Shown: one piece after another, positions 1 through 64,000 of the stretch | Numbering within the stretch: position 1 is the first letter of the stretch | Layout: each line of letters begins with the position of its first letter | From: Chloroflexota bacterium | GTDB taxonomy: Bacteria; Chloroflexota; Anaerolineae; Promineifilales; Promineifilaceae | Reading direction: 5' to 3' | DNA: 64,000 nucleotides | NCBI GenBank assembly: GCA_003696605.1 | Contig: RFGV01000576.1 | Coordinates: 1-64,000 of the forward strand | Made by a program: the position numbers and the translations under genes | The notes under the pieces: model-generated | What the model was told of the DNA's origin: nothing | Databases searched by the model: none | What the model saw: the letters and a program-made list of their open reading frames with translations, nothing else

Positions 1-97
1 CCGGGCGCGTCCCTTTGACAAGAAGCATGTCATTGATTTCGTATGCCTACAAAATTAGTCACTCCCGGGTAATTTACTCACAAGTTTGGGAGGCAGG

Positions 98-709
98 ATG
101 AATGTGAAGCTGTTGGTAGCGACGCACAATAAGGGAAAGGTGCGGGAATACGCGGAAATGTTGTCAGAATTGGATGTGAGTTGGTGCAATTTGGATGATG
201 TGGGAGTTACAGAAGATGTGCCAGAGACGGGGAGCACGTTTGCAGAGAATGCGATTTTGAAGGCGCAAGCGTATGCAAGACTGACGGGTTTGTTGACGTT
301 GGCAGATGATTCGGGTTTGGAGGTGGATGCTTTGGGTGGTGCGCCTGGCGTTTATACGGCGCGGTTTGGTGGAGAAGGGTTGTCTCATGAGGAGCGGTAT
401 CGTTTGTTGTTGATGCGTTTGGCAGATGTGCCGTGGGCGAAACGGGGGGCGCGTTTTCGGTGTGTGATTGCTTTGGCGGGTGTTGGTGGGGTGCTTTTGG
501 GAACGGCCGAAGGTGTGTGTGAGGGGATGATTGCCCTGGAGCCTGCCGGAGAAGGGGGGTTTGGGTATGATCCTGTTTTTTATTTGCCGGAGAGAAAGAA
601 GACGATGGCTGAGTTGCCATCGTCTGTAAAGCATCAAATCAGTCATCGTGGTCGAGCTTTGCGGCAAATTGCGCCGCTTTTACAGCGAGTGATTCGGGAA
701 TTGGGATGA
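98..709 (+). CDS. rdgB: XTP/dITP diphosphatase (non-canonical purine NTP pyrophosphatase)
   Basis: Hydrolyses XTP, dITP and ITP to monophosphates, keeping deaminated purines out of DNA and RNA; cytoplasmic. The N-terminal nucleotide-binding motif LLVATHNKGK and the ADDSGLEVDAL, GAPGVYTARFGG and GFGYDPVFY motifs of the HAM1/RdgB family are all present, and the length (203 residues) is normal for the family. The start is set by GGGAGG at 88-93 in front of ATG at 98; an in-frame TTG at 86 overlaps that ribosome-binding site and is rejected. The gene converges on the acyl-CoA synthetase gene, with 9 bases between the two stops. The coding strand is strongly G/T-rich. The first 97 bases of the window hold nothing else that can be called. 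Confidence 0.96.
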   Translation: MNVKLLVATHNKGKVREYAEMLSELDVSWCNLDDVGVTEDVPETGSTFAENAILKAQAYARLTGLLTLADDSGLEVDALGGAPGVYTARFGGEGLSHEERYRLLLMRLADVPWAKRGARFRCVIALAGVGGVLLGTAEGVCEGMIALEPAGEGGFGYDPVFYLPERKKTMAELPSSVKHQISHRGRALRQIAPLLQRVIRELG

Positions 710-718
710 AACATTCGG

Positions 719-2845
719 TTATGGTTTGAGGCGGGCGCGTATGTCAATGGCGTATGCGCCTTTTCCTTTTTCCAGGACGCGCAGGGGGTTGATTTCTATT
801 TCGGCAAGTTGGGGGAAGTCGGCGGCGAGTTGCCCTAGTCGGTAGATGATGTCGAGCACGGCCATTTTGTCTCCTTCGGGTATTTGCCGGTATCCATCCA
901 GTTTCCGTCCTGCCCATGTGCTTGCCAGCAAATAATCTGCTTCTGCTTGTGTGGGTGGGGCTAGCGAAAATGCTACATCTTTTAGTCCTTCCACTTCTAC
1001 TCCGCCCGAGCCGAACATCAGTAACGGGCCAAATTGAGGGTCTTGGACAGCACCTACAATTACTTCCTGGCCGTCCAGGATCATTGGTTGAATGTGGACG
1101 CCCTGGATAACGGCCGTTGGCGCAGCCGTACGTGCATTAGTCACCACTTGTTCAAAGCCACGAGCTACTGCTTCGTCTCCCATAAGATGTAACAGTACCC
1201 CACCAACATCCGATTTATGCGGGATGTCAGGCGAAGCTACTTTGAGGGCGACAGGTTGGCCAAACTGACGAGCGAGGTGTACAGCTTCTTCGGGTGTGTG
1301 TGCCAGCACGACGGGTGGCACCGGGATGCCATATGCTGTCATGATTTGGGAAACGGCCGTTTGTGGCAAAAAACCGCCATTTTCCAGCGATATTTCATAT
1401 TCAGCCAACAACCGCGCTACACAAGCCTTGTCCACATCTGTCACCCGCACCGCTTCCTGAGGCGGCTTCTGCAAATAATCTGCCCGTGCCGTTAACATAG
1501 CCAGCGCCGCTGCTGCCCGTTCCGGAAACCGATATTCGGGCACCTTTGCTGCCCGAAAATGCTCTACAGCTTCCTGAATCATCCGTTCGCCCATCAGCGC
1601 CACCACAACCGGTTTGGTTGCCGCATAGATAATCGGAATTGTGGCCCGGGCAACACCACCCGCTGAATCCATTGGAGGTGGCGGCAAAATCATTAACACA
1701 CTGTCCACATTTGGATCGGCCAGCAAAATACGCAAACATTCAGCATACTGTGTCGGAGTAGCACCAGCCAGCATATCAACAGGATTTCGCAAACTGGCTG
1801 CTGGGGGCAAAATCTCTTTCAGAGCGGTTACTGTTTCTGGTGTCAATTCGGCTAGTTCCAGCTTGTGAGCTTCCAGTGCATCTGCTGCTGTTACACCAGG
1901 CCCACCAGCGTTGGTCAGGACGGCCACACGTCGCCCCTTTGGTGGTGGACACCAGGCCAATGCACGTGCCCAGTCAAACAGTTCTTCGCTGGTGTCGGCT
2001 CGAATAACGCCAGCCCGCCGGAATGCGGCATCAAAAGCTGATTCCTGACCGGCCAATGCCCCAGTATGAGAGGCAACAGCCTTTTGGCCGCTGGCAAAAC
2101 GGCCGACTTTCAGAGCAACAATAGGTTTCTCCCGCGTCACCCTGGCAGCTTCGGCCACAAAGCGACGGCCGTCACTTACTCCTTCCAGATACAACGTAAT
2201 AACATGCGTATATGGATCAGATGCTACCGGCGCCAGCATATCTGTTTCCTGCACATCCACCTGATTACCCAGGCTAACCAGGCGAGAAAGACCAAACCCC
2301 TGTCCGCGTGCCCAGTCAATAACAGCCGCACAAATTGCCCCTGAATGTGAAATGAAAGCCACATCTCCTGGGGTGGGGCCGGGTGGTGGCAAAAAGGTTG
2401 TATCAATGGGCACATGAGTATCCAGGATACCAATACAGTTTGGCCCAACCAGACGAATACCATATGTGCGCGCAATTTGTAAACATTGCGTTTCCAGAGC
2501 CGCTCCTTCTGCACCAGTTTCCCGAAAACCACCAGAGGCAATGATAACTGCACGAATTCCTCGTTTACCACATTCTTGTAATGCTTGTGGGACAACTGGT
2601 GCCGGAATGAGGAGTACAGCCAGGTCTGCCGGATCGGGCACAGCCGCAATGCTGGTGTAAATGGGGCGTTCCAGCAAGGTGCCCCCACGTGGGCTAACAA
2701 AATGAATGGCACCCCGATATCCGCTCTGAACAAGGTTTCGTGCCGGACCAAAACCGAGTTTGGCAGGATTTTGGGATGCACCAACGAGAACAACACCCTT
2801 TGGTGTGAAAAAGGGGGAAAGTGTGGGATCGGTTTTTAAGCTCAT
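719..2845 (-). CDS. Acyl-CoA synthetase, ADP/NDP-forming (fused alpha-beta)
   Basis: Probably interconverts acetate or another acyl acid, CoA and ATP with acyl-CoA, ADP and phosphate. Of its 708 residues, the N-terminal third is a CoA-binding Rossmann domain (VVLVGASQNPAKLGFG). The middle holds the succinyl-CoA-ligase-like flavodoxin domains, including SHSGAICAAV and the SHTGALAG segment that bears the phosphohistidine. The C-terminal third is an ATP-grasp domain with ALKVASPDIPHKSDVGGV. The order and length fit fused AcdAB/PatZ-like synthetases without the GNAT domain of Pat. It lies 10 bases downstream of an alpha/beta hydrolase gene and is probably cotranscribed with it. The substrate cannot be read from the sequence. 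Confidence 0.9.
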   Translation of the reverse strand: MSLKTDPTLSPFFTPKGVVLVGASQNPAKLGFGPARNLVQSGYRGAIHFVSPRGGTLLERPIYTSIAAVPDPADLAVLLIPAPVVPQALQECGKRGIRAVIIASGGFRETGAEGAALETQCLQIARTYGIRLVGPNCIGILDTHVPIDTTFLPPPGPTPGDVAFISHSGAICAAVIDWARGQGFGLSRLVSLGNQVDVQETDMLAPVASDPYTHVITLYLEGVSDGRRFVAEAARVTREKPIVALKVGRFASGQKAVASHTGALAGQESAFDAAFRRAGVIRADTSEELFDWARALAWCPPPKGRRVAVLTNAGGPGVTAADALEAHKLELAELTPETVTALKEILPPAASLRNPVDMLAGATPTQYAECLRILLADPNVDSVLMILPPPPMDSAGGVARATIPIIYAATKPVVVALMGERMIQEAVEHFRAAKVPEYRFPERAAAALAMLTARADYLQKPPQEAVRVTDVDKACVARLLAEYEISLENGGFLPQTAVSQIMTAYGIPVPPVVLAHTPEEAVHLARQFGQPVALKVASPDIPHKSDVGGVLLHLMGDEAVARGFEQVVTNARTAAPTAVIQGVHIQPMILDGQEVIVGAVQDPQFGPLLMFGSGGVEVEGLKDVAFSLAPPTQAEADYLLASTWAGRKLDGYRQIPEGDKMAVLDIIYRLGQLAADFPQLAEIEINPLRVLEKGKGAYAIDIRARLKP

Positions 2846-2855
2846 GGGACTTGCC

Positions 2856-3632
2856 TTAATGTTTGGATGTTTTGAGTGTGTTCAGGAATTTGGTGATGGC
2901 TTGTGCCACAGCCTGAGGTTGTTCAAGGGCCATCATGTGTCCACCCCCGTCAATGGTGACGAGTTGGGCATGGGGAATGTTGTCGGCCAGGTAACGGCCG
3001 TATTTCATCGGTGTCAGTTGGTCTGCTGTGCCGCTAATCACTAGCACAGGCACATTGATTTTGCCCAGTTGATTCATAACATCAAATTGGTTGCAGGCGT
3101 TGTAATCACCAAATAATACATTGGGGTCATTGTGGGCCAACATCTCCTTCCCCTTGGCCACCAATTCCGGTGGTGCATCAGGTGCCCAGGCTAATTGGGT
3201 AATTGTCTGCACAGCGGCATCAAAATCACGCAAAATACTCCCCAATATCGCGTCGGTAACACGCAGACGAGCACCTGTGCCCACAAGAATCAGGCCAGCA
3301 ACCTGGGGCAATTGCCGTAAGCCTATCGTTTGCGCAATGGCTCCGCCCATCGAATGACCGGCAACGACAACATTTTCCAGGTAAAGGGTTTCGATGAACT
3401 CGTGGACAATTTGGGCATAGCCTGAGACACTGGTACGACCCGGTTTAGATGAACGGCCGTGTCCGGGCAGATCCAGAGCAAAAACGGCCGTTTCTGGCAA
3501 ACGCCGCACCTCTGCCGGCCAATCCAGATGCGAACCACCTGCCCCATGTACCAAAATCAATACCTGCTTCGCATTGCGAGGAATATGTTGTGCAAAAAAT
3601 AAATCCTGATTTCCCAACTTAATAAAAGGCAT
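2856..3632 (-). CDS. Alpha/beta-fold hydrolase
   Basis: A 258-residue soluble alpha/beta hydrolase. Visible elements are the oxyanion-hole region LILVHGAGGSHLDW, the nucleophile elbow GHSMGGA, the acid loop GTADQLTP and the terminal catalytic His in DGGGHMMAL. The ATG at 3632 is chosen because homologous N-termini begin close to MPFIKLGNQ; in-frame starts at 3662 and 3707 exist but add only a hydrophobic, poorly conserved extension and have no better ribosome-binding site. The gene is divergent from murA and followed after 10 bases by the acyl-CoA synthetase, which suggests that hydrolysis of an ester or thioester feeds the synthetase. The substrate is unknown. Confidence 0.85.
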   Translation of the reverse strand: MPFIKLGNQDLFFAQHIPRNAKQVLILVHGAGGSHLDWPAEVRRLPETAVFALDLPGHGRSSKPGRTSVSGYAQIVHEFIETLYLENVVVAGHSMGGAIAQTIGLRQLPQVAGLILVGTGARLRVTDAILGSILRDFDAAVQTITQLAWAPDAPPELVAKGKEMLAHNDPNVLFGDYNACNQFDVMNQLGKINVPVLVISGTADQLTPMKYGRYLADNIPHAQLVTIDGGGHMMALEQPQAVAQAITKFLNTLKTSKH

Positions 3633-3691
3633 ATCCAAAGTGTATCCATTTACCAGCAACATGGCAAAGAATAAAATCCCCCATCTGTTGG

Positions 3692-3720
3692 TTGCCCCAT
3701 GTCCCACCCCCCGTTACAAT
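3692..3720 (+). promoter_or_regulatory. Sigma-70-type promoter of murA
   Basis: TTGCCC at 3692-3697 and TACAAT at 3715-3720 are separated by exactly 17 bases. Transcription would start about 20 bases before the murA ATG at 3747. Confidence 0.6.
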
Positions 3721-3746
3721 CCAGACAAAAAACACGGAAAAAAACC

Positions 3747-5042
3747 ATGAGCAAATTTGTAATTGAAGGGGGATATCCCCTCAAAGGAACCATTACAGCC
3801 AGCGGCAACAAAAACGCTGCCCTCAAACTTTTGCCAGCTTGTTTACTTACCGACGAGCCGGTTATTTTACATAACATTCCAGATATTCGGGACGTGCGAA
3901 ACACCATCCTCATTTTGCGCGATCTGGGTGTAGAAGTAACCGAACTACGACCAGGAAGTTGGCGTGTTCATGCCCAAAATATACGCAAAACAGAACTAGA
4001 TAGCATTTTGGCTGCTCGTACCCGCGCCTCATTTGTGTTTTCCGGGCCAATGATCGCCCGCATGGGGCAGGTCACCCTGCCGTTGCCCGGTGGTGATGTG
4101 ATTGGTGGCCGACCTCTGGATACCCATGTACAGGGGTTAAAAGCGTTAGGCGTACAAGTCGAGCTGGTTAATCGCGGCATTTTCAGGATGCACACCAACC
4201 AATTGCAAGGAGCGGGCTATTTGTTGCAGGCTGAAGCCAGTGTGACCGCTACCGAAAACGTCATCATGGCTGCTGTTTTGGCTCCCGGAGAAACCATTAT
4301 TGACAATGCTGCATCTGAGCCTCATGTACGTGATTTGTGCTATTTCTTGAATCAGTTAGGGGCAAAAATTGAGGGAATTGGTACAAACCGGTTGCACATT
4401 CAGGGTGTTGAACGGCTTTCTGGCGGTGAGTACACCATTGGTGCTGATTTTATGGAGGTTGGTAGTTTTATTGGGGCGGCGGCTATTACCGGTGGCGAGA
4501 TTCGCATCAAAAACGCCGATCCACACAATCTGGCTATGATTCGTCTGGTATATGAGAAGCTGGGTGTTGTATGGGAAGTGGATGGTAATGATGTGATTGT
4601 GCCTGCTAATCAGCCTTTGCGGATTCAACCGGCGTTGAGTGGTCGTATTCCAGAGATCAAGCCCATGCCCTGGCCGGGTTTTCCCCCAGATTTGATGAGT
4701 ATTGCTGTGGTGATTGCGACGCAATCGGAAGGATCGGTGTTGTTGCATGACTGGATGTATGAGAGTCGGTTTTTCTTTGTGGATAATCTGACGTTTATGG
4801 GGGCGCGGATTGTGTTGTGTGATCCGCATCGGGTTATTGTGCAAGGGCGTAGTCAGTTGTATGCGAGTCCGCATGGTGTGCCTAGCCCGGATATTCGGGC
4901 GGGAATGGCGATGGTGTTGGCGGCGTTGTGTGCGGAGGGGACGAGTACAATTCATAATATCCGGCAAATTGATCGGGGGTATGAGCGGATTGAGTATAAA
5001 TTGCAGGCGCTTGGGGCAAAGATTGAACGGGTGGATGAGTGA
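3747..5042 (+). CDS. murA: UDP-N-acetylglucosamine 1-carboxyvinyltransferase
   Basis: Transfers enolpyruvate from PEP to UDP-GlcNAc, the first committed step of peptidoglycan synthesis; cytoplasmic. The 431-residue protein has the EPT-fold signatures: N-terminal GGYPLKGTITASGNKNAALK with the catalytic Lys-Asn pair, and the repeated inverse alpha/beta motifs. The start is ATG at 3747 (MSKFVIEGG), where homologues begin; an upstream in-frame start at 3699 would overlap the promoter. The catalytic loop reads PGGDVIGGRPLD: residue 117, equivalent to the usual Cys115 that fosfomycin alkylates, is Asp (codon GAT at 4095-4097). Its coding strand changes from C/A-rich in the first half to G/T-rich after about 4400. 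Confidence 0.96.
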   Translation: MSKFVIEGGYPLKGTITASGNKNAALKLLPACLLTDEPVILHNIPDIRDVRNTILILRDLGVEVTELRPGSWRVHAQNIRKTELDSILAARTRASFVFSGPMIARMGQVTLPLPGGDVIGGRPLDTHVQGLKALGVQVELVNRGIFRMHTNQLQGAGYLLQAEASVTATENVIMAAVLAPGETIIDNAASEPHVRDLCYFLNQLGAKIEGIGTNRLHIQGVERLSGGEYTIGADFMEVGSFIGAAAITGGEIRIKNADPHNLAMIRLVYEKLGVVWEVDGNDVIVPANQPLRIQPALSGRIPEIKPMPWPGFPPDLMSIAVVIATQSEGSVLLHDWMYESRFFFVDNLTFMGARIVLCDPHRVIVQGRSQLYASPHGVPSPDIRAGMAMVLAALCAEGTSTIHNIRQIDRGYERIEYKLQALGAKIERVDE

Positions 5043-5107
5043 TTGAGTGATGGGTGTTGGTTGTGAGGGTGGGAAACGGCCGTTCTTTCACCCACGCCAA
5101 TTTTCAT

Positions 5108-5136
5108 TTGACCGTCATTTGTCAGTCAGGTATAAT
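5108..5136 (+). promoter_or_regulatory. Strong sigma-70-type promoter of the rpmH-jag operon
   Basis: TTGACC (5108-5113) and a perfect TATAAT (5131-5136) are 17 bases apart. It lies 135 bases before rpmH, leaving a leader of about 128 bases that contains a terminator-like hairpin. The rest of 5043-5270 contains one AACGGCCGTT copy (5075) and no gene. Confidence 0.8.
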
Positions 5137-5231
5137 TTTCTGTCGCTTGCATAACCACGATTTTTTGCAATAGCAACTTATCTGGGTATTAAAAACTGGT
5201 TTGTTTTGCCCAAAATTGATGGAAATTTTCA

Positions 5232-5255
5232 CAGGGCGAAAGCCCTGGTTTTTTT
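5232..5255 (+). terminator. GNRA-loop hairpin plus U-run in the rpmH leader (possible attenuator)
   Basis: CAGGGC-GAAA-GCCCTG forms a 6-bp stem with a GAAA tetraloop, followed directly by G and seven T. It has intrinsic-terminator form but lies downstream of the promoter and only 1 base before the rpmH ribosome-binding site AGGAG (5256-5260). It may therefore attenuate the operon or tune access to the start. Confidence 0.6.
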
Positions 5256-5270
5256 AGGAGAGTAATAGAG

Positions 5271-5504
5271 ATGCCGAAGCGTACTTATCAACCAAAGATT
5301 CGTCGTCGTTTACGTGTTCATGGTTTTCGTGCGCGCATGAAGACAAAAGGTGGGCGCGAAGTTTTGAAAAGACGCCGTGCGAAGGGGCGGTATAAGCTGA
5401 CTGTTTCCATGAATAATCACACCAAACGGATTAACTGGAATGGTTCTTCAGCTACAGCTTACCGTTCGGTGAAGCGGCGCGGTAATCGCTACCCCGGGAG
5501 CTAG
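5271..5504 (+). CDS. rpmH: 50S ribosomal protein L34 with C-terminal extension
   Basis: The first about 47 residues ([19 protein letters not shown], then [21 protein letters not shown]) are canonical L34, a small basic protein of the large ribosomal subunit. The reading frame continues for about 30 further residues containing [13 protein letters not shown] and [13 protein letters not shown], giving 77 residues against the usual 44-50. The start has AGGAG 10 bases upstream. It opens the conserved rpmH-rnpA-yidD-yidC-jag cluster and is followed by rnpA after 21 bases. Confidence 0.95.
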
Positions 5505-5525
5505 GGCGTTCCGGTGTTTTGAGGC

Positions 5526-5909
5526 ATGCTTCCCCAGTGCCACCGTTTACGTCGCGCCACTGATTTGGAGCGCGTCAGGCAATTGGGTCGAAGCTGGCGT
5601 CATCCCCTGGCTATTTTGTTGGTGCAAGCTAATGCTGAAGAGGTAAGTCGGTTTGCGTTTGTGGCCAGCCGACGTGTAGGTAAGGCTACTTCCCGCAATC
5701 GGGCAAAACGATTGTTGCGGGAGGTTGTGCGGCGTCATTTGGACGAAATTGAGGCTGGGTGGGATGTGGTGCTGATTGCCCGGGAGCAGACAGCGGCTGT
5801 TTCGTATGCGGAAGTGGAAACGGCCGTTTTGGCGTTGCTTTCCCGTGCTGGTCTTTACCGCTCCCCTCAGGCGACTTCTCGCACAAATGACGTGGCCAGT
5901 GGGGTTTAG
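5526..5909 (+). CDS. rnpA: Ribonuclease P protein component
   Basis: Protein subunit of RNase P, which with the catalytic RNA matures tRNA 5' ends. The 127-residue protein starts [17 protein letters not shown], as RnpA proteins do, and carries the family signature [14 protein letters not shown] in the conserved RNR helix (about residues 57-70). The M1 RNA gene is not in this window. The tail after residue 110 is variable and not conserved. An AACGGCCGTT copy (5819) lies in the gene and encodes ETAV. The stop is followed after 2 bases by yidD. Confidence 0.94.
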
Positions 5910-5911
5910 CC

Positions 5912-6121
5912 ATGAAGAGGCTCGTGTTGTTACTAATTCGTTTATATCAAAAAACCATATCCCGGGCATTGCCGCCAAGTTGCCGGTTTACTCCGTCATG
6001 TTCTCACTATGGTTATGAGGCCATTGAGAAATACGGCCTCATTAAAGGAGGGTGGATGACTATCAAGCGGGTTAGCCGTTGTCATCCACTAAATCCTGGC
6101 GGCTACGACCCGGTACCGTGA
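5912..6121 (+). CDS. yidD: Membrane protein insertion efficiency factor YidD
   Basis: A 69-residue protein with the N-terminal amphipathic/hydrophobic helix ([19 protein letters not shown]) and the conserved cysteine-rich core [16 protein letters not shown] plus [14 protein letters not shown], which define the YidD/HlyA-type family. It is membrane-associated and assists YidC-dependent insertion. It starts 2 bases after the rnpA stop, so translation is probably coupled. Confidence 0.95.
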
Positions 6122-6134
6122 TGGAGGTTATTCG

Positions 6135-7280
6135 TTGTACACAGCGAAACGGCCGTTTTTGCGGCCTGCAATATTTATTCTCATTCTGACCAGCATATTT
6201 TTGGCTGCCTGTTCTGGCGGAATTGCCAATACAAACTGGCCGGGTCTTTCCACTGATGGCAAACGCATTTACATCGCTTATGGTCCGGGTGTTATTGCGT
6301 ACGATGTTGAAAAACAGACCCAGGTCTGGAGTTTTCCTGAAGAACCAAACAGAACATTGCAATTTTATGCGGCGCCATCGGTGCAAAACGGCCGTATCAT
6401 CATCGGTGACTACGGCGCATCTGGCGGTATGTTCTCCCCAGGCGTCATTGCCAGTATTTACGCATTGCAAGACACGGATAGCAGTTCGCCAGAATTACTA
6501 TGGCAGCAAGATGGGCTGGCACAGGACCATATCGTAGCGCCGCCGTTGCAAGTAGAAGATACGGTGTATGTGGGAACGGCCGATAACAAACTATTAGCCC
6601 TCGATGCCAACACCGGTTCTCTCCAATGGCAATATGAACTGGAAAACAGCGTGTGGGCACAACCCGCTTATAAAAACGGTATCGTTTATGTCGCTTCTCT
6701 GGATAAAGCCGTGCATGCTGTAGATGCCCAGTCAGGCAATCGGATTTGGCGCCAGGAACTACAAGGTGCTATAGCCAGCCAACCGGTTGTTGATTCCGGG
6801 CTAATATATGTTTCCAGTTTTGATGGCAAGGTACATGCCTTGGATGAAGAAACTGGCCAGGAAAAATGGGCTGCCGAAGCTGAAAATTGGGTGTGGGGTG
6901 CACCAGCACTAAATGGTGATACCCTATACTATGCTGATATTGACGGAAACGTATATGCAGTAACGGCCGATTCCGGCGAACGTCTCTGGGTACAGCAAGT
7001 TGAAGGGGCAGTGACAGCTTCTCCCATTGTGGTTAACGACACTCTCTACATTGTTTCCGAAGGAAACAAGGAAACTGGTCAGGGGGTGCTTTCGGCGCTT
7101 GATGTGACAAACGGACAAGTAAAATGGCAAAAAACAACCCCTGCCCCTTTGTTTGCCACACCTGTCGTCGTTGATAATGTAATTGTTGTAGCCATGCAAA
7201 GCGAGCAGGCATTGCTAATGGCCTTTGACCTGGTGACAGGTGGTCAGCAATGGGCATTCTTGCCTGCCGCGTCAGAATAA
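6135..7280 (+). CDS. PQQ-repeat beta-propeller lipoprotein (BamB-like)
   Basis: A 381-residue secreted lipoprotein. The signal peptide ends in the lipobox LAAC with Cys26, and it is followed by repeated WD-like blades of the PQQ/pyrrolo-quinoline type, each with an AxDxxTGxxxW pattern (ALDANTGSLQW, AVDAQSGNRIW, ALDEETGQEKW, AVTADSGERLW, ALDVTNGQVKW). The start is TTG at 6135, supported by GGAGG at 6123-6127. The fold is that of BamB and related scaffolds, but there is no evidence for an enzymatic cofactor. It sits between yidD and yidC, where most genomes have no such gene, so a role in surface assembly or quality control of exported proteins is an inference. Confidence 0.85.
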   Translation: MYTAKRPFLRPAIFILILTSIFLAACSGGIANTNWPGLSTDGKRIYIAYGPGVIAYDVEKQTQVWSFPEEPNRTLQFYAAPSVQNGRIIIGDYGASGGMFSPGVIASIYALQDTDSSSPELLWQQDGLAQDHIVAPPLQVEDTVYVGTADNKLLALDANTGSLQWQYELENSVWAQPAYKNGIVYVASLDKAVHAVDAQSGNRIWRQELQGAIASQPVVDSGLIYVSSFDGKVHALDEETGQEKWAAEAENWVWGAPALNGDTLYYADIDGNVYAVTADSGERLWVQQVEGAVTASPIVVNDTLYIVSEGNKETGQGVLSALDVTNGQVKWQKTTPAPLFATPVVVDNVIVVAMQSEQALLMAFDLVTGGQQWAFLPAASE

Positions 7281-7307
7281 ACAAAAAATTAACCAGGTAA
7301 AAAATTT

Positions 7308-8210
7308 ATGTGGGACTTACTAATTATCAATCCCATGACCAATGCATTGTTGTGGCTCTATGCCATTCTGGGCAACAACTTTGTGTTGGCCATTACGGTG
7401 TTTACAATTCTTATCCGGTTGCTAACGCTTCCTCTGAACATTCGCCAGCAGCGTTCCAGCATGAAAATGCAGAAGCTGCAACCGCAGATTCAGGCCATTC
7501 AGAAAAAGTATCGGGATAATCCTCAAAAGATGCAAGAGGAGTTTCAGAAGATTGGCTACAACCCTGCCGAAACACTGGGTGGGTGTTTGCCATTGCTGAT
7601 TCAGATGCCGGTTTTGTTTGGCCTGTTTCAGGTGTTGCGTTTGGTTTTGAGTTCAACACCCCAGTCACTCTTTTTGCTCACGCAACGGGTATATCCAGGC
7701 ATTGACTTGAGCCAATTGTTGCCAATTTCCAATCGGTTCTTGTGGATGAATTTAGGACAACCCGATCCATTGTTTGTTTTGCCGGTGTTGGTATTTGCTA
7801 CCATGTATTTGCAGCAGAAGTTTCTTTCGCCAACGGCTAATCGTCCGCAGGCAGATAATAAGAAACAGCAAGATGACCCAACGGCGGCAATGACTCAGTC
7901 AATGCAATATACCATGCCGATTATGTTTGGCTTTTTCTCCTTGCAGTTTCAGGCAGGATTGTCTATTTATTTTGTGTTGTCGAACATAATTGGTATTTTC
8001 CAGGGTGTGTATATGCGGCAGGTGATGGCACGTGAAGCAGAGGCGGAGGCACAAACGGCCGTTTCTGCGCCATCGGACGCTATTCCAGAACCAGAACCAA
8101 TGCCAGATCCGGAACCTATTGATGAATCTCAGGCACCAGCAGCAAACAACAAGCCGCCTAAAAAGACCAGACCACAATCCAAACGCAAACGGCGGTCAGG
8201 CAAGCGTTAG
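7308..8210 (+). CDS. yidC: Membrane protein insertase YidC/Oxa1
   Basis: Inserts and folds membrane proteins, alone or with Sec. The 300-residue protein is of the short Gram-positive type without the large periplasmic domain. A hydrophobic N-terminus is followed by the cytoplasmic hairpin (RQQRSSMKMQKLQPQIQAIQ) and the NPAETLGGCLPLLIQMPVLFG signature helix. A transmembrane pair near LFVLPVLVFATMYLQQKF and MPIMFGFFSLQFQAGLSIYF comes next. The C-terminal tail from about residue 240 is rich in Pro/Glu and then Lys/Arg (PPKKTRPQSKRKRRSGKR), as in ribosome-binding YidC tails. It forms an operon with yidD and jag. Confidence 0.95.
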   Translation: MWDLLIINPMTNALLWLYAILGNNFVLAITVFTILIRLLTLPLNIRQQRSSMKMQKLQPQIQAIQKKYRDNPQKMQEEFQKIGYNPAETLGGCLPLLIQMPVLFGLFQVLRLVLSSTPQSLFLLTQRVYPGIDLSQLLPISNRFLWMNLGQPDPLFVLPVLVFATMYLQQKFLSPTANRPQADNKKQQDDPTAAMTQSMQYTMPIMFGFFSLQFQAGLSIYFVLSNIIGIFQGVYMRQVMAREAEAEAQTAVSAPSDAIPEPEPMPDPEPIDESQAPAANNKPPKKTRPQSKRKRRSGKR

Positions 8211-8239
8211 TAGAGACTTACCTGCGAGGAAAAAGAACT

Positions 8240-8986
8240 ATGTCAGAGACCAAACGTGAAATAGAGGTACGAGGCCCTGATGTTGAATCGGCAATTGAAG
8301 CAGGGCTGGCTCAATTAGGTATTGGCCGTAGTGATGTGATTATCGAAGTGGTAGATGAGGGGAGTCGTGGTTTGTTGGGCATTGGGAGTCGGGATGCAGT
8401 GGTGCGGTTGACACCACTGACAGTGCCCGCGCCCGCGCCTAAACCGGCGCCAGCGGCTGTCGCCGCCGTGCCTGCAGAACAGGTTGCCCCAAAAACGGCC
8501 GTTTTCAGTGAGCAACTTACCGAAGAAGAACAAGTAGCTACCGAAATCTTGCAGTCCATGCTGGAAAAAATGGACATCCAGGCCACAATCACCCCCCGCC
8601 TTTCTCCTCCCGACGATTTGACAGGGCGCCAGGTATTAGTCTTGGATATTCAGGGAGAGAATTTGGCCGGCTTGATTGGCGTACGGGGCGAAACACTTAA
8701 CGCATTACAATATGTGACCCGTCTTATGGTTGGTCATCGCTTACATCGGCGTGCCACTTTTATCCTGGACGTGCAAGGTTATCGGCAACGACGTGAGAAA
8801 GCACTTACCCGACTGGCAGAACGAATGGCGCGCAAGGTAAGCAAGCGGAAACGGCCGATCAGTCTGGAGCCAATGCCCCCCCACGAACGACGAATTATTC
8901 ACATGACACTACGCAATGACAAATATGTGTACACCCAAAGCGTAGGAGAAGGCAAACGCCGTAAAGTTCGCATTTACCCCAAATAA
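8240..8986 (+). CDS. jag: RNA-binding protein Jag/KhpB (Jag-N, KH, R3H)
   Basis: A 248-residue cytoplasmic RNA-binding protein, normally paired with YidC. The Jag-N domain occupies residues 1-55 (VRGPDVESAIEAGLAQLG), then comes an Ala/Pro linker, a KH domain with the GxxG-type loop in GLIGVRGETLNALQYV, and a C-terminal R3H domain (PPHERRIIHMTLRND). The ribosome-binding site GAGG lies 10 bases before ATG 8240. An AACGGCCGTT copy (8494) falls in the linker between domains. It is the last gene of the operon and is followed by a strong terminator. Confidence 0.94.
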   Translation: MSETKREIEVRGPDVESAIEAGLAQLGIGRSDVIIEVVDEGSRGLLGIGSRDAVVRLTPLTVPAPAPKPAPAAVAAVPAEQVAPKTAVFSEQLTEEEQVATEILQSMLEKMDIQATITPRLSPPDDLTGRQVLVLDIQGENLAGLIGVRGETLNALQYVTRLMVGHRLHRRATFILDVQGYRQRREKALTRLAERMARKVSKRKRPISLEPMPPHERRIIHMTLRNDKYVYTQSVGEGKRRKVRIYPK

Positions 8987-9007
8987 ACCAACACGCGCAG
9001 AAAGCAG

Positions 9008-9047
9008 AAGCGGTTAGTCAGGAAAGGCCCCGACTAACCGCTTTTTT
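9008..9047 (+). terminator. Intrinsic terminator of the rpmH-jag operon
   Basis: A perfect 12-bp stem, AAGCGGTTAGTC at 9008-9019 with GACTAACCGCTT at 9032-9043, has a 12-base loop and is followed by a T-run (TTTTTT in total). It may also serve serA read from the other side. Confidence 0.9.
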
Positions 9048-9069
9048 GTTCCAGTGTGGTGAAAAAAGG

Positions 9070-10653
9070 CTATAAGTGGATCAGACGAACGTGAGTAACG
9101 GCCGTTACTCCCTGCAACGCCTCCAACACAGCCGCCGGAGGCGCACTATCCAGATTAATAAACGACAACGCCTCACCACCCGGCCGATCCCGCCCCATTC
9201 GCCACTCACCAATATTCACTTCATATGCCGACAAAATTGTCCCCACTTGACCAATTACCCCAGGCACATCCTGATTCTGCAAAATCAAAACCACGCCAGA
9301 AGGATTTGCTTCCAGCTGATACGCATCTACCTGAACAATACGCGGCTCATTCCCACCAAACAGCACACCAGACAATACATGCTCTCCACCATCCCATACA
9401 GCCCGACAAGAAATCAAGTTAGGATAATCCAGTGCCGAATCCAGTACAACTTGTGTCGTGCTAATACCGGCTTCATTTGCCAGTACAGGCGCATTCACGT
9501 AATTCAGAGGCCCTTCAACCTGGCCATGAAGAATACCTTTCAGGACACCTGCCGCAACCGCCCGCACCATATCTTGCAGCGCATCACCTTGCACACCAAT
9601 CTCCACTCGGCGAATAACACCATCAGCCAATCCAGCATGCAATTGCCCCAGCTTTTCTGCCAGTTTCATATACGGCTGAGCCTGCCGAAAATCCAGCCCT
9701 GCCTGGAATGGCAAATTCAGCGCATTCCGAAAATCCCGACCATGTAATGCATCCAACACCTGATCCACAATTTGAATGGCAACTTCTCGTTGCGCTTCCC
9801 TGGTACTTGCCCCTAAATGAGGTGTGTGCAATACATTTGGCAGGCCAATCAGTGGATTGTTTCGTGGGGGTTCTTCCGAATACACATCTACAGCCGCCGC
9901 TTTCACCTTACCACTTTGCAACGCCTCTGCCAGAGCTGCCTCATCAACCAACTTGCCCCGTGCTACATTAACCAGAATGACCCCCTCTTTCATTTGAGCA
10001 ATTGTTTCTGCATTGATCATTCGTTCGGTTTCTGGCAACAAAGCTGTGTGCAGGGTGATGTAGTCTGCCTGGGCTAACAGATCATCCAGGTCAACCAGGG
10101 TAACACGATATTCCCGTCCTACAGCTTCGGAAACATACGGGTCAAAGGCGAGTACGTTCATGCCAAAAGCCTGAGCGCGTTGGGCAACTAAACGGCCGAT
10201 TCTGCCCAGCCCAATAATTCCCAGCACCTTGCCATACAATTGTGTACCCACAAACTGCGAACGCTTCCATTCACCTGCCAGCAAAGATGCGTGTGCCTGT
10301 GCCGTATGGCGACTAACGGCCAACATAAGAGCCATCGTCTGTTCGGCCGTGGCAATGCTATTTGCTTCTGGCGTATTCATCACAATAACGCCCTGGCGAG
10401 TAGCTGCAGACACATCAACATTATCTACACCAATTCCTGCCCGCCCCACCACTTTCAGGCGTGTACCAGCTTTTAGCACCTCTGCATCCACTTTTGTGCC
10501 GCTTCGAATAATCAGCGCATCATATTCCGGAATGATTTGCAGCAACTCATCCTTACTCAGCCCGGTTTTGACATCGTAGTGAATATCTGTGGCAGCGGCC
10601 AACTTTTGTAAGCCAGCTTCTCCCAGCTTGTCAGATACCAGAATACGAAACAT
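9070..10653 (-). CDS. serA: D-3-phosphoglycerate dehydrogenase
   Basis: Oxidises 3-phosphoglycerate to 3-phosphohydroxypyruvate with NAD, the first step of serine synthesis. The 527-residue protein is of the long type. It has a substrate domain, a Rossmann NAD domain with GIIGLGRIGRLVAQRAQAFG, catalytic Arg/Glu/His in NVARGKLVDE and HTPHLGAST, then an intervening ASB-like domain and a C-terminal ACT domain (VVLILQNQDVPGVIGQVGTI) for allosteric serine control. GGAG lies 6 bases before the ATG and inside the end of the aminotransferase gene, 3 bases away. The neighbours complete the phosphorylated serine pathway. Confidence 0.96.
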   Translation of the reverse strand: MFRILVSDKLGEAGLQKLAAATDIHYDVKTGLSKDELLQIIPEYDALIIRSGTKVDAEVLKAGTRLKVVGRAGIGVDNVDVSAATRQGVIVMNTPEANSIATAEQTMALMLAVSRHTAQAHASLLAGEWKRSQFVGTQLYGKVLGIIGLGRIGRLVAQRAQAFGMNVLAFDPYVSEAVGREYRVTLVDLDDLLAQADYITLHTALLPETERMINAETIAQMKEGVILVNVARGKLVDEAALAEALQSGKVKAAAVDVYSEEPPRNNPLIGLPNVLHTPHLGASTREAQREVAIQIVDQVLDALHGRDFRNALNLPFQAGLDFRQAQPYMKLAEKLGQLHAGLADGVIRRVEIGVQGDALQDMVRAVAAGVLKGILHGQVEGPLNYVNAPVLANEAGISTTQVVLDSALDYPNLISCRAVWDGGEHVLSGVLFGGNEPRIVQVDAYQLEANPSGVVLILQNQDVPGVIGQVGTILSAYEVNIGEWRMGRDRPGGEALSFINLDSAPPAAVLEALQGVTAVTHVRLIHL

Positions 10654-10656
10654 GGT

Positions 10657-11769
10657 TTACTCCAGTGTTTCCAGAAATTCATCAATAGCTGTGAACAAAG
10701 CTTCCATATCTGCCATTTGCAAGTCACCCATGTGAGCAATACGGAAAGTTTTGTCGCGCAAACGCGCACCATACCCATTTGAAAGAATCATACCGCGTTC
10801 TCGCAAAAACTGATTTAGGGCACCCACATCAATTTGCCGGTTGTTGTGAACACAAGTCACGGTTGGCGACTCGTATCCTGGGGTAGCAAAAGGTGTAAAT
10901 CCGCGGCTTTTGGCCCATTCCAAAGTGCGATCGCGCATGGCCAGGTGGCGTGCAAATCGGTTTTCCAGACCTTCAGCCAGGATTGCATCCAGTTGCTTGT
11001 CTAATGCAAACAAGAGAGAGATGGCTGGTGTGGCTGGAGTCTGGTTTTTTTGCAGATATTTATCCAGTAGCAGAAAGTCAAAGTAATAGCCACGATTGGG
11101 TACAGTGGCGGCTTTGGCCATTGCCCTGTCAGAAATGGCACAAAAAGCCAGACCTGGCGGAAGGGCAAATGCTTTTTGGCTTGATGTGAGCAAAACGTCC
11201 AGGTCCCAGGCATCGAATTCCAGGCGTGCGCCCCCCAGGCTGCTGACGGAATCAACCAGGATCATGATTTCCTGGCCATTGGGGGCTTGTCGTACGGCCT
11301 GGGCAATTTGTGGGATGGGGTTTGTCACGCCGGTGCTGGTTTCGTTGTGGGCAACGGTAATGGCGTCGAATTCGCCTGTTGCCAGTTTGGCGGCCACTTG
11401 TTCGGGAAGGATGGGTTGTCCCCATTCTACTTCTAGTACTTCATTGGCTTTGCCATTGGCTTCGGTGATTTGCCGCCAGCGGTCGCTGAATGCGCCATTG
11501 ACACAGTTGAGGACTTTGCGGTTGGCGCAGTTGCGTATTGCGCCTTCCATTAGTCCTGTGCCGGATGAGGCGCTAATGAGGACTCGTTTTTGGGTCATGA
11601 AGAGTTGGCGGAGTTTGGGTTGGATACGGCCGATCAGGTCACTGCATTCAGGCATCCGGTGCCCAATCATCCAGGCGGTTTGTGCGTCCAGGATTTCGGG
11701 TCTCACTTCGGTGGGACCGGGGATGAACAGTTTGATATGCTTGCCAGAATTTCTTGTTAAGTCGCTCAT
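10657..11769 (-). CDS. Class V aminotransferase, probable phosphoserine (serine-pyruvate type) aminotransferase
   Basis: PLP enzyme of 370 residues in the alanine-glyoxylate/serine-pyruvate aminotransferase family. KLFIPGPTEVRPEIL is the family N-terminal signature, SASSGTGLMEGAIRN the cofactor phosphate site, and the Schiff-base Lys lies in TSSQKAFALPPGLAF. Its place between a SerB-like phosphatase gene and serA indicates that it does the SerC step (phosphohydroxypyruvate to phosphoserine), as related archaeal-type enzymes do; this is inferred from context. Its first 122 bases overlap the end of the phosphatase frame, and the conserved N-terminal motif shows that the overlap is not an annotation error on this side. 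Confidence 0.88.
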   Translation of the reverse strand: MSDLTRNSGKHIKLFIPGPTEVRPEILDAQTAWMIGHRMPECSDLIGRIQPKLRQLFMTQKRVLISASSGTGLMEGAIRNCANRKVLNCVNGAFSDRWRQITEANGKANEVLEVEWGQPILPEQVAAKLATGEFDAITVAHNETSTGVTNPIPQIAQAVRQAPNGQEIMILVDSVSSLGGARLEFDAWDLDVLLTSSQKAFALPPGLAFCAISDRAMAKAATVPNRGYYFDFLLLDKYLQKNQTPATPAISLLFALDKQLDAILAEGLENRFARHLAMRDRTLEWAKSRGFTPFATPGYESPTVTCVHNNRQIDVGALNQFLRERGMILSNGYGARLRDKTFRIAHMGDLQMADMEALFTAIDEFLETLE

Positions 11770-12559
11770 GGTTAAATGTTATTGCTCCTCTGTCTGTAAG
11801 TTGGAATGCTTTGTCAAAGATTGTTTGGTGGGGGGTATTTTGGACGAACTGGTAGGCAGCTGGGCCAGCAGCCAGCAGGAGGAGTGGGGCGAGGCTGGGG
11901 GAATGGATGGATATGGGGGCGTTGGTGAGGATGTTGGGGCGAGCAATGACGCCGGTGAAGCCCACGAAAAGATCAACGGCCGTTTGTGCCAGCAGGTCGC
12001 TGGTGCCATCACCGATGAGTAGAGAACGGCCGTTTTGTCCCTGTAGCAACTCCTGTACAATTTGTGCCTTACCATCGCTAACTGTTAGAGCCCCTTTTTC
12101 ATATGCCAAATAAGGTTCATTGCCATTGGCCTGAGGGTTGCATTGTTGCCACCAGCGACCGGTCAGCTGGTTATAGGCGACATTGACGGCGCGGATATGT
12201 TCTCGTGGTACGCCCAGATAAATGCCCAATTCTACTACCGGTTCTGCCAGTCCACCACTGATAATATACACCTTATGCCCTAGAGCCTGCAAAGAATGAA
12301 TCACGGCTGCGGCATCTTCAGTAATATTTTGTTTGTAGGCACGGTAGATAGCACGTATTTGTTCTCGATTAGGCCGTACAGCCCGCAAACGCTTGTTATA
12401 AACGTCTTTCAGGTCCAGATGGCCGTCCATTGCAGCTTTGGTTAGTACTTCTACACGCCACCGTTTACCGACAGATTCTGCCAATACGTCAATACCTTCG
12501 ATGGTGGTCAGGGTGGAATCGCAATCAAAGAAAATGTGCTCGTAATGAGGCCAGCGCAT
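11648..12559 (-). CDS. serB: HAD phosphatase, probable phosphoserine phosphatase
   Basis: Would release serine from phosphoserine. HAD motif I is FFDCDSTLTTIEGID, motif II is IISGG, and motif III/IV includes DGKAQIVQELL and LIGDGTSDLLA. The ATG at 12559 (MRWPHYEHIFF) is chosen because the catalytic motif follows directly; an in-frame upstream extension to 12679 is unlike the family. The frame runs about 40 residues beyond the expected fold (after LTDRGAITF) and overlaps the aminotransferase gene by 122 bases, so the original stop may have been lost. Gene order phosphatase-aminotransferase-serA fits one serine operon. Confidence 0.82.
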   Translation of the reverse strand: MRWPHYEHIFFDCDSTLTTIEGIDVLAESVGKRWRVEVLTKAAMDGHLDLKDVYNKRLRAVRPNREQIRAIYRAYKQNITEDAAAVIHSLQALGHKVYIISGGLAEPVVELGIYLGVPREHIRAVNVAYNQLTGRWWQQCNPQANGNEPYLAYEKGALTVSDGKAQIVQELLQGQNGRSLLIGDGTSDLLAQTAVDLFVGFTGVIARPNILTNAPISIHSPSLAPLLLLAAGPAAYQFVQNTPHQTIFDKAFQLTDRGAITFNHERLNKKFWQAYQTVHPRSHRSETRNPGRTNRLDDWAPDA

Positions 12560-12675
12560 GGCGGGTTGCTTCTCCGGATAATTGTTTGGTGGGATTGTAC
12601 AAAGTGGCAGATCAGGTGACAAGAGATATTTTGTCTGAAAAATGGGCTGCGAACTCGGACAAATGTACAGGAATA

Positions 12676-13512
12676 TCAAGGATGGCCATTGAGGAGTGAG
12701 AGAAAGGGTTGGTGAATACGGCCGTTACTGGCCAGACAATCGCCTCCATTCCTGCGCCATACAAGCGGCTGTCCGTCAATTGTAGTCAGTGTCCCCCCAG
12801 CTTCGCGCACAATAATTTCTGCTGCGGCAATATCCCACGGCTTCAGATTAAAATTCATGTAGGCATCCGCGCGGCCAGCAGCAACCCACGCCATTGTCAG
12901 AGCGGCTGTGCCCACAATGCGTGTTGTCATGACTTCATCGGCAAAGCGGGGCAACAATTCGAGCGTTGAACGGCGTGTTTGCCGGTTTCGGCTAAGATCT
13001 ATGGCAATCACAGCATATGCCAGCTCTTCCAGAGGACTGACTGAAATAGGTTTTCCGTTCAAATAACTGCCTCCTCCTTTGGTTGCGTAAAACAGTTCGT
13101 CACGCACTGGATCGTAGATGATACCGACCAGTAAATCGAAGGTAATTGTGTCTGATGCAGGGGGAGGGCTGGATAATGGCAGGGCCGCGGCAATGGAAAC
13201 ACAGTAGTTGGGTTGTTGGCGGCTGTAGTTGGTTGTGCCATCTACCGGGTCGATGATCCAGATAATACGGCCGTTTTTCGCCAGAGCAATATCACTTTCT
13301 TCTGTCAGAAAACCATGATCGGGAAAATGCCGGCTAATATTATCTGTAATTAGTTTTTGGGCAGCGACATCGGCATCTGTGACAATGTCGCGGTACGCTT
13401 TTTCTGAAATCTGGCGCGGCTGAGACCAGATATCACGCAAGAGACGACCGGCAGAAACGGCCGTTTCCTGCCCCACCTCAAGCAATACACTCAAAAACTC
13501 CTTGTCACTCAT
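12676..13512 (-). CDS. Inositol monophosphatase family protein
   Basis: Mg-dependent sugar/inositol phosphatase fold, 278 residues. The metal-binding motifs are EESD (about residue 72), WIIDPVDGTTNYSRQQPNYC and the C-terminal WDIAAAEIIVREAGG. Family members dephosphorylate inositol-1-phosphate, fructose-1,6-bisphosphate, PAP or histidinol phosphate; the sequence alone does not decide. It lies 116 bases upstream of the serine-operon phosphatase on the same strand and downstream of a terminator, so it may share that transcript. Two ACGGCCGT-type palindromes lie within it (13268, 13456). Confidence 0.88.
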   Translation of the reverse strand: MSDKEFLSVLLEVGQETAVSAGRLLRDIWSQPRQISEKAYRDIVTDADVAAQKLITDNISRHFPDHGFLTEESDIALAKNGRIIWIIDPVDGTTNYSRQQPNYCVSIAAALPLSSPPPASDTITFDLLVGIIYDPVRDELFYATKGGGSYLNGKPISVSPLEELAYAVIAIDLSRNRQTRRSTLELLPRFADEVMTTRIVGTAALTMAWVAAGRADAYMNFNLKPWDIAAAEIIVREAGGTLTTIDGQPLVWRRNGGDCLASNGRIHQPFLSLLNGHP

Positions 13513-13540
13513 TCATTACCCCCAAACTACTAAAACCTGT

Positions 13541-13582
13541 TCAAAACAAGAATAGCCCCAAAGGAAACCCTTTGAGGCTATT
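13541..13582 (-). terminator. Terminator downstream of the sugar-binding protein gene
   Basis: AATAGCCCCAAAGG at 13551-13564 pairs with CCTTTGAGGCTATT at 13569-13582: 13 bp with one mismatch and a 4-base loop. On the minus strand it is followed by CTTGTTTTG. Confidence 0.7.
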
Positions 13583-13621
13583 TCCCTTACGACTAAAAAG
13601 CCGTCACACTGTTAAAAACCT

Positions 13622-15205
13622 TTATGGCGCAGCTTCGGCCAAAATCTCATTTGCTTGCGCATCCAACTCGGCCAGGATCATCTCCACATCTGCCATATCA
13701 AATGCGCCATCACCATTCACATCTTCACCAGACAAAATGCGGTTAAATGCTGCTTCCGCTGCATCACGCACATTGTCATAACCGGCAACAGGCGGTTCAG
13801 ATTTCGCATAAGGCAACAGCTTGAATGCTTCTTCGTAGGCCGGATTTTCCGCAAAGTAATCATCCAAACCTTCAGCCACACTACGCCGTACTGGGAAGTA
13901 GTTGCTAGCCCGTGCCCAGCGTGCCTGGATTTCAGGCGAGGTATAGTATTTCAGGAACAGCCATGCAGCCAACTGGGTTGCCGGATCGGTGCGCGGAATG
14001 CTGACACTTGCACCATAAATATCCATAACCGGATCTTCTGTAGTGTGCGGAATGGCAGCCACAGACCAGTTGAAACCACCAGCTTCACCTTCATCCACCG
14101 CGCTCTTGTAGAACGGCAAACCAGAAGAAGAGCCCATGGTGAACAGCACCTTGCCGTTGCCAAAGTCAGTTTGGTCACCAAACCGCTCTGCAATCAAGCC
14201 GGCGCAACCATTGTTCAACAGTTCGTACATCATAAACAGCGCTTCGGCCGTTGCGGGATTGTTGTATGTGAACTGGTTGTTCTCGTAGTCGTACACATCC
14301 GCGCCGCGAGCAAAGGTCAAAGCCGCCACATTAGAAGCATCTGTCCGTACTTCGTAGCCCAGGCTGAAGCTTGGGTCCGGATTCTTGCTGAAAGGATTCT
14401 CTGCGGCAGCACACACAGCCTCAGCAAACTGATCTGGGGTCTGTGGCGGGCCATCAAAGCTGATAGCACCAGCCTCACGCAATTCGGCCAGCCAGTCCGC
14501 GTTGTAGTAGAGCACTTCCATGGAACGATTCGGCGGGAAACCGAATGCTTCGCCACCAAATTGCGGCAAACGATCTGCGTCAATGAACGCCTGGAAGAAG
14601 TCTGCCCGCTCTTCTTCGGTCAGACCATACTTGGGATGATTGATGTAAGGCTCAAGGCTGACCAGCCCGTTGGCAACCTGATACGCAGCAGCCTGGTTCT
14701 GATAAGCCACAACCAGTCCCGGTACTTCACCACTGCTCAGACCGGCGATCATTTTGTTGTAAATGTCTCCGTAGCCGCCTTCGTTGCGGGCTTCTACAAT
14801 GATGCCGTATGGGTTGGTGGCATTAAACTCTTCTACAATTTTCAGCAACTCTTCTTCGCGTTGCCGGCTGTGCTGATGCCAGAATACGACTTTTACGCCT
14901 TCCAGGTTGATTTCGTCAATGTTGCCGTAGATAGACGTGTCGTAATCAGGTTCTGGCATTGCTTCTTCAGCTGGCTCTTCTGCTGCTGGTTCTTCAGAAA
15001 CGGCCGTGGCCACTTCCTCTACCGCCTCTGAAACTTCCGTGGCAGCTTCTTCAATTTGCGGAGCAGCTTCAGTTGCCGCTTCTTCTACCTGCTGGGCAGC
15101 CTCATTCACAGCCTGCTCCAGATCGGTGCCGCCACACGCTGTCAAAATCACAGGAATGACCAGCACCAGCAACATAAACCAAACAAGATACTTACGTTTA
15201 AACAT
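13622..15205 (-). CDS. Carbohydrate ABC transporter substrate-binding lipoprotein
   Basis: Extracellular solute-binding protein family 1, about 527 residues, anchored by a lipoprotein signal (MFKRKYLVWFMLLVL, lipobox LTAC). ATG 15205 is preceded by GGAGGAG at a spacing of 9; an upstream ATG at 15223 overlaps that site and is rejected. After the Cys comes a long Ala/Glu coiled linker, then the binding domain with FWHQHSRQREEELLKIVEEFN and the Trp/Tyr-rich sugar site. The last about 50 residues contain DVNGDGAFDMADVE, an EF-hand/dockerin-like calcium loop, within the terminal helix usual for the family. It is probably the recognition subunit for the two permeases upstream. No cognate ATPase gene is adjacent. 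Confidence 0.9.
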   Translation of the reverse strand: MFKRKYLVWFMLLVLVIPVILTACGGTDLEQAVNEAAQQVEEAATEAAPQIEEAATEVSEAVEEVATAVSEEPAAEEPAEEAMPEPDYDTSIYGNIDEINLEGVKVVFWHQHSRQREEELLKIVEEFNATNPYGIIVEARNEGGYGDIYNKMIAGLSSGEVPGLVVAYQNQAAAYQVANGLVSLEPYINHPKYGLTEEERADFFQAFIDADRLPQFGGEAFGFPPNRSMEVLYYNADWLAELREAGAISFDGPPQTPDQFAEAVCAAAENPFSKNPDPSFSLGYEVRTDASNVAALTFARGADVYDYENNQFTYNNPATAEALFMMYELLNNGCAGLIAERFGDQTDFGNGKVLFTMGSSSGLPFYKSAVDEGEAGGFNWSVAAIPHTTEDPVMDIYGASVSIPRTDPATQLAAWLFLKYYTSPEIQARWARASNYFPVRRSVAEGLDDYFAENPAYEEAFKLLPYAKSEPPVAGYDNVRDAAEAAFNRILSGEDVNGDGAFDMADVEMILAELDAQANEILAEAAP

Positions 15206-15271
15206 CGAAACTTTCTCCTCCATTCTTGAAAGTTTGATTTAAGAAATAGTTTACCTTTTCAAAAAACTTAC

Positions 15272-15313
15272 TTACATTACTATACTCTCGCCAATCGTTG
15301 GCATCACCTCCTT
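15272..15313 (-). promoter_or_regulatory. Perfect extended Shine-Dalgarno and 10-codon leader ORF before the sugar-binding protein
   Basis: On the minus strand AAGGAGGTGAT (15313-15303), complementary to the 3' end of 16S rRNA over 11 bases, runs directly into ATG at 15304. That opens a 10-codon frame (MPTIGESIVM, stop at 15272). A 5-bp hairpin GCCAA-CGA-TTGGC overlaps its start. It lies in the 166-base gap between the MalG-type permease stop and the binding-protein start, and could be a leader peptide or a translational standby site. Spacing to the ATG is shorter than usual. Confidence 0.35.
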
Positions 15314-15371
15314 GATTGAAACACTTTTTAAGTACACAAAGTTGGCAAAACCAACAATGCACAATCAACAA

Positions 15372-16448
15372 TTATCCTTTCAGGCCACTCGTGGACAACC
15401 CCTCCACAAAGTAGCGCTGTGTAAAGGCATACAAAATCAATACAGGCAAAGCCGTGATAACTGCACCTGCCATTCGCAAGTGAGCAAAATTACCTTCCTG
15501 GTCTAAAAATTCCTGCAAGCCATAAGAAATTGGTCGCCAGGTATCACCAGTAGTAACCAAAATTGGCCAGGCCAACGCATTCCAGGCACCAATAAAGGCA
15601 AACAAAATAACCACCAATAACACTGGCTTAGACAAAGGCAACACTACCTGAATCAGAAAGCGCAAATGACCAGCGCCATCCATACGGGCTGCGTCCCACA
15701 ATTCATTGGGGATAGTTGCAAATTGTTGCCGCATCAGGAAAATGGCAAATGGCGTCGCCATAAAGGGGATTGTCAGTGCTGGCCAGTTGTTATACCAGCA
15801 ATTTTCCAGATTACACAGTCCCCAGCCTTTCGTGCCCATTAGCTCACCCAGCTCGGTGATGATCAGGAAGTTGGGCAGGTTTTGTACCATCTCTGGCACC
15901 ATGAGTGTAGCCAGCATAATGCCGAAAAGCAGATTACGGCCTGGAAATTCCATCCGAGCAAAGGCGTAAGCGGCCAGAGGGGAGAAGATCATGAGTCCTG
16001 TGAGGGTGATAGCGACAATACGTACTGTGTTCCAGATATAGCGTCCCAGGTTGGCATTGTTCCATGCAGCGCAATAATTAACAGGAAAGGGAATACGGAA
16101 ATGTTCTTCGCGGCTAATCGTGCGATTAGATGTGGGAATGATGCCTTGTCCTTCTGCGGCTGCTTCGGATATGTCAATTGTTAATCGGGTTTTTGTAACC
16201 GTTTCACCTGTATCTGGGTCGAGATATGTGTCTGTACTGAACAGAATGCAGTTGTCCAGATTGAGTGATTTAGGCCAAAATGCACCGCTGTTTACCTCAC
16301 CCAGAGTCATGAAGGACGAACTAATCATCACGTAGAGGGGAAGTAAGGCGATGATGGAGTAACCTATAAGAATCAAATATACCAGGATGCGTACAGGGTT
16401 GACGCGATGCCATAGGGTTGGTGTCTGGTTTGCGGTTAGTTTAGCCAT
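15372..16448 (-). CDS. Carbohydrate ABC transporter permease (MalG type)
   Basis: Inner-membrane subunit of a sugar importer, 358 residues. Six helices are expected; the first is [22 protein letters not shown]. The EAA loop that docks the ATPase reads [27 protein letters not shown]. An extracytoplasmic insert of about 80 residues after helix 1 ([19 protein letters not shown] and following) lengthens it against the usual 270-300. The ATG at 16448 overlaps the upstream permease stop by 8 bases and has CGGAG at proper spacing; an in-frame start at 16469 is less likely. Confidence 0.92.
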
Positions 16449-18102
16449 AGAATACTCTCCGTTCCGCAATCCGATTCTGAATGATTGTCATGGCCAAAAT
16501 AATGGTGAACAGGATGATGGCCATGGATGTGGCATAACCAAATCTGGCGCCACGGAAGAATGTTTCGAAGAAGTAAACGCTGGCAGTATCGGTTGTACCT
16601 AAAGCGGCCGTATCACGTAGTATCCAGATATGATTGAAGGCTTTGAAGGTACCGATAACTGCTAATACAGACAGCAAGAAAGTAATTGGTGAGAGCAGGG
16701 GAAGGGTGATATGCCGAAATAGCGCCCATCGTCCTGCTCCATCTATTTTGGCGGCTTCATATAGCTCATGAGGAATGTTGCCCAATCCCGCCAGGAAGAT
16801 GACGGTGTTGTAACCAACGAATACCCAAATGCCGTACAGGATGATAACAACTAATGCCAGGCTGGGTCCTGCATTCCAGTTGGCAGCAATGTCAATGCCA
16901 AATGCCTGCCCCAGTACGCTTAGTGCCGGGTTTGGTTCTTTGAGCCATAGAAGGGATTTGGTAGCTCCGTTGGTCAGAAAAGCGATGATGCGATTGGCAA
17001 TGCTGCCTTCGCGTAAGCTGAAGATAACTTCAAAGATACCGGCTGTTGCTACTGATGGTGCGATGTATGGAATGAAGAAGATGACGCGGAATAAGGCTTT
17101 TCCTTTGATGTCCTGGAAAAGTAAGTAGGCGAGGATGAGAGCAATGGTGAGTTGGATAGGTACTGTGCCAAGGGAGAAGAAGACGGTTACCTGAAGGGAG
17201 CGGTAGAAGTCAACGTCGGCATCTTTGCTGATGATTGGCCAAAAGGTGGTGAAAAACACACCGCCACCAATGAAGGCTGCTGCTGCCAGAATGCCCAGAA
17301 TTGTTTTGAGGGTGGAGTGTTGGTGCATGGCCCAGCGCCAGAGGATGTAGGCTAAAGCGAAGATGATTAGACCGGCTGCCATGAGTGCCGCCCGAATGAG
17401 GGCGAGTCCGTATCGTTCAGAAGCCTGGAGTTCCTGGTAGGTGAAGCGGGCCAGGAGGAAGGCGGTAGCAGTGCAGACGATGATGATGGTGGCGGGACCG
17501 AGGAAGCTGGGGAGGATGGAGTAGGGGCTTTTGGCGGCAGCTTTGTGTTGTATGTTATTGACATAATGTGAGACGATGAAGCCGAGGATGAGTAATGTGA
17601 TGCCTAGTGGCACGTTGCCAAGTATTTTGGCGTATCCTTGTTGGATTGCTTGTTCCTGGCTGAAGAAGGTGATGAAGCGGAGCAGGATTTCGGCGAGTCC
17701 GTAGCTGATGAGGGCGCCGGGAATGAAGGCGAGAAGGGGGAAACGGAGGGGGATTGCTTGTTCTCGGGCTGTTCGGTAGGCTTTGATGGCAGCGTTGATG
17801 GCGACGATGAGGAGGATGAGGACGATGATGGCGAAGAAGACGTAGGCGACATCGCCCATGGCTCGGATGAAGTTGGCCAAGCCGCGAAATTCGCCTTGAC
17901 GGATGCGCCATTTGTACATGCTGACATAGGCTGCGTAGAAAATAGGGAAAATACCAAAGGTGAAGATAATTAGGGCTGCGGGTGTGAGAAACAGGTAGGC
18001 GGTGAGGTGTTCTCTGAGTAGACGCCCACGACGGCCGGTGAAAATGCCAGTAGAATGACGGGTTACGGCCGTTTCTTGCCCACGTGCTGTTTGTGTGGCC
18101 AT
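16441..18102 (-). CDS. Carbohydrate ABC transporter permease (MalF type) with a large membrane insertion
   Basis: A 553-residue permease. Residues about 30-90 carry helix 1 and the usual [13 protein letters not shown] segment that normally leads straight into the transport core. Here about 200 residues with roughly six extra hydrophobic segments intervene before the core resumes at [18 protein letters not shown] (about residue 292). The core ends with the EAA loop [20 protein letters not shown] and the typical C-terminal helices. It is first in the operon malF-type, malG-type, binding protein. A promoter with an extended -10 lies at 18156-18183. Confidence 0.9.
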
Positions 18103-18155
18103 GGCTTTTACCTCGCTTGCTGTACAGTCGTTAAACCTTTCACAAACCGATGGCG

Positions 18156-18183
18156 ATTATAGCACGGGAATAGGTGAGATCAA
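18156..18183 (-). promoter_or_regulatory. Promoter of the sugar importer operon
   Basis: On the minus strand TTGATC (18183-18178), a 16-base spacer ending in TGC, and TATAAT (18161-18156) make an extended -10 promoter about 50 bases before the MalF-type start. The context CCCGTGCTATAATC is identical to that before phnD. Confidence 0.7.
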
Positions 18184-18226
18184 CCGTCTTGGCTCATCTA
18201 TTCCATGCATAGCTAAAACGGGGCTT

Positions 18227-19087
18227 TTATGAAAAGGATTTTTGTACGGCTGCCTGAAATGTAGCCAATTCATTTTCATCGATGGGGTAGGTATGTTCTT
18301 CTGCTGGAAATTGGCCTGTTTCCACATCTTGACGGTATGCGGTTAATGCTTCAGTGATGATTTTACTTAAGTTGGCATACTGTTTTACAAAACGTGGACT
18401 AAGCCGGTCAAACAGTCCCAGAAGATCATGATAGACCAGCACCTGACCATCGCAGCCAGCTCCGGCACCGATGCCGATGGTTGGTATGCGCAAATGGCGG
18501 CTAATTTCGGTAGCAACGGGAGCTGGTACGGCTTCGAGGACGATGCTAAAGCATCCGGCTGCTTCTAGGGCAAGTGCATCTTGAAGGAGGCGCAGGGCAG
18601 ATTCGGCCGTTTTCCCTTGCACGCGATACCCCCCTAATTTTGAAATGGATTGGGGAGTCAGGCCAATATGTCCCATTACTGGAATTCCAGCCCGCACAAT
18701 AGCCTTGACGGTATCAGTAACTTCGCTGCCACCTTCCAGCTTCACAGCATCCATGCCTGCTTCCTTTAGAAAACGCCCGGCATTGCGAACAGCTTCAGCT
18801 ATATCTGCCTGGTAAGACATAAACGGCATATCTCCTACCATGAAAGCATATTGAGCGCCTCTGGCGACTGCCTTGCAGTGGTGGATCATTTCATCCATTG
18901 TAACAGGGACAGTGCTATCCAGTCCCATCATGACCATGCCTAGCGAATCACCCACGAGAATCATGTCAATTTCGGCACGGTCAACCAACATGGCAGAAGA
19001 GTAGTCATAGGCTGTGAGCATAGTGATAGGTTGTTTTTTTTCTTTTTTGTTTTGCAGATATTGGATGGTGATTTTTTTGCGGTTCAT
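18227..19087 (-). CDS. panB: 3-methyl-2-oxobutanoate hydroxymethyltransferase
   Basis: Makes ketopantoate from 2-oxoisovalerate and methylene-tetrahydrofolate, the first step of pantothenate synthesis. The 286-residue TIM barrel shows MLTAYDYSSAMLVDRAEID, the metal/substrate motif VGDSLGMV, VKLEGG, GHIGLTPQS, and IGIGAG in the later strands. The start is ATG 19087 with GGGGAG 9 bases upstream; an earlier ATG (19117) lacks this. It is downstream of the phn permease genes on the same strand, after a 100-base gap with a stable hairpin, and apart from panC, panE and panD, which lie at 38-42 kb. Confidence 0.95.
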   Translation of the reverse strand: MNRKKITIQYLQNKKEKKQPITMLTAYDYSSAMLVDRAEIDMILVGDSLGMVMMGLDSTVPVTMDEMIHHCKAVARGAQYAFMVGDMPFMSYQADIAEAVRNAGRFLKEAGMDAVKLEGGSEVTDTVKAIVRAGIPVMGHIGLTPQSISKLGGYRVQGKTAESALRLLQDALALEAAGCFSIVLEAVPAPVATEISRHLRIPTIGIGAGAGCDGQVLVYHDLLGLFDRLSPRFVKQYANLSKIITEALTAYRQDVETGQFPAEEHTYPIDENELATFQAAVQKSFS

Positions 19088-19146
19088 AGGTATTTCTCCC
19101 CGGACGGTAATCAGCAACGGGGTTAAGAGTGGGAAAATTTTGTCAG

Positions 19147-19175
19147 GGTCGGCCGGAACATATTGCCGGCCGACC
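19147..19175 (-). terminator. Stable GC-rich hairpin between phnE2 and panB
   Basis: GGTCGGCCGG (19147-19156) and CCGGCCGACC (19166-19175) form a perfect 10-bp stem with a 9-base loop just after the phnE2 stop. The right arm continues into GCTGATTACC, whose complement GGTAATCAGC lies at 19106-19115, so a longer alternative fold exists. On the minus strand it is followed only by CTGACAAAATTTT, so termination is plausible but not certain. Confidence 0.5.
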
Positions 19176-19187
19176 GCTGATTACCGC

Positions 19188-20732
19188 CTATATGATGCGA
19201 GTTCGTGCTTTGGAACTGATGTAGTCAAGTGCGGAAACAACAAAGGCAATTGCCAGCATCATCACGCTGGCGTCTTCATATTGAAGCAGGCGGATACTCT
19301 GGCTGAGCAGAAAGCCGATACCACCGCCACCTACGAAACCGATAATGGTGGACATGCGGACGTTGATGTCCCATCGGTAGAGGGTGTAGGCGATGTAAGG
19401 TGGAATGATCTGGGGGATAACGGCGTAAGTGATAGTTTGAAGCTGGTTGGCTCCGGTTGCGGTAATGGCTTCGATGGGGCCTTCGGAGATGCCTTCGATT
19501 TGCTCGGAGAAGAGTTTACCCAAGGCGGCGATGGTGTGAAGGGTGAGGGCCATAACGCCAGCGAAGGGGCCAAGCCCGACCCAAACGACGAAGATGATGG
19601 CCATGATGAGGGGTTCGATGGAGCGGAGGGTGTTGAGGATGCCGCGGGAGATGGCGTAGATGGCGTTGCCGATGGCAAACGGCCGTTTTGGTGCGACAAA
19701 TAAAGACCCTGTTCCCAGCACAATGCCGACAACGGTTGCGGGAATTGTTGTCCAGTTAGCCGGGTTATCAAACTGGTAAAGCCAATTGAGGCCAGCGCCA
19801 ATGGCATACACAAAAATGGCCGTGCCTGTTACTGTCAAAACGGCCGTTATTGCGCGCGCCCGCCCTTCAGCAATTCGCAAAACCAACTCCTGACCGTAGG
19901 TACTCCCCAGCGCAACCGCTACAAATGCCCCGAGCAAGCCCATCAAACTTGGCAACGCCAGCAAGAAAAACTCACCAATCACCTTGATAAAATTACCAAT
20001 AGCCCCCAGAATAATCCCCTTATCCAGAAGCCATATGCCAGCCCGGGCACCCAAGTGAGACAGCGAACTCACCAAAAACAGAGACAACAACAATGCTGCC
20101 AGTCCACGCACAAGAAAAACCGCCAACTTTTGGCCAGAAAAACCAGCATCCATCTCAAGGCCCAGATTCATTTGCAAAAGCGGCCACAACGCGCCACCAG
20201 CTATGACTGTACCGACTACACCAACCAATACTTGCTGGTTAGCTGTTTCTGCCAACGACAACATCCATTTTGCCAGGAAAAAACCGATACCACCACCAAT
20301 TGGCAACAGCGTCAGCGCCAGCATAATGGCTGCCAGAGGTGCTTTTACATCCCGCATCAGATTACGAGCGGCTGTAAATGACACAGGCACTGCCAAAACC
20401 GTCCCAATTGTCGTAGCAATCAGGGCCATGAAAATTGTTTCCAGAATTAAATTAATGGTATCACGCGTCGTTTGGCTTAGTTGCAGAGGTCCTGATTCTG
20501 CCCCTAGCGTAAAGTCTAGCAAATCCGGATCAGTCAGATTGGGGTCAGCCAGTTGGCGCAAAACCAGCAATAATTGTTGTTGGCGGGTAGGCTGCTGTAA
20601 TTTTTCCAGATTGACATCAGTTACTTGTACGGCAATCGCATAAAGCAAGAAGATAAGCATAAACCCAGCAAAGGTGAGTAGGGCATGCCGTAATGGAGAA
20701 TTTGTTTGTTTATCGTTCAGATTCGAGACCAT
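19188..20732 (-). CDS. phnE: Phosphonate/phosphate-type ABC transporter permease (PhnE family), second copy
   Basis: A 514-residue membrane protein. The MetI-type permease domain begins at about residue 90 (ALIATTIGTVLAVPVSFTAA) but is interrupted by about 220 residues of additional hydrophobic helices. It resumes at PKRPFAIGNAIYAISRG (about 345) and ends with the PhnE hallmarks GLGPFAGVMALTLH, EAITATGANQLQTITYAVIPQ and GFVGGGGIGFLL. AGGAG lies 10 bases before the ATG, 12 bases after the phnE1 stop. It probably pairs with phnE1 as a heterodimeric channel. Two AACGGCCGTT copies (19678, 19839) sit at codons homologous to those in phnE1. Confidence 0.9.
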   Translation of the reverse strand: MVSNLNDKQTNSPLRHALLTFAGFMLIFLLYAIAVQVTDVNLEKLQQPTRQQQLLLVLRQLADPNLTDPDLLDFTLGAESGPLQLSQTTRDTINLILETIFMALIATTIGTVLAVPVSFTAARNLMRDVKAPLAAIMLALTLLPIGGGIGFFLAKWMLSLAETANQQVLVGVVGTVIAGGALWPLLQMNLGLEMDAGFSGQKLAVFLVRGLAALLLSLFLVSSLSHLGARAGIWLLDKGIILGAIGNFIKVIGEFFLLALPSLMGLLGAFVAVALGSTYGQELVLRIAEGRARAITAVLTVTGTAIFVYAIGAGLNWLYQFDNPANWTTIPATVVGIVLGTGSLFVAPKRPFAIGNAIYAISRGILNTLRSIEPLIMAIIFVVWVGLGPFAGVMALTLHTIAALGKLFSEQIEGISEGPIEAITATGANQLQTITYAVIPQIIPPYIAYTLYRWDINVRMSTIIGFVGGGGIGFLLSQSIRLLQYEDASVMMLAIAFVVSALDYISSKARTRII

Positions 20733-20744
20733 TTGTACCGGCTC

Positions 20745-22406
20745 CTAAATAATTCGGTCGCGAATTTGTGCGCTTAAATAGTCAAGCACACCCACGACAA
20801 TGGCAATAGCAATGACCATAACACTGGCCTTTGTGTAGAGTGTCTGGTTGATATTTCGTTGCAGAACAAAGCCAATACCACCGCCACCTACGAAACCGAT
20901 GATGGTGGACATACGAACGTTGATGTCCCACCGGTAGAAGATGTAGGCGATGTATTGCCGGAAGATTTGGGGAATGACGGCGTAGGAGATTTGTTGCACG
21001 AAGTTGGCACCTGTGGCGGTAATGGCTTCCAGGGGACCTTCGGCGATGTTTTCCACTTCTTCTGAGAATAGTTTGCCAAGGTCAGCGAGGGAATGGAGTG
21101 TGAGGGCCATAATACCGGCAAAGGGTCCCAGGCCAACCCAAACGACAAAGACGAAGGCCATCATGATAGGTTCGATAGAACGGATAGCATTGAATATGCC
21201 GCGGGTGAGGGTGTAGATGATGAAGCCGATGGCAAACGGCCGTTTCGGATCACGCCGCAATGATAGAATAGCACCAACAGCCCCTACAACCCCAGCCGGT
21301 AACAAAAGCATTTGTACCCGCCCTGTCGTTGTTTCCGGTAAAAACTGACTGACTCCCAAGACATTTAGCCAGCTGATAAACAGAGCAATCAACAGGAAAA
21401 GGATAGCACTACCCAGGAAGGTCAAAACGGCCGTTACGCCCCGTGCCGTCCCATCACTCATTCGCATCATCGCTTCCTGTCCATACCGGTTGCCCAATAC
21501 CACAGCGACAATCAATCCCACCAACGCTGCCAATAAGGGCAACAACAGCAAAAACAGGAAAAACAACAACACATAAATAAAATTCCCCACAAAACCAAAT
21601 GTAAGGAACGAATCCTTGATAGACAGCAACACCCCACTATCCGTGTTAACCAGAGGAGTTGTCAAGCGACTCACCAAAATCCAGCCACCACCAGCTAACA
21701 CAGGCGTGAGAATGATAGCCAACATAGTAGCTGCCAAAGGCACCTTAATACTTTCCATCAAATTGCGAGCCGCAATAAACGAAAGCGGAATAGCCAGCAA
21801 CGTGCCAAAGGTAGAAGCCAACAAGGCCATCAAAACAGTTTCTACAATCTTTTGCAGTGCCTCATTGCTGGTATCACTCAAGCCAATAATACGTCGGTCA
21901 ATCACTTCCACAATTTCAATGCGTTGCGGATCGGCCGTTTCCCGAATATCCGGCATCGTAAACTGCGTCACGAACTTACCTTCCGCATCAGCCTTCGTGT
22001 CCGTCAATCGGCGCACACTCGTAGAGCCCACTGGATGCCAGAAAACCACAATACGGCCGTTAGGCTTAAACCCCTCCCCAGACAACTGCAACAAATCCTG
22101 TGTCGTTGTCGCACAGTTTGGGGCCAACGTAGCCACACGCCCCTCCGCCGTCACCTGCGACCCCTTAATTTCTTCTGGGCAAGGCATACGAATCGAAATA
22201 TTCGTACTCCGGGTTTCATTCTCAAACGCAAACAAATCCGGATGTGCCAATTCCCGAATCAGACCAATTAAATTCTCCTGACGACGAGGTTTAAGCGGTT
22301 CCTCAAGATTAATTTGCGTAGCCTGAACAGCATAAATATAAACCACCAACACCGCAGCAATCAAAGCCGCTTGCCGCCACCATTTATTTCCATTTTGGTT
22401 CTTCAT
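20745..22406 (-). CDS. phnE: Phosphonate/phosphate-type ABC transporter permease (PhnE family), first copy
   Basis: A 553-residue paralogue of the next gene. After helix 1 there is an extracytoplasmic segment of about 140 residues (30-170) with an Ig/TIG-like stretch (LSGEGFKPNGRIVVFW, then ADAEGKFVTQFTMPD). Then comes the start of the permease domain (ASTFGTLLAIPLSFIAA), a polytopic insertion, and the conserved end (DPKRPFAIGFIIYTLTRG, GLGPFAGIMALTLHSLADL, GFVGGGGIGFVL). It follows phnC by 18 bases. The substrate (phosphonate, phosphite or phosphate) cannot be fixed from sequence; no C-P lyase genes are present here. Confidence 0.9.
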   Translation of the reverse strand: MKNQNGNKWWRQAALIAAVLVVYIYAVQATQINLEEPLKPRRQENLIGLIRELAHPDLFAFENETRSTNISIRMPCPEEIKGSQVTAEGRVATLAPNCATTTQDLLQLSGEGFKPNGRIVVFWHPVGSTSVRRLTDTKADAEGKFVTQFTMPDIRETADPQRIEIVEVIDRRIIGLSDTSNEALQKIVETVLMALLASTFGTLLAIPLSFIAARNLMESIKVPLAATMLAIILTPVLAGGGWILVSRLTTPLVNTDSGVLLSIKDSFLTFGFVGNFIYVLLFFLFLLLLPLLAALVGLIVAVVLGNRYGQEAMMRMSDGTARGVTAVLTFLGSAILFLLIALFISWLNVLGVSQFLPETTTGRVQMLLLPAGVVGAVGAILSLRRDPKRPFAIGFIIYTLTRGIFNAIRSIEPIMMAFVFVVWVGLGPFAGIMALTLHSLADLGKLFSEEVENIAEGPLEAITATGANFVQQISYAVIPQIFRQYIAYIFYRWDINVRMSTIIGFVGGGGIGFVLQRNINQTLYTKASVMVIAIAIVVGVLDYLSAQIRDRII

Positions 22407-22424
22407 CGCCAGCTCTTCAACCGA

Positions 22425-23177
22425 TTAACCAATTCGCTCCGCTTCACGGCCATAAATTTCCGCGAAACGCTCATCATCAATCTCTTCCGGACGGCCGTCA
22501 AACACCAGCTGTCCCTTATTCAGCGCAATTGCCCGCGTACTATACTGCTGCACCAGATCCAGAAAATGCAAACTACACAACACCGTAATATTATCTTCTT
22601 GATTAATTTGTTGTAGATGCCGCATAATACTATGGGCCAACGCCGGGTCCAGACTCGCCACCGGTTCATCTGCCAAAATCAACTCCGGCTCCTGCATCAA
22701 TGCCCGCGCAATACCGACACGTTGCCGCTGTCCACCACTCAATTCATCTGCCCGGTTATGCGCCTTATCTCGAATCCCAACCCGCTCCAGATTCGCATAA
22801 GCCCGCTCAATATCTTCCGGGGGAAACCGCTTCAGAATACTGGCAATTGGATTTACATACCCCAAACGACCACTTAACACATTCGTTAACACCGAAGAAC
22901 GATCCACAAGATTAAAATGCTGAAAAATCATACCAATCTTGCGACGAGCCCGGCGCAACTCTTCGCCTGAAATATGAGAAAGCTTAACATCATTCCACCA
23001 AATCTCTCCCGATGTAGGCTCAATCAGGCGATTAATACACCGCAGCAAAGTACTCTTTCCAGAACCACTTAACCCAATAATTGCCACAAACTGCCCATCC
23101 GGAACCTCAAAGCTCACATTATCCAGGGCAACTGTTCCGTCCTCATAAACCTTGGTAAGATTTTTGACCCTTAGCAC
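22425..23177 (-). CDS. phnC: Phosphonate/phosphate-type ABC transporter ATP-binding protein
   Basis: A 250-residue ATPase. Walker A is [12 protein letters not shown], then a Q-loop in [10 protein letters not shown], the signature [15 protein letters not shown], Walker [15 protein letters not shown] and a switch His in [10 protein letters not shown]. Strong PhnC similarity includes [20 protein letters not shown]. The start is taken as GTG 23177 because GGAAGAGGA lies just before it and family members begin at this point; an in-frame TTG at 23195 has no ribosome-binding site. It energises the two PhnE permeases. Confidence 0.93.
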
Positions 23178-23212
23178 TTTATCCTCTTCCAACAAACTAT
23201 ATTTTTAATACA

Positions 23213-23264
23213 ACTGCTCAGGCAGTATTAGAGAATTAGACTCCTGGCAGCATACCTGAGCAGT
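23213..23264. repeat. 10-bp inverted repeat in the phnC leader
   Basis: ACTGCTCAGG (23213-23222) and CCTGAGCAGT (23255-23264) are perfect inverted copies 32 bases apart, about 36 bases before the phnC start. It could be an operator or a leader hairpin. Confidence 0.5.
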
Positions 23265-23295
23265 GGCAAACAATGACTTGTATCCAAACCAACAA

Positions 23296-23323
23296 AATAT
23301 AATCAAAACTTCCTTCAAAACAA
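23296..23323 (-). promoter_or_regulatory. Possible internal promoter of phnC-phnE1-phnE2
   Basis: On the minus strand TTGTTT (23323-23318), 16 bases, then TATATT (23301-23296). It lies after the phnD terminator and could drive the transport subunits separately. The region is AT-rich, so chance matches are likely. Confidence 0.35.
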
Positions 23324-23385
23324 GATAATGCCAAAAATGATTTTCAGGATAAAACAAGCCAGGCCTGCCATTTTTCAAAAATATC

Positions 23386-23425
23386 ATAAAAAGAAGCCGG
23401 GTGGACTCATGTCCCCCGGCTTCTT
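23386..23425 (-). terminator. Intrinsic terminator between phnD and phnC
   Basis: AAGAAGCCGGG (23391-23401) and CCCGGCTTCTT (23415-23425) make a perfect 11-bp stem. On the minus strand it is followed by TTTATG, giving five T in all. It sits 16 bases after the phnD stop, so the binding protein can be made in excess of the membrane subunits. Confidence 0.85.
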
Positions 23426-23441
23426 GAATTGCTAGAGAGTA

Positions 23442-24620
23442 TTACCCTTCACCAAAAATATCTTCTTCGGTGATGCCCAGCGTGTCCATAGCCTCACGTA
23501 CTGGATCATAGAAGCTGTCGCTTACCGGCTCCAGCCCAGTCCAGTTGTAGAAGTCATCAGAGCAGATGGACTCGGCACACGCATCAGATGCAGTAAATGC
23601 AACCAGAGCATCCACGATTTGATCAGCCAGCCCCAGCGGGAATTGCGGCCCGAAGGAAACAGTGTCGTTCGGGATCTGGTCAGTCAGAGCGATGATCTTG
23701 GTCACATCAAAAATATCTGGCGCGGTGTCGATGACTGTTGCACGAGCGTCCAGAATACGGTAACCGCCAGCATCGGGGCCACCAGCCACATACGTACGAC
23801 CTTCTTCTGTGCGTACTGGGGATTCACCAGCTTGACGCCAGATTTCCGGATCGTCTACACCGTAAACCCAGCGACGGTCAGGCAGCAACGGCGGGCTGAA
23901 GAAAGCCGTGGCGAAGTCAACATCACCGTTGTAAACAGCCAGCATCGCATTTCCGTGGCCACCGGTTTCAATAATTTCACCGGGTTCGATGCCCATTTCA
24001 GTCATCATAGCCAATGGATAGAGATAACCGGAGGTGGAGCCGAAGTCAGGAATACCCCAGGTCTTACCATTCAGGTCTTCCAGGGTTTCGATGCCGCTAT
24101 CGGTGCGGACAACGAATTGGGCTGCATACCAGGAAAGGCCAAAGCGCACGGCCGCCGCGCCAACGGTAACGCCGCAACGCCGATTGGCCAAGACGTAACC
24201 CTGAGCCGGAATGAAGCCAATGGTGTCTTCTGGGGAAGCACACATTTCTTCGATTGTGGCTGCGTAGCTTGTGGGTACGCTGACTTCAAACTTGAGGCCG
24301 GTGGCGTCTTCAAGTGCCTGGGCCAGTACTTCACCACCGGAGATGATGACATCTGTTTCTACAGAAGGCACGAATAAAACTTTGATCGGCCGTTCTTCGG
24401 AGCCTAAGGGGGCTTCTTCCTGAACGACCTCTACGGTTTCGGTCTGTACTTCGGTAACAATGCGAGTTACTTCAACAGGAACCTCAACCTCTTTCTCTTC
24501 TGTTACAACCTTGGTAACAACAACGGTTTCCGTCTGTACCTGGGGCTGGCAGGCAACCACCAGGGCGGACAGAACCAACAAGGCTGCAACAAACCAGAAA
24601 ATACGTCTCTGATTTTTCAT
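23442..24620 (-). CDS. phnD: Phosphonate/phosphate-type ABC transporter substrate-binding lipoprotein
   Basis: A 392-residue PhnD-family binding protein. The signal peptide (MKNQRRIFWFVAALLVLSA) ends at lipobox VVAC and is followed by a Val/Glu/Thr-rich coiled linker of about 45 residues, a style common in Chloroflexota binding proteins. Then comes the periplasmic-binding fold with KVLFVPSVETDVI, DTIGFIPAQGYVLANRRCG, TWGIPDFGSTSGYLYPLAMM, and DVDFATAFFSPP. GGAGGAG precedes the ATG at a spacing of about 7. It is transcribed from its own extended -10 promoter and followed by a terminator before phnC. Confidence 0.92.
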   Translation of the reverse strand: MKNQRRIFWFVAALLVLSALVVACQPQVQTETVVVTKVVTEEKEVEVPVEVTRIVTEVQTETVEVVQEEAPLGSEERPIKVLFVPSVETDVIISGGEVLAQALEDATGLKFEVSVPTSYAATIEEMCASPEDTIGFIPAQGYVLANRRCGVTVGAAAVRFGLSWYAAQFVVRTDSGIETLEDLNGKTWGIPDFGSTSGYLYPLAMMTEMGIEPGEIIETGGHGNAMLAVYNGDVDFATAFFSPPLLPDRRWVYGVDDPEIWRQAGESPVRTEEGRTYVAGGPDAGGYRILDARATVIDTAPDIFDVTKIIALTDQIPNDTVSFGPQFPLGLADQIVDALVAFTASDACAESICSDDFYNWTGLEPVSDSFYDPVREAMDTLGITEEDIFGEG

Positions 24621-24732
24621 GGGTTCTCCTCCATTTGGTAAGGTTAAATAAATAGAGACTGATTTGATGGCTCAGACGCAACCGTTTGGCGCGGCGTTTT
24701 TGAGAATTAGCGATCTGAAGCCACCTGTCAGG

Positions 24733-24760
24733 ATTATAGCACGGGTGTTAAGATGGGCAA
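24733..24760 (-). promoter_or_regulatory. Promoter of phnD
   Basis: On the minus strand TTGCCC (24760-24755), a 16-base spacer ending in TGC, and TATAAT (24738-24733) form an extended -10 promoter. It lies about 110 bases before phnD and shares CCCGTGCTATAATC with the sugar importer promoter. Confidence 0.7.
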
Positions 24761-24811
24761 TAAGAGGGCATTATGGTTGTTTTTTGGGGGTTTTTGGGGA
24801 TGGGGACAGGA

Positions 24812-25783
24812 CTATACACGAACGCCATGTTCTGCATGGATAAAACGGCGGGTACCGGTGCGGGCGCGAATGAGCAGGGAGTAGGTTTCGGCGTAGTTGC
24901 TGTGGTATTTGATGGCGGGGAGAAGAACGCTGTCGGTGATACCGGTGGCGGCAAAGAAGATTTCGTTGCTGGTAACGATTTCGTCGCAGGTGAGGATTTT
25001 GGTGTCGTCGAGTCCGGCAGCATAGATGGCGCGTTTTTCTTCTTCGCTTTGGGGTGCGAGTCGGGCGAGCATGGCGCCACCCATGGCTTTGATGCCACAT
25101 GCGGCGATGACGCCTTGGGCGGCACCACCGATGCCCATGAGCAGATCGACGCCGGTGCCGGGTGTGACAGCGACGAGCGCGCCTTCGGTGTCACCTTCGT
25201 CGCGCAGGAGGATGTGGGCACCAGTTGCCCGAATTTCGTTGATTAGGTCGCGGTTTCGGGGGCGATCGAGAACGATGACGGTGAGATCGCGTACGGGTTT
25301 TTGTTTGACGCGGGCGATGAGGGCGAGTGTCCAGGCGGCAGGTGCATCCATGCATTCGGGGACGAGGGCATGGGCGACGTCTCTGTCTACGACGATTTTG
25401 TCCATGTAGATGGCGGGGACTGGTGACCAGATTGTGCCTTTTGGGGCGATGCCGACGACTGAAATGGCGCCGGGGCGTCCTTTGACGAGTAGTTTGGTGC
25501 CGTCTATGGGATCGACGACGATGTCTATTTCGGGGCCTTTGCCTTTGCCGACGGATTGGCCGCTGCATAGGGGGGATTTTTGACCGAGGCGGTGTTCTTC
25601 GCCGATGACGATTCGGCCGTTTATGTCCAGGGTGTTGAGGGCGCGGGCCATTGCTTGTGTGGCGGCGCGGTGGGTATTCATCAGGTCGCCAGAACCGATC
25701 CAGTGGCCGGCAGCAAGTGCGGTTGCTTCTGTTACTCGCACCAGGTCGAGGCCTATGTTACGGGGGACGTGTTTTTCTTCCAT
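24812..25783 (-). CDS. glpX: Fructose-1,6-bisphosphatase class II
   Basis: Hydrolyses fructose-1,6-bisphosphate (some homologues also sedoheptulose-1,7-bisphosphate) in gluconeogenesis. The 323-residue protein begins MEEKHVPRNIGLDLVRVTE with CAGGAG 8 bases upstream of ATG 25783; the open frame extends upstream through low-complexity sequence that is not coding. The metal site is IDIVVDPIDGTKLLVKGRPG and the family also shows VMDRPRNRDLI-like and GGAAQGVIAACGIKAMGG segments. It fits with gapA and yvcK nearby. The coding strand is extremely C/A-rich here, which explains the long spurious frames on both strands. Confidence 0.93.
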   Translation of the reverse strand: MEEKHVPRNIGLDLVRVTEATALAAGHWIGSGDLMNTHRAATQAMARALNTLDINGRIVIGEEHRLGQKSPLCSGQSVGKGKGPEIDIVVDPIDGTKLLVKGRPGAISVVGIAPKGTIWSPVPAIYMDKIVVDRDVAHALVPECMDAPAAWTLALIARVKQKPVRDLTVIVLDRPRNRDLINEIRATGAHILLRDEGDTEGALVAVTPGTGVDLLMGIGGAAQGVIAACGIKAMGGAMLARLAPQSEEEKRAIYAAGLDDTKILTCDEIVTSNEIFFAATGITDSVLLPAIKYHSNYAETYSLLIRARTGTRRFIHAEHGVRV

Positions 25784-25812
25784 GTTTTTGCTCCTGGTAT
25801 TTTTGGGTTGTG

Positions 25813-27963
25813 TTATTCGACCGCCTCTAGCAGTTGGGCGGCTTCCCATGCCTGCATGCCGCCTTGCAGGATGCGAACGTTCATGCAGCCGATGCTTTGG
25901 AGGGCGTAAGCGGCACGGCGGCTGCGGCGTCCTGTGCGGCATACCAGGATGATGTCTCGGTCGTTTGGTAGTTTGATTTCTTCGGAAAGGATTGTGCCTA
26001 GAGGAATGAGTGTGGCTTCGGGGATGTGTCCTTGCCGAAATTCGCGTGGTTCTCTGACGTCGATGATGTAGGGTAACGGCCGTTCGTTTTTGGGATGCAT
26101 CATTTGCCACAATTCTTCTGCGGTTACTTCCAGCACCCGATCATCTGGTATATCGTGCAGGGGGGGGATTCCGACCAGGTCTATTTGTTTGGGGAGATTT
26201 TGACATTCTTTGAATGCACGAACCGGGCATTCATAAATGCAGATGGCGGGGTCGAGTACACGGTAGAAGAGGTGGCTGATGGCCTCGTCTTCTTCCAGAA
26301 AGTGATCTCTTCCTAAGAAACGGTCAAAGCCAGTGGAGACGATTACCTGCCATACCTGGGGCACGACTTTGACCATAAATACATCGCCACCACGATCTCG
26401 ATAGGTGCGTACGACGGTTTCCAGCATGTGAATGCCACTGAAGTCACAATGGTTAATGTGGTGCATTCGTAGCAGGAGGAAGCGTTGTTCGGGGTGGTGT
26501 TCGGCGTATTGCAGGATGAATTCTTCTACGTGGTTTACGGCACCGAAGTAGAGGTCTCCCTGTATTTCGATGATGCTGAGTTGGGGGCATGGGGCCTTGT
26601 CTGGGCGGTAGGCGAAGTGGTGGAAGCGGTCGTCGGGGAGTACAGGCAAGACGCGGGGGGTGCTGGTGCGGACGATGTACAGGACCAGGGAAAGGAGGAT
26701 GCCTGACAGTACGGCGAATTCGATTTTCAGGAAGAGTGTGCCGAGTAGGGTGACGAGCATGATGATGGCGTCTCCTTTGGCGCCGTACCAGATGCGTTGG
26801 ATTTCGGGGATGTCGATGAGGCCAATGACGACGGTGATGAGGATGCCGGCCACGGCCGTTTTGGGCAGGTAGGCGGTGAGTGGGGCTAACATGAGCATGG
26901 CTATTAGTACGAACAGGCTGGCGAAAACGGCCGTTAACGATGTACGAGCCCCTGCTTTGAATCCGGCTGCTGTGCGCGAAAAAGAAACTGCCACCGGATA
27001 ACCGGAGAAAAGACCGGCGGCCATGTTGGCCATCCCCTGACCGACAAACTCCTGATTACTATCCAGCCGTTGGCCGGTTTGGGTGGCAATTGCGCGGACG
27101 ATGGCGATCGTTTGTACCAGACCAATAGCCCCAATGGCGAGGGCGCCCGTAGAAAGATTGGCGATTAGTTCCAGGTCAAAGAATGGCAAACGGTCCAATG
27201 GGGGAAATCCCCGTGGTAATTCACCAATGACAGCAACCCCATTTTGATTAAGATGAAACAGGTACACGAAAAGGGAGGCGACAATCATGCCAATCAGAGG
27301 GCCGGGAAAACGAGGGTTGATACGACGCAAGAGGAAGATGAAAAGCATCGTGCCCACCCCTAGAACGGCCGTAATTGGGTGCAGCAAAGGCAATTTTGTT
27401 ACGATTCCTTGCAACAGATCAATAATATTCCCCCCGTCAATTGGTAATGCCAGCAATGTAGGGATTTGCCGAATGATAATCAACAACCCCGCCCCTGCCG
27501 TAAATCCGACAATGACCGAATGAGAAACAAAATTGACCAGTAATCCGAGCCGAAAAACGCCCAAAGCAATTTGAAACGCACCTACCATGACAGCCAACAG
27601 GCCAGCAGCTGCCACATATTCGTCTGTGCCGGGCACAGCCACACTGGTCAGTGTCGAAGCGACGATCAGGGAAATCGCATTTGCTGGACCTGTTTGTCCA
27701 TGTTCCGATGACCCCCACAATGCGCCGACGATGCCGCCCACAATGACCGCATAGAGCCCTACCTGTGGTGGCAATTCGGCGATGAGGGCAAAAGCAATGG
27801 CTGCTGGCAGGGCAATTACCGCCACTGTCAGGCCGGCTATTAAATCGCTGCGCAGGTTTTCTTTTTTGTAGGTGCGGTAGATGAACGTAGGCCGTTTGAA
27901 ATAGTTGGCGATGGGTGCAAGGGTGGCGCGGAGCTGCGCGCTCTCACCCAAAACGGCAAACAT
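25813..27963 (-). CDS. SulP-family anion transporter fused to STAS and rhodanese domains
   Basis: A 716-residue membrane protein. Residues about 30-440 are the SulP carrier with the signature LIAGLTVAVIALPAAIAFAL and GSSEHGQTGPANAISL. Residues about 465-570 form a STAS domain (LSIIEIQGDLYFGAVNH, DFSGIHMLETVV), then comes a Cys-containing linker (CIYECPVRAFKECQ), and residues about 610-710 form a rhodanese domain with the complete active loop CRTGRRS. It may import sulfate, bicarbonate or another oxyanion and handle a sulfur species; neither substrate is proven by sequence. AAGGAG lies 10 bases before ATG 27963. The glpX gene follows after 29 bases. Confidence 0.9.
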   Translation of the reverse strand: MFAVLGESAQLRATLAPIANYFKRPTFIYRTYKKENLRSDLIAGLTVAVIALPAAIAFALIAELPPQVGLYAVIVGGIVGALWGSSEHGQTGPANAISLIVASTLTSVAVPGTDEYVAAAGLLAVMVGAFQIALGVFRLGLLVNFVSHSVIVGFTAGAGLLIIIRQIPTLLALPIDGGNIIDLLQGIVTKLPLLHPITAVLGVGTMLFIFLLRRINPRFPGPLIGMIVASLFVYLFHLNQNGVAVIGELPRGFPPLDRLPFFDLELIANLSTGALAIGAIGLVQTIAIVRAIATQTGQRLDSNQEFVGQGMANMAAGLFSGYPVAVSFSRTAAGFKAGARTSLTAVFASLFVLIAMLMLAPLTAYLPKTAVAGILITVVIGLIDIPEIQRIWYGAKGDAIIMLVTLLGTLFLKIEFAVLSGILLSLVLYIVRTSTPRVLPVLPDDRFHHFAYRPDKAPCPQLSIIEIQGDLYFGAVNHVEEFILQYAEHHPEQRFLLLRMHHINHCDFSGIHMLETVVRTYRDRGGDVFMVKVVPQVWQVIVSTGFDRFLGRDHFLEEDEAISHLFYRVLDPAICIYECPVRAFKECQNLPKQIDLVGIPPLHDIPDDRVLEVTAEELWQMMHPKNERPLPYIIDVREPREFRQGHIPEATLIPLGTILSEEIKLPNDRDIILVCRTGRRSRRAAYALQSIGCMNVRILQGGMQAWEAAQLLEAVE

Positions 27964-28076
27964 GTTTGTCTGACTCCTTTTGTGTCGGAATGATGCGACC
28001 AGGCAAATAGCTTATGCCAAGTGTACGATGGGGGAAAACGGCCGTCAAGCAGTTGGGGCTGGTAATCAGCCGTTGT

Positions 28077-28712
28077 TTATTCTTTTTCCAGAGTCAGCAA
28101 GCGATAAGGATAGACGTTTATCACACGTGTAGATCCAAAAACGGTTTCGTGTGGTGTGTCGGGACGATAGATGTGAATATGGCCATGTAACAGGTAGCGG
28201 GGCTTGAATAGCCGCATGAATGTGCGAAAAATGCGAAAACCGGTATGGGGCAAGTCGGGACGATCGTGAATGCCGAAAGGGGGGGAATGAGTAACGAGGA
28301 TATCCAGGAAACGGCCGTATCGCACCCGATTCCACAGCAGATTGGGCAAAAGCTGAGTTACCTCCCACCGCATTTCCGATTCAGAATACATCAACTTGCC
28401 TTTAGGATGATACCGCATGGAGCCTTCCAGACCAGCAATCAGCCAATCTTTATAACGTGTCACCCGCCCATGAATATTGACACCCCCCCGCACTTCTTTC
28501 AGGATACGGCCGTCTACCGTATATTGCGGCCCCTGGTCATGATTACCCAACACATACACCATCGGCACATCCAGCGCCGAAACCAAAAAATCCAAATAAT
28601 AATACGGTAAATCCCCACACCCAATCAGAAGATCAATACCCCCAAACTGCTCCTTTACCTGAGCACAGTACAACCGATCCAGCACCCGATCACTAACAGC
28701 CAGGACCCTCAT
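28077..28712 (-). CDS. Metallophosphoesterase, calcineurin-like
   Basis: A 211-residue protein with most motifs of the binuclear metallophosphoesterase fold: GCGDLP, GNHD, VTHSPP and LLHGHIH. The first motif, usually D-x-H, reads AVSDRV, so the His ligand is missing or has moved. The start ATG at 28712 overlaps the upstream stop as ATGA, which indicates coupling with the MazG-like gene. The substrate is unknown; family members include phosphodiesterases and nucleotidases. Downstream lies a small hairpin, GGCTG-GTAAT-CAGCC. Confidence 0.85.
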   Translation of the reverse strand: MRVLAVSDRVLDRLYCAQVKEQFGGIDLLIGCGDLPYYYLDFLVSALDVPMVYVLGNHDQGPQYTVDGRILKEVRGGVNIHGRVTRYKDWLIAGLEGSMRYHPKGKLMYSESEMRWEVTQLLPNLLWNRVRYGRFLDILVTHSPPFGIHDRPDLPHTGFRIFRTFMRLFKPRYLLHGHIHIYRPDTPHETVFGSTRVINVYPYRLLTLEKE

Positions 28713-29014
28713 GGCTCTGGCCACTCCCGATTCTGATTTTGGGCCAATTTGTCCAAAATAGCCTGTTCCAGATCGATGCCACTAATACTGGCCAGTTGTA
28801 ACAGATACAATGCCACATCAGCCAGCTCACCGGCCAGGGCGTTCTTGTCGCGGGTATCTTCGCGCCATTGAAAATGCTCCAGCACTTCTGCCGCTTCAAT
28901 AACCAACGACGCAGCCAGATTGCGCGGTGTTTGCGGTTTGGGAGAATCCGGTTCGTACCACCCTTTGCTGCGTACAAATGCGTGCATACGGGCTTCTAGT
29001 TCTTTTAGTTCCAT
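28709..29014 (-). CDS. MazG-like nucleotide pyrophosphohydrolase
   Basis: A 101-residue all-alpha NTP pyrophosphatase-like protein (RS21-C6/MazG-like). The metal-binding pattern is SLVIEAAEVLEHFQW followed by ELADVALYLLQLA. Members hydrolyse dCTP or modified nucleotides to monophosphates. ATG 29014 (MELKELEARM) is preferred since homologues start there, although no clear ribosome-binding site is seen; ATG 29059 is an alternative. It is coupled to the phosphoesterase by a 4-base overlap and follows gapA by 62 bases. Confidence 0.87.
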   Translation of the reverse strand: MELKELEARMHAFVRSKGWYEPDSPKPQTPRNLAASLVIEAAEVLEHFQWREDTRDKNALAGELADVALYLLQLASISGIDLEQAILDKLAQNQNREWPEP

Positions 29015-29076
29015 CAGACACAAAGAGGCAGGGCAGGAGAAATTCCCTTGCCCTGCCATGACACGCCAGGTAAAAA

Positions 29077-30093
29077 TTAGAGTTTTTCCGCGACAAATGC
29101 GGCCAGATCAGCCAATCGGCTGGAGTAGCCCCATTCGTTATCATACCAGCTTACCACTTTCACCAGATTGCCGCCAATGACTTGGGTGGAGAGGGCGTCA
29201 ATGGTGGAGGAGTGGGGATTGCCGATGAAGTCGGAAGAGACGAGTGGCTCTTCAGTGTAGTCCAGTACTTTGCCCAGCCAGCCATCGCTGTTGGCAGCAG
29301 CTTTGAGGGTGGCGTTGAGTTCTTCGATGGTGGTGTCTTTTTCCAGTTCGGCGACAAGATCGACGACGGAGACGGTGGGCACAGGGACGCGATAGGCCAT
29401 ACCATCAAAACGGCCGTCCAGGTCAGGAATGACCAGGGATACGGCTTTGGCGGCTCCAGTTGTGGTGGGGATGATGTTGATAGCAGCACTGCGGGCACGA
29501 CGCATATCCTTGGCGGCCATATCCAGAATTTTTTGCCCATTGGTGTAGGCGTGAATGGTGGACATGAGGGCACGGCGGATGCCAAAATGATCATTCAGCA
29601 CTTTGGCGACAGGTGCCAGGCAGTTGGTGGTGCAGCTGGCGTTGGAGATAACGTGGTGGCTGGCCGGGTCGTAGGTTTCTTCATTGACGCCCAGGCAAAA
29701 GGTCGCATCAACGCTTTTGCCTGGTGCCGAGATGATGACTTTTTGGGCACCGGCGGTCAGGTGTTTGGATGCACTTTCGCGGTCGCGGAAGATGCCGGTG
29801 CATTCCAGTACAATGTCTACTCCCAAATCGCCCCAGGGTAAGTTGGCGGGGTCTCGTTCGGCGAAGCTTTTGAGTTTTTCGCCGTCCACATAAATATCTT
29901 CACCGCGTACTTCTACCTCGCCGGGAAAACGGCCGTAAGTTGAATCGTACTTAAGCAAATGGGCGTTGGTTGCTGCTGGCATCAAATCATTGATGGCTTC
30001 AACATCCAGCACGCCCTTGTAGTTTTCATAAATTGCCTTGTAAACCTGTCGGCCAATACGGCCGAATCCGTTAATACCAATTTTGATGGTCAT
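29077..30093 (-). CDS. gapA: Glyceraldehyde-3-phosphate dehydrogenase, type I
   Basis: NAD(P)-linked glycolytic/gluconeogenic enzyme, 338 residues. The Rossmann motif is [15 protein letters not shown], the catalytic cysteine lies in [17 protein letters not shown], and the C-terminus has [19 protein letters not shown] precedes the ATG. It lies downstream of yvcK and upstream of the MazG-like/phosphoesterase pair, all on the minus strand. The coding strand is strongly C-rich between about 29160 and 29840. Confidence 0.97.
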
Positions 30094-30215
30094 TCTTTGC
30101 TCCTTTTGTCCTAAAAATATGACTAACCTATTGTAACGCCAAATTTGCCAAACAGGCTACGTTAAACGTCATTGACCAACCATGACAAATGACAGCCTTA
30201 CCTAAAGCCAATTTG

Positions 30216-31538
30216 TTATGATGATAGCAGAGTGATAATTGCTCGTGCCAGTTTTTGACTGTCGTGCCGCCAGGGGCGTGCTTCATCTACCAAATCAGCC
30301 GTAATAAATTTTACCCCCTCTGGAGGGGTTGGCTGTACATACACTGTTTGCCCACCACCTGTTTGGGTGGGCAGGGCCAGGTTATCGTTAGCCAGCACAA
30401 TATCCAGGCAGCCAGGTGGCAGATGTCGCAAAAGCGCAGCCACATGATCGGCAACTGTGTAATTGTCGGTTTCCCCTGGTTGGGTGGCGATGTTACACAC
30501 ATATACTTTGGGGGCGCGGGCATGGCGCAGTGCTTCGGCCAGATCGGGCACGAGCAGGTTGGGTAAGATGCTGGTGTACAGGCTGCCTGGCCCCATGACG
30601 ATCAGGTCGGCCTGGAAGATGGCTTGCAGGGCTGGGGGGTAGGCACGTACATTGGGTGGGGTCAGGCCGACTTTTTGGATTTTGCCGCCAAATTTGGGGA
30701 TTGTGGATTCGCCAATGACGTGATGGGAAACGGCCGTTCCCGTCTCATCTGTTACCAGCACATCCGCCACCAACGTTACCTGTTCCAGCGTGGCTGGCAA
30801 TACCCGCCCACGCATAGCCAGTACCCGCTCCGCTGCCAGCAATGCTTCATCAAAACTGCCCGTAATTCCCGCCAGCGCAGCCAGCAACAAATTACCAAAC
30901 GCATGCCCTTGCAACTCTCGCTGTCCATTTTTCAGGGTAGAGCTACCAAACCGGTATTGTAACAATTGGGTCATCAGCGCTTCATCACGTGACAACGCGG
31001 CAATGTTGTTACGGAAATCTCCTGGTGGCAGAACACCTAACTCACGCCGCAGGCGTCCACTACTCCCCCCGTCATCGGCCACCGTAACAATGGCTGTGAT
31101 GTTGCGGGTGTATTCTCTTAACCCGCGCAACAAGGTTGGCAACCCTGTACCGCCGCCAATCACGACAATATGCGGCCCTCGGCTGTGTTGATAATGGTTA
31201 TACAACGCGTCCAACACGGTCTCGTTTTTCTGGCGGAAGGGAGCTGTTAGCGAAATGCCAATTTGGGTCATTCCCCAAAAAATAGCAATAACCCCTATTC
31301 CCAATGGCAAAATGATACGCCACTGGATGGGTAAAAACTGTAATGTAACCAGGTTGTATAGTCGTTCTGGTAGCCAGTTGAGGCGATAGAGCCACAAAAT
31401 GAGATAAACACCCCCCAGTCCAATCAGTGTTGACCCCAGGCTAATGAGCAAAACCCATCGTTTAATGCCCAGGCCAGGTATGAACCAGCGTGTTCCTTGT
31501 GCAAGATTTTGGAGCAGGGTTTTTGTTGATTTCATCAT
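30216..31538 (-). CDS. yvcK: YvcK/CofD-like gluconeogenesis factor with N-terminal membrane helices
   Basis: A UDP-sugar-binding regulator in Firmicutes needed for growth on gluconeogenic substrates and for cell-wall balance. The core has VVIGGGTGLPTLLRGLREY, TVADDGGSSGRLRRELGVLPPGD and GPGSLYTSILPNLLV. Unlike the soluble YvcK, about 110 N-terminal residues contain two or three transmembrane segments (WVLLISLGSTLIGLGGVYLI, RIILPLGIGVIAIFWGM), an arrangement seen in actinobacterial and chloroflexal relatives. Two adjacent ATGs (31538, 31535) are possible; no good ribosome-binding site distinguishes them. It is divergent from mtnA. Confidence 0.9.
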   Translation of the reverse strand: MMKSTKTLLQNLAQGTRWFIPGLGIKRWVLLISLGSTLIGLGGVYLILWLYRLNWLPERLYNLVTLQFLPIQWRIILPLGIGVIAIFWGMTQIGISLTAPFRQKNETVLDALYNHYQHSRGPHIVVIGGGTGLPTLLRGLREYTRNITAIVTVADDGGSSGRLRRELGVLPPGDFRNNIAALSRDEALMTQLLQYRFGSSTLKNGQRELQGHAFGNLLLAALAGITGSFDEALLAAERVLAMRGRVLPATLEQVTLVADVLVTDETGTAVSHHVIGESTIPKFGGKIQKVGLTPPNVRAYPPALQAIFQADLIVMGPGSLYTSILPNLLVPDLAEALRHARAPKVYVCNIATQPGETDNYTVADHVAALLRHLPPGCLDIVLANDNLALPTQTGGGQTVYVQPTPPEGVKFITADLVDEARPWRHDSQKLARAIITLLSS

Positions 31539-31638
31539 TCTGAAACTTCGGCCGTTTCCTGTTTGCAAACAGTTCGATGTGCCGATTCTAGCAATGGCTA
31601 CATTCCCCGTCAAAGCAGTGGCAGGGTGTTGGGCGCTG

Positions 31639-31647
31639 TGCTATGAT
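31639..31647 (+). promoter_or_regulatory. Extended -10 promoter of mtnA
   Basis: TGCTATGAT (extended -10; the hexamer TATGAT is at 31642-31647) lies about 70 bases before mtnA. No convincing -35 is seen, as is usual for extended -10 promoters. Confidence 0.45.
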
Positions 31648-31717
31648 TTGCTTTTCATAAAGGGGTATCTTGAAGGATGGGGATGCAAGAGAGTGTAAAT
31701 AAGGTTCTGGAGGTAAT

Positions 31718-32782
31718 ATGCGCACAGTTTTCTGGGATTATGATCATGATACAGTCAATATGATAGATCAGCGGCAACTGCCCTGGCACTTTGAGGTGGT
31801 GGCATTTGACGATTATAACGAGGTGGCACGGGCGATTCGGGAAATGTATGTACGCGGTGCGCCGGCCATTGGGGCTGCGGCTGCGTTTGGGTTGGCGTTG
31901 GCTGCCCGGCAGAGTGAGGCAACTGACAGACTGGCTTTGTTGCGCGATCTGGAAACGGCCGCTTCTGTTCTCAAAGCTGCCCGCCCAACGGCCGTTAACC
32001 TTTTCTGGGCCATTGACCGCCTGATGCGTGTGGCTACCAACGAAGAACTGGAAACCCCCGACGATGTACGCCGTGTCCTCCTCACCGAAGCCCAGCAACT
32101 GGCCGATGAAGATGTCGAAATCAACCGACGCATGGCCTACATTGGGGCAGAACTCATTTCTGATGGTGACACCATATTACATCACTGCAACACGGGCGCG
32201 TTAGCCACCGTAGATTGGGGAACAGCGTTGGGAGTTATCTTTGCCGCCCATGAACAAGGCAAGCGTATCCATGTGCTCGTTGACGAAACCCGGCCTCGCC
32301 TTCAGGGAGCACGGCTGACATGCTGGGAACTTAAAGAGCGGGGTATTTCGTTTGACCTGATAGCCGATAATGCAGCCGGTCACTTTATGCGCACCGGGCA
32401 GGTAAATATTGTACTGGTTGGGTCTGATCGTACCGCTGCAAATGGTGATGTGGCAAACAAAATCGGCACGTATAAGCTGGCCGTTGTGGCCAAAGAAAAT
32501 GGTGTTCCTTTTTACCCTGTTGTGCCTACCAGCACCATTGACTTAAACTTGCCCAATGGTGATATGATTCCCATTGAAGAGCGAGGCATGGAAGAGGTGG
32601 TTACAGTTTTTGGTAAATCTATTGCGCCTGAAGGTATTACGGCGCGTAATCCGGCGTTTGATGTGACACCACACCGTTATGTGACTGGTATTGTCACTGA
32701 AGTCGGGATAGTGTATCCGCCGTTTGAGAAGCATTTGCGTGAGGCGGTAGCCAGGGCGCAGGCAGCGAAGGAAAAAGCGTAG
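31718..32782 (+). CDS. mtnA: S-methyl-5-thioribose-1-phosphate isomerase
   Basis: Isomerises methylthioribose-1-phosphate to methylthioribulose-1-phosphate in methionine salvage. The 354-residue protein of the eIF2B-related fold shows [18 protein letters not shown], the catalytic Cys in [18 protein letters not shown] and the catalytic Asp in [24 protein letters not shown] precedes ATG 31718. Other methionine-salvage genes are not adjacent. The next gene follows after 34 bases. Confidence 0.95.
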
Positions 32783-32816
32783 AAGTGGCAGAATTTATGT
32801 AAAGGGAGAGTGTGGT

Positions 32817-33617
32817 TTGGCAGAGGATATTCCGGTAGTGATTGTGTGCGGGGGAATGGGAACCCGCATGCGGGGGAGTACGACGCGCAAGAAGGAGTTG
32901 GTTGAGGTTGGCGGACGGCCGATTCTCTGGCATGTCATGCGGATTTTTTCGGCACATGGTTTTAATCGGTTTGTGCTGACGTTGGGGTATGGGGCAGACC
33001 AGATTAAGCGGTATTTTTTGGAATATGAGCGGATGTCACGCGATATGACGCTGCGTTTGGGGACACCGGCAGATGGGGATGAGAATATTCGGTATCATGG
33101 TGTGGCTGGTCATGATCCCTGGGAAGTGAGTTTGGTGGATACTGGTTTGCACACGGAGAAAGCAAGTCGTATTGCTCGCGTGGCGCAGTATTTGCAGGGG
33201 GAGCGGTTTTTTGTGGCGTATGGGGATGATGTGAGTGATGTGGATTTGACGGCGCTGGTTGCCTTTCACAGGTCGCACGGGCGGTTGGCCACGTTAACGG
33301 CCGTTCAGGTGCATTTGCAATATGGCGTGGTAGAAGCGGATGAGTCGGGTCTGGTCTCCGGGTTTGTGGAACGGCCGTTGCTTCCCTATTGGATTAACGG
33401 GGGCTTCATGCTTTTTGAGCGGAAAGTGTTGGAAATGATGTCTGCTGGTGACAATGTGAATCTGGAAACCGAAGTTTTGCCGGAGTTGGCCCGTCAAAAA
33501 CAGTTGATGATTTACCGACATACGGGTTTTTGGCAATCTATGAACACCATGAAAGATACATTGCTGCTGGAGAAAATCTGGCAGGAAAATCCGCCCTGGA
33601 AGGTATGGGAGGACTGA
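32817..33617 (+). CDS. rfbF: Glucose-1-phosphate cytidylyltransferase
   Basis: Makes CDP-glucose from CTP and glucose-1-phosphate, the entry to CDP-deoxysugars. The 266-residue nucleotidyltransferase has VCGGMGTRMRG, GGRPILWHVMRIFSAHG, YGDDVSDVDL, WINGGFMLFE and the terminal GFWQSMNTMKD, all typical of RfbF. The start is TTG 32817 with GGGAG at 32804-32808. It runs directly into a dehydratase/epimerase gene 7 bases downstream. Two AACGGCCGTT copies (33296, 33370) lie inside it. Confidence 0.92.
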   Translation: MAEDIPVVIVCGGMGTRMRGSTTRKKELVEVGGRPILWHVMRIFSAHGFNRFVLTLGYGADQIKRYFLEYERMSRDMTLRLGTPADGDENIRYHGVAGHDPWEVSLVDTGLHTEKASRIARVAQYLQGERFFVAYGDDVSDVDLTALVAFHRSHGRLATLTAVQVHLQYGVVEADESGLVSGFVERPLLPYWINGGFMLFERKVLEMMSAGDNVNLETEVLPELARQKQLMIYRHTGFWQSMNTMKDTLLLEKIWQENPPWKVWED

Positions 33618-33624
33618 AGTCGGC

Positions 33625-34533
33625 GTGCGGATATTGGTGACAGGCGGCACAGGGTTTATTGGTTGTCATTTGGTGCAACATTTGGTGGCACGGCCGAATA
33701 CGACTGTGATTTTGTTAGTGCGTGACACCTATGCCAATGTTTCTCATTTGCCGCCTGAATTACGGCCGTTGCGCCCCCATTTTGAGTTGGTTTATGCTGA
33801 TTTACGCAATTTTCAGCTTACGGTACGGGCGGTGCAGGCAGCTCAACCAGATTGTGTGGTTCATCTGGCTGCCGTAGGGGCCACAAATCCGTTTTTGGCG
33901 GTAGATACGGCCGTTCGGCACAACGTGACGGGTACATTAAACTTGTTGCGGGCCGTCTTCGAAAAATCTGGAACGGCCAGACAGCTTATTGTTGCCCGGA
34001 CTCCCGGTGAACAATCTGCCATGAATGTGTATGCGGCCAGCAAGGCTGCCGCCTGGGCTTTTTGTCAGATGTATGCCCGTACCCAAGGTTGGCCAATTTG
34101 TGGGGCGATGATTTTTCAGGCGTACGGACCGGGACAACCACAAAATGCATTTGTACCAGCGGCTATTCGGGCAGCACTGGCAGGTCAGGATTTTCCCATG
34201 ACTTCTGGCACGCAAGAACGGGACTGGATTTATGTGAAAGATGTGGTGGCCGGGTTCGAGAAGATGCTGGAACGGCCGTTGCCACCGGGCAGTTCTGTTG
34301 ACTTGGGTACAGGTCAGTTAACGGCTGTACGGGAAGTAGCTGAAATAATTTATACACTGGTGGGGCGGGGAGGACGGCCGTTGCCCGGTGTTTTGCCTGC
34401 TCGCCCCGGCGAAGCGTGGCAGCAGGTAGCAAATATGGCCCAAACGCGAGAAATATTGGCGTGGGAAACGGCCGTTTCTCTCACCGACGGACTTCGTCAA
34501 ACCATTGCCCACTACCAGCAACACACCACCTGA
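33625..34533 (+). CDS. NAD-dependent epimerase/dehydratase
   Basis: An extended short-chain dehydrogenase of 302 residues. The dinucleotide motif is VTGGTGFIGCHLVQHL and the catalytic YxxxK is in NVYAASKAAAWAF. Coupled to rfbF, it probably acts on CDP-glucose or a derived 4-keto sugar (dehydratase, epimerase or reductase), but the exact reaction cannot be assigned. The start is GTG 33625 with GGGAGG upstream. Five ACGGCCGT-type palindromes lie in it (33763, 33907, 34271, 34375, 34467). Confidence 0.85.
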   Translation: MRILVTGGTGFIGCHLVQHLVARPNTTVILLVRDTYANVSHLPPELRPLRPHFELVYADLRNFQLTVRAVQAAQPDCVVHLAAVGATNPFLAVDTAVRHNVTGTLNLLRAVFEKSGTARQLIVARTPGEQSAMNVYAASKAAAWAFCQMYARTQGWPICGAMIFQAYGPGQPQNAFVPAAIRAALAGQDFPMTSGTQERDWIYVKDVVAGFEKMLERPLPPGSSVDLGTGQLTAVREVAEIIYTLVGRGGRPLPGVLPARPGEAWQQVANMAQTREILAWETAVSLTDGLRQTIAHYQQHTT

Positions 34534-34545
34534 ATTCAGCCCAAA

Positions 34546-34577
34546 CAAAAAAACCGGCGTAACCATACGCCGGCTTT
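34546..34577 (-). terminator. Terminator between the epimerase and hsp20 genes
   Basis: CCGGCGTA (34554-34561), loop ACCA, TACGCCGG (34566-34573) is a perfect 8-bp stem. On the minus strand it is followed by seven T, so it terminates the hsp20 operon. On the plus strand only CTTT follows, so its use for the sugar genes is weaker. Confidence 0.8.
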
Positions 34578-34595
34578 CAACCATCCCAACACCCC

Positions 34596-35102
34596 TTACT
34601 TCTTCACCTTTACCGGGATCCGTCGTGTGCGTTCCACAGCCTCTTTTCGCTTCGGCAAGGTAATAGTCAACACACCCCGCTTAAACGCAGCATCCGCCTT
34701 ATCCGTATCCACCAGATCGCCTGGAATTGGGATCGTCCGTGAGAACGCCCCATAACTCCGTTCCATCCGATAATAGTTCGTTCCCTCTTCCTCTTCTTCT
34801 ACCCGCTTCTCACCTTTCAGCATAATCGCATCCGGCAAAACCGTAATTTCCACATCTTCCGGCTCCATGCCGGGTAATTCAGCCTTAATAACAAATGCTT
34901 TTTTGTTTTCTTTAATATCCACACGCGGGTTGAATGTACCCAACAGGCTACTTTCAAACGGCATCAAGTCAAAACCGGTCAAGAACTCTTCAAACAGGCG
35001 ATCAATGGCTGTTCGCATTGGATAGAAGGAATCACCATTGCCATGCCGCACACGAACGGGCAGTTTCTCCCGTTTCCACGGAATCAAATCCCGAATCTTC
35101 AT
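34596..35102 (-). CDS. Small heat-shock protein, Hsp20/alpha-crystallin family (third of three)
   Basis: ATP-independent holdase, about 168 residues. The alpha-crystallin domain covers residues about 55-150 with VDIKENKKAFVIKAELPGM, GEKRVEEEEEG and SYGAFSRTIPIPGDL, followed by GVLTITLPKRKE. The C-terminal RIPVK provides the I-x-I/V-type motif used for oligomer assembly. AAGGAGG lies 9 bases before ATG 35102; the in-frame start at 35123 overlaps that site. Confidence 0.93.
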   Translation of the reverse strand: MKIRDLIPWKREKLPVRVRHGNGDSFYPMRTAIDRLFEEFLTGFDLMPFESSLLGTFNPRVDIKENKKAFVIKAELPGMEPEDVEITVLPDAIMLKGEKRVEEEEEGTNYYRMERSYGAFSRTIPIPGDLVDTDKADAAFKRGVLTITLPKRKEAVERTRRIPVKVKK

Positions 35103-35160
35103 GGCCTTATTCCTCCTTTCCATTTAGGTTTTTCACGTGCTTGTAAAAAACGCCCAATGA

Positions 35161-35562
35161 TTACGCACTCTTAACGTTAATCTTGCGTGTGCTGGGGCCA
35201 GTCTTCTTTGGCATAACCAGCCGCAAAACGCCGTGCTTGATTGTTGCTTCAATCTTGTCCCGGTCGATTTTGTCAGAGATGGCAAATGTGCGGTGGAAAT
35301 CACCAATGCCATATTCCACATGAGCCAGATCGTACCCTTGTGGCGGCTCAAAATTTACCTGACCATTCAAAGTGAGTACATCATTTTCCAGAGTGATGTC
35401 GAGAGAATTTTCATCTACGCCAGGTAAATCGGCCAATAATACGAATTCGGTTTCGGTTTCGTAGATGTCCACACGAGGGACATAAGTGCGTCCGGGACGG
35501 GTGCGTTCTGCGCCTTCTGGCGTCTTGACTTCTTCTTTGGTGTATTCAAACTGGTTTGTCAT
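35161..35562 (-). CDS. Small heat-shock protein, Hsp20/alpha-crystallin family (second of three)
   Basis: A 133-residue Hsp20 with a short N-terminus (TNQFEYTKEEVKTPEG), the alpha-crystallin domain (VDIYETETEFVLLADLPGV, GIGDFHRTFAISDKID, GVLRLVMPKK) and a short C-terminal tail ending RKINVKSA. GGGAGG precedes the ATG by 5 bases. It lies 13 bases after the first paralogue. Confidence 0.93.
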   Translation of the reverse strand: MTNQFEYTKEEVKTPEGAERTRPGRTYVPRVDIYETETEFVLLADLPGVDENSLDITLENDVLTLNGQVNFEPPQGYDLAHVEYGIGDFHRTFAISDKIDRDKIEATIKHGVLRLVMPKKTGPSTRKINVKSA

Positions 35563-35575
35563 GGCAATCCTCCCT

Positions 35576-35998
35576 TTATGCGGCCTTTACTTTTACCTTG
35601 CGTGGTTTTTCGGCTTCGGCGCGTGGTAGTATGATGGACAGTACGCCTTTGTTGAATATGGCATCTACTTTTTCTTTTTCGACGCCAAAGGGCAGTTGTA
35701 GTGTACGGGTGAATTTGCCGTGGCCGCGTTCGCGCCGATGGAATTTGATACCTTCGCCATTGGTGTCTGGCCGACGTGTTCCACTAAGGGTGAGGGTGCG
35801 ATCTACAATGGAAATTTCGATGTCTTCTGGTTCAACGCCAGGGAGTTCGGCTGTGACGATAAGTCCTTCCGGGTTGGCCCATACGTTGAGTGCGGGGTAG
35901 GCGGGAGCAGCGGTTTTCGGCCGTTCCCATTCTCGCATAATACGTTCCAGTTCACGCAATAAGGTTGTGCGCCGGTCGTCAAAATCACTCCACCACAT
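35576..35998 (-). CDS. Small heat-shock protein, Hsp20/alpha-crystallin family (first of three)
   Basis: A 140-residue Hsp20 (MWWSDFDDRRTTLLRELERI start). The alpha-crystallin domain includes LNVWANPEGLIVTAELPGV, FHRRERGHGKFTRTLQLPFG and GVLSIILPRAEAEKPRKV. ATG 35998 has AGGAGG 9 bases upstream; the open frame to 36064 lacks this. First gene of a three-gene hsp20 operon; no CIRCE-type (TTAGCACTC) operator was found upstream. Confidence 0.93.
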   Translation of the reverse strand: MWWSDFDDRRTTLLRELERIMREWERPKTAAPAYPALNVWANPEGLIVTAELPGVEPEDIEISIVDRTLTLSGTRRPDTNGEGIKFHRRERGHGKFTRTLQLPFGVEKEKVDAIFNKGVLSIILPRAEAEKPRKVKVKAA

Positions 35999-36197
35999 AC
36001 CGGGTTTCCTCCTGTTTTTTAGCTCAATGACCATTTGGTCTGGCTGTTGGTTGTCAGTTTGCACACCCTAAAATGTAGGATGGTCGTGTTAGATGATTGT
36101 TAGAGCTGTGCAAGAACTGTATAAGAGGGGTGTGGGGAGTGGTAGAATGGATTTGGGGCGCTGGATTGGGTGTTTTGCTGTTTTGTGGAGATGGGTT

Positions 36198-37550
36198 ATG
36201 AGTGTTGAGTTTTATTATGAGCCGTATCCGGAGCTGGAGCCACCAGAACCAAAGCGGCGTCGGGGGTGGTGGGTGTTGGTGGTGGGGTTGGTGATTGTGG
36301 CTATGTTGGGTTCTGGGATTGGGGGGGTGTTTTGGTTTGTGTCGTTGCGAGAGGAGCCGGAAACGGCCGTTTCTGTGCCATCTGTTGCGGTTAATCGGAT
36401 TGCCTTTATCAATCCCAATGGCCAACTGGTTACAATGTCGCCTGATGGGAGTAACCAACGGGTGCTGACTGACCTTAATTTACGGTTTCAGTTTCCTGCG
36501 TGGTCGCCAAACGGCCGTTCTCTGGCGGTGATCGGTAGTCAGGCAGGCGGGGGTGGTATTTTCCTGATATCTGACGAGGACGAAGCAGAACCGGAAGCAA
36601 TTTACAATAGCACGTCTCAGGCGCCATTCTATCTTTACTGGTCGCCAGATGGTCGTTATCTCAGTTTCCTTGTCAATCATCCTGGCGGAATTGGCCTGCG
36701 CCTGATTCAGATGGATGATACCGAGCGAAACAGCCGTCTCATCAGTTTGGGGGTACCCTTTTATTGGGATTGGACACCAGACAGCCAGCAATTGCTTATT
36801 CATACCGGTTTTGCTGGCGAGGCGGCGCGATTGACTTTTATTGAGCCCGGGGGAGAAGTAAGTGGGGTTAATATTGCGCCGCCTGGCTTTTTTCAGGCCC
36901 CTGATATTTCGCCAGACGGCCGTTTTCTGGCCTACGCCGAAGAACGCTCTCCCGGTGTCAGTGCCCTTGTGGTTGAAGACACAGCTACCGACAGCTTCTT
37001 TACCCAACAACACCTGGGATTGATTGCTCTTGGCTGGAGTCCGGTTGATAACCGGCTGGCCTTTATCAGCAATGAAGAGAATACAGATAGCTTTTGGGGG
37101 CCTATGCGGTTGTTGGATGCGGAAACGGATCGCCTGACATTGCTGACGGCGGAAACAGTCGTTGCTTTCTTTTGGTCGCCAGACGGCCGTTACCTGGCCT
37201 ACATTAGCGTTCCTGGCAAAGATAATGGCATCAATGCGCGCCGATCGGGACGCCTGACAAAACTGGCCGCCCAGCCCAATCCACACGAATTTTCCCTTTC
37301 GGTTGTGGATACATATACAGGCGACGTGAATTTATTAGCCCGATTTACCCCTACCAATTCTTTTTTGCACCAATTTTTACCATTTTTTGACCAGTATGCG
37401 CTGAGCCATCATCTTTGGTCGCCTCATAGTGACGCGCTCGTTTTACCCATGTTGCAAAATGGGGTGGAACAGGTCGTGGTGGTGTCAGTAAATGGTGAGC
37501 CCCCGCATATATTAACAGAGGGGGACATGCCTTTTTGGAGCTGGCGCTAG
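36198..37550 (+). CDS. TolB/WD40-like beta-propeller membrane protein
   Basis: A 450-residue protein anchored by one transmembrane helix near the N-terminus (GWWVLVVGLVIVAMLGSGIG, about residues 22-45) after a short cytoplasmic Pro/Glu-rich segment. The rest is a beta-propeller of TolB/PD40 type repeats, each with WSPxGRxL-like strands (WSPNGRSLAVIG, WSPDGRYLSFL, ISPDGRFLAYAE, WSPDGRYLAYIS). GGAG lies 7 bases before ATG 36198. The function is unknown; such proteins can be scaffolds or sensors. Several propeller repeats are encoded by the ACGGCCGT palindrome (36510, 36918, 37184), read as DGR or NGR. Confidence 0.8.
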   Translation: MSVEFYYEPYPELEPPEPKRRRGWWVLVVGLVIVAMLGSGIGGVFWFVSLREEPETAVSVPSVAVNRIAFINPNGQLVTMSPDGSNQRVLTDLNLRFQFPAWSPNGRSLAVIGSQAGGGGIFLISDEDEAEPEAIYNSTSQAPFYLYWSPDGRYLSFLVNHPGGIGLRLIQMDDTERNSRLISLGVPFYWDWTPDSQQLLIHTGFAGEAARLTFIEPGGEVSGVNIAPPGFFQAPDISPDGRFLAYAEERSPGVSALVVEDTATDSFFTQQHLGLIALGWSPVDNRLAFISNEENTDSFWGPMRLLDAETDRLTLLTAETVVAFFWSPDGRYLAYISVPGKDNGINARRSGRLTKLAAQPNPHEFSLSVVDTYTGDVNLLARFTPTNSFLHQFLPFFDQYALSHHLWSPHSDALVLPMLQNGVEQVVVVSVNGEPPHILTEGDMPFWSWR

Positions 37551-38236
37551 AGGCTGATCAGCACTGCGCTGAAGGCAAGCAGAATGAGTAGGGTGGCCAA
37601 TCCAACACGGTTTGGGAACCGCCGCAGGTAAATGAGGCGAGGCGGCACAAAGAGCAGGCAGAGCCAGAGAAAAACGGCCGTTATCTTGATGGAGTTATTT
37701 AGCGGCAGGTTGGTGATGCTGGTGGCCTGGAGAACGGCCGTAACCAGCATACCCTGCAATCCAATCAACCCCCAAACCCCCCGCCACTGAAAACGACTCT
37801 CACCCTGTGAGACAGTAGGCGTCACCCGAAATGCCAGAAAAATCACATATAACAACGAAATGCCTAACCACGCGCCGGGTGCAAAGACAAAAAAAGCAGC
37901 TGATTCCCCTTCTCCCATTTCAAACCCGTTGGCAATAGTGACCGACTCCAGAAAACCTAACTGGAAGGCCAATGCCAGCGAGAGCGACACACCAAAAAGG
38001 ACAGCCAGCACACCCCGTAACCGAGTCGAAAGCCAATCGTAGTCAGCATGAGGTGCAGGCTCCAGCTTGCGCAAAGAAAGCAACGCCACACAGAAAATGA
38101 TGTAAGCGGCCAGCAACCAAAGCGCATGACTACCAGACGGCCGTTTCCACATCGTATTTTGCAATAACCAGACCAATACAATCGGCGTCAGCCCATCTAC
38201 CAATACAGGCCACACCCACTCACCCTGCCGCTTCAT
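37547..38236 (-). CDS. Polytopic membrane protein of unknown function
   Basis: A 229-residue protein with about six hydrophobic segments (for example LVDGLTPIVLVWLLQNTMW, ALWLLAAYIIFCVALLSL, AWLGISLLYVIFLAF, LLILLAFSAVLISL). No family is recognised. Its ATG overlaps the panC stop as TAATG, so it is translationally coupled to panC. The stop overlaps that of the convergent beta-propeller gene by 4 bases. Confidence 0.7.
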   Translation of the reverse strand: MKRQGEWVWPVLVDGLTPIVLVWLLQNTMWKRPSGSHALWLLAAYIIFCVALLSLRKLEPAPHADYDWLSTRLRGVLAVLFGVSLSLALAFQLGFLESVTIANGFEMGEGESAAFFVFAPGAWLGISLLYVIFLAFRVTPTVSQGESRFQWRGVWGLIGLQGMLVTAVLQATSITNLPLNNSIKITAVFLWLCLLFVPPRLIYLRRFPNRVGLATLLILLAFSAVLISL

Positions 38237-39081
38237 TATCCCTCCTCCCCCACCAACATATTATCAATCAGGCGCGTCTTGCCGATAAAAACCGCCATAG
38301 ACAACAATGCCCCCTTTCCTACCTCATCCAGCTCTGCCAGCGTGCGCCGATCAGCCACACTCACATAATCCAGCCGTGCCAGCGGTTCAGCCTCAATGAT
38401 CTCCCGCATCAATGTCCGCAATCGTTCCCCATTCCGTTCCCCCTGCTCAAAAGCCACCTTTGCCTGACTCAGCGCCCGATAAAGCACGGTGGCCGCCTTA
38501 CGCTCTGCTGGTGACAAGTAGGCATTACGGGAGCTCATCGCCAATCCATCCGCCTCTCTTACTGTCGGGCAGACAATTAACTCCAGGTCAAAGTTCAAAT
38601 CTCGCACCATTTGCTTAAGAACCACCGTTTGTTGTGCATCTTTTTGCCCAAAATAAGCACGTGTTGGCTGAACAATGTTGAATAATTTGGCTACTACGGT
38701 GGCCACCCCGCGAAAATGGGTGGGGCGAGATGCGCCTTCCAGAGGTTGGGTTACTTTTTCTACTGTGACATAAGTCTGAAAATCAGGGGGATACATGATG
38801 GAATCATCTGGCGTGAAGACCAGATCGACATTTTCGGCGCGCAAGAGTGCCAGATCGCGTTCCAGATCACGCGGATAACTGTCTAAATCTTCATGGGGGG
38901 CAAACTGTGTTGGGTTGACGTAAATACTCACAGCTACCCGGTCGTTTTCGGCGCGTGCCTGTCGCACCAAAGAGAGATGGCCTTCGTGCAGATAACCCAT
39001 AGTGGGGACAAATCCCCAGGTGAGTGTTGGATCGGCATGTCGTATGTTTCGAACTTGTTGAATATCAGGTGTAACGATCAT
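38236..39081 (-). CDS. panC: Pantothenate synthetase
   Basis: Joins pantoate and beta-alanine using ATP. The 281-residue protein has the nucleotidyltransferase motifs FVPTMGYLHEGHLSLVRQA (HxGH), FGQKDAQQTVVLKQM and the KMSKS-equivalent MSSRNAYLSPAERK. GGAGG precedes the ATG. It lies 60 bases downstream of panE, so two consecutive steps of the pathway are encoded together; panD is at 41.7 kb on the other strand and panB at 18-19 kb. Confidence 0.96.
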   Translation of the reverse strand: MIVTPDIQQVRNIRHADPTLTWGFVPTMGYLHEGHLSLVRQARAENDRVAVSIYVNPTQFAPHEDLDSYPRDLERDLALLRAENVDLVFTPDDSIMYPPDFQTYVTVEKVTQPLEGASRPTHFRGVATVVAKLFNIVQPTRAYFGQKDAQQTVVLKQMVRDLNFDLELIVCPTVREADGLAMSSRNAYLSPAERKAATVLYRALSQAKVAFEQGERNGERLRTLMREIIEAEPLARLDYVSVADRRTLAELDEVGKGALLSMAVFIGKTRLIDNMLVGEEG

Positions 39082-39141
39082 GTTGCCCTCCGTCTTTTTG
39101 GTATTTTGATTGTACCGGTAAATGGGCGGGATGGGGAGTGG

Positions 39142-40056
39142 TCATGAATCGGGGGTGGGAATAGCTCTGACGAGTTCTAGCAAGCAACGGTTAACTGGTG
39201 TGGGAATGCCAAGATGCTGGCCGTGGCGGACGACTTCACCACAGATGGCATCAATTTCAGTGGTGGCGCCGCGTAATATGTCCTGGAGCATGGAGGAGTG
39301 GTTGGCAGCGGTGGCCTGGGCAACTTCGAGGGTGCGTTGACCGGCATCGGGGTAGGGGAGGGTGATGCCGAGGGCGCTGGCGATTTGGGCGACTTCGCGG
39401 GCTGCGGCTTGCATGAGGGTGCGGGCGTGTGGGTTTTGGGCAAGGTGGCCATTTGGTACACGTAGAACGGCCGTTATGGGGTTTATTCCGGCGTTAATTG
39501 CCAGCTTTCCCCAAACCAGCCCGTCCACATTTTCACTCAGGTGGGTTTCAAAACCTGCGTGTGTTAATAATTGGGCCAGAGTTGTAACACGTGTTGCAAT
39601 TTCGGGACGAGTGGCCAGGTGGGTCACGCCATGTCCGGCATGGCGCACTGTACCGGGGGCCACAATTGTGGCACCTTCTGTGGTAACGCCGAGCGTCACT
39701 CGTTCTTTTCCTAATACAGTTGTCAGTTTTTCCCAATTACCCAGACCATTTTGCAGGGTGACAGCCAGACCGTCAGGTGCAAGGATTTGTAAGGCCAGTT
39801 GGGCGGCTTGTTCTGTTTGGTGGCTTTTGACCAGTACAAAGACAAAGTTGGCGTTGTGGATGTCGGTGGGGTTGCTGGTGATAGGGATGGGATGATGAGT
39901 TTGGTGGCCGTCTGGGTGGATGAGAGTGAGGCCGTGTTGGCGAACGGCCGTTATTTGTGCTGCCCAATGCCCCAACATCATGACATCAGCTAACCCATGT
40001 AGCCGGGCTGCAAATAAACTTCCCATTGCGCCAATTCCAATAATACCAATTTTCAT
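39142..40056 (-). CDS. panE: 2-dehydropantoate 2-reductase
   Basis: NADPH-dependent reduction of ketopantoate to pantoate. The 304-residue protein opens with the Rossmann motif MKIGIIGIGAMGSLFAARL; the conserved LVKSHQTEQAA, VTLQNGLGNWEKL and catalytic-Lys GLVWGKLAINAGINPITAV segments follow. ATG 40056 is chosen since it directly begins the Rossmann strand; 40113 would add an unrelated extension. First gene of panE-panC-membrane protein. Two AACGGCCGTT copies (39466, 39943), both at clear G-rich to C-rich switches. Confidence 0.94.
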   Translation of the reverse strand: MKIGIIGIGAMGSLFAARLHGLADVMMLGHWAAQITAVRQHGLTLIHPDGHQTHHPIPITSNPTDIHNANFVFVLVKSHQTEQAAQLALQILAPDGLAVTLQNGLGNWEKLTTVLGKERVTLGVTTEGATIVAPGTVRHAGHGVTHLATRPEIATRVTTLAQLLTHAGFETHLSENVDGLVWGKLAINAGINPITAVLRVPNGHLAQNPHARTLMQAAAREVAQIASALGITLPYPDAGQRTLEVAQATAANHSSMLQDILRGATTEIDAICGEVVRHGQHLGIPTPVNRCLLELVRAIPTPDS

Positions 40057-40198
40057 TTTATCTTCAGCATCCTCAGATTGGTTGTAAGGTTGTTCGTGTA
40101 AAAAGATTAACAACTTTTGTGAGGGGTAACTTAAGGCGACAAATTGTGTTATAAGCCATAATTAAGCGTATAACCCGATTATATCAGGAAGGTAAAAG

Positions 40199-40306
40199 AT
40201 GAATTTATTTGTTGTCGCTTTGATTATTTTGTTATTATTTACGTTGATTCCGTTTGCCGGTGATGATCCGGTGCATGATTACGAATCGAACTCGCATAAC
40301 GACTAA
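40199..40306 (+). CDS. Small membrane protein, 35 residues
   Basis: ATG at 40199 is preceded by AGGAAGG (40186-40192) at a spacing of 6 and opens a 35-codon frame to TAA at 40304. The product has a hydrophobic helix (MNLFVVALIILLLFTLIPFA, residues 1-20) followed by an acidic, hydrophilic tail (GDDPVHDYESNSHND). A possible extended -10 TGTTATAAG lies at 40147-40155. It is monocistronic between divergent panE and the thioredoxin gene. No family is recognised; the ribosome-binding site and protein-like design support coding. Confidence 0.6.
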   Translation: MNLFVVALIILLLFTLIPFAGDDPVHDYESNSHND

Positions 40307-40360
40307 AAAAGTGTATTAGAACCTTTCCTTATCTTAATCGGGTAAGTGTGGGGTGGTGAG

Positions 40361-40391
40361 TTGCCAACCTTGTTTTTGTTTGTGCTAAAAT
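40361..40391 (+). promoter_or_regulatory. Promoter of the DipZ-like gene, likely leaderless
   Basis: TTGCCA (40361-40366) and extended -10 TGCTAAAAT (hexamer 40386-40391), 19 bases apart. The -10 ends 6 bases before ATG 40398, so transcription would start at the ATG. Confidence 0.5.
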
Positions 40392-40397
40392 AAAAAT

Positions 40398-41501
40398 ATG
40401 CGTCAATCATTGCTGGAACCACGAATCATAAGGATGCCGGAGTTTGCGCCGGGGCAATGGTTGAATGTGGAACGGCCGTTGACTCGGGAGCAACTTTACG
40501 GCCAGGTTGTCCTGATTGATTTTTGGGAGTACACCTGCATTAACTGTATCCGAACATTGCCTTATTTGCGACAATGGCATAAGCGATATGCTGACAAAGG
40601 GCTGGTAATTATTGGTGTTCACTCCCCAGAATTTCGGTTTGCCAGATTTCGGATGCACATCGAAACGGCCGTTGCCGACTTTCAACTTCCCTATCCCATC
40701 CTGCTCGACAACGATCTGGCAAACTGGGAGCTATACGCCAACAAAGCATGGCCAACCAAATACCTCATTGACTCAGAAGGATACATCCGCTACCAGTGCC
40801 AGGGCGAAGGTGCATACCAGCAAACAGAACGCGCCATTCGTCAGCTGCTACGCCAACGCGATCCATCCATTATATTGCCCGACAAGCTGGTCACACCAAT
40901 TCGGGATGAAGACCAACCCGGTGCGGCATGTTATCGGCCAACACCCGAACTATATGCCGGTTATCGGGGGGGAGGGTTATTTGCCGGAGGGCTGGGTAAC
41001 CCGGAAGGATATGTACCCCTTAGCCCTGTGTTGTATGAATGGCCGGATGGCATCGAACGGGAAGAAGGGCACTTTTATGTGGAAGGTATTTGGCGAGCAT
41101 GGCCGGAGGCAATGTCTTATGCGGGCAAGAGTGGGGGGCGTATTGTGTTGCCTTACCGGGCTGTGACAGTAAACGCGGTGTTGAGTCCATCTCCAGACCC
41201 GGTAGAGACAGTGCTGGACTTGCGAAAACCGGAAAGTGAGCCGGTGATTGAAGTGAAGCAAGACGGCCGTTATCTCAATCCAGCTAATGCTGGCCGCGAC
41301 ATCACCTTCCGGAATGGCAAAAGCATCGTTTTAGTCGATCGGCCGCGCATGTATGAACTGGTCAATAATAGTCTGTATGGCAAGCACGAATTGAGCCTGA
41401 CTTTTCACGCCCGTGGCCTGGCAGTTTATGCCTTTTCCTTTACCACCTGCGCCGATCCTACGGCCGATCTTGAGGATCCCAACGTTTTCCAAACCAAATA
41501 G
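40398..41501 (+). CDS. Thioredoxin-like protein, DipZ C-terminal type (TlpA-like plus jelly-roll)
   Basis: A 367-residue protein without signal peptide. Residues about 15-160 are a thioredoxin fold with WEYTCINCIRTLPYL (Cys47, Cys50) and the cis-Pro in KAWPTKYLIDSEG. Residues about 190-367 (EGIWRAWPEAMSYAG, VDRPRMYELVNN) match the carbohydrate-binding-like C-terminal domain of DipZ-type proteins, here without the DsbD membrane part. Probable disulfide oxidoreductase; the partner is unknown. No ribosome-binding site precedes ATG 40398, consistent with a leaderless transcript. Palindromes at 40471, 40664, 41264. Confidence 0.85.
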   Translation: MRQSLLEPRIIRMPEFAPGQWLNVERPLTREQLYGQVVLIDFWEYTCINCIRTLPYLRQWHKRYADKGLVIIGVHSPEFRFARFRMHIETAVADFQLPYPILLDNDLANWELYANKAWPTKYLIDSEGYIRYQCQGEGAYQQTERAIRQLLRQRDPSIILPDKLVTPIRDEDQPGAACYRPTPELYAGYRGGGLFAGGLGNPEGYVPLSPVLYEWPDGIEREEGHFYVEGIWRAWPEAMSYAGKSGGRIVLPYRAVTVNAVLSPSPDPVETVLDLRKPESEPVIEVKQDGRYLNPANAGRDITFRNGKSIVLVDRPRMYELVNNSLYGKHELSLTFHARGLAVYAFSFTTCADPTADLEDPNVFQTK

Positions 41502-41525
41502 TAACAGAGACTACGGCAGTAAAGC

Positions 41526-41575
41526 GTTTGGTTGGTTACAACAGGGCTGCACTGCCAACAAACGATTCTCTTTTT
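41526..41575 (+). terminator. Possible terminator after the DipZ-like gene
   Basis: GTTTGGTTGG (41526-41535) pairs with CCAACAAAC (41555-41563) with one bulge. It is followed by a pyrimidine-rich run ending in five T. Confidence 0.4.
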
Positions 41576-41605
41576 CTGATAAGCCAAAGTGGGGCAAAAG
41601 TGCTG

Positions 41606-41634
41606 TTGACAGCCTCGACTATTATTGATATGCT
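41606..41634 (+). promoter_or_regulatory. Promoter of panD
   Basis: Perfect TTGACA (41606-41611), a 17-base spacer and TATGCT (41629-41634), about 50 bases before panD. Confidence 0.65.
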
Positions 41635-41682
41635 CATGCAGTTTGTGTAAAAATCACACTAGAGTGGGAGATGTATTGAACC

Positions 41683-42027
41683 ATGAGATGGGTAATGCGG
41701 TCTAAAATTCACAAGGCCACTGTAACAGAAGCAAATGTTGACTATATTGGTAGTATTACAATTGATGCCGATCTGATTGAAAAAGCTGGTTTGTGGCCGG
41801 GCGAAAAAGTTTTGGTGGTCAGTAATACGTCAGGTGCGCGTTTGGAGACGTATGTGATTGAGGGAGAGCGGGGGTCTGGTGAGATTTGTATGAATGGTGC
41901 GGCGGCGCATTTGATCAAGGCGGGAGAAGAGGTGATTATTATCGGCTTTGAACTGACGGATAAACCAGTTGAGCCAAAAGCTATTTTGGTGGATAAGCAG
42001 AATCGGTTTGTCCGATACTTAAGTTGA
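41683..42027 (+). CDS. panD: Aspartate 1-decarboxylase proenzyme
   Basis: Makes beta-alanine for pantothenate. The 114-residue proenzyme has the self-cleavage site in DYIGSITID (Gly-Ser bond giving the pyruvoyl group), RLETYVIEGERGSGEICMNGAAAHLI and the terminal FELTDKP region. GGGAG lies 12 bases before ATG 41683; a second in-frame ATG at 41695 would remove four residues and is also possible. Its own promoter lies upstream. Confidence 0.95.
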   Translation: MRWVMRSKIHKATVTEANVDYIGSITIDADLIEKAGLWPGEKVLVVSNTSGARLETYVIEGERGSGEICMNGAAAHLIKAGEEVIIIGFELTDKPVEPKAILVDKQNRFVRYLS

Positions 42028-42030
42028 GTA

Positions 42031-42039
42031 TGTTATAAT
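42031..42039 (+). promoter_or_regulatory. Extended -10 element before the zinc-ribbon gene
   Basis: TGTTATAAT with a perfect TATAAT at 42034-42039, about 50 bases before the next ATG and just after the panD stop. No good -35 is seen. Confidence 0.5.
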
Positions 42040-42090
42040 TTGCCTGTGTTTACTGGTTTTGTGGTCGTTCTGGCCTGACCGGAGTTTTTT

Positions 42091-42636
42091 ATGTCCGTTC
42101 CTTCTTTGGAAACTTTGGCCTCGTATCTAACGGTTGTGGCGGCTGTGCTGGGTGCGCTGTTGGTGGCGCTGTGGCTGAGTTTGATTATTTGGGCGTTTCG
42201 GGATATGCGTGCCCGGTCGCGAGACCCGTTTGCGCATTTTCTGGCAGCGTTGTTGGTGGCGGCGTTGCCTGTGGTGGGGGTGGTGGTTTATTTGATTTTG
42301 CGGCCACCGGAGACGCTGGCGGAGGCGTATGAGCGGGCATTGGCGGAGGAGGCGCTGTTGCAGGAAATTGAGGAACGGCCGTCTTGTCCCGGTTGCTCTC
42401 GTGTTATCCACCCTAACTGGATTTTGTGTCCCTATTGTCATACACGCCTGAAAAAAGCATGCCCAGACTGTAATTCGTTGATGGAGTTACAGTGGAATTT
42501 ATGTCCATTTTGTGGAAATCAGCAGGTCGATCCATATCGGGTGGAGTTGCCAGAAACGGCCGTTTCTGCTAACGATGACCATTACTCGCCAGTAGAACAG
42601 CCTACAATTGAAGATACCCCCGCTACAGACATCTGA
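42091..42636 (+). CDS. Membrane protein with double zinc ribbon
   Basis: A 181-residue protein of unknown function. Residues about 8-75 hold two transmembrane helices (LTVVAAVLGALLVALWLSLI and FLAALLVAALPVVGVVVYLI). The C-terminal half has zinc-ribbon knuckles: CPGC and CPYC form one ribbon, and CPDC and CPFCGN the second. Similar DZANK-type proteins occur widely in Chloroflexota and cyanobacteria; the job of this one is unknown. GGAG lies 6 bases before the ATG. The palindrome at 42555 encodes ETAV near the end. Confidence 0.8.
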   Translation: MSVPSLETLASYLTVVAAVLGALLVALWLSLIIWAFRDMRARSRDPFAHFLAALLVAALPVVGVVVYLILRPPETLAEAYERALAEEALLQEIEERPSCPGCSRVIHPNWILCPYCHTRLKKACPDCNSLMELQWNLCPFCGNQQVDPYRVELPETAVSANDDHYSPVEQPTIEDTPATDI

Positions 42637-43443
42637 TTATTCAATAACTACCTGGCTTAAATCCCCTTCTGGTGGTGGAAACTGAGGGTCTAATTGCTTG
42701 ATAGTATCCACAATCACGCGGGCAATTGCCAGATTACGATACCATTTTTGGTCTGCCGGAATAACATACCACGGTGCCCAGGGGGTTGTACACCGGTTTA
42801 AGGCCTCTTCATAGGCTGCCATATATGCATCCCACAAAGCTCGCTTCTTCAAATCATCATGCGAAAACTTCCAATGTTTTTCCGGATTATCCACACGTTC
42901 CTGAAAACGTTGCTTTTGCTCTTCTTTGGAGATGTGCAAATAGAACTTGAGAATGGTTGTGCCGGTTTCGGTGAGCATTTTCTCAAACTGGTTGATTTGT
43001 TCGTAGCGAGGCCGCCAAACAGATTCGGGCACTAGATTGTGCACACGAACGACTAAAACATCCTCGTAATGGGAACGGTTGAAAATGCCAATCATGCCGT
43101 TGCCGGGTACTGCTTTGTGAATACGCCAGAGAAAATCGTGGGCGAGTTCTTCTTTGCTGGGGACTTTGAAGGAGGTGACCCGCACACCTTGTGGATTGAC
43201 ACCCTGGAACACACGCCGAATTGTGCCATCTTTGCCGCCCGCATCCATGGCTTGCAGGATGATGAGTAGTCGAAAACGGCCGTCTGCATAAAAACGGTAT
43301 TGTAATTCGGCCAGTTCTTTCCGCAAGGCGCGAAATTCCGCTTTGGCAGCTTCCTTGCCGGCCGGGTAAAACGATTGGCCACGAGTGGGTAATTCGGTCA
43401 GTCGAATCGGCCGTTCTGGCACCAGGCGATGCGTTACAGGCAT
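42637..43443 (-). CDS. ppk2: Polyphosphate kinase 2 family protein
   Basis: Uses polyphosphate to phosphorylate nucleotides (ADP, GDP or AMP) or the reverse. The 268-residue P-loop-like protein has ILQAMDAGGKDGTIRRVF (Walker A), FNRSHYEDVLVVRVHNL (Walker B region) and the lid with KFYLHISKEEQKQRFQER plus WKFSHDDLKKRALWDAY. It resembles class III/I short PPK2 enzymes. ATG 43443 follows AAGGAGGAGG; an upstream in-frame start (43479) overlaps it. It converges with the zinc-ribbon gene; the stops abut. Confidence 0.92.
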   Translation of the reverse strand: MPVTHRLVPERPIRLTELPTRGQSFYPAGKEAAKAEFRALRKELAELQYRFYADGRFRLLIILQAMDAGGKDGTIRRVFQGVNPQGVRVTSFKVPSKEELAHDFLWRIHKAVPGNGMIGIFNRSHYEDVLVVRVHNLVPESVWRPRYEQINQFEKMLTETGTTILKFYLHISKEEQKQRFQERVDNPEKHWKFSHDDLKKRALWDAYMAAYEEALNRCTTPWAPWYVIPADQKWYRNLAIARVIVDTIKQLDPQFPPPEGDLSQVVIE

Positions 43444-43551
43444 GAATCCTCCTCCTTGTCTGGCTAAAGTAGTTGGCAATATACAGGTACTTTAGCTGAT
43501 TCCTGCCTGAATGTAAATGTCTGTTTCACAGATACCGGCAAATCCAGAGGC

Positions 43552-45987
43552 TTAATTGCCCGGACAACTGATAAATCCGGCGATTTCTGCATAAATCTGG
43601 CTTAAATCGTCTGCTGTGGGTGAGTGATAAAAATGAGTCGGGTCAGTGGCAATGGTTTTGAGCAAGGTTTCGTTGATGCTATCTCCCAGGCCAATGGTGT
43701 AGATGATGATGCCAGCAGCTTTGGCAGCATTGGCTTCGGCAATAACTGGTTCTTCGCCTACGCCAAAGGGTTTGCCGTCGGTGAGCAGAATGATAACGGC
43801 CGTGTGCGCAGGGTTATGACGCCCACTACTCAACTCTTGTCTGGCTGTTGCCAATGCCAGATCGATGCGTGTCAGTCCTTCAGCTACCAATGATTGCAAA
43901 GACGCAATTAGCGCAGCTCGATCGGAAGTAAGGGGGACAAGCACCCGTGCTTCACTGTCAAAATCGATTATGCTGGCCTGATCCGGTGGCAGATTGATAA
44001 TGTTGAGGAAATCGGTAGCAGCAGCTTGTGCGGCGGCCAGTCTGGAGGTGTTGCCGCTGCTTGTCGGGTTAGCCATACTGCCAGATGAATCGAGTAACAG
44101 AATGATGTCGGCCGGGTGGCTGGTGGGAATGCAGTAATTTAGCTGGACGACTGGCAGAAAAACAAAGCTGGGGGTTGGCGGAGTTGTGACGTTCATTGTG
44201 CCCGTAGCCTGCCCTACGCCACCGTCGTCGTCTGTGATGGTAAGGGTAATGAGGTATTGACCGGTTTGATTGAAGGTGTGGCTGGCGGTGAGTGTGTTGT
44301 TGGTGGTGGCGCCGTCTCCAAAATTCCAAAGGATTGTGTGGGTGTCGAGGGTGCCGGGATCGGTGAATGTGCCGGTAAAAACGGCCGTTTCTCCTATCAG
44401 TACATCCCAGCTATCAGCCATGAGTGTCACCTGTGGTATCGCGTTGTTCACTGTCACGGTAGTTGTATCTGTCGCTGAACCGGTGTTGCCTGTTACTTGC
44501 ACTGAGACAGGATAAACGCCATCATCTCGATTGCTTGCCGAAAAAACGACAGTGACGGCCGTGCCATCATCAAACAGGCCGTCGTTGTCCAAATCCCAGG
44601 CATAACTCAGACTTCCACCGTTTGGATCAAACGAACTGCTTGCGTCCAGAGTGACATTGCTTCCTTCTGTGATAGTGTATGGCCCCCCGGCATTGGCCGT
44701 GATTCTCTCTGGGGTAGCTGTTGGGGTAAGTGTGGGTGTAGGCGAAGAGGTGGGCGTAGATGTGGGTGTGGGAGAAGAAGTCGGTGTGGGTGTAGGCGTA
44801 GGTGGATTGGAGACATCAACCAGCAAAACGGCCGAATCTGTTAATCCCTCGTTACTTGCTACATACGCTGTATTAAGAATAGTCGTTCCTGCCCCCAGAC
44901 CAGCATCTACCCGCACTGTCAGAGTAACTACGGCTGAATTATCTGAAAGAAGCGTCCCCACATTCCACGTAACAACCCCATTAGCATCCGGACCAGAGAA
45001 GGGAGAACTGGCGGCGACAAAAGAAGTGCCTGCTGGAATCGTGTCGGTAATGGTAATGCCAGTGAGAGTGTCCGTGTAAAAGTTAGATGCTGTGATTGTA
45101 TAGCGAAGCAAATTTCCGGCGGGGACGGGATTCAGATCGGCCGTTTTCGTCAGGCGCAAGCGCACACAACCCGTCAGCCATGCCACCGCCTGTCGTCCGG
45201 CGCGAGTATTATCTTGCAAGGCATAGGCATTACTAAACTCCCCCAGCCAGTTACTATCTGTTGCCAGCAAAACACAACCTGAGCCATCACGAAACGCTGC
45301 CATTACCGGCATGTTAGCTGGATTAGCATCAGCATCGGTAATTACCAACGCATTTGTGGCCGGGGTAAGCCACGCACTGCGGAGCATTTCAAATGCTGTA
45401 ACGCCGTCAAAAATAGGATGTGTGCCGAAATTATCGACCTGATAAATAACCCAGCTATTATTAGGCCCGGACGGATCAGCATCTGTTGGATCAATAACGG
45501 CGTCATCTCCCAGCAACGTGTATCCATATTCCTGAAAAAGAGGTTGTGTGTCTCCTTTTAGAAAGCCCCAATCGCTGGAGATCATCAAGCCATGTCCGGC
45601 CGCCGCCCAATTGCGAAGCATAGTAGCATCGGTGGTTGTATAGGGTGAGGACAGGCGATTGTTGCCTGCCAGCCCCATGATGATGAGGATGTCCACGCAA
45701 GAGGGAATTGTTCCGGCAGAAAGATCGACTGTACCAACAGTGTAGCCGAAAGAGACAAGTTCATTAAGGAACGTCGTGTAGTCATCAGGGGATTGGCCAC
45801 GAGAAATCTCAAAAGCGGCTACGGGAGAAGAGGCATTGGTGCAGTTGATGGGATCTGAGATGGCGAAGGGAGAGAGGGAGGCGGTTTGGCCAATGGCGGT
45901 GGTGAAGGTAATGGCTGCCAGGAGGAGTAAGCCAGCTATTAGCATGGATAATAAACCGGTTGTTAATTTGGTTGTTTTTTCTGGCAT
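43552..45987 (-). CDS. Secreted multidomain protein: N-terminal glutamine-amidotransferase-like region, DUF11, two PKD, VWA
   Basis: An 811-residue exported protein. The signal peptide (LLSMLIAGLLLLAAITFTTA) is followed by a region of about 230 residues resembling DUF4350/amidotransferase-like domains (VDILIIMGLAG, GHGLMISSDWGF). Next come a DUF11 repeat (residues about 276-390, LTKTADLNPVPAGNLLRYTI), a Pro/Thr/Ser linker, two PKD domains (about 430-605) and a C-terminal von Willebrand A domain (about 620-811) with complete MIDAS elements DSSGSM and LTDGKP. No cell-wall anchor is visible at the end. Probably an adhesin or matrix protein. No ribosome-binding site precedes the ATG. The relation to the copper locus upstream is only by position. 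Confidence 0.85.
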   Translation of the reverse strand: MPEKTTKLTTGLLSMLIAGLLLLAAITFTTAIGQTASLSPFAISDPINCTNASSPVAAFEISRGQSPDDYTTFLNELVSFGYTVGTVDLSAGTIPSCVDILIIMGLAGNNRLSSPYTTTDATMLRNWAAAGHGLMISSDWGFLKGDTQPLFQEYGYTLLGDDAVIDPTDADPSGPNNSWVIYQVDNFGTHPIFDGVTAFEMLRSAWLTPATNALVITDADANPANMPVMAAFRDGSGCVLLATDSNWLGEFSNAYALQDNTRAGRQAVAWLTGCVRLRLTKTADLNPVPAGNLLRYTITASNFYTDTLTGITITDTIPAGTSFVAASSPFSGPDANGVVTWNVGTLLSDNSAVVTLTVRVDAGLGAGTTILNTAYVASNEGLTDSAVLLVDVSNPPTPTPTPTSSPTPTSTPTSSPTPTLTPTATPERITANAGGPYTITEGSNVTLDASSSFDPNGGSLSYAWDLDNDGLFDDGTAVTVVFSASNRDDGVYPVSVQVTGNTGSATDTTTVTVNNAIPQVTLMADSWDVLIGETAVFTGTFTDPGTLDTHTILWNFGDGATTNNTLTASHTFNQTGQYLITLTITDDDGGVGQATGTMNVTTPPTPSFVFLPVVQLNYCIPTSHPADIILLLDSSGSMANPTSSGNTSRLAAAQAAATDFLNIINLPPDQASIIDFDSEARVLVPLTSDRAALIASLQSLVAEGLTRIDLALATARQELSSGRHNPAHTAVIILLTDGKPFGVGEEPVIAEANAAKAAGIIIYTIGLGDSINETLLKTIATDPTHFYHSPTADDLSQIYAEIAGFISCPGN

Positions 45988-46127
45988 ATGGCTTATATAA
46001 ATGGGTGGCTGAATGTTTGCCGGGATGGATATGTGGCTGGGATGTGGTGTATGATGCGAGACACGGCCGTTTCAAACACGACTTTATTAATATTGTCGCA
46101 TAATGTTCGCAAAAGTCACGCCCAATA

Positions 46128-48068
46128 TCACCAATCTGAAAAATCAGGAGGAATCTTCACTGTTTGTTGGGCCAGATGGGATACGGGTTGCTGGTGGTTG
46201 TGCCAGACATAAACGGCCGTTCCTGCCAACGTAGCCAGCAACATCAACATAGCACCAATAGTTAACCAGGGTGCCCATTGCTTGTTAGAGATTAGTGGCT
46301 GGTCAGAAGATTGTGCTTCGGGCAATGTCCATTCATAGCGAGCCACCGCATCCGCTATTCCCATGCGGCGCACCACCACATCTATTTGCCAGCGGCCAGG
46401 CAGGCGAAGCTGGTTACCGCCAAGCCGATACAATCCTGGTTCATTGGTAGCTTCTGCTGCTACCGATTCTATTCCCAGGTCTTGTTCCAGGTAGGTAAAT
46501 CGCACAATGACGCGCAAAACTTCAGCCGGGGCAGGCCGACGAGTGCTTACTGCGCGGATGTTCATGACATTTGCACCAGGCCGATTTGGCTTGATGGAGA
46601 GCGTTATCAGCATATCGTCAACAAGCTGGGTGGCTGTAGTGGGGATTTCTTCAGGCGGGGTGGGAGCCTGGCTGGCGTTGGGGGCGGCTGTTAGATAGGC
46701 GGTGAGTAGAATAACGCCGAGGCCAAGTGTGGCTTCAATGAGCATGAGGCGAGGCAGCCAGCGCCATGAGAGGGGTGTCCATCCCTGAGGGCGGCGGAGC
46801 AGCCGGGCGGGGATGGCAGCAAGGGTGGGATGCAGGAGGATGGCGTTGAGTGCGCCGAAGCTGAGAGTGAGGAGCAGAAGCAGGGTTTTGAGGAACAGAG
46901 AACGGCCGTAATTGGTCAACAATAGGGCGTCGGGTGTGGCAACTTGTTGTCCCAGACTGTATAGGCCGGTGGCGGCGAGGATGCCTATGCTCAAGGCAGC
47001 CAAACGCCCAAATGGTTGCCATCCTGACTGAAGTAAAGACCGCAAGTGATTTTTATTTTGTCTGGCTGGCGGCAACAGGGTCATTAGCAAGGCCAATAAA
47101 CTGCCTATCCAAAGGGCAGCGGCAAGCAGATGAAGGCTGTCGGTTATGATAGCTAAAGTGGTGTTGGTGGTGAGGGCTGCCGCATGACTGACAAGAGATT
47201 GGGTGAGGATGAGGGGGAAGGTGAGCAGGAGTAACAGGTGGGGCAAGGGGCTGGATGGACTGGGAAGGTGGTTGCGGTTAATTCGCCACAGGGAGAGAAT
47301 GAATGCAAGCCAGATGGTCTGACGTGCAATCCAGAGGAGGCCGGGGCGGCTTTGGGTAAGCCATTGGCTGGCAATGGTCCAAATGGGGGTGGTAGGGGGA
47401 AGTTCGGGGCGCAAAACGGCCGTTTGCCACATTATCCAGCCAATTCCAAGCCCTAACCCACTAATGGCACACATATAGGCCAGCCGCCACGCCCGCTGAC
47501 GTGCTTGTTGGTAGGTGGTAACAATTGTGGGGGGGGAGACGGGTGGGGTCAGAAGAAATGCGAGAATGGTTAAGGAACCTATCAGAAGGAGCAAGATGGT
47601 GAAATTGGCCCAGCGCAGGGCGACTTCAGGCCAGGGAACGGCCGTTTTAGGGATGGTTGCTTGTGCCTGGTTTAGGTCAGCTGTTGTGCCAATGCCAAAA
47701 ACGATGAGCCCTTGCGTAAAGTGACCGTCACTTTGAGAAAGCACCTTCCACCATACGCTATAAACTCCCTCTTCCAGAGGTGGCAGATCCAGGATAAGCA
47801 GATTGGGTTCGTTGGGAACAGTGCGAATGCCGCGCAGGGGAACGGCCGTGCCGGTAACGTCCAGCAGTTGTGCTGTGCTAAATTCCGGGCTGATGGGTTC
47901 GGTGAGCCAGAGACGTACCTGGTTGGGTGGTTCAGATAAAATTGCGTTGTCAGCTGGTTCAGATCGAGCCAGTATTGCATGGGCGGCGACAGGCGACGTG
48001 GGTATGAAGGCAAAAAGGAGTAGAATCATTGTGAGAACAAGTGTGAATTTCAGGGGGGATTTGCTCAT
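46128..48068 (-). CDS. CopC-CopD fusion with C-terminal YtkA-like domain
   Basis: A YcnJ-type copper protein of about 646 residues. The signal peptide ends at VAA so that the mature chain begins HAILARSEPADNAIL, the N-terminal His of the CopC copper site. The CopC domain (to about residue 140) is followed by eight or so transmembrane helices of the CopD domain (about 165-480), then an extracytoplasmic beta domain (about 505-600: VDDMLITLSIKPNRPGANV) and a last helix. It probably takes up or handles copper for the oxidases of this locus. The ATG overlaps the CopC gene stop as ATGA. Confidence 0.88.
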   Translation of the reverse strand: MSKSPLKFTLVLTMILLLFAFIPTSPVAAHAILARSEPADNAILSEPPNQVRLWLTEPISPEFSTAQLLDVTGTAVPLRGIRTVPNEPNLLILDLPPLEEGVYSVWWKVLSQSDGHFTQGLIVFGIGTTADLNQAQATIPKTAVPWPEVALRWANFTILLLLIGSLTILAFLLTPPVSPPTIVTTYQQARQRAWRLAYMCAISGLGLGIGWIMWQTAVLRPELPPTTPIWTIASQWLTQSRPGLLWIARQTIWLAFILSLWRINRNHLPSPSSPLPHLLLLLTFPLILTQSLVSHAAALTTNTTLAIITDSLHLLAAALWIGSLLALLMTLLPPARQNKNHLRSLLQSGWQPFGRLAALSIGILAATGLYSLGQQVATPDALLLTNYGRSLFLKTLLLLLTLSFGALNAILLHPTLAAIPARLLRRPQGWTPLSWRWLPRLMLIEATLGLGVILLTAYLTAAPNASQAPTPPEEIPTTATQLVDDMLITLSIKPNRPGANVMNIRAVSTRRPAPAEVLRVIVRFTYLEQDLGIESVAAEATNEPGLYRLGGNQLRLPGRWQIDVVVRRMGIADAVARYEWTLPEAQSSDQPLISNKQWAPWLTIGAMLMLLATLAGTAVYVWHNHQQPVSHLAQQTVKIPPDFSDW

Positions 48069-48583
48069 TTTTGATTCCTTGAAGATTGCCATTGCCACAA
48101 TCCTGCTATCAGTATCAGAATGGAGCCGCCGATGGCCAGAAGTACCGGCAGGGAAACGGCCGTTTCATCTTCTGCCTGCATAGATTGAGTCAAACTGGTT
48201 GTTGCTGGTGGCGTTCCTACCGTAAAATGAAACACGCCAGTCGTAACATCCCCATCTACCAAAACTGCCCGCCACGAAACCGTATAAACACCATCAATGA
48301 GTACAGGCACAGTTACCTTCATAGAGGCGTGGTCTGGATCTGTCAGGTCAAGTCCACCATCGCCGTTATCCACTTGCCCTCCTGTACTGTCCAACACACG
48401 CATTGTGCTGCTGGCGTCCAGTTCCTCGTTGAACCAGGCTCTGATGACCGTTGGCGATGAATCCAGATGGGCGCCATCTGGCGGATCAGACCGTAGTAAT
48501 TTGACAGAATGAGCATAAGCAAAAGGTGAGATGATCATTTGTGCCAGAAGCAAAAGAACCAGATACAGGATTTTGCGGGTCAT
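48065..48583 (-). CDS. CopC-domain copper-binding protein, membrane anchored
   Basis: A 172-residue protein. The signal peptide ends FAYA with mature His (HSVKLLRSDPPDGAHL), and the second ligand region is DPDHASMKV, the usual Cu(II) site of CopC. A C-terminal transmembrane helix (LPVLLAIGGSILILIAGLW) anchors it, facing outward. Translation is coupled to the CopC-CopD gene (4-base overlap) and it follows the His-rich protein gene by 14 bases. Confidence 0.9.
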   Translation of the reverse strand: MTRKILYLVLLLLAQMIISPFAYAHSVKLLRSDPPDGAHLDSSPTVIRAWFNEELDASSTMRVLDSTGGQVDNGDGGLDLTDPDHASMKVTVPVLIDGVYTVSWRAVLVDGDVTTGVFHFTVGTPPATTSLTQSMQAEDETAVSLPVLLAIGGSILILIAGLWQWQSSRNQK

Positions 48584-48597
48584 GATTCCCCCTTTTG

Positions 48598-49095
48598 TTA
48601 TTGTACCGGGACATGTTTGAGTTCAGCATTGCCAATGCGTATGGTGACGGTTTGGCCAGGCCGAATGAGACCATCGGGGTTGAGGATGAGTTCGTAATAG
48701 GTAACGGCCGTATGTAAATCCTGGTCATGAGCGTGATCGTGCCAGGGGCGGGAGATCACTTTGCCAGTGCGTTCGTCAATAATTGTGGGGGGATTTTCTT
48801 CATCATGCACAATAACAGCCTTGTCCGGATCGGCAATCTGATAGCGAAGGTCGATCATACCGCCGCCGGCTGTGATGGCTACCAGCATAATACGGACACC
48901 AGTTGCTTCGGTAAAGGTTGTTTGAGGTAACTCAGCAGCAGATTGGGGGCGGTTGCCGGTTATGATATGACCGAATTGAGTCACGGCCATCCAGATAAGT
49001 AAACCAACCAGAGCCAGAATCAGGGCGAGAAAAAGTAACATTGTGAAGGAAAACGGCCGTTTTCTCCCATGCACACTCAAAGACACTTCATGCAT
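48598..49095 (-). CDS. Membrane-anchored protein with His-rich segment, unknown function
   Basis: A 165-residue protein starting MHEVSLSVHGRKRPF with AAGGGG upstream of ATG 49095. One transmembrane helix (FTMLLFLALILALVGLLIWM) is followed by an extracytoplasmic domain of beta character. It contains WHDHAHDQDLH, a likely metal-binding patch, and ends with the strands TVTIRIGNAELKHVPV. No family is recognised. Its place between a multicopper-oxidase-like gene and copC suggests copper delivery; this is inference. Confidence 0.65.
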   Translation of the reverse strand: MHEVSLSVHGRKRPFSFTMLLFLALILALVGLLIWMAVTQFGHIITGNRPQSAAELPQTTFTEATGVRIMLVAITAGGGMIDLRYQIADPDKAVIVHDEENPPTIIDERTGKVISRPWHDHAHDQDLHTAVTYYELILNPDGLIRPGQTVTIRIGNAELKHVPVQ

Positions 49096-49171
49096 AAAAT
49101 TTACCCCTTTGATTAGAATGACCGGCCAGCTATCCACAACCGCCGACCGGTCATTCACCACTTATCCCCTG

Positions 49172-51109
49172 CTACGGTTGTTCATAGACCTGGATATTGC
49201 TAAACACACTTTCGCCAGCAGCAGCCGCATCATCATCATTCGTAAAAGTCAGATACAACATACTGCCGGTATAGTAGTTACCTACCGGAACAACAAAATG
49301 CTGCACCCCACTACCCGTGTATGTATGAAACGCTTGCAATCCCCACGTTTGCGTGCCGTACAACTGGAAAGTCAGGTTACTGCTGATATTGTCATCTGTA
49401 TCAAAGCCAATACCATGTATTTCACCTTCAACATTGCTTTCAAAGTCAAATTCCAGTACTGTGTTGGGGGTGACAGTGTAGGCAAAAGCCACTTTCTTCC
49501 AGCCATTGCCGGTAATACGCAACGTGTCACCACCATTCTCCACACTGACCAATGCCCCCACATCCTGCGAACCTCCGTAAGACATCACTGCATATGGTGT
49601 TCCATTCACATTCACCATGAGCGGTGGGGCTTCATACACCTTGATATTGCGGAACAGACTTTCTCCGGCGGCTGCGGCATCATCATCCATGACAAACACC
49701 AGATCAGTCATTGTGCCTGTATAGAATTGCCCAACCGGGATAGAAAAGCGTACCCAGTTCGGTGCGCTACCGGCATAGTTAAAGCTGGCGTTTTGGATGC
49801 CCCAACCCTGTGTGCCATACACCTGGAATATCTGAATGGGATTGTTGATAACGTCATCGTTGTCAAAGCCAATCCCGTGAATTTCTCCTTGAACACTGCT
49901 CATAAAGTCAAATTCGATAACAGTGTTGGGAGTGACGGTGTAGGGGAAGGGGATCTTTTTCCAACCGTTGCCTACTAGGTGCAAGGTGGCGCCATTGTCT
50001 TCAATGGTAGCTGTGGCCGCGGCATCTTGTGTGCCGCCATAGCTGGCCAGGGTGTAGTTATTAAAGTTGACAAATGGGGCAATGTTGATGAATGTCATCA
50101 TGCCGCCGGGAAAATGGGCAGTGCTGGTGGCATCTCCATTGGTGATGTGAAGTTGGCGATTGTACAAGGCAAGTTGACCACCATCGAGGTTGTGAGGCAT
50201 GGTGGCAATGAGATCGGCCGTTTGTCCTGCCGGGATAGTATGTGCCACCATATCAACAGGAAAGTTTAACGGATACCCATCGCTGGCGATATGTTTCTGG
50301 TGTGTGCCTAGAATCATCATTGTGTCGTTAGTAAATCCAGCGTTCAGATACCGCAACAGTACTCGTTCTCCCGGATCGGCATCAATTGGGTCTGTATCTG
50401 GATAAGCTTTGCCATTTATCAGCCAGTAGAGCGGTTTGTAATCCAGCAAATTGAAGTTGGCTGGATCGGCATTTAAGTTGGGATCTATTTCGCTCAGGAG
50501 TAGAACAGCCTCTGTATCGTAGGCGGTTTCGGGGCTGGCGTAGGCCTGTCCAGGGGTGGTGTCGTGAACAATGAGGGCTCCATATAGCCCCATGGCAACC
50601 TGAATGGCTGAATTGACGCCACTTTCATAGAGGAATGTGCCCGGACGAGTTACTGTGAAGCTGTAAGTTTTGGTACTACCGGGAGCAATGCCGGTCATAT
50701 CGGGAGGTTCGTCTTGTCCGGGGAACAGGAGGGAGGTGGCTTCGGGTAGCTCGTTGTATAAAGTGATATTGAGTGTGTCTCCTGTTGTGGCTTCAATAAC
50801 AGGACCTGGCAGGCTGGCTGTTACGGAATTGTCCGAACAGGGTGTGTTGGCGGGCTTTAGGGCGTATCCCCAAATGGGAATGGTGGTATTGTCAGGCATG
50901 GTTGTGTTGCCTGCTTTGGCGCATAGTTCGATGTTGATTGTGGTTGGGGCAGCCATTGGTGTAAGTGGAGTGGGTTGTGAGGGGCTGGGTTGGAGGGGGG
51001 CTGGGGCTGCACTGATGGTGTGTGGTTGCCAGGGTGTATTACCTAATGCCAGCATGAGTAGTAACAGAATGAGCCCTGAGCTGAGAATGGTTGTTATTTT
51101 TGTACGCAT
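49172..51109 (-). CDS. Multicopper-oxidase-like secreted protein without copper ligands, with two C-terminal repeats
   Basis: About 645 residues. AAGGAG lies 9 bases before ATG 51109; starts at 51130 and 51154 are also open. A signal peptide (TTILSSGLILLLLMLALG) leads into two cupredoxin-like domains aligned with the next two proteins (TRPGTFLYESGVNSAIQVAMGL; YWLINGKAYPDT). The positions of the HWH, HCH and HxHG motifs are occupied by other residues (SLLFPGQ, YESG, TMMILG), so no copper site is expected. The last about 290 residues are two tandem beta-sandwich modules of about 145 residues, each with NGWKKIxFxYTVTPNTVxEF and DDDAAAAGES. Structural or binding role likely. Confidence 0.82.
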   Translation of the reverse strand: MRTKITTILSSGLILLLLMLALGNTPWQPHTISAAPAPLQPSPSQPTPLTPMAAPTTINIELCAKAGNTTMPDNTTIPIWGYALKPANTPCSDNSVTASLPGPVIEATTGDTLNITLYNELPEATSLLFPGQDEPPDMTGIAPGSTKTYSFTVTRPGTFLYESGVNSAIQVAMGLYGALIVHDTTPGQAYASPETAYDTEAVLLLSEIDPNLNADPANFNLLDYKPLYWLINGKAYPDTDPIDADPGERVLLRYLNAGFTNDTMMILGTHQKHIASDGYPLNFPVDMVAHTIPAGQTADLIATMPHNLDGGQLALYNRQLHITNGDATSTAHFPGGMMTFINIAPFVNFNNYTLASYGGTQDAAATATIEDNGATLHLVGNGWKKIPFPYTVTPNTVIEFDFMSSVQGEIHGIGFDNDDVINNPIQIFQVYGTQGWGIQNASFNYAGSAPNWVRFSIPVGQFYTGTMTDLVFVMDDDAAAAGESLFRNIKVYEAPPLMVNVNGTPYAVMSYGGSQDVGALVSVENGGDTLRITGNGWKKVAFAYTVTPNTVLEFDFESNVEGEIHGIGFDTDDNISSNLTFQLYGTQTWGLQAFHTYTGSGVQHFVVPVGNYYTGSMLYLTFTNDDDAAAAGESVFSNIQVYEQP

Positions 51110-51144
51110 GGGAAGTTTCTCCTTTTTCATCGGACCCTTCCTTC

Positions 51145-52419
51145 TTATTGGCATCCGCCGGGCGGATCGATTCGCCAGAGGGTTGCCAGACCGCCGAAGC
51201 CTTCATCGAAGTTTTGAAATTCGTTGAGGGCATGGCTGTGCCAGGGGAAGTAGAATTCGCCACATTCGTTATAGGAGGTGTTGCCGACTAGCAGGTCACC
51301 TTTTTGGCCCAGGTAGGGGCTGCCGCTGTAGAAGGTGGCGCCGTCTTTGGTGACCAGGTTGTAGAGGCCGGGGAGTTGTACGGGGATGGGGTTGTTGTTT
51401 TGATTCCATGCTTCGACGTCGAACCATTGGGCCAGGAGGTCGAAAGTTTGTCCGGAGCCAACGGTGGTGGTGAAGCTTTCGAAGGAGGTGTTTTCGCCGT
51501 TAGGACCACGGAGTAAACGGCCGTCTCGGCCAATAATAGTCAGGTTGTTGCCGTGTGGATGGAAGGGGTGGTTGACCATACCGGCATTTGCATATCGTAC
51601 AAGCGCTGGTAGTGGGTTGTTGGTGGCATCGTATGGTTCGATGCGGACGAGTGCGCCATAAGGTTGGTTTGGTAACCAGGGGGCGAAGTTGGGGGCGATA
51701 GTGTCGGGGAAGGAACGGCCGTTTATCGTCCAATACCGATCATGCATCGTCGTCACATCATACGGCAAACCATGTTCCACTGCATAATGCAACTCCGGAT
51801 CCACATCATGAATCAGCAACAAATATTCCCGATCCGGATTAAACTCTGTGGTCGGGTCATTATAAGCAAAATTTGCTCCCATAGCCGGACGCACAACCAG
51901 CGCCCCAAACAATCCCATTTGCACCTGTTTATGCGGTTCTGTACCACTTTCATACAAATACGTACCTGGGGCAGTCGCCACAAAAGTGTATGTCACACTG
52001 CCTCCTGGGGGAGCTTCTGCTGTTAGCAGGCCTGGCACACCTCCAGTTGCTGTGACTCCTTCCTGTCCTGGAAACACAATAGAAACCGGTTCGGTTAAAT
52101 CATTTTGCAGATTTATAACCACTGTGTCCCCTTCATTGACACAAAGTACAGGACCAGGTTGTTGAAATGCGCCACCCAAACCATCATTCATATTTGCAAA
52201 CCCCCAATAGTACAGGCTATTGCCATCAGGGGTGCTGGTGTACCCGTCGGTAGTTCGCAAATCAAATGTTGGGCCATAGGTGCAAACCATCGTTGTACTG
52301 CCAGCTGCTGCGGCACGTCGTACTCTGCCCCCAAATCCCACCAGCACAATCATTGCCAGTAGAATCAGGCTGAATAGTAAAATGCCGGGCCTGGCGTGTT
52401 TTTTCACTTTTACAGACAT
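51145..52419 (-). CDS. Multicopper-oxidase-like protein with only domain-2 copper ligands
   Basis: A 424-residue exported protein (N-terminal helix ILLFSLILLAMIVLVGFGG). The first cupredoxin-like half has lost its ligands (SIVFPGQ where HWHG is expected; YESGTEPHKQVQMGL where HCH is expected). The second half keeps VNHPFHPHGNN (His284, 287, 289) and, near the C-terminus, FPWHSHALNE (His394, 396), but with Ser at the type 1 Cys position. AAAGGAG precedes the ATG. By itself it could hold at most part of a trinuclear site; its neighbour holds the complementary set. Confidence 0.85.
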   Translation of the reverse strand: MSVKVKKHARPGILLFSLILLAMIVLVGFGGRVRRAAAAGSTTMVCTYGPTFDLRTTDGYTSTPDGNSLYYWGFANMNDGLGGAFQQPGPVLCVNEGDTVVINLQNDLTEPVSIVFPGQEGVTATGGVPGLLTAEAPPGGSVTYTFVATAPGTYLYESGTEPHKQVQMGLFGALVVRPAMGANFAYNDPTTEFNPDREYLLLIHDVDPELHYAVEHGLPYDVTTMHDRYWTINGRSFPDTIAPNFAPWLPNQPYGALVRIEPYDATNNPLPALVRYANAGMVNHPFHPHGNNLTIIGRDGRLLRGPNGENTSFESFTTTVGSGQTFDLLAQWFDVEAWNQNNNPIPVQLPGLYNLVTKDGATFYSGSPYLGQKGDLLVGNTSYNECGEFYFPWHSHALNEFQNFDEGFGGLATLWRIDPPGGCQ

Positions 52420-52466
52420 CGTTTGCCACTCCTTTTATCGGAAGAGAGTTTTGTACCCACTTCTGA

Positions 52467-53771
52467 TTATGTAAATGTCTCGTTTGGCTTGGTTTGTGGG
52501 GGCAGAGGTGAACCGTTATAAACGCGCACCTCTGTAACCATGCCGCCAAGTCCTGGTAATCCGTCGTTTGTCTGGGCGAAATAGTTCCGGTTTTTTAGCA
52601 GGTAGACGTTGTAAGTTCCTATGCTGTCTGTGCCAGTTTCGGCTGTGGGATCAAATGCCGGTGCTTCGAAGATGACATCGCGTGCCTCTCCAGGCCCAAT
52701 GTAAATGGTGTTCGTATAGTAGCTGAGATCTGAACCGTCAGGGCTGCGTAGCAGCGTTGCATCGTGCCCAACTACTTTCATGGGAATACCGGTTAATTGC
52801 ATGGCGTGTTGTTCATAGCCAAGGTTGGCGAAGCGTAACAGGATTTTTTCGCCGGGATTTGCCTGAATAAGTGACGAAATGGGCTGGTAGGGCAGGGATG
52901 GGTCGTTGCTGGGCTTGACGGTATCCGGATAGGCACGGCCGTTTATGATCCAGTAATTCGGCTTATAATCTGACCAGACAAAATCTTGTACCTCTTCCAG
53001 CAAGTCGTGAGGACGGGTATCAATTTCATTTAACATCAGCGTCACTTCCCGATCGTATGCTGTTGAGCCATCCCCGTCGTTGTAACAATATTTGCCTGGG
53101 GGCAAACTGCCTGTTCCGTTATTCTGTAAGGGGCGAACAAACACAATACCATTCATCCCCATTTGTACGTGTTCCACATCCTCAAAATGGCAATGGTACA
53201 TATATGTTCCCGGATGTTCGGGATGGAAGAAGTAGGGAAAGTTTCGGGCAACCGGCACAGCGATGGATACTTCTGGCACACCATCAAAAATGGCAACTGG
53301 ATTGCGAAAACCATGCCAGTGAATGGTGTGAGAATCGTCCAAATCTGGGCGGAATTGGAATCCCAGGTTGGTGAGAGTCAGATACACTTCATCCCCTTCA
53401 TTCACATCCAGAATAGGGGAACACATTTGCACTTTGCCTTTGTAGGCGGCGATGACATCTCGAATTGAGGCGTTAGGATCGGCTTCGACAAAACCGAAGG
53501 TGTATAACGGCCGTGTTCTGCCTGGCAGCAAAATGTGCCCATCCGTAGCGGCCAGCCGAATATTTGTGCCCTGTACAACAGTAGAGGCTGCTGGCTCAGG
53601 GGCAACTGGTGCAGCCACTTGAGAAGCCGTACTTGTTGCTGCCAGTTCTCGTAGCTTGTCCGCCCGTGCCAGCACACTGGCTGCTGTTAGTACCAATGCA
53701 CCGCCACCTCCCAGTCCCAGGCGCAGAAATTGTCGCCGATTTAGTTTGGGTGGTTGTTTTTTCTTGTTCAT
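52467..53771 (-). CDS. Tat-exported multicopper oxidase with domain-1 ligands and type 1 site
   Basis: A 434-residue protein beginning MNKKKQPPKLNRRQFLRLG, a twin-arginine signal, with GGAGG 10 bases before ATG 53771; the longer frame to 53885 is not credible. Domain 1 has HTIHWHGF (His148, 151, 153) and YHCHFEDVEHVQMGM (His193, Cys194, His195, His201, Met206), a type 1 copper site of the kind in bacterial laccase and nitrite-reductase relatives plus half of a trinuclear site. Domain 2 (RFANLGYEQHAMQLTG) lacks the HPxHxHG and second HCH motifs. The reaction is unknown; metal or phenolic oxidation is possible. Confidence 0.87.
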   Translation of the reverse strand: MNKKKQPPKLNRRQFLRLGLGGGGALVLTAASVLARADKLRELAATSTASQVAAPVAPEPAASTVVQGTNIRLAATDGHILLPGRTRPLYTFGFVEADPNASIRDVIAAYKGKVQMCSPILDVNEGDEVYLTLTNLGFQFRPDLDDSHTIHWHGFRNPVAIFDGVPEVSIAVPVARNFPYFFHPEHPGTYMYHCHFEDVEHVQMGMNGIVFVRPLQNNGTGSLPPGKYCYNDGDGSTAYDREVTLMLNEIDTRPHDLLEEVQDFVWSDYKPNYWIINGRAYPDTVKPSNDPSLPYQPISSLIQANPGEKILLRFANLGYEQHAMQLTGIPMKVVGHDATLLRSPDGSDLSYYTNTIYIGPGEARDVIFEAPAFDPTAETGTDSIGTYNVYLLKNRNYFAQTNDGLPGLGGMVTEVRVYNGSPLPPQTKPNETFT

Positions 53772-53862
53772 AGTGAGTTTCCTCCACTTTTCACATTCCG
53801 GATATCCCTTCCCCATCAGCCGCTGGGGGAGATGGGGAAGGGACGGTTCGAGAAATATCAGG

Positions 53863-56800
53863 TTATGGTATGGTGATGGTCGCACTTAGTACGCTATTGG
53901 TTGTGTCAAAGGTGTAGCCTCCTAGTGTGATGTCATCAATTGTGATGGTGTAAGTGCCTAATCCATCTTCTGCCATGAAGCGCACAAGTCCTTGTCCGTT
54001 TGTGCCTTCATTTAGTGTGAGGGGGGTAGTGGTATTGGGCAATGTCCAGGTGACATATACGCGTGCATTTTCTACTGGTATGTTGTTTTCATCGCGTACG
54101 GTGATGACTGCCCGAACACGGCCGTTATTACCACGCACAAATGGTGTCAAATCAATACTTGTCACACGCAGACAATTTGTTGTGCAGCCTGCTGGCGGTG
54201 GTGGTGTCGGTGTGGGTGGGGGCGTAGGCGTGGGTAATGGTGTGGGTGTCGGTGGTGGTGGCGTTGGTGTTGGTGGTGGCGGCGGCGGTGTTCCTGTCAA
54301 TTCATCTGCGCCAACGTCAAACAGGCCATTTTGTGGTCTGGATTCACCATCAATATCATCTGCCGGGGCAGCAATTGGCCCCAGTGAAGACACACCTACA
54401 TCAACAGCTGGAGAACCACCTGTCAGATGATAGTTGCCCGGCAAAGCGGCCGTCAGATCAACTGTCACATATACCACAGTGATAAAGTTTGGCTCCATGC
54501 GGAAGGCTACTGCATCCAATACCGTATCATAAGGTGATACAAACTGTGGGTTGACACCGATCATGTTGCTGGGATGACCGGTAAAAGAGGCAGGTGTAAT
54601 CGTCCCAAACACTTCCATGTCCATGATGCTGTTAAATACCAGTTGCAGGCCATCCCAGGTATAAGCCTGATTTTCCCAGAAAATGTTGTTGAACATGACT
54701 GGATCGGGGAAACCAGGAGCAGCTGAGCCATAGGTATTTACCAGATAGTTGGTGAATTGGGTGCTATAAGCCTCGGCTGTTAGTCCAGCGGCGTGTGGTA
54801 ATCCGTCTGAGTCTTCGGCAGTGGAAGTGTTGACGTTTTTGGCGATCGTATTGTTCATGATGAGAACGTCTGAGGCATCGTCGAGGGCAATGCCACCGCC
54901 AAAATCAGTGGAGACATTGTTTACGATAATGTTGTTGAAGATGCGGATTCTGTAGTCCCAGGGCTGTAAGAGCCTGATACCGCCCCCATCGTCATTGGAC
55001 AGGTTGGATTGAATCAGGTTGTTGTAGATGTCCACTTCGCCAGATCCAACGGTAAGGTTAGGTGCTGGTTCGTTTGGATTTTCGGGGTTGAAGAATTGTT
55101 CACCAGCGATCAGGATGCCACCACCTTCATCAAAGGCATTGTTGTAGTAGATTTTGTTGTGGTGGATGCTGCCCTGACGACTGAGACCGAAGTGAGAGAT
55201 ACCACCACCGTACTCGGCCGAATAGTTGCCGCAAATTTCGTTGTAGGCGATTTCGTACTGGTTGGCACCATTGAAGATGCCGATAGCACCGGCCAGGCTG
55301 ATGCCGCCGTTGTTGAGGATACGGTTATGGTGAATGCGGATGCGGTCGTTGTTGTTGTCGCCCCGATATGGTTCGCCAATGGTGATGCCGCCACCGAAGT
55401 TGCCGCCGTTGCTTTGGATGATGTTGTTGCTGATTTCCAGATAACGGCCGTTTACATCTACATGCAACCCGCCACCAACATCTTGCTGATCACGTCCACC
55501 TGTAATCTTAAATCCATCAATTTGCGGATTAAACAGCGGCCCAAACGTATTAGGTGCACCGGTAACAATAATACTTTCCACTGCAAACCGTTCATCCAAT
55601 ACCGAGCCGCCTGTACCCAACGTTGGCTCACCTGGCCCAACGCCCTGCAACTTCACACGCCCCTTATTCAGCGTAATACTCTCATAGTAAACACCCGGAT
55701 TTACTACAATCAGCGTATTCCCAAAAGCCGCATCAATAGCATTCTGAATCGGGGTAGCCGCGGGATTTGGATCAGGATACACATTAACAACAGTTGGGTT
55801 ATAACCCATTCCCAACACGTGGAACGTCAACCCATTGACCGTACTCAGACCATTATCGGCCGTAATCATCAACTGTCCCGCCCCTGCAGAAAATCCCGGA
55901 GGAATCGTGACATCCAGCAGCGTATCCGACCACGAATTTACCAACAACGGCACACCATCAATCGTTACAGAACCACTCCCCTGTGTCGCCCCAAAATTCA
56001 CACCGGTAATCGTAAACGAATCCCCGACACTGCCATAAGGCTGAGATACTGCCCATAACTCAGGTGTACCATCCGGCAAATTACATTGCGCCGGTTGGTT
56101 AAACTGCCCCCCTCCACCAGCAGTAAATGCAGTAATAGGGAACAACGCCACATCGGCATACGTTGTCTTACCCGGCCAGACATCAAATGTAAACGTCAAT
56201 GTCTGATAATTGGGGTTATAGCCAGGGTTAGGATTACCTGGATCCCCCGGATCGTTGCCCACTACATGATAAATAGCCGGACAAACACCGCCTGGTGTTG
56301 GGCAATTTGCCACAAAAGTGGATGGGAGCAACACCTCAAAAATACCATTCTCATCCGAATACACTGTAGTGATTAGCCGACCAGTAAAATCCCGAATTCC
56401 TACAGGCGTGAACGGAATCCCCCGCTTCTCACCGTAGTAAATAAAGTTGGGATCGGTTTCGATATTCAGGTCATCCAGCAAGAAGCCAAAAATTCGACCT
56501 GGAATGGGCACGGCATTTTCCGTTAACAAGAAGAAATCTGCCGCCGCATTTTGTCCTTCTTGTAAAGTAACAATGCGTTTGGAGCAGTCTCCACCAGAAC
56601 AGCCTGCTGCGGGAATGTTAATAGCTGGCCCATTTGGGGTTACCTGGTTTCCATCCGACGTGTTCACATCAGAATCTTCCAGCACCTTAAAGAATGGAGG
56701 GGGCACAACCTGAACAACATAGTTCCCTGGCGGCAATCCTGTTACTTCTGTTGCTCCTGGCGCACCATAGTATGGTGTCCAGTAACTATTGAACGCGTAG

Positions 56801-58725
56801 CCACCATCAAACACACCATCCTTAACTTCATTGGATATGTTGGGAACTTCTACGCACTTTGGACCAAGATCTAGCGGATCAGGAACGGGCAACCCATTTG
56901 CATCCAGATAATCACAATTGGTTGGATGCTGCCAGGCATCAGTTTGAGTTTCGTTAAGCAAGATAGTGCCGGTTTCGTCGTAGAGACGAACAGTGACATT
57001 GGGAACGCCCGGTTCATAATCTTCTGCGGCTGCAAGTTGGGCATTTGTTTCGTTGCGCATTGTGGCGTAGTAAACGATTCCGGATATGCCGCCGTTTTCG
57101 CCAGGCAAATAGTTGAATTTGCCCCAATCAATAATGCTCCGCTTGGCTGCCCACGTTAATTCGGCCAGAGTAAGGACATCCGGATGGACAGATTTGATGA
57201 GGTTGGTGTTGTATTCATCATGGACAGATGCGCCACTGGTCCCCATACGGCCGAATCCTACTTCAGCAACAGCAAACTTTTCTAACTCGAAGACTTCGGG
57301 GAATTCGTAGTAGCCGTTTTCGTCAGTTACAGTTGTGTATTGGATCGAACCGTCACGGAATCGTGTGTCCAGATCAACACGAGGAATACCCGGTTCGCCT
57401 GGATCTTTGATGCCGTTTCGATTTTCATCCAAAAATACATAGCCGGAAATCCAGCCATACCATCGTGGGATTCCAAATTCTCCCATATCAACGACGCCAC
57501 CGTTTACACTGCTGTCAACGGTAACGGTGAAGAAAGAGATGATGTAATCCAGTGGTTCATCCCAAACAACAAGCTGGTAGACACCATCAGGGACATTGTT
57601 GATAACAAAACTGCCATCTGGATTGCCTCGCCCCAGATAAACTTGTTGGTCGGTTCCGCCGATGTCTGTCAGAGCTATCCAGGGGCGATCTACGGGATCG
57701 CCGAGGATTAGGGGGGCTGTGGGTGGAATCCATTCGATGACAGTTTTGACGGTTCCCATGATTGTGCCTGAGCCGGGCGTATCGTTGGCTGGACAAGTGT
57801 CGTTGGGATCTCCGAAGGTGCATCGCTGGACGAAGCCAATCCAGACCATTGCTTGTTGAAAGCCTTCTCGGGGGCTGTAGCCTGTGTTTCCTTCTTCAAC
57901 CCATGCGTCGATAACGTGAGTGCCCTCGATGGTGGTGGTTTGGATCCAGTCGTTTTCCTGGCCATCGGGTGGTATGGCGATGACTTCGTATTTGTTGCGG
58001 CCCAGGTTTGGGATGACCAGATCGCCGTTGGCGTCGGTGTAGCAAATACCGCCTGTGCCGGGGATGGGGTCGCCCAAGGGGGTGCTGCCGTTGGGGTTGC
58101 CATCGTATTGAGTACAGAGTGGGTTGCCAAACCAGTCTACGGTGACTTCGCCGGATCCGTCTTCGATAATGACGCGAAATCCTTCGAGTCCTTCTTCACG
58201 GGGGATGTCGTCTTCGCCGTTAACAGGGTTGTTGTCATGGAAGACGTGAACGCGGATTTTGGAGAGGGGAAGGGGCTCGGGGACGAGTTCAATGATTACT
58301 GTGCCGGAGTCGTCTGGCAGGCGAATGTGTTTGCCTCCCATTTTGTAGCCGTCGGCACGAACGGAGATGAGGTAACGGCCGTCATCGAGTGTAAGCGATG
58401 AGCTGGTATCGTCTCCCATGGCTACCACTGGACTGTAACTGGCCATTGGTTTCAGGGAGGGATGTTTGGCAGGGTCCGGATCAAATGGATCGCCGGTGTT
58501 ATCTTCATTGACCAGATAGGCGTAGGTGGTGATGAGGGGGCCGGTACCAGGAGGTGCGCCAGGTACATATTCGCGTACTTCGAGAGTAATGGTAGAGGCT
58601 GATTTGACGGCACGTTGTGAGCCAAATAGTGCCAAAATCAGCAGGAGGAGAACGAACATGAGTCGGCTTAACCAGAGCCGACGCAGAGGAACTGTTTTTG
58701 TATGTATGGTTGTTTGTGCATTCAT
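53863..58725 (-). CDS. Giant secreted protein with SdrD-B-like, TIG, parallel beta-helix and Ig-like domains
   Basis: A 1,620-residue surface or secreted protein. The signal helix is at residues about 18-38. The first about 880 residues are a series of carboxypeptidase-regulatory/SdrD-B-like beta domains (GWISGYVFLDENRNGIKDPG near residue 430; others with DxxGxY strands). A TIG/IPT domain lies at about 885-965 (GDSFTITGVNFG). A right-handed parallel beta-helix covers about 990-1340, with many NNxxxxN turns such as IYNNLIQSNLSNDDGGGIRL. A Pro/Thr linker (about 1478-1512) and a Big-1-like Ig domain end the protein. AGGAG lies 7 bases before the ATG. Within the copper-oxidase operon it could be the extracellular scaffold or the substrate-binding partner. 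Confidence 0.87.
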   Translation of the reverse strand: MNAQTTIHTKTVPLRRLWLSRLMFVLLLLILALFGSQRAVKSASTITLEVREYVPGAPPGTGPLITTYAYLVNEDNTGDPFDPDPAKHPSLKPMASYSPVVAMGDDTSSSLTLDDGRYLISVRADGYKMGGKHIRLPDDSGTVIIELVPEPLPLSKIRVHVFHDNNPVNGEDDIPREEGLEGFRVIIEDGSGEVTVDWFGNPLCTQYDGNPNGSTPLGDPIPGTGGICYTDANGDLVIPNLGRNKYEVIAIPPDGQENDWIQTTTIEGTHVIDAWVEEGNTGYSPREGFQQAMVWIGFVQRCTFGDPNDTCPANDTPGSGTIMGTVKTVIEWIPPTAPLILGDPVDRPWIALTDIGGTDQQVYLGRGNPDGSFVINNVPDGVYQLVVWDEPLDYIISFFTVTVDSSVNGGVVDMGEFGIPRWYGWISGYVFLDENRNGIKDPGEPGIPRVDLDTRFRDGSIQYTTVTDENGYYEFPEVFELEKFAVAEVGFGRMGTSGASVHDEYNTNLIKSVHPDVLTLAELTWAAKRSIIDWGKFNYLPGENGGISGIVYYATMRNETNAQLAAAEDYEPGVPNVTVRLYDETGTILLNETQTDAWQHPTNCDYLDANGLPVPDPLDLGPKCVEVPNISNEVKDGVFDGGYAFNSYWTPYYGAPGATEVTGLPPGNYVVQVVPPPFFKVLEDSDVNTSDGNQVTPNGPAINIPAAGCSGGDCSKRIVTLQEGQNAAADFFLLTENAVPIPGRIFGFLLDDLNIETDPNFIYYGEKRGIPFTPVGIRDFTGRLITTVYSDENGIFEVLLPSTFVANCPTPGGVCPAIYHVVGNDPGDPGNPNPGYNPNYQTLTFTFDVWPGKTTYADVALFPITAFTAGGGGQFNQPAQCNLPDGTPELWAVSQPYGSVGDSFTITGVNFGATQGSGSVTIDGVPLLVNSWSDTLLDVTIPPGFSAGAGQLMITADNGLSTVNGLTFHVLGMGYNPTVVNVYPDPNPAATPIQNAIDAAFGNTLIVVNPGVYYESITLNKGRVKLQGVGPGEPTLGTGGSVLDERFAVESIIVTGAPNTFGPLFNPQIDGFKITGGRDQQDVGGGLHVDVNGRYLEISNNIIQSNGGNFGGGITIGEPYRGDNNNDRIRIHHNRILNNGGISLAGAIGIFNGANQYEIAYNEICGNYSAEYGGGISHFGLSRQGSIHHNKIYYNNAFDEGGGILIAGEQFFNPENPNEPAPNLTVGSGEVDIYNNLIQSNLSNDDGGGIRLLQPWDYRIRIFNNIIVNNVSTDFGGGIALDDASDVLIMNNTIAKNVNTSTAEDSDGLPHAAGLTAEAYSTQFTNYLVNTYGSAAPGFPDPVMFNNIFWENQAYTWDGLQLVFNSIMDMEVFGTITPASFTGHPSNMIGVNPQFVSPYDTVLDAVAFRMEPNFITVVYVTVDLTAALPGNYHLTGGSPAVDVGVSSLGPIAAPADDIDGESRPQNGLFDVGADELTGTPPPPPPTPTPPPPTPTPLPTPTPPPTPTPPPPAGCTTNCLRVTSIDLTPFVRGNNGRVRAVITVRDENNIPVENARVYVTWTLPNTTTPLTLNEGTNGQGLVRFMAEDGLGTYTITIDDITLGGYTFDTTNSVLSATITIP

Positions 58726-58779
58726 ACTGCCACTCCTGATAGCTCAACTAAAGGATTACTGATAGGTAAAACAGGCTTA

Positions 58780-59415
58780 TCATTCACATTGACTTTCCTC
58801 CTTTTTTGATTCGGAAGTGGCCGTTTTGATGTTGCACTTTTGGATGAAATCGGCCGTACTGTGGATTGGGAGCGTTTCTTTTTCATAGATTTGAATTTCA
58901 TTGGTTTCTCCCTGGACAGCCAGCATGCGTAAGCGGGAACGTTTTTGCAGAATTGCCAGCACTTGAGGGGTAATTGGTATCTGGTCGGTGTTGATGATAA
59001 GGGTGTCTGGCTGGTATTGACTGATTTGCTGAAGGAGATCTTTGGGTGTGGCCGGGGCGGAGATAGTGGTGATTTGGAAATGGGTTTTTTGGCAAAGGAG
59101 TTGTTCCAGGCTGGCACCCAGGAGGGAGGCGTTGCCAATTAGCAAAACCTTGGGGGGAGAAACGGCCGTTTTTCCCATCTCATTTTTCTTTCTCATTACC
59201 CGCCCCTTCACCATTACCAACTCATTCAACACAACTCCCAATGCCATTGGAATAACCACACCACTGACTATCAGTTCAGTCATCAACAAAAAGCGAGACC
59301 AGGACGGGCTAACCATTTTGTGTTCAAACAATTCTGCTAGCGTTATAAAGATCATCATGAGTCCCGTAAACAACCACCATGACGACCAACGCATTTTCCC
59401 GGTCTTTGACAGCAT
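58780..59415 (-). CDS. Membrane sensor-like protein with C-terminal pseudo-receiver domain
   Basis: A 211-residue protein; ATG 59415 has GGAAG 5 bases upstream. The N-terminus has two transmembrane helices with ELFEH (residues 28-32) and GVVIPMALG (52-60). The same residues with the same spacing occur in the histidine kinase at 60462-61865 (EIIEH 46-50, GVVFPVLFG 70-78). The C-terminal about 120 residues look like a receiver/flavodoxin-like domain (VLLIGNASLLGASLEQLL, DTLIINTDQI) lacking a clear phosphoacceptor cluster. First gene of the oxidase operon. A regulator or membrane partner that senses what the kinase senses is inferred. Confidence 0.65.
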   Translation of the reverse strand: MLSKTGKMRWSSWWLFTGLMMIFITLAELFEHKMVSPSWSRFLLMTELIVSGVVIPMALGVVLNELVMVKGRVMRKKNEMGKTAVSPPKVLLIGNASLLGASLEQLLCQKTHFQITTISAPATPKDLLQQISQYQPDTLIINTDQIPITPQVLAILQKRSRLRMLAVQGETNEIQIYEKETLPIHSTADFIQKCNIKTATSESKKEESQCE

Positions 59416-59541
59416 AGACACTTCCAATCAAGCTTTTTGGCACTCAATTCCATGCTAAATGAACTCAATCAATAATGTCATCGATCTTGAGGACAGATTC
59501 AGGACACAAAAATGGGTGATATAAAGGGGGAAAACAGAGGT

Positions 59542-59574
59542 TTTATAGTACTGTGGTACTGGTACTATGGTACT
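59542..59574 (-). promoter_or_regulatory. Candidate operator-promoter of the multicopper-oxidase operon
   Basis: Two tandem 14-base copies, AGTACTGTGGTACT (59547-59560) and GGTACTATGGTACT (59561-59574), abut TATAAA on the minus strand (59547-59542). The repeats therefore cover about -13 to -40. No good -35 hexamer is present (CCATAG), as expected for an activated promoter. It lies right after the response-regulator terminator and 127 bases before the 211-residue protein gene. Confidence 0.6.
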
Positions 59575-59578
59575 AAAA

Positions 59579-59608
59579 ACAAAAAAACCACAGACATTCT
59601 GCGGTTTT
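59579..59608 (-). terminator. Intrinsic terminator of the response-regulator gene
   Basis: AAACCACAGA (59585-59594) pairs with TCTGCGGTTT (59598-59607), with one G-U pair on the minus-strand RNA and a 3-base loop. On the minus strand it is followed by seven T in total. Confidence 0.8.
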
Positions 59609-59654
59609 CAGTAAGTTACGCTTCAAAACTGAACACAGGGAAATCGCTTCAGAT

Positions 59655-60305
59655 TTATCGCTTCAGACCATGTTGTCGGGCAAACGCACTGGCTTCATAC
59701 CGGTTTTTCAGATTAAGCTTGGCCAAAATATTGCTCACATGATTTTTCACAGTTCGCTCACTAATAACCAGCTTGCGTGCAATTTCCTGATTGGTTGCAC
59801 CGGTACTAAGTTCACGCAATACTTGCAACTCTCGTGGTGTAAGCCTGGCAAATACACCAGAAGATTTGGAAGAAGATTGTGGTGGGGTTTGGGCGAACTG
59901 TTCCAGAATTTTGGCCGTCATTTTTCCCGAAAGCGCTGCCTCCCCTTGCTCTACCCCCCGTAAGAATGAGAGTAATTTGGAGACGGGAATATTTTTTAGC
60001 AAATACCCTTTTGCACCAGCACGGATAGCATCAAAAAGTCGCTCATCATCCTCGTGCATGGTCAGAAAGACAATTTTGATTTCAGGCAGTTCTTTCAAGA
60101 GAGCTTTTGTGGCTTCTAAACCCGTACCGTCAGGTAGCGTAAAGTCCATAAGAATAATGTCTGGCTTAACTGATTGTGCTACCTCAATACAAGAAGCCAC
60201 AGAATCGGCTGTGCCTGCCACTTGAATGTCCGGTTGGGCATCCAGTAACGTGGTAAGACCTTCCCGAAACAGAATGTGATCATCTACAATTAAAATTTTC
60301 ATCAT
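59655..60305 (-). CDS. NarL/LuxR-family response regulator
   Basis: A 216-residue transcription factor. The receiver has VDDH acidic residues, phosphoacceptor Asp54 in LMDFTLPDG, Thr in VFLTMHEDD and Lys in GYLLKN. The C-terminal LuxR helix-turn-helix is LTPRELQVLRELSTGATNQEIA then LVISERTVKNHVSNIL. It pairs with the kinase encoded upstream, separated by 156 bases with a terminator and an inverted repeat. It probably controls the downstream oxidase operon through the GTACT repeats. ATG 60302 is an equally possible start. Confidence 0.93.
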   Translation of the reverse strand: MMKILIVDDHILFREGLTTLLDAQPDIQVAGTADSVASCIEVAQSVKPDIILMDFTLPDGTGLEATKALLKELPEIKIVFLTMHEDDERLFDAIRAGAKGYLLKNIPVSKLLSFLRGVEQGEAALSGKMTAKILEQFAQTPPQSSSKSSGVFARLTPRELQVLRELSTGATNQEIARKLVISERTVKNHVSNILAKLNLKNRYEASAFARQHGLKR

Positions 60306-60358
60306 TTACTGCATTTACTCTCTGGCAGAGTAACATTAATGAGGTTAACTCTTCCCAA

Positions 60359-60385
60359 TTTATATCTTAATGGATAAAAATTAAG
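60359..60385 (-). promoter_or_regulatory. Possible response-regulator promoter with inverted repeat
   Basis: On the minus strand CTTAAT and ATTAAG (60385-60366, spacer 8) lie just upstream of TATAAA (60364-60359). The layout suits a regulated or autoregulated promoter, but the region is AT-rich. Confidence 0.35.
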
Positions 60386-60397
60386 ATTGTTCTTACG

Positions 60398-60426
60398 AAA
60401 AAAGGCCGCTATTTCAGCGGCCTTTT
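60398..60426 (-). terminator. Intrinsic terminator between kinase and response-regulator genes
   Basis: AAAAGGCCGCT (60400-60410) and AGCGGCCTTTT (60416-60426) form a perfect 11-bp stem with a 5-base loop, followed on the minus strand by further T. It lies 35 bases after the kinase stop. Confidence 0.88.
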
Positions 60427-60461
60427 GGAGAATTATTATTTGACAGGGAATTGGGGGATGA

Positions 60462-61865
60462 TCAGATGGGAGTGAGAACAGGTGCAGGAATGGGGAGGGA
60501 GAGAACAACAATAGTACCCTGACCAGGTGTAGATTGGATGTGAAGACGGCCGTTTATCTCCTTCGCTCGTTCTTTCATAATCAACAACCCATAATGCCCG
60601 GCCGGTTCATCGCCAAATGGATCAAATCCGATTCCATCATCCTCTATAGTAATAGTTAACATATCTCCCAACTGCTCTACCTCAAGCGAGACCTTATGAG
60701 CGTGGGCATGCTTACCAATATTCAATAAAGCTTCATGCACAATTCCCATTATTTTTTCTTGGGTATCATGAGGAATGATATTTAACTCTCCACGCACTGC
60801 TAAATTAATTGGTAACTGCCAATGTTGTTCAAACTGCTCTGCTTCTTGTCGTAATGCTGCCGGCAAGTTTTCGTGAAAAACAGGTTTGAGTTGGGTAAGC
60901 GTTTGCCGCACTTGTTCATAAGCCTGATTGGCTACATTGTACATTTGTGCCAATTCTTCCCGAATGGCTGCCACTTCGTTCAGGACATCGTTTCCCTGTA
61001 ACTGATCCAGCTTAAGGCACAAAAGCCCCAGATTTTGCCCCAATGTGTCATGTAAATAACGTGCCAGGCGGCGACGTTCTGCTTCGGTGGCGGCAGCACG
61101 AATAATGCCTGTTCCTTTAGGGTGCAGGCTATCAATGGCCAGTGCCAACGCCGGGGCCAGATTGTTGAGTATTTCGGCTTGTTCGGAAGAAATTGTCAGT
61201 TGGTCAGGCAGGAACAGATGCAAAATAGCAACCAGTTGGCCACTACGTGTCAGAGGCAGGCAGTAGATGTTGCAGTTTTCGGGGATGATGTATTGGGCAT
61301 AATGCTTTGGTGTTACTTTTTGTAGTATCGGTTTTTTCAGCAGGTAAATGCGTTGGTACTTGTCCAATATTGGCGGTTGGGTAGAAATGGTCACATAGGG
61401 TTTGTACCAGACAACGGCCGTTTCCAGTACCTCATTCTCCACATCATACACATACCCACACACCCCCACCAACTCCGAAACCACTTGCCGCGGCAGGCGT
61501 GCCAGCAACCGGGACAAATCCTCCCAATTGTGCGCCATCCCCAATTGCAAATTTAACAAATGCTCTACATCTTGCCGGCTCGCCAAGCGATTACGCTCAG
61601 TTTCCGTTTCTGCCAACAAATCAAACAACAAACCAAACAATACCGGAAACACCACCCCAAACGTAAAAATTTCTCGATAAAAATGGCTGTCAATAGCATG
61701 TTGAACTGTAAAAATATGTTCGATGATTTCAAATGTCAGCGACAACATCGAAATAAACAAAATGACCAGCCAGCGATATTGCAAAACCCAGGCAGCAATC
61801 CGAATACGCCACGACGTCTTATCCTTTTTTTGCCAATATCCCTTACTCCTGTCTAGCGCTGCCAT
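60462..61865 (-). CDS. Sensor histidine kinase, NarX-like (HisKA_3)
   Basis: A 467-residue membrane kinase. Two transmembrane helices (about residues 31-52 and 66-84) with EIIEH and GVVFPVLFGLLFDLL form a short sensor. A GAF-like domain follows (about 100-245), then the HisKA_3 dimerisation helix with phosphorylated His272 in RRRLARYLHDTLGQNLG, and the HATPase_c domain with EALLNIGKHAHA and EDDGIGFDP. GGGAGGG lies 5 bases before ATG 61865, and a good promoter lies upstream. It is the likely sensor for the oxidase operon. Confidence 0.93.
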   Translation of the reverse strand: MAALDRSKGYWQKKDKTSWRIRIAAWVLQYRWLVILFISMLSLTFEIIEHIFTVQHAIDSHFYREIFTFGVVFPVLFGLLFDLLAETETERNRLASRQDVEHLLNLQLGMAHNWEDLSRLLARLPRQVVSELVGVCGYVYDVENEVLETAVVWYKPYVTISTQPPILDKYQRIYLLKKPILQKVTPKHYAQYIIPENCNIYCLPLTRSGQLVAILHLFLPDQLTISSEQAEILNNLAPALALAIDSLHPKGTGIIRAAATEAERRRLARYLHDTLGQNLGLLCLKLDQLQGNDVLNEVAAIREELAQMYNVANQAYEQVRQTLTQLKPVFHENLPAALRQEAEQFEQHWQLPINLAVRGELNIIPHDTQEKIMGIVHEALLNIGKHAHAHKVSLEVEQLGDMLTITIEDDGIGFDPFGDEPAGHYGLLIMKERAKEINGRLHIQSTPGQGTIVVLSLPIPAPVLTPI

Positions 61866-61914
61866 AAAATCCCTCCCTCAATTACAACAACCACTCAATA
61901 CAATCATCATTCAC

Positions 61915-61944
61915 ATTATAGGAAAAAAGTACTAGTCAGGTCAA
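61915..61944 (-). promoter_or_regulatory. Promoter of the histidine kinase gene
   Basis: On the minus strand TTGACC (61944-61939), 18 bases and a perfect TATAAT (61920-61915), 50 bases before the kinase start. Confidence 0.7.
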
Positions 61945-61963
61945 TCGAATCGCCAATCATAAA

Positions 61964-62008
61964 TCAAAAAAGCGAGCCTGTCTGCTCCGAAACAGACAAA
62001 CCCGCTCT
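61964..62008 (-). terminator. Terminator downstream of recA
   Basis: AGCGAGCCTGTCTG (61971-61984) pairs imperfectly with CAGACAAACCCGCT (61993-62006). On the minus strand it is followed by TTTTTTGATTT. Confidence 0.7.
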
Positions 62009-62050
62009 TTTGGGAATTCCCAAAGGGAAAACTGGATTTATTGTGCCTGA

Positions 62051-63094
62051 TTATTCAGCTTCTGCGCCATTTTCTGCCGCTACAACAAACTCATCAGTTG
62101 GCAAACCTGCCTGCTGTCTAATTAAATACTCCAATTCATCCAAAATCGCCGGATTTTCAGCCAGGAACTGCTTGGCATTCTCCCGTCCTTGCCCCAGCAG
62201 GGTATCCCCATACCGGAAATAGGCACCTCGCTTGTCAATAATCTCATAAGTGGTAGCCAGGTCCAGCACATCCCCCGTTTTGGAGATGCCTTCATTGTAC
62301 ATGATGTCAAATTCACACTCGGTGAATGGGGGAGCCACTTTGTTCTTCTTGATTTTGACCCGTGTCCGGTTGCCAACTACTTCGCCACCCGCCTTGATGG
62401 CTTGAATGCGGCGAATGTCCATCCGCACCGAGGCATAGAACTTGAGCGCATTGCCGCCGGTGGTGGTCTCCGGGCTGCCAAACATTACCCCGATTTTCTC
62501 CCGTAACTGGTTGGTGAAAATGACGACGGTGTTGGTTTGCTTGATAGCCCCGGAAAGCTTGCGCAAAGCCTGAGACATGAGGCGGGCTTGCAAGCCAACA
62601 TGGGAGTCACCCATCTCGCCTTCGATTTCGGCGCGGGGGACGAGAGCAGCGACTGAGTCGATGACGACGACGTCCATTGTGCCGGAGCGGATGAGGGCTT
62701 CGGCGATTTCCAGGGCTTGTTCGCCGGTGTCGGGCTGGGAGACGTAGAGGTTGTCGACATCAACGCCGCATTTGGCCGCGTAGCGGGGGTCGAGGGCGTG
62801 TTCCATGTCGATGAAGGCGCAGATGCCGCCTCGTTTTTGGGCTTCGGCGATGATGTGCTGGCAGAGGGTGGTTTTACCGGAGGATTCGGGGCCGAAGATT
62901 TCGATGACGCGGCCGCGAGGGACGCCGCCGACGCCGAGGGCGATGTCGAGGGAGAGGGAGCCGGTGGGGATGACGTCGATGTGCAGGTTGTGGGCTTCGC
63001 CCAGGCGCATGATGACGCCCTCACCATATTTGCGAGTGAGTGAAGCGACGGTGTTTTTTAGTGCTTGTTCCCGGTTTTTTGTTTCTTTGCTCAT
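62051..63094 (-). CDS. recA: Recombinase RecA
   Basis: ATP-dependent strand exchange and SOS coprotease, 347 residues. Walker [14 protein letters not shown], Walker [20 protein letters not shown], the loop region [26 protein letters not shown] and the C-terminal acidic tail ([12 protein letters not shown]) are all intact. The 5' half of the gene is extremely C-rich on the coding strand and the 3' half is not. The gene is divergent from the acetyltransferase gene, with 50 bases between starts, and no recognised LexA box was found there. Confidence 0.98.
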
Positions 63095-63144
63095 TTGTCC
63101 TGAATTGGTGTCAGTAATTTGATTATGTAGTGTACAATAGCGTT

Positions 63145-64000
63145 ATGGAATTCGCAAACGATTCGGCCGTTTCTAATGGACAAAATGGGCAATCTGGTGT
63201 GTTGGTGCGGGTGGCAACACGGGGGGATACAACGGCCATTACCCGCCTGCTGCGTCAGAGTACGTTTCGGCATGTGCATGTAGATTGGCGATTGCCGGTG
63301 GAGTGGATCGGATCGCCCGGTTTTGTGGTGGCTGAGGCAACAAAACGGCCGTTTTCTGCCACTCTGTTTGGACAAGAGAATCCCCTGTATGGTTGCCTGG
63401 CCGGCACGGCCGATCCGCCTCCGGCGGCGTGGGTGCGGTTAGTTGCCCTGGCTGAAGAAAAATACATTCCGCAGGTATTGGCAGCGATGCTAGAACCGGT
63501 CAGAGCATACTTGCAAGAAACGGCCGTTACCCAACTCGCCTGGTTGGTTATGAGCGACTGGCCTCTCGACTGGTTGCCCCAACTTGGATTCCACTTCTAC
63601 ATTGATATCGAAACCTACGTCAAACCTGACCTTGAAATCCCCCCATTTACTCCCAATCCCCAGGTACACATACGACCCGTACGTGAAACCGACATGCCGC
63701 AGTTAGCCCATCTGGAACAAGCCGCTTTTGAACCCCTCTGGCGACATAGTGTCGAAGCGCTTATGCTTGCCCGTCAATACACCTGTTCCTTTGATGTAGC
63801 CATCATAGAGGGTGAGATTGTCGGCTTTCAGTTTAGCACTCCCGGTCACTCTTCTGCCCATCTGGTTCGTCTTACCGTTGATCCGGCATGGCATGGTCAT
63901 GGTGTTGGCTCGACCTTGCTGGCTCATACCCTCGCCAACTACCGACACCAGGGATTTAAGCGAGCGACATTGAATACCCAAACCAACAATTACACATCCC
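63145..64000 (+). CDS. GNAT-family N-acetyltransferase (3' end beyond the window)
   Basis: An open frame from ATG 63145 to the window edge, at least 285 codons without stop. The N-terminal part (VLVRVATRGDTTAITRLLRQ) resembles a degenerate GNAT domain. The second part is a typical one: VHIRPVRETDMPQLAHLEQ, VAIIEGEIVGFQFS, VRLTVDPAWHGHGVGSTLLA with the acetyl-CoA P-loop-like motif, and an NTQTNN motif at the edge. Family members with two GNAT domains occur; the substrate is unknown. Palindromes at 63344 and 63519 encode KRPF and ETAV. The start lacks a clear ribosome-binding site. Confidence 0.82.
   Translation, partial: MEFANDSAVSNGQNGQSGVLVRVATRGDTTAITRLLRQSTFRHVHVDWRLPVEWIGSPGFVVAEATKRPFSATLFGQENPLYGCLAGTADPPPAAWVRLVALAEEKYIPQVLAAMLEPVRAYLQETAVTQLAWLVMSDWPLDWLPQLGFHFYIDIETYVKPDLEIPPFTPNPQVHIRPVRETDMPQLAHLEQAAFEPLWRHSVEALMLARQYTCSFDVAIIEGEIVGFQFSTPGHSSAHLVRLTVDPAWHGHGVGSTLLAHTLANYRHQGFKRATLNTQTNNYTS

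Follow-up and report, generated by a model that had tools for sequence, protein, structure and literature searches.

Results

Organization of the gene cluster

The window analysed here, a 64,000-nt stretch of DNA from a Chloroflexota bacterium of the Promineifilaceae (GCA_003696605.1, contig RFGV01000576.1, positions 1 to 64,000), carries on its minus strand a series of genes transcribed in the order 1620-aa protein, B, A, C, P5, CopC-like protein and CopC-CopD fusion. Gene B (52467..53771) encodes a protein with a Tat-type signal (a weak match to TAT_signal) and two cupredoxin domains (Cu-oxidase_3, E 4.6e-14); domain 1 contains the ligands of a type 1 Cu and of the first half of a trinuclear site, and domain 2 contains no ligands. 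Gene A (51145..52419) encodes a two-domain cupredoxin, predicted to be exported, in which domain 1 is ligand-less and domain 2 provides the second trinuclear half, without a type 1 Cys. Gene C (49172..51154) encodes a third paralogue, proposed here as a structural third subunit, in which both cupredoxin domains lack copper ligands and are followed by C-terminal beta-rich repeats. Each of these three ORFs has its own export signal region and a Cu-oxidase_3 domain above the Pfam cut-off, and the products are mutually paralogous (31%, 32% and 29% identity over ~290-330 residues). The best PDB relatives of B are 2zwn and 3g5w, which are type C two-domain multicopper oxidases (2dMCOs).

The C-terminal part of C (49172-50100) consists of two tandem beta-rich repeats of ~140 aa each (motif GEIHGIGFD.DD) that follow the cupredoxin domains; across loci this extension is very variable in length, ranging from almost none to >1000 aa, and is Big_13-like in some.

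The gene upstream of B (53863..58725, minus strand) encodes a surface-type protein of 1620 aa with SdrD_B, TIG, CarboxypepD_reg and beta-helix-like regions, possibly a scaffold or substrate partner. Downstream of C lies P5 (48598..49161, minus strand), whose 187-aa product contains one likely membrane helix and a conserved GGGMIDLRYQ..DPDKA...HDHA domain and has no match above the cut-off in Pfam or NCBIfam. It is followed by genes for a CopC-like protein (48065..48583, minus strand; Pfam PF04234) and a copper-handling CopC-CopD fusion (46128..48098, minus strand; Pfam PF04234 and PF05425). Downstream of these copper genes, positions 43552-45987 encode an exported protein with DUF11, PKD and VWA domains, homologues of which are found near few clusters only.

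Partition of the copper ligands between B and A

In domain 1 of B, the motif H148-T-I-H151-W-H153-G (53310..53330, minus strand) supplies the type 1 His and two trinuclear His, and the motif H193-C194-H195...H201...M206 (53154..53195, minus strand) supplies two further trinuclear His together with the type 1 Cys, His and Met. At the site of the lost HxxHxH in domain 2 (HAMQLT, 52791..52808, minus strand), where B proteins show no trinuclear ligand pattern, the window protein reads EQHAMQLTG, and the second HxH of that domain is missing as well. The reverse holds for A: its domain 1 reads VSIVFPG and YLYESGTEPHKQVQMG at the two corresponding places, with ligands absent from both, and its domain 2 carries the motifs H284-P-F-H287-P-H289, followed by G (51553..51570, minus strand), and W-H394-S-H396 (51232..51240, minus strand), Ser395 taking the place of the type 1 Cys. 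Type 1 Cu ligands are therefore confined to domain 1 of B (H148, C194, H201 and M206), the domain-2 motif of A having no Cys.

A sequence-only reading of this DNA had described the ligands of one multicopper oxidase as split between two adjacent genes, and its particulars hold: both ORFs lie on the minus strand where it had placed them; B has HWH and HCH (H151-W-H153 and H193-C194-H195) and lacks the domain-2 motifs; Cys194, His201 and Met206 are correctly assigned to a type 1 site; and A has HPFHPHG and WHSH and lacks the domain-1 motifs and the Cys. The two proteins do together make up the complete ligand set of one multicopper oxidase, as it had supposed, with all the ligands of domain 1 coming from B and the remaining four His from domain 2 of A. 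The description of the locus as an adjacent pair, however, captured only part of it, since the third adjacent paralogue, C (49172-51154), was overlooked.

This division is kept far beyond the window. Among alignable B proteins (n=78), H-x-x-H-x-H-G is found in 77, HCH in 77, the Cys in 78 and the type 1 His/Met set in 77-78, and none has an HxH in domain 2. Among A proteins (n=81), the first domain-2 HxH is kept in 80 (H287 in 81/81, H289 in 80/81) and the second, H394 and H396, in 81/81. The type 1 position ahead of the first HxH, occupied in the window by the non-conserved H284, is unconstrained (Tyr in 49, His in 16, Phe in 7, others in the remainder), the type 1 Cys position is Ser, Asn or Val in the A proteins compared, and in all 81 the ligand positions of domain 1 are taken by Ser, Phe, Gly and similar residues. 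Two search patterns served to find A loci, and one of them includes the first His of the second HxH, so that the conservation of this His is partly imposed; the other ligands are unaffected. Neither ligand set is present in either cupredoxin domain of C. At essentially all loci, no single polypeptide contains all four trinuclear HxH motifs (B has two, A two and C none), and the six domains of B, A and C contain one complete ligand set. The partition of ligands between B and A is far from chance.

Distribution and gene order

An orthologue of A is present in 10 of 52 genomes of the window's family, and in all 10 it is flanked by B and C in the same order, one of these genomes having the B-A-C set divided over two contigs. 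A profile scan of genome contigs with the A alignment returned 107 related stretches, from which 80 loci were retained; all 80 contain A, 78 also contain B and 74 contain C, the order being B-A-C throughout, and each missing B or C coincides with a contig end. The hosts include, besides Chloroflexota, members of the Actinomycetota (Kribbella, Micromonospora, Cryobacterium, Humibacillus, Phycicoccus and Actinotalea) and Pseudomonadota (Methylobacter and Methylococcaceae), as well as one Deltaproteobacteria MAG that is assigned to Myxococcota. Among 400 genomes sampled evenly from the phylum, strong matches to A and strong matches to B are found in the same nine genomes. Separate occurrence of the two genes, which would have told against a shared enzyme, was not encountered: B lies directly upstream of A wherever the contig reaches, and no orthologous A without B was found in the 10 family genomes, the 80 loci or the nine strong-match genomes of the 400 sampled. 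Nor do the 80 loci include any natural B-A, A-C or B-A-C fusion.

The conservation of gene order extends to both sides of the B-A-C set. B is preceded by a homologue of the 1620-aa protein in all 64 loci that leave room for one, a count that includes five loci flagged as absent by the script, in which the protein is present and the stop-to-stop ORFs overlap. P5 directly follows C in 54 of 57 loci. CopC-like matches occur near 15 of the 80 other loci and CopC-CopD-type matches near 25 of 80; being near only a minority of clusters, these genes are best regarded as optional neighbours. A subtilase gene near the cluster was ruled out as a conserved partner, being identified by its catalytic motif in only 6 of 57 loci.

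Two genomes (G449, the source of locus L072, and G296) each contain the B-A cluster twice. In a Methylococcaceae MAG, a complete single-chain type C-like oxidase (L122, 12415-14088) is encoded on the same contig as the split cluster, apart from it.

Selection and coupled decay

In close pairs, dN/dS ranges from 0.04 to 0.30 across A, B and C, with values of 0.07-0.30 for the ligand-less C; all three genes are under purifying selection. The partition is broken at a single locus, L084, with LTIQWRG and HCR in B and HTD in A. This locus is informative because the B and A halves have decayed together; if losses were independent, such a coincidence would be expected about once in 78. The ORFs at L084 (8465-12201) remain open despite the loss of the B domain-1 ligands and of one A domain-2 ligand, and the cluster, to judge by its sequence, is possibly an inactive derivative.

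Complementary splits in other lineages

Complete single-gene type C oxidases are found in one Chloroflexota family (L133-L135), which, with L136, L137, L155 and L156, we take to be Ktedonobacteria-like. Two genomes of this family contain tandem genes, one with domain-1 ligands only and the other with domain-2 ligands only (L136/L137; L155, L156). In one genome of another family, a MAG, the halves occur as a natural fusion (L138, L154) comprising four cupredoxin domains and a fifth, C-terminal plastocyanin-like domain (L154, 572-3019, minus strand). The first domain of this fusion has HTIHLHG at 195 and YHCH at 240, the fourth has AHAMHLHG at 643 and FHDH at 694, and the second and third are dead. 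There is no obvious third paralogue in the tandem and fusion cases, so a third subunit is perhaps not essential in general.

A phylogenetic tree recovers each of A, B and C as a clade of its own (100% bootstrap), nests the tandem copies among single-gene oxidases and joins the two halves of the fusion as sisters. The tree was rooted with one distant outgroup and some of its branches are long; a 40-row alignment with C-only rows, in which MAFFT had placed the A of B-A rows onto C, was discarded. AU tests reject the grouping of A with tandem-A (p 1e-6), B with tandem-B (p 0.002), tandem-A with the C-terminal half of the fusion (fusion-C, p 0.018), tandem-B with its N-terminal half (fusion-N, p 0.028), B with fusion-N (p 0.014) and A with fusion-C (p 5e-5). 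Because tree placement and AU tests separate the three cases, complementary ligand loss seems to have occurred three separate times.

Structure models

The chains that were modelled are artificial: orthologues with the neighbouring genes in frame were joined by reading through their stop codons, and the chains do not represent the window's own pair; read-through served as a modelling device, and no biological read-through is claimed. An AlphaFold B-A-C chain from L055 gave a mean pLDDT of 76 and a pTM of 0.78. A B-A chain from L044, whose A and B are ~72-73% identical to those of the window, gave a pLDDT of 83.7 and a pTM of 0.85, disorder being confined to the leader and linker. Since a pair of unlinked bodies should score far lower, the latter value indicates that AlphaFold packs A against B confidently; this predicted placement comes from an artificial chain and includes no distances between the half-sites.

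Among the matches listed for the B model, the nearest folds are the type C 2dMCOs 3g5w (Z 31.6) and 2zwn (Z 31.4), and C also matches this type of fold (Z 31). The 50 matches listed are two-domain proteins or nearly so, and ring order cannot be derived from the VIA-align ranges. When all domains were aligned sequentially to ceruloplasmin and factor VIII chains with Foldseek, TM reached only 0.21 to 0.28, from which it follows that the ring order is not sequential (that is, B domain 2 against A domain 1 is excluded). The B-A-C model superposes three domains on the Thermus three-domain laccase (TMt 0.71-0.72, 737-750 columns); which domains these are was inferred from alignment length, as Foldseek gives no ranges. 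A span of 737-750 columns fits A1-A2-C2 or B1-B2-A2 and does not fit B1-B2-C2, and either of the fitting sets would imply that A domain 2 meets B domain 1, provided that the assembly is a closed ring. For the B-A model, the superposition on the Thermus laccase covers two domains only (TMt 0.49), a value that probably arose through the aligner using A domain 1, and 6xiz alone spans the whole chain (TMq 0.35); by itself, this model therefore does not fix the ring order.

Discussion

What is observed is the split of the ligands and its conservation, the order of the genes, their paralogy and the purifying selection on them, the joint decay at L084 and the independent recurrence of the split. On this basis we consider it very probable that A, B and C assemble into an A:B:C heterotrimer of pseudo-threefold symmetry, its only type 1 Cu lying in B and its only trinuclear site being shared by domain 1 of B and domain 2 of A. 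The earlier inference of a heteromeric oxidase with its site at the interface of two different polypeptides is thus supported, strongly so by the related genomes (invariant split, synteny, co-occurrence, coupled decay and recurrence) and also by the confident placement of A against B in the models, in the absence of half-site distances; a heterotrimer is more likely than a dimer, as the ligand-less third paralogue C is always next in the cluster. A physical complex, its ring order and oxidase activity are all inferred, as is the 1:1:1 stoichiometry, which is taken from the gene set; there is no biochemical evidence for any of them.

In 2dMCOs, the trinuclear centre is built from domain 1 His of one monomer and domain 2 His of its neighbour (PMC13151041). 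By the proposed mechanism, the three paralogous two-domain cupredoxins would join into one 2dMCO-type heterotrimer, with A domain 2 facing B domain 1, B domain 2 facing C domain 1, and C domain 2 facing A domain 1. Because the three subunits differ, only one of the three interfaces has both half-sites, and the A-domain-2/B-domain-1 interface would be the only one metallated, its trinuclear cluster held by four His from B and four from A. The type 1 Cu of B (H148, C194, H201, M206) would take up electrons and pass them across the H193-C194-H195 bridge to the A-completed cluster, where O2 would be reduced to water; C and the ligand-less domains would be structural. The enzyme would be exported, and probably acts on the cell surface together with P5 in the membrane and the large protein encoded upstream of B.

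2dMCOs are known as homotrimers (PMC13151041), and A, B and C might each form one, without any shared trinuclear site, B serving in type 1 electron transfer, the His of A in metal binding or copper storage, and C as an inert structural protein; such an arrangement would suit proteins that each comprise a full two-domain cupredoxin fold and whose ORFs each have their own export signal region. We nonetheless regard it as unlikely, as B retains four domain-1 trinuclear His that are needless for a type 1 site alone, A retains exactly the complementary four, the genes are inseparable, losses are coupled at L084, and the split has recurred in independent lineages, one of which has fused the halves. 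Alternatively, A and B alone may constitute the enzyme (as A2B, AB2 or a 1:1 four-domain assembly, for example), with C a separate accessory. The Ktedonobacteria-like tandem pair and the fusion manage the split with two copies only, and the fold of the B-A chain is predicted with confidence in the absence of C (pTM 0.85), which keeps this option possible; it is rendered doubtful by the paralogy of C to A and B and their common two-domain fold, by its position directly after A wherever the contig reaches, by the purifying selection acting on it, and by the pTM of 0.78 obtained when all three bodies were folded together.

The nature of the site and its activity can be questioned as well. Copper nitrite reductases have the same fold and are close structural matches, and the interface might accordingly hold a nitrite-reductase-like type 2 site rather than a trinuclear one. 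In NirK, however, a single type 2 Cu at the interface is bound by three His and accompanied by an Asp/His catalytic pair, whereas here two HxH pairs are conserved on each side, giving eight His, four per side, in an oxidase-like pattern; the best matches are the type C oxidases 3g5w and 2zwn, and TIGR02376 scores 33 to 39 bits against a cut-off of 296. A type 2 site is accordingly very hard to credit. The absence of any ligand in C and the loss of the B and A sites at L084 could also be taken as signs of a decaying copper oxidase family composed of inactive pseudoenzymes, a reading to which we give the least credence of all, given that the ligands are kept in nearly all of the ~80 loci across phyla and that dN/dS is 0.04 to 0.30 in all close pairs.

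To our knowledge, the trinuclear cluster of known multicopper oxidases lies within one chain or between identical chains. A literature search, with most subscription journals outside its coverage, found no multicopper oxidase whose site is split between gene products, and under the same limits a search for heteromeric or heterotrimeric multicopper oxidases found only the fungal heterodimeric laccases, in which the small subunit is unrelated, and the Mnx complex. The proposed A:B:C enzyme is nearest, by sequence and fold, to the type C 2dMCOs (the Nitrosomonas europaea blue copper oxidase 3g5w and the metagenomic laccase mgLAC 2zwn), which likewise have two cupredoxin domains, a type 1 Cu in domain 1 and a domain-2 HxH without Cys, the pattern of A and B combined, and in which the trinuclear site lies between domain 1 and a neighbouring domain 2, as proposed for B and A. 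In contrast to type C enzymes, which are homotrimers with one gene and three sites, the halves here belong to different paralogous genes, the third paralogue is site-less, and only one site per trimer is expected; the A:B:C assembly thus fails the single-chain or homotrimer criterion for type C, though it would work in the same way.

Six-domain oxidases (ceruloplasmin, hephaestin, MnxG) are not close sequence relatives, and they differ in being one polypeptide where the present cluster has three ORFs with the type 1 Cu in domain 1 of one subunit. They do share the proposed pseudo-threefold ring of six cupredoxin domains with a single trinuclear site, and they retain one such site only (PMC3600357). 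The manganese oxidase MnxE3F3G is, as proposed for B-A-C, a multicopper oxidase complex of several subunits encoded by several genes; its multicopper oxidase is MnxG alone, the small proteins MnxE and MnxF having no known homologues (PMC5622069), and the complete site in MnxG contrasts with the absence of a complete site from every B-A-C subunit. An evolutionary parallel is offered by the unrelated c-ring paralogues of the fungal V-ATPase, in which duplication and complementary loss produced an obligatory hetero-oligomer (Finnigan et al. 2012, told in PMC7982386), a reciprocal loss that fits the pattern of constructive neutral evolution (PMC7982386); there binding interfaces were lost, and here catalytic metal ligands.

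Taken as a whole, the data make it reasonably probable, if less assured than the heterotrimer itself, that the cluster encodes the first obligate heterotrimeric multicopper oxidase, with one two-polypeptide site per A:B:C ring, and that complementary site loss after duplication took place at least three times in Chloroflexota-related lineages, one of them ending in fusion. The proposal is directly testable, because the cassette is present in cultured strains (Kribbella, Micromonospora, Cryobacterium, Humibacillus and Phycicoccus). If it is correct, motif surveys that demand all four motifs in each protein would miss such enzymes, and the five-gene cassette, with its two uncharacterised conserved partners, would be a lead to a new extracellular oxidase system, the substrate of which is unknown. 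It would also provide a clear natural case of catalytic complementary degeneration, in which constructive neutral evolution has acted on metal ligands rather than binding interfaces, and a living counterpart to a stage that is frequently drawn, and not seen, on the way to six-domain oxidases such as ceruloplasmin. The A:B:C assembly would reach the one-site economy of the six-domain enzymes with three genes, as a ceruloplasmin ring left as three genes, and loss of redundant sites could then come before fusion in the passage from a homotrimer to a ceruloplasmin-like ring. For the multicopper oxidases, this would amount to a new architecture, an active site common to two gene products and under selection in several phyla.
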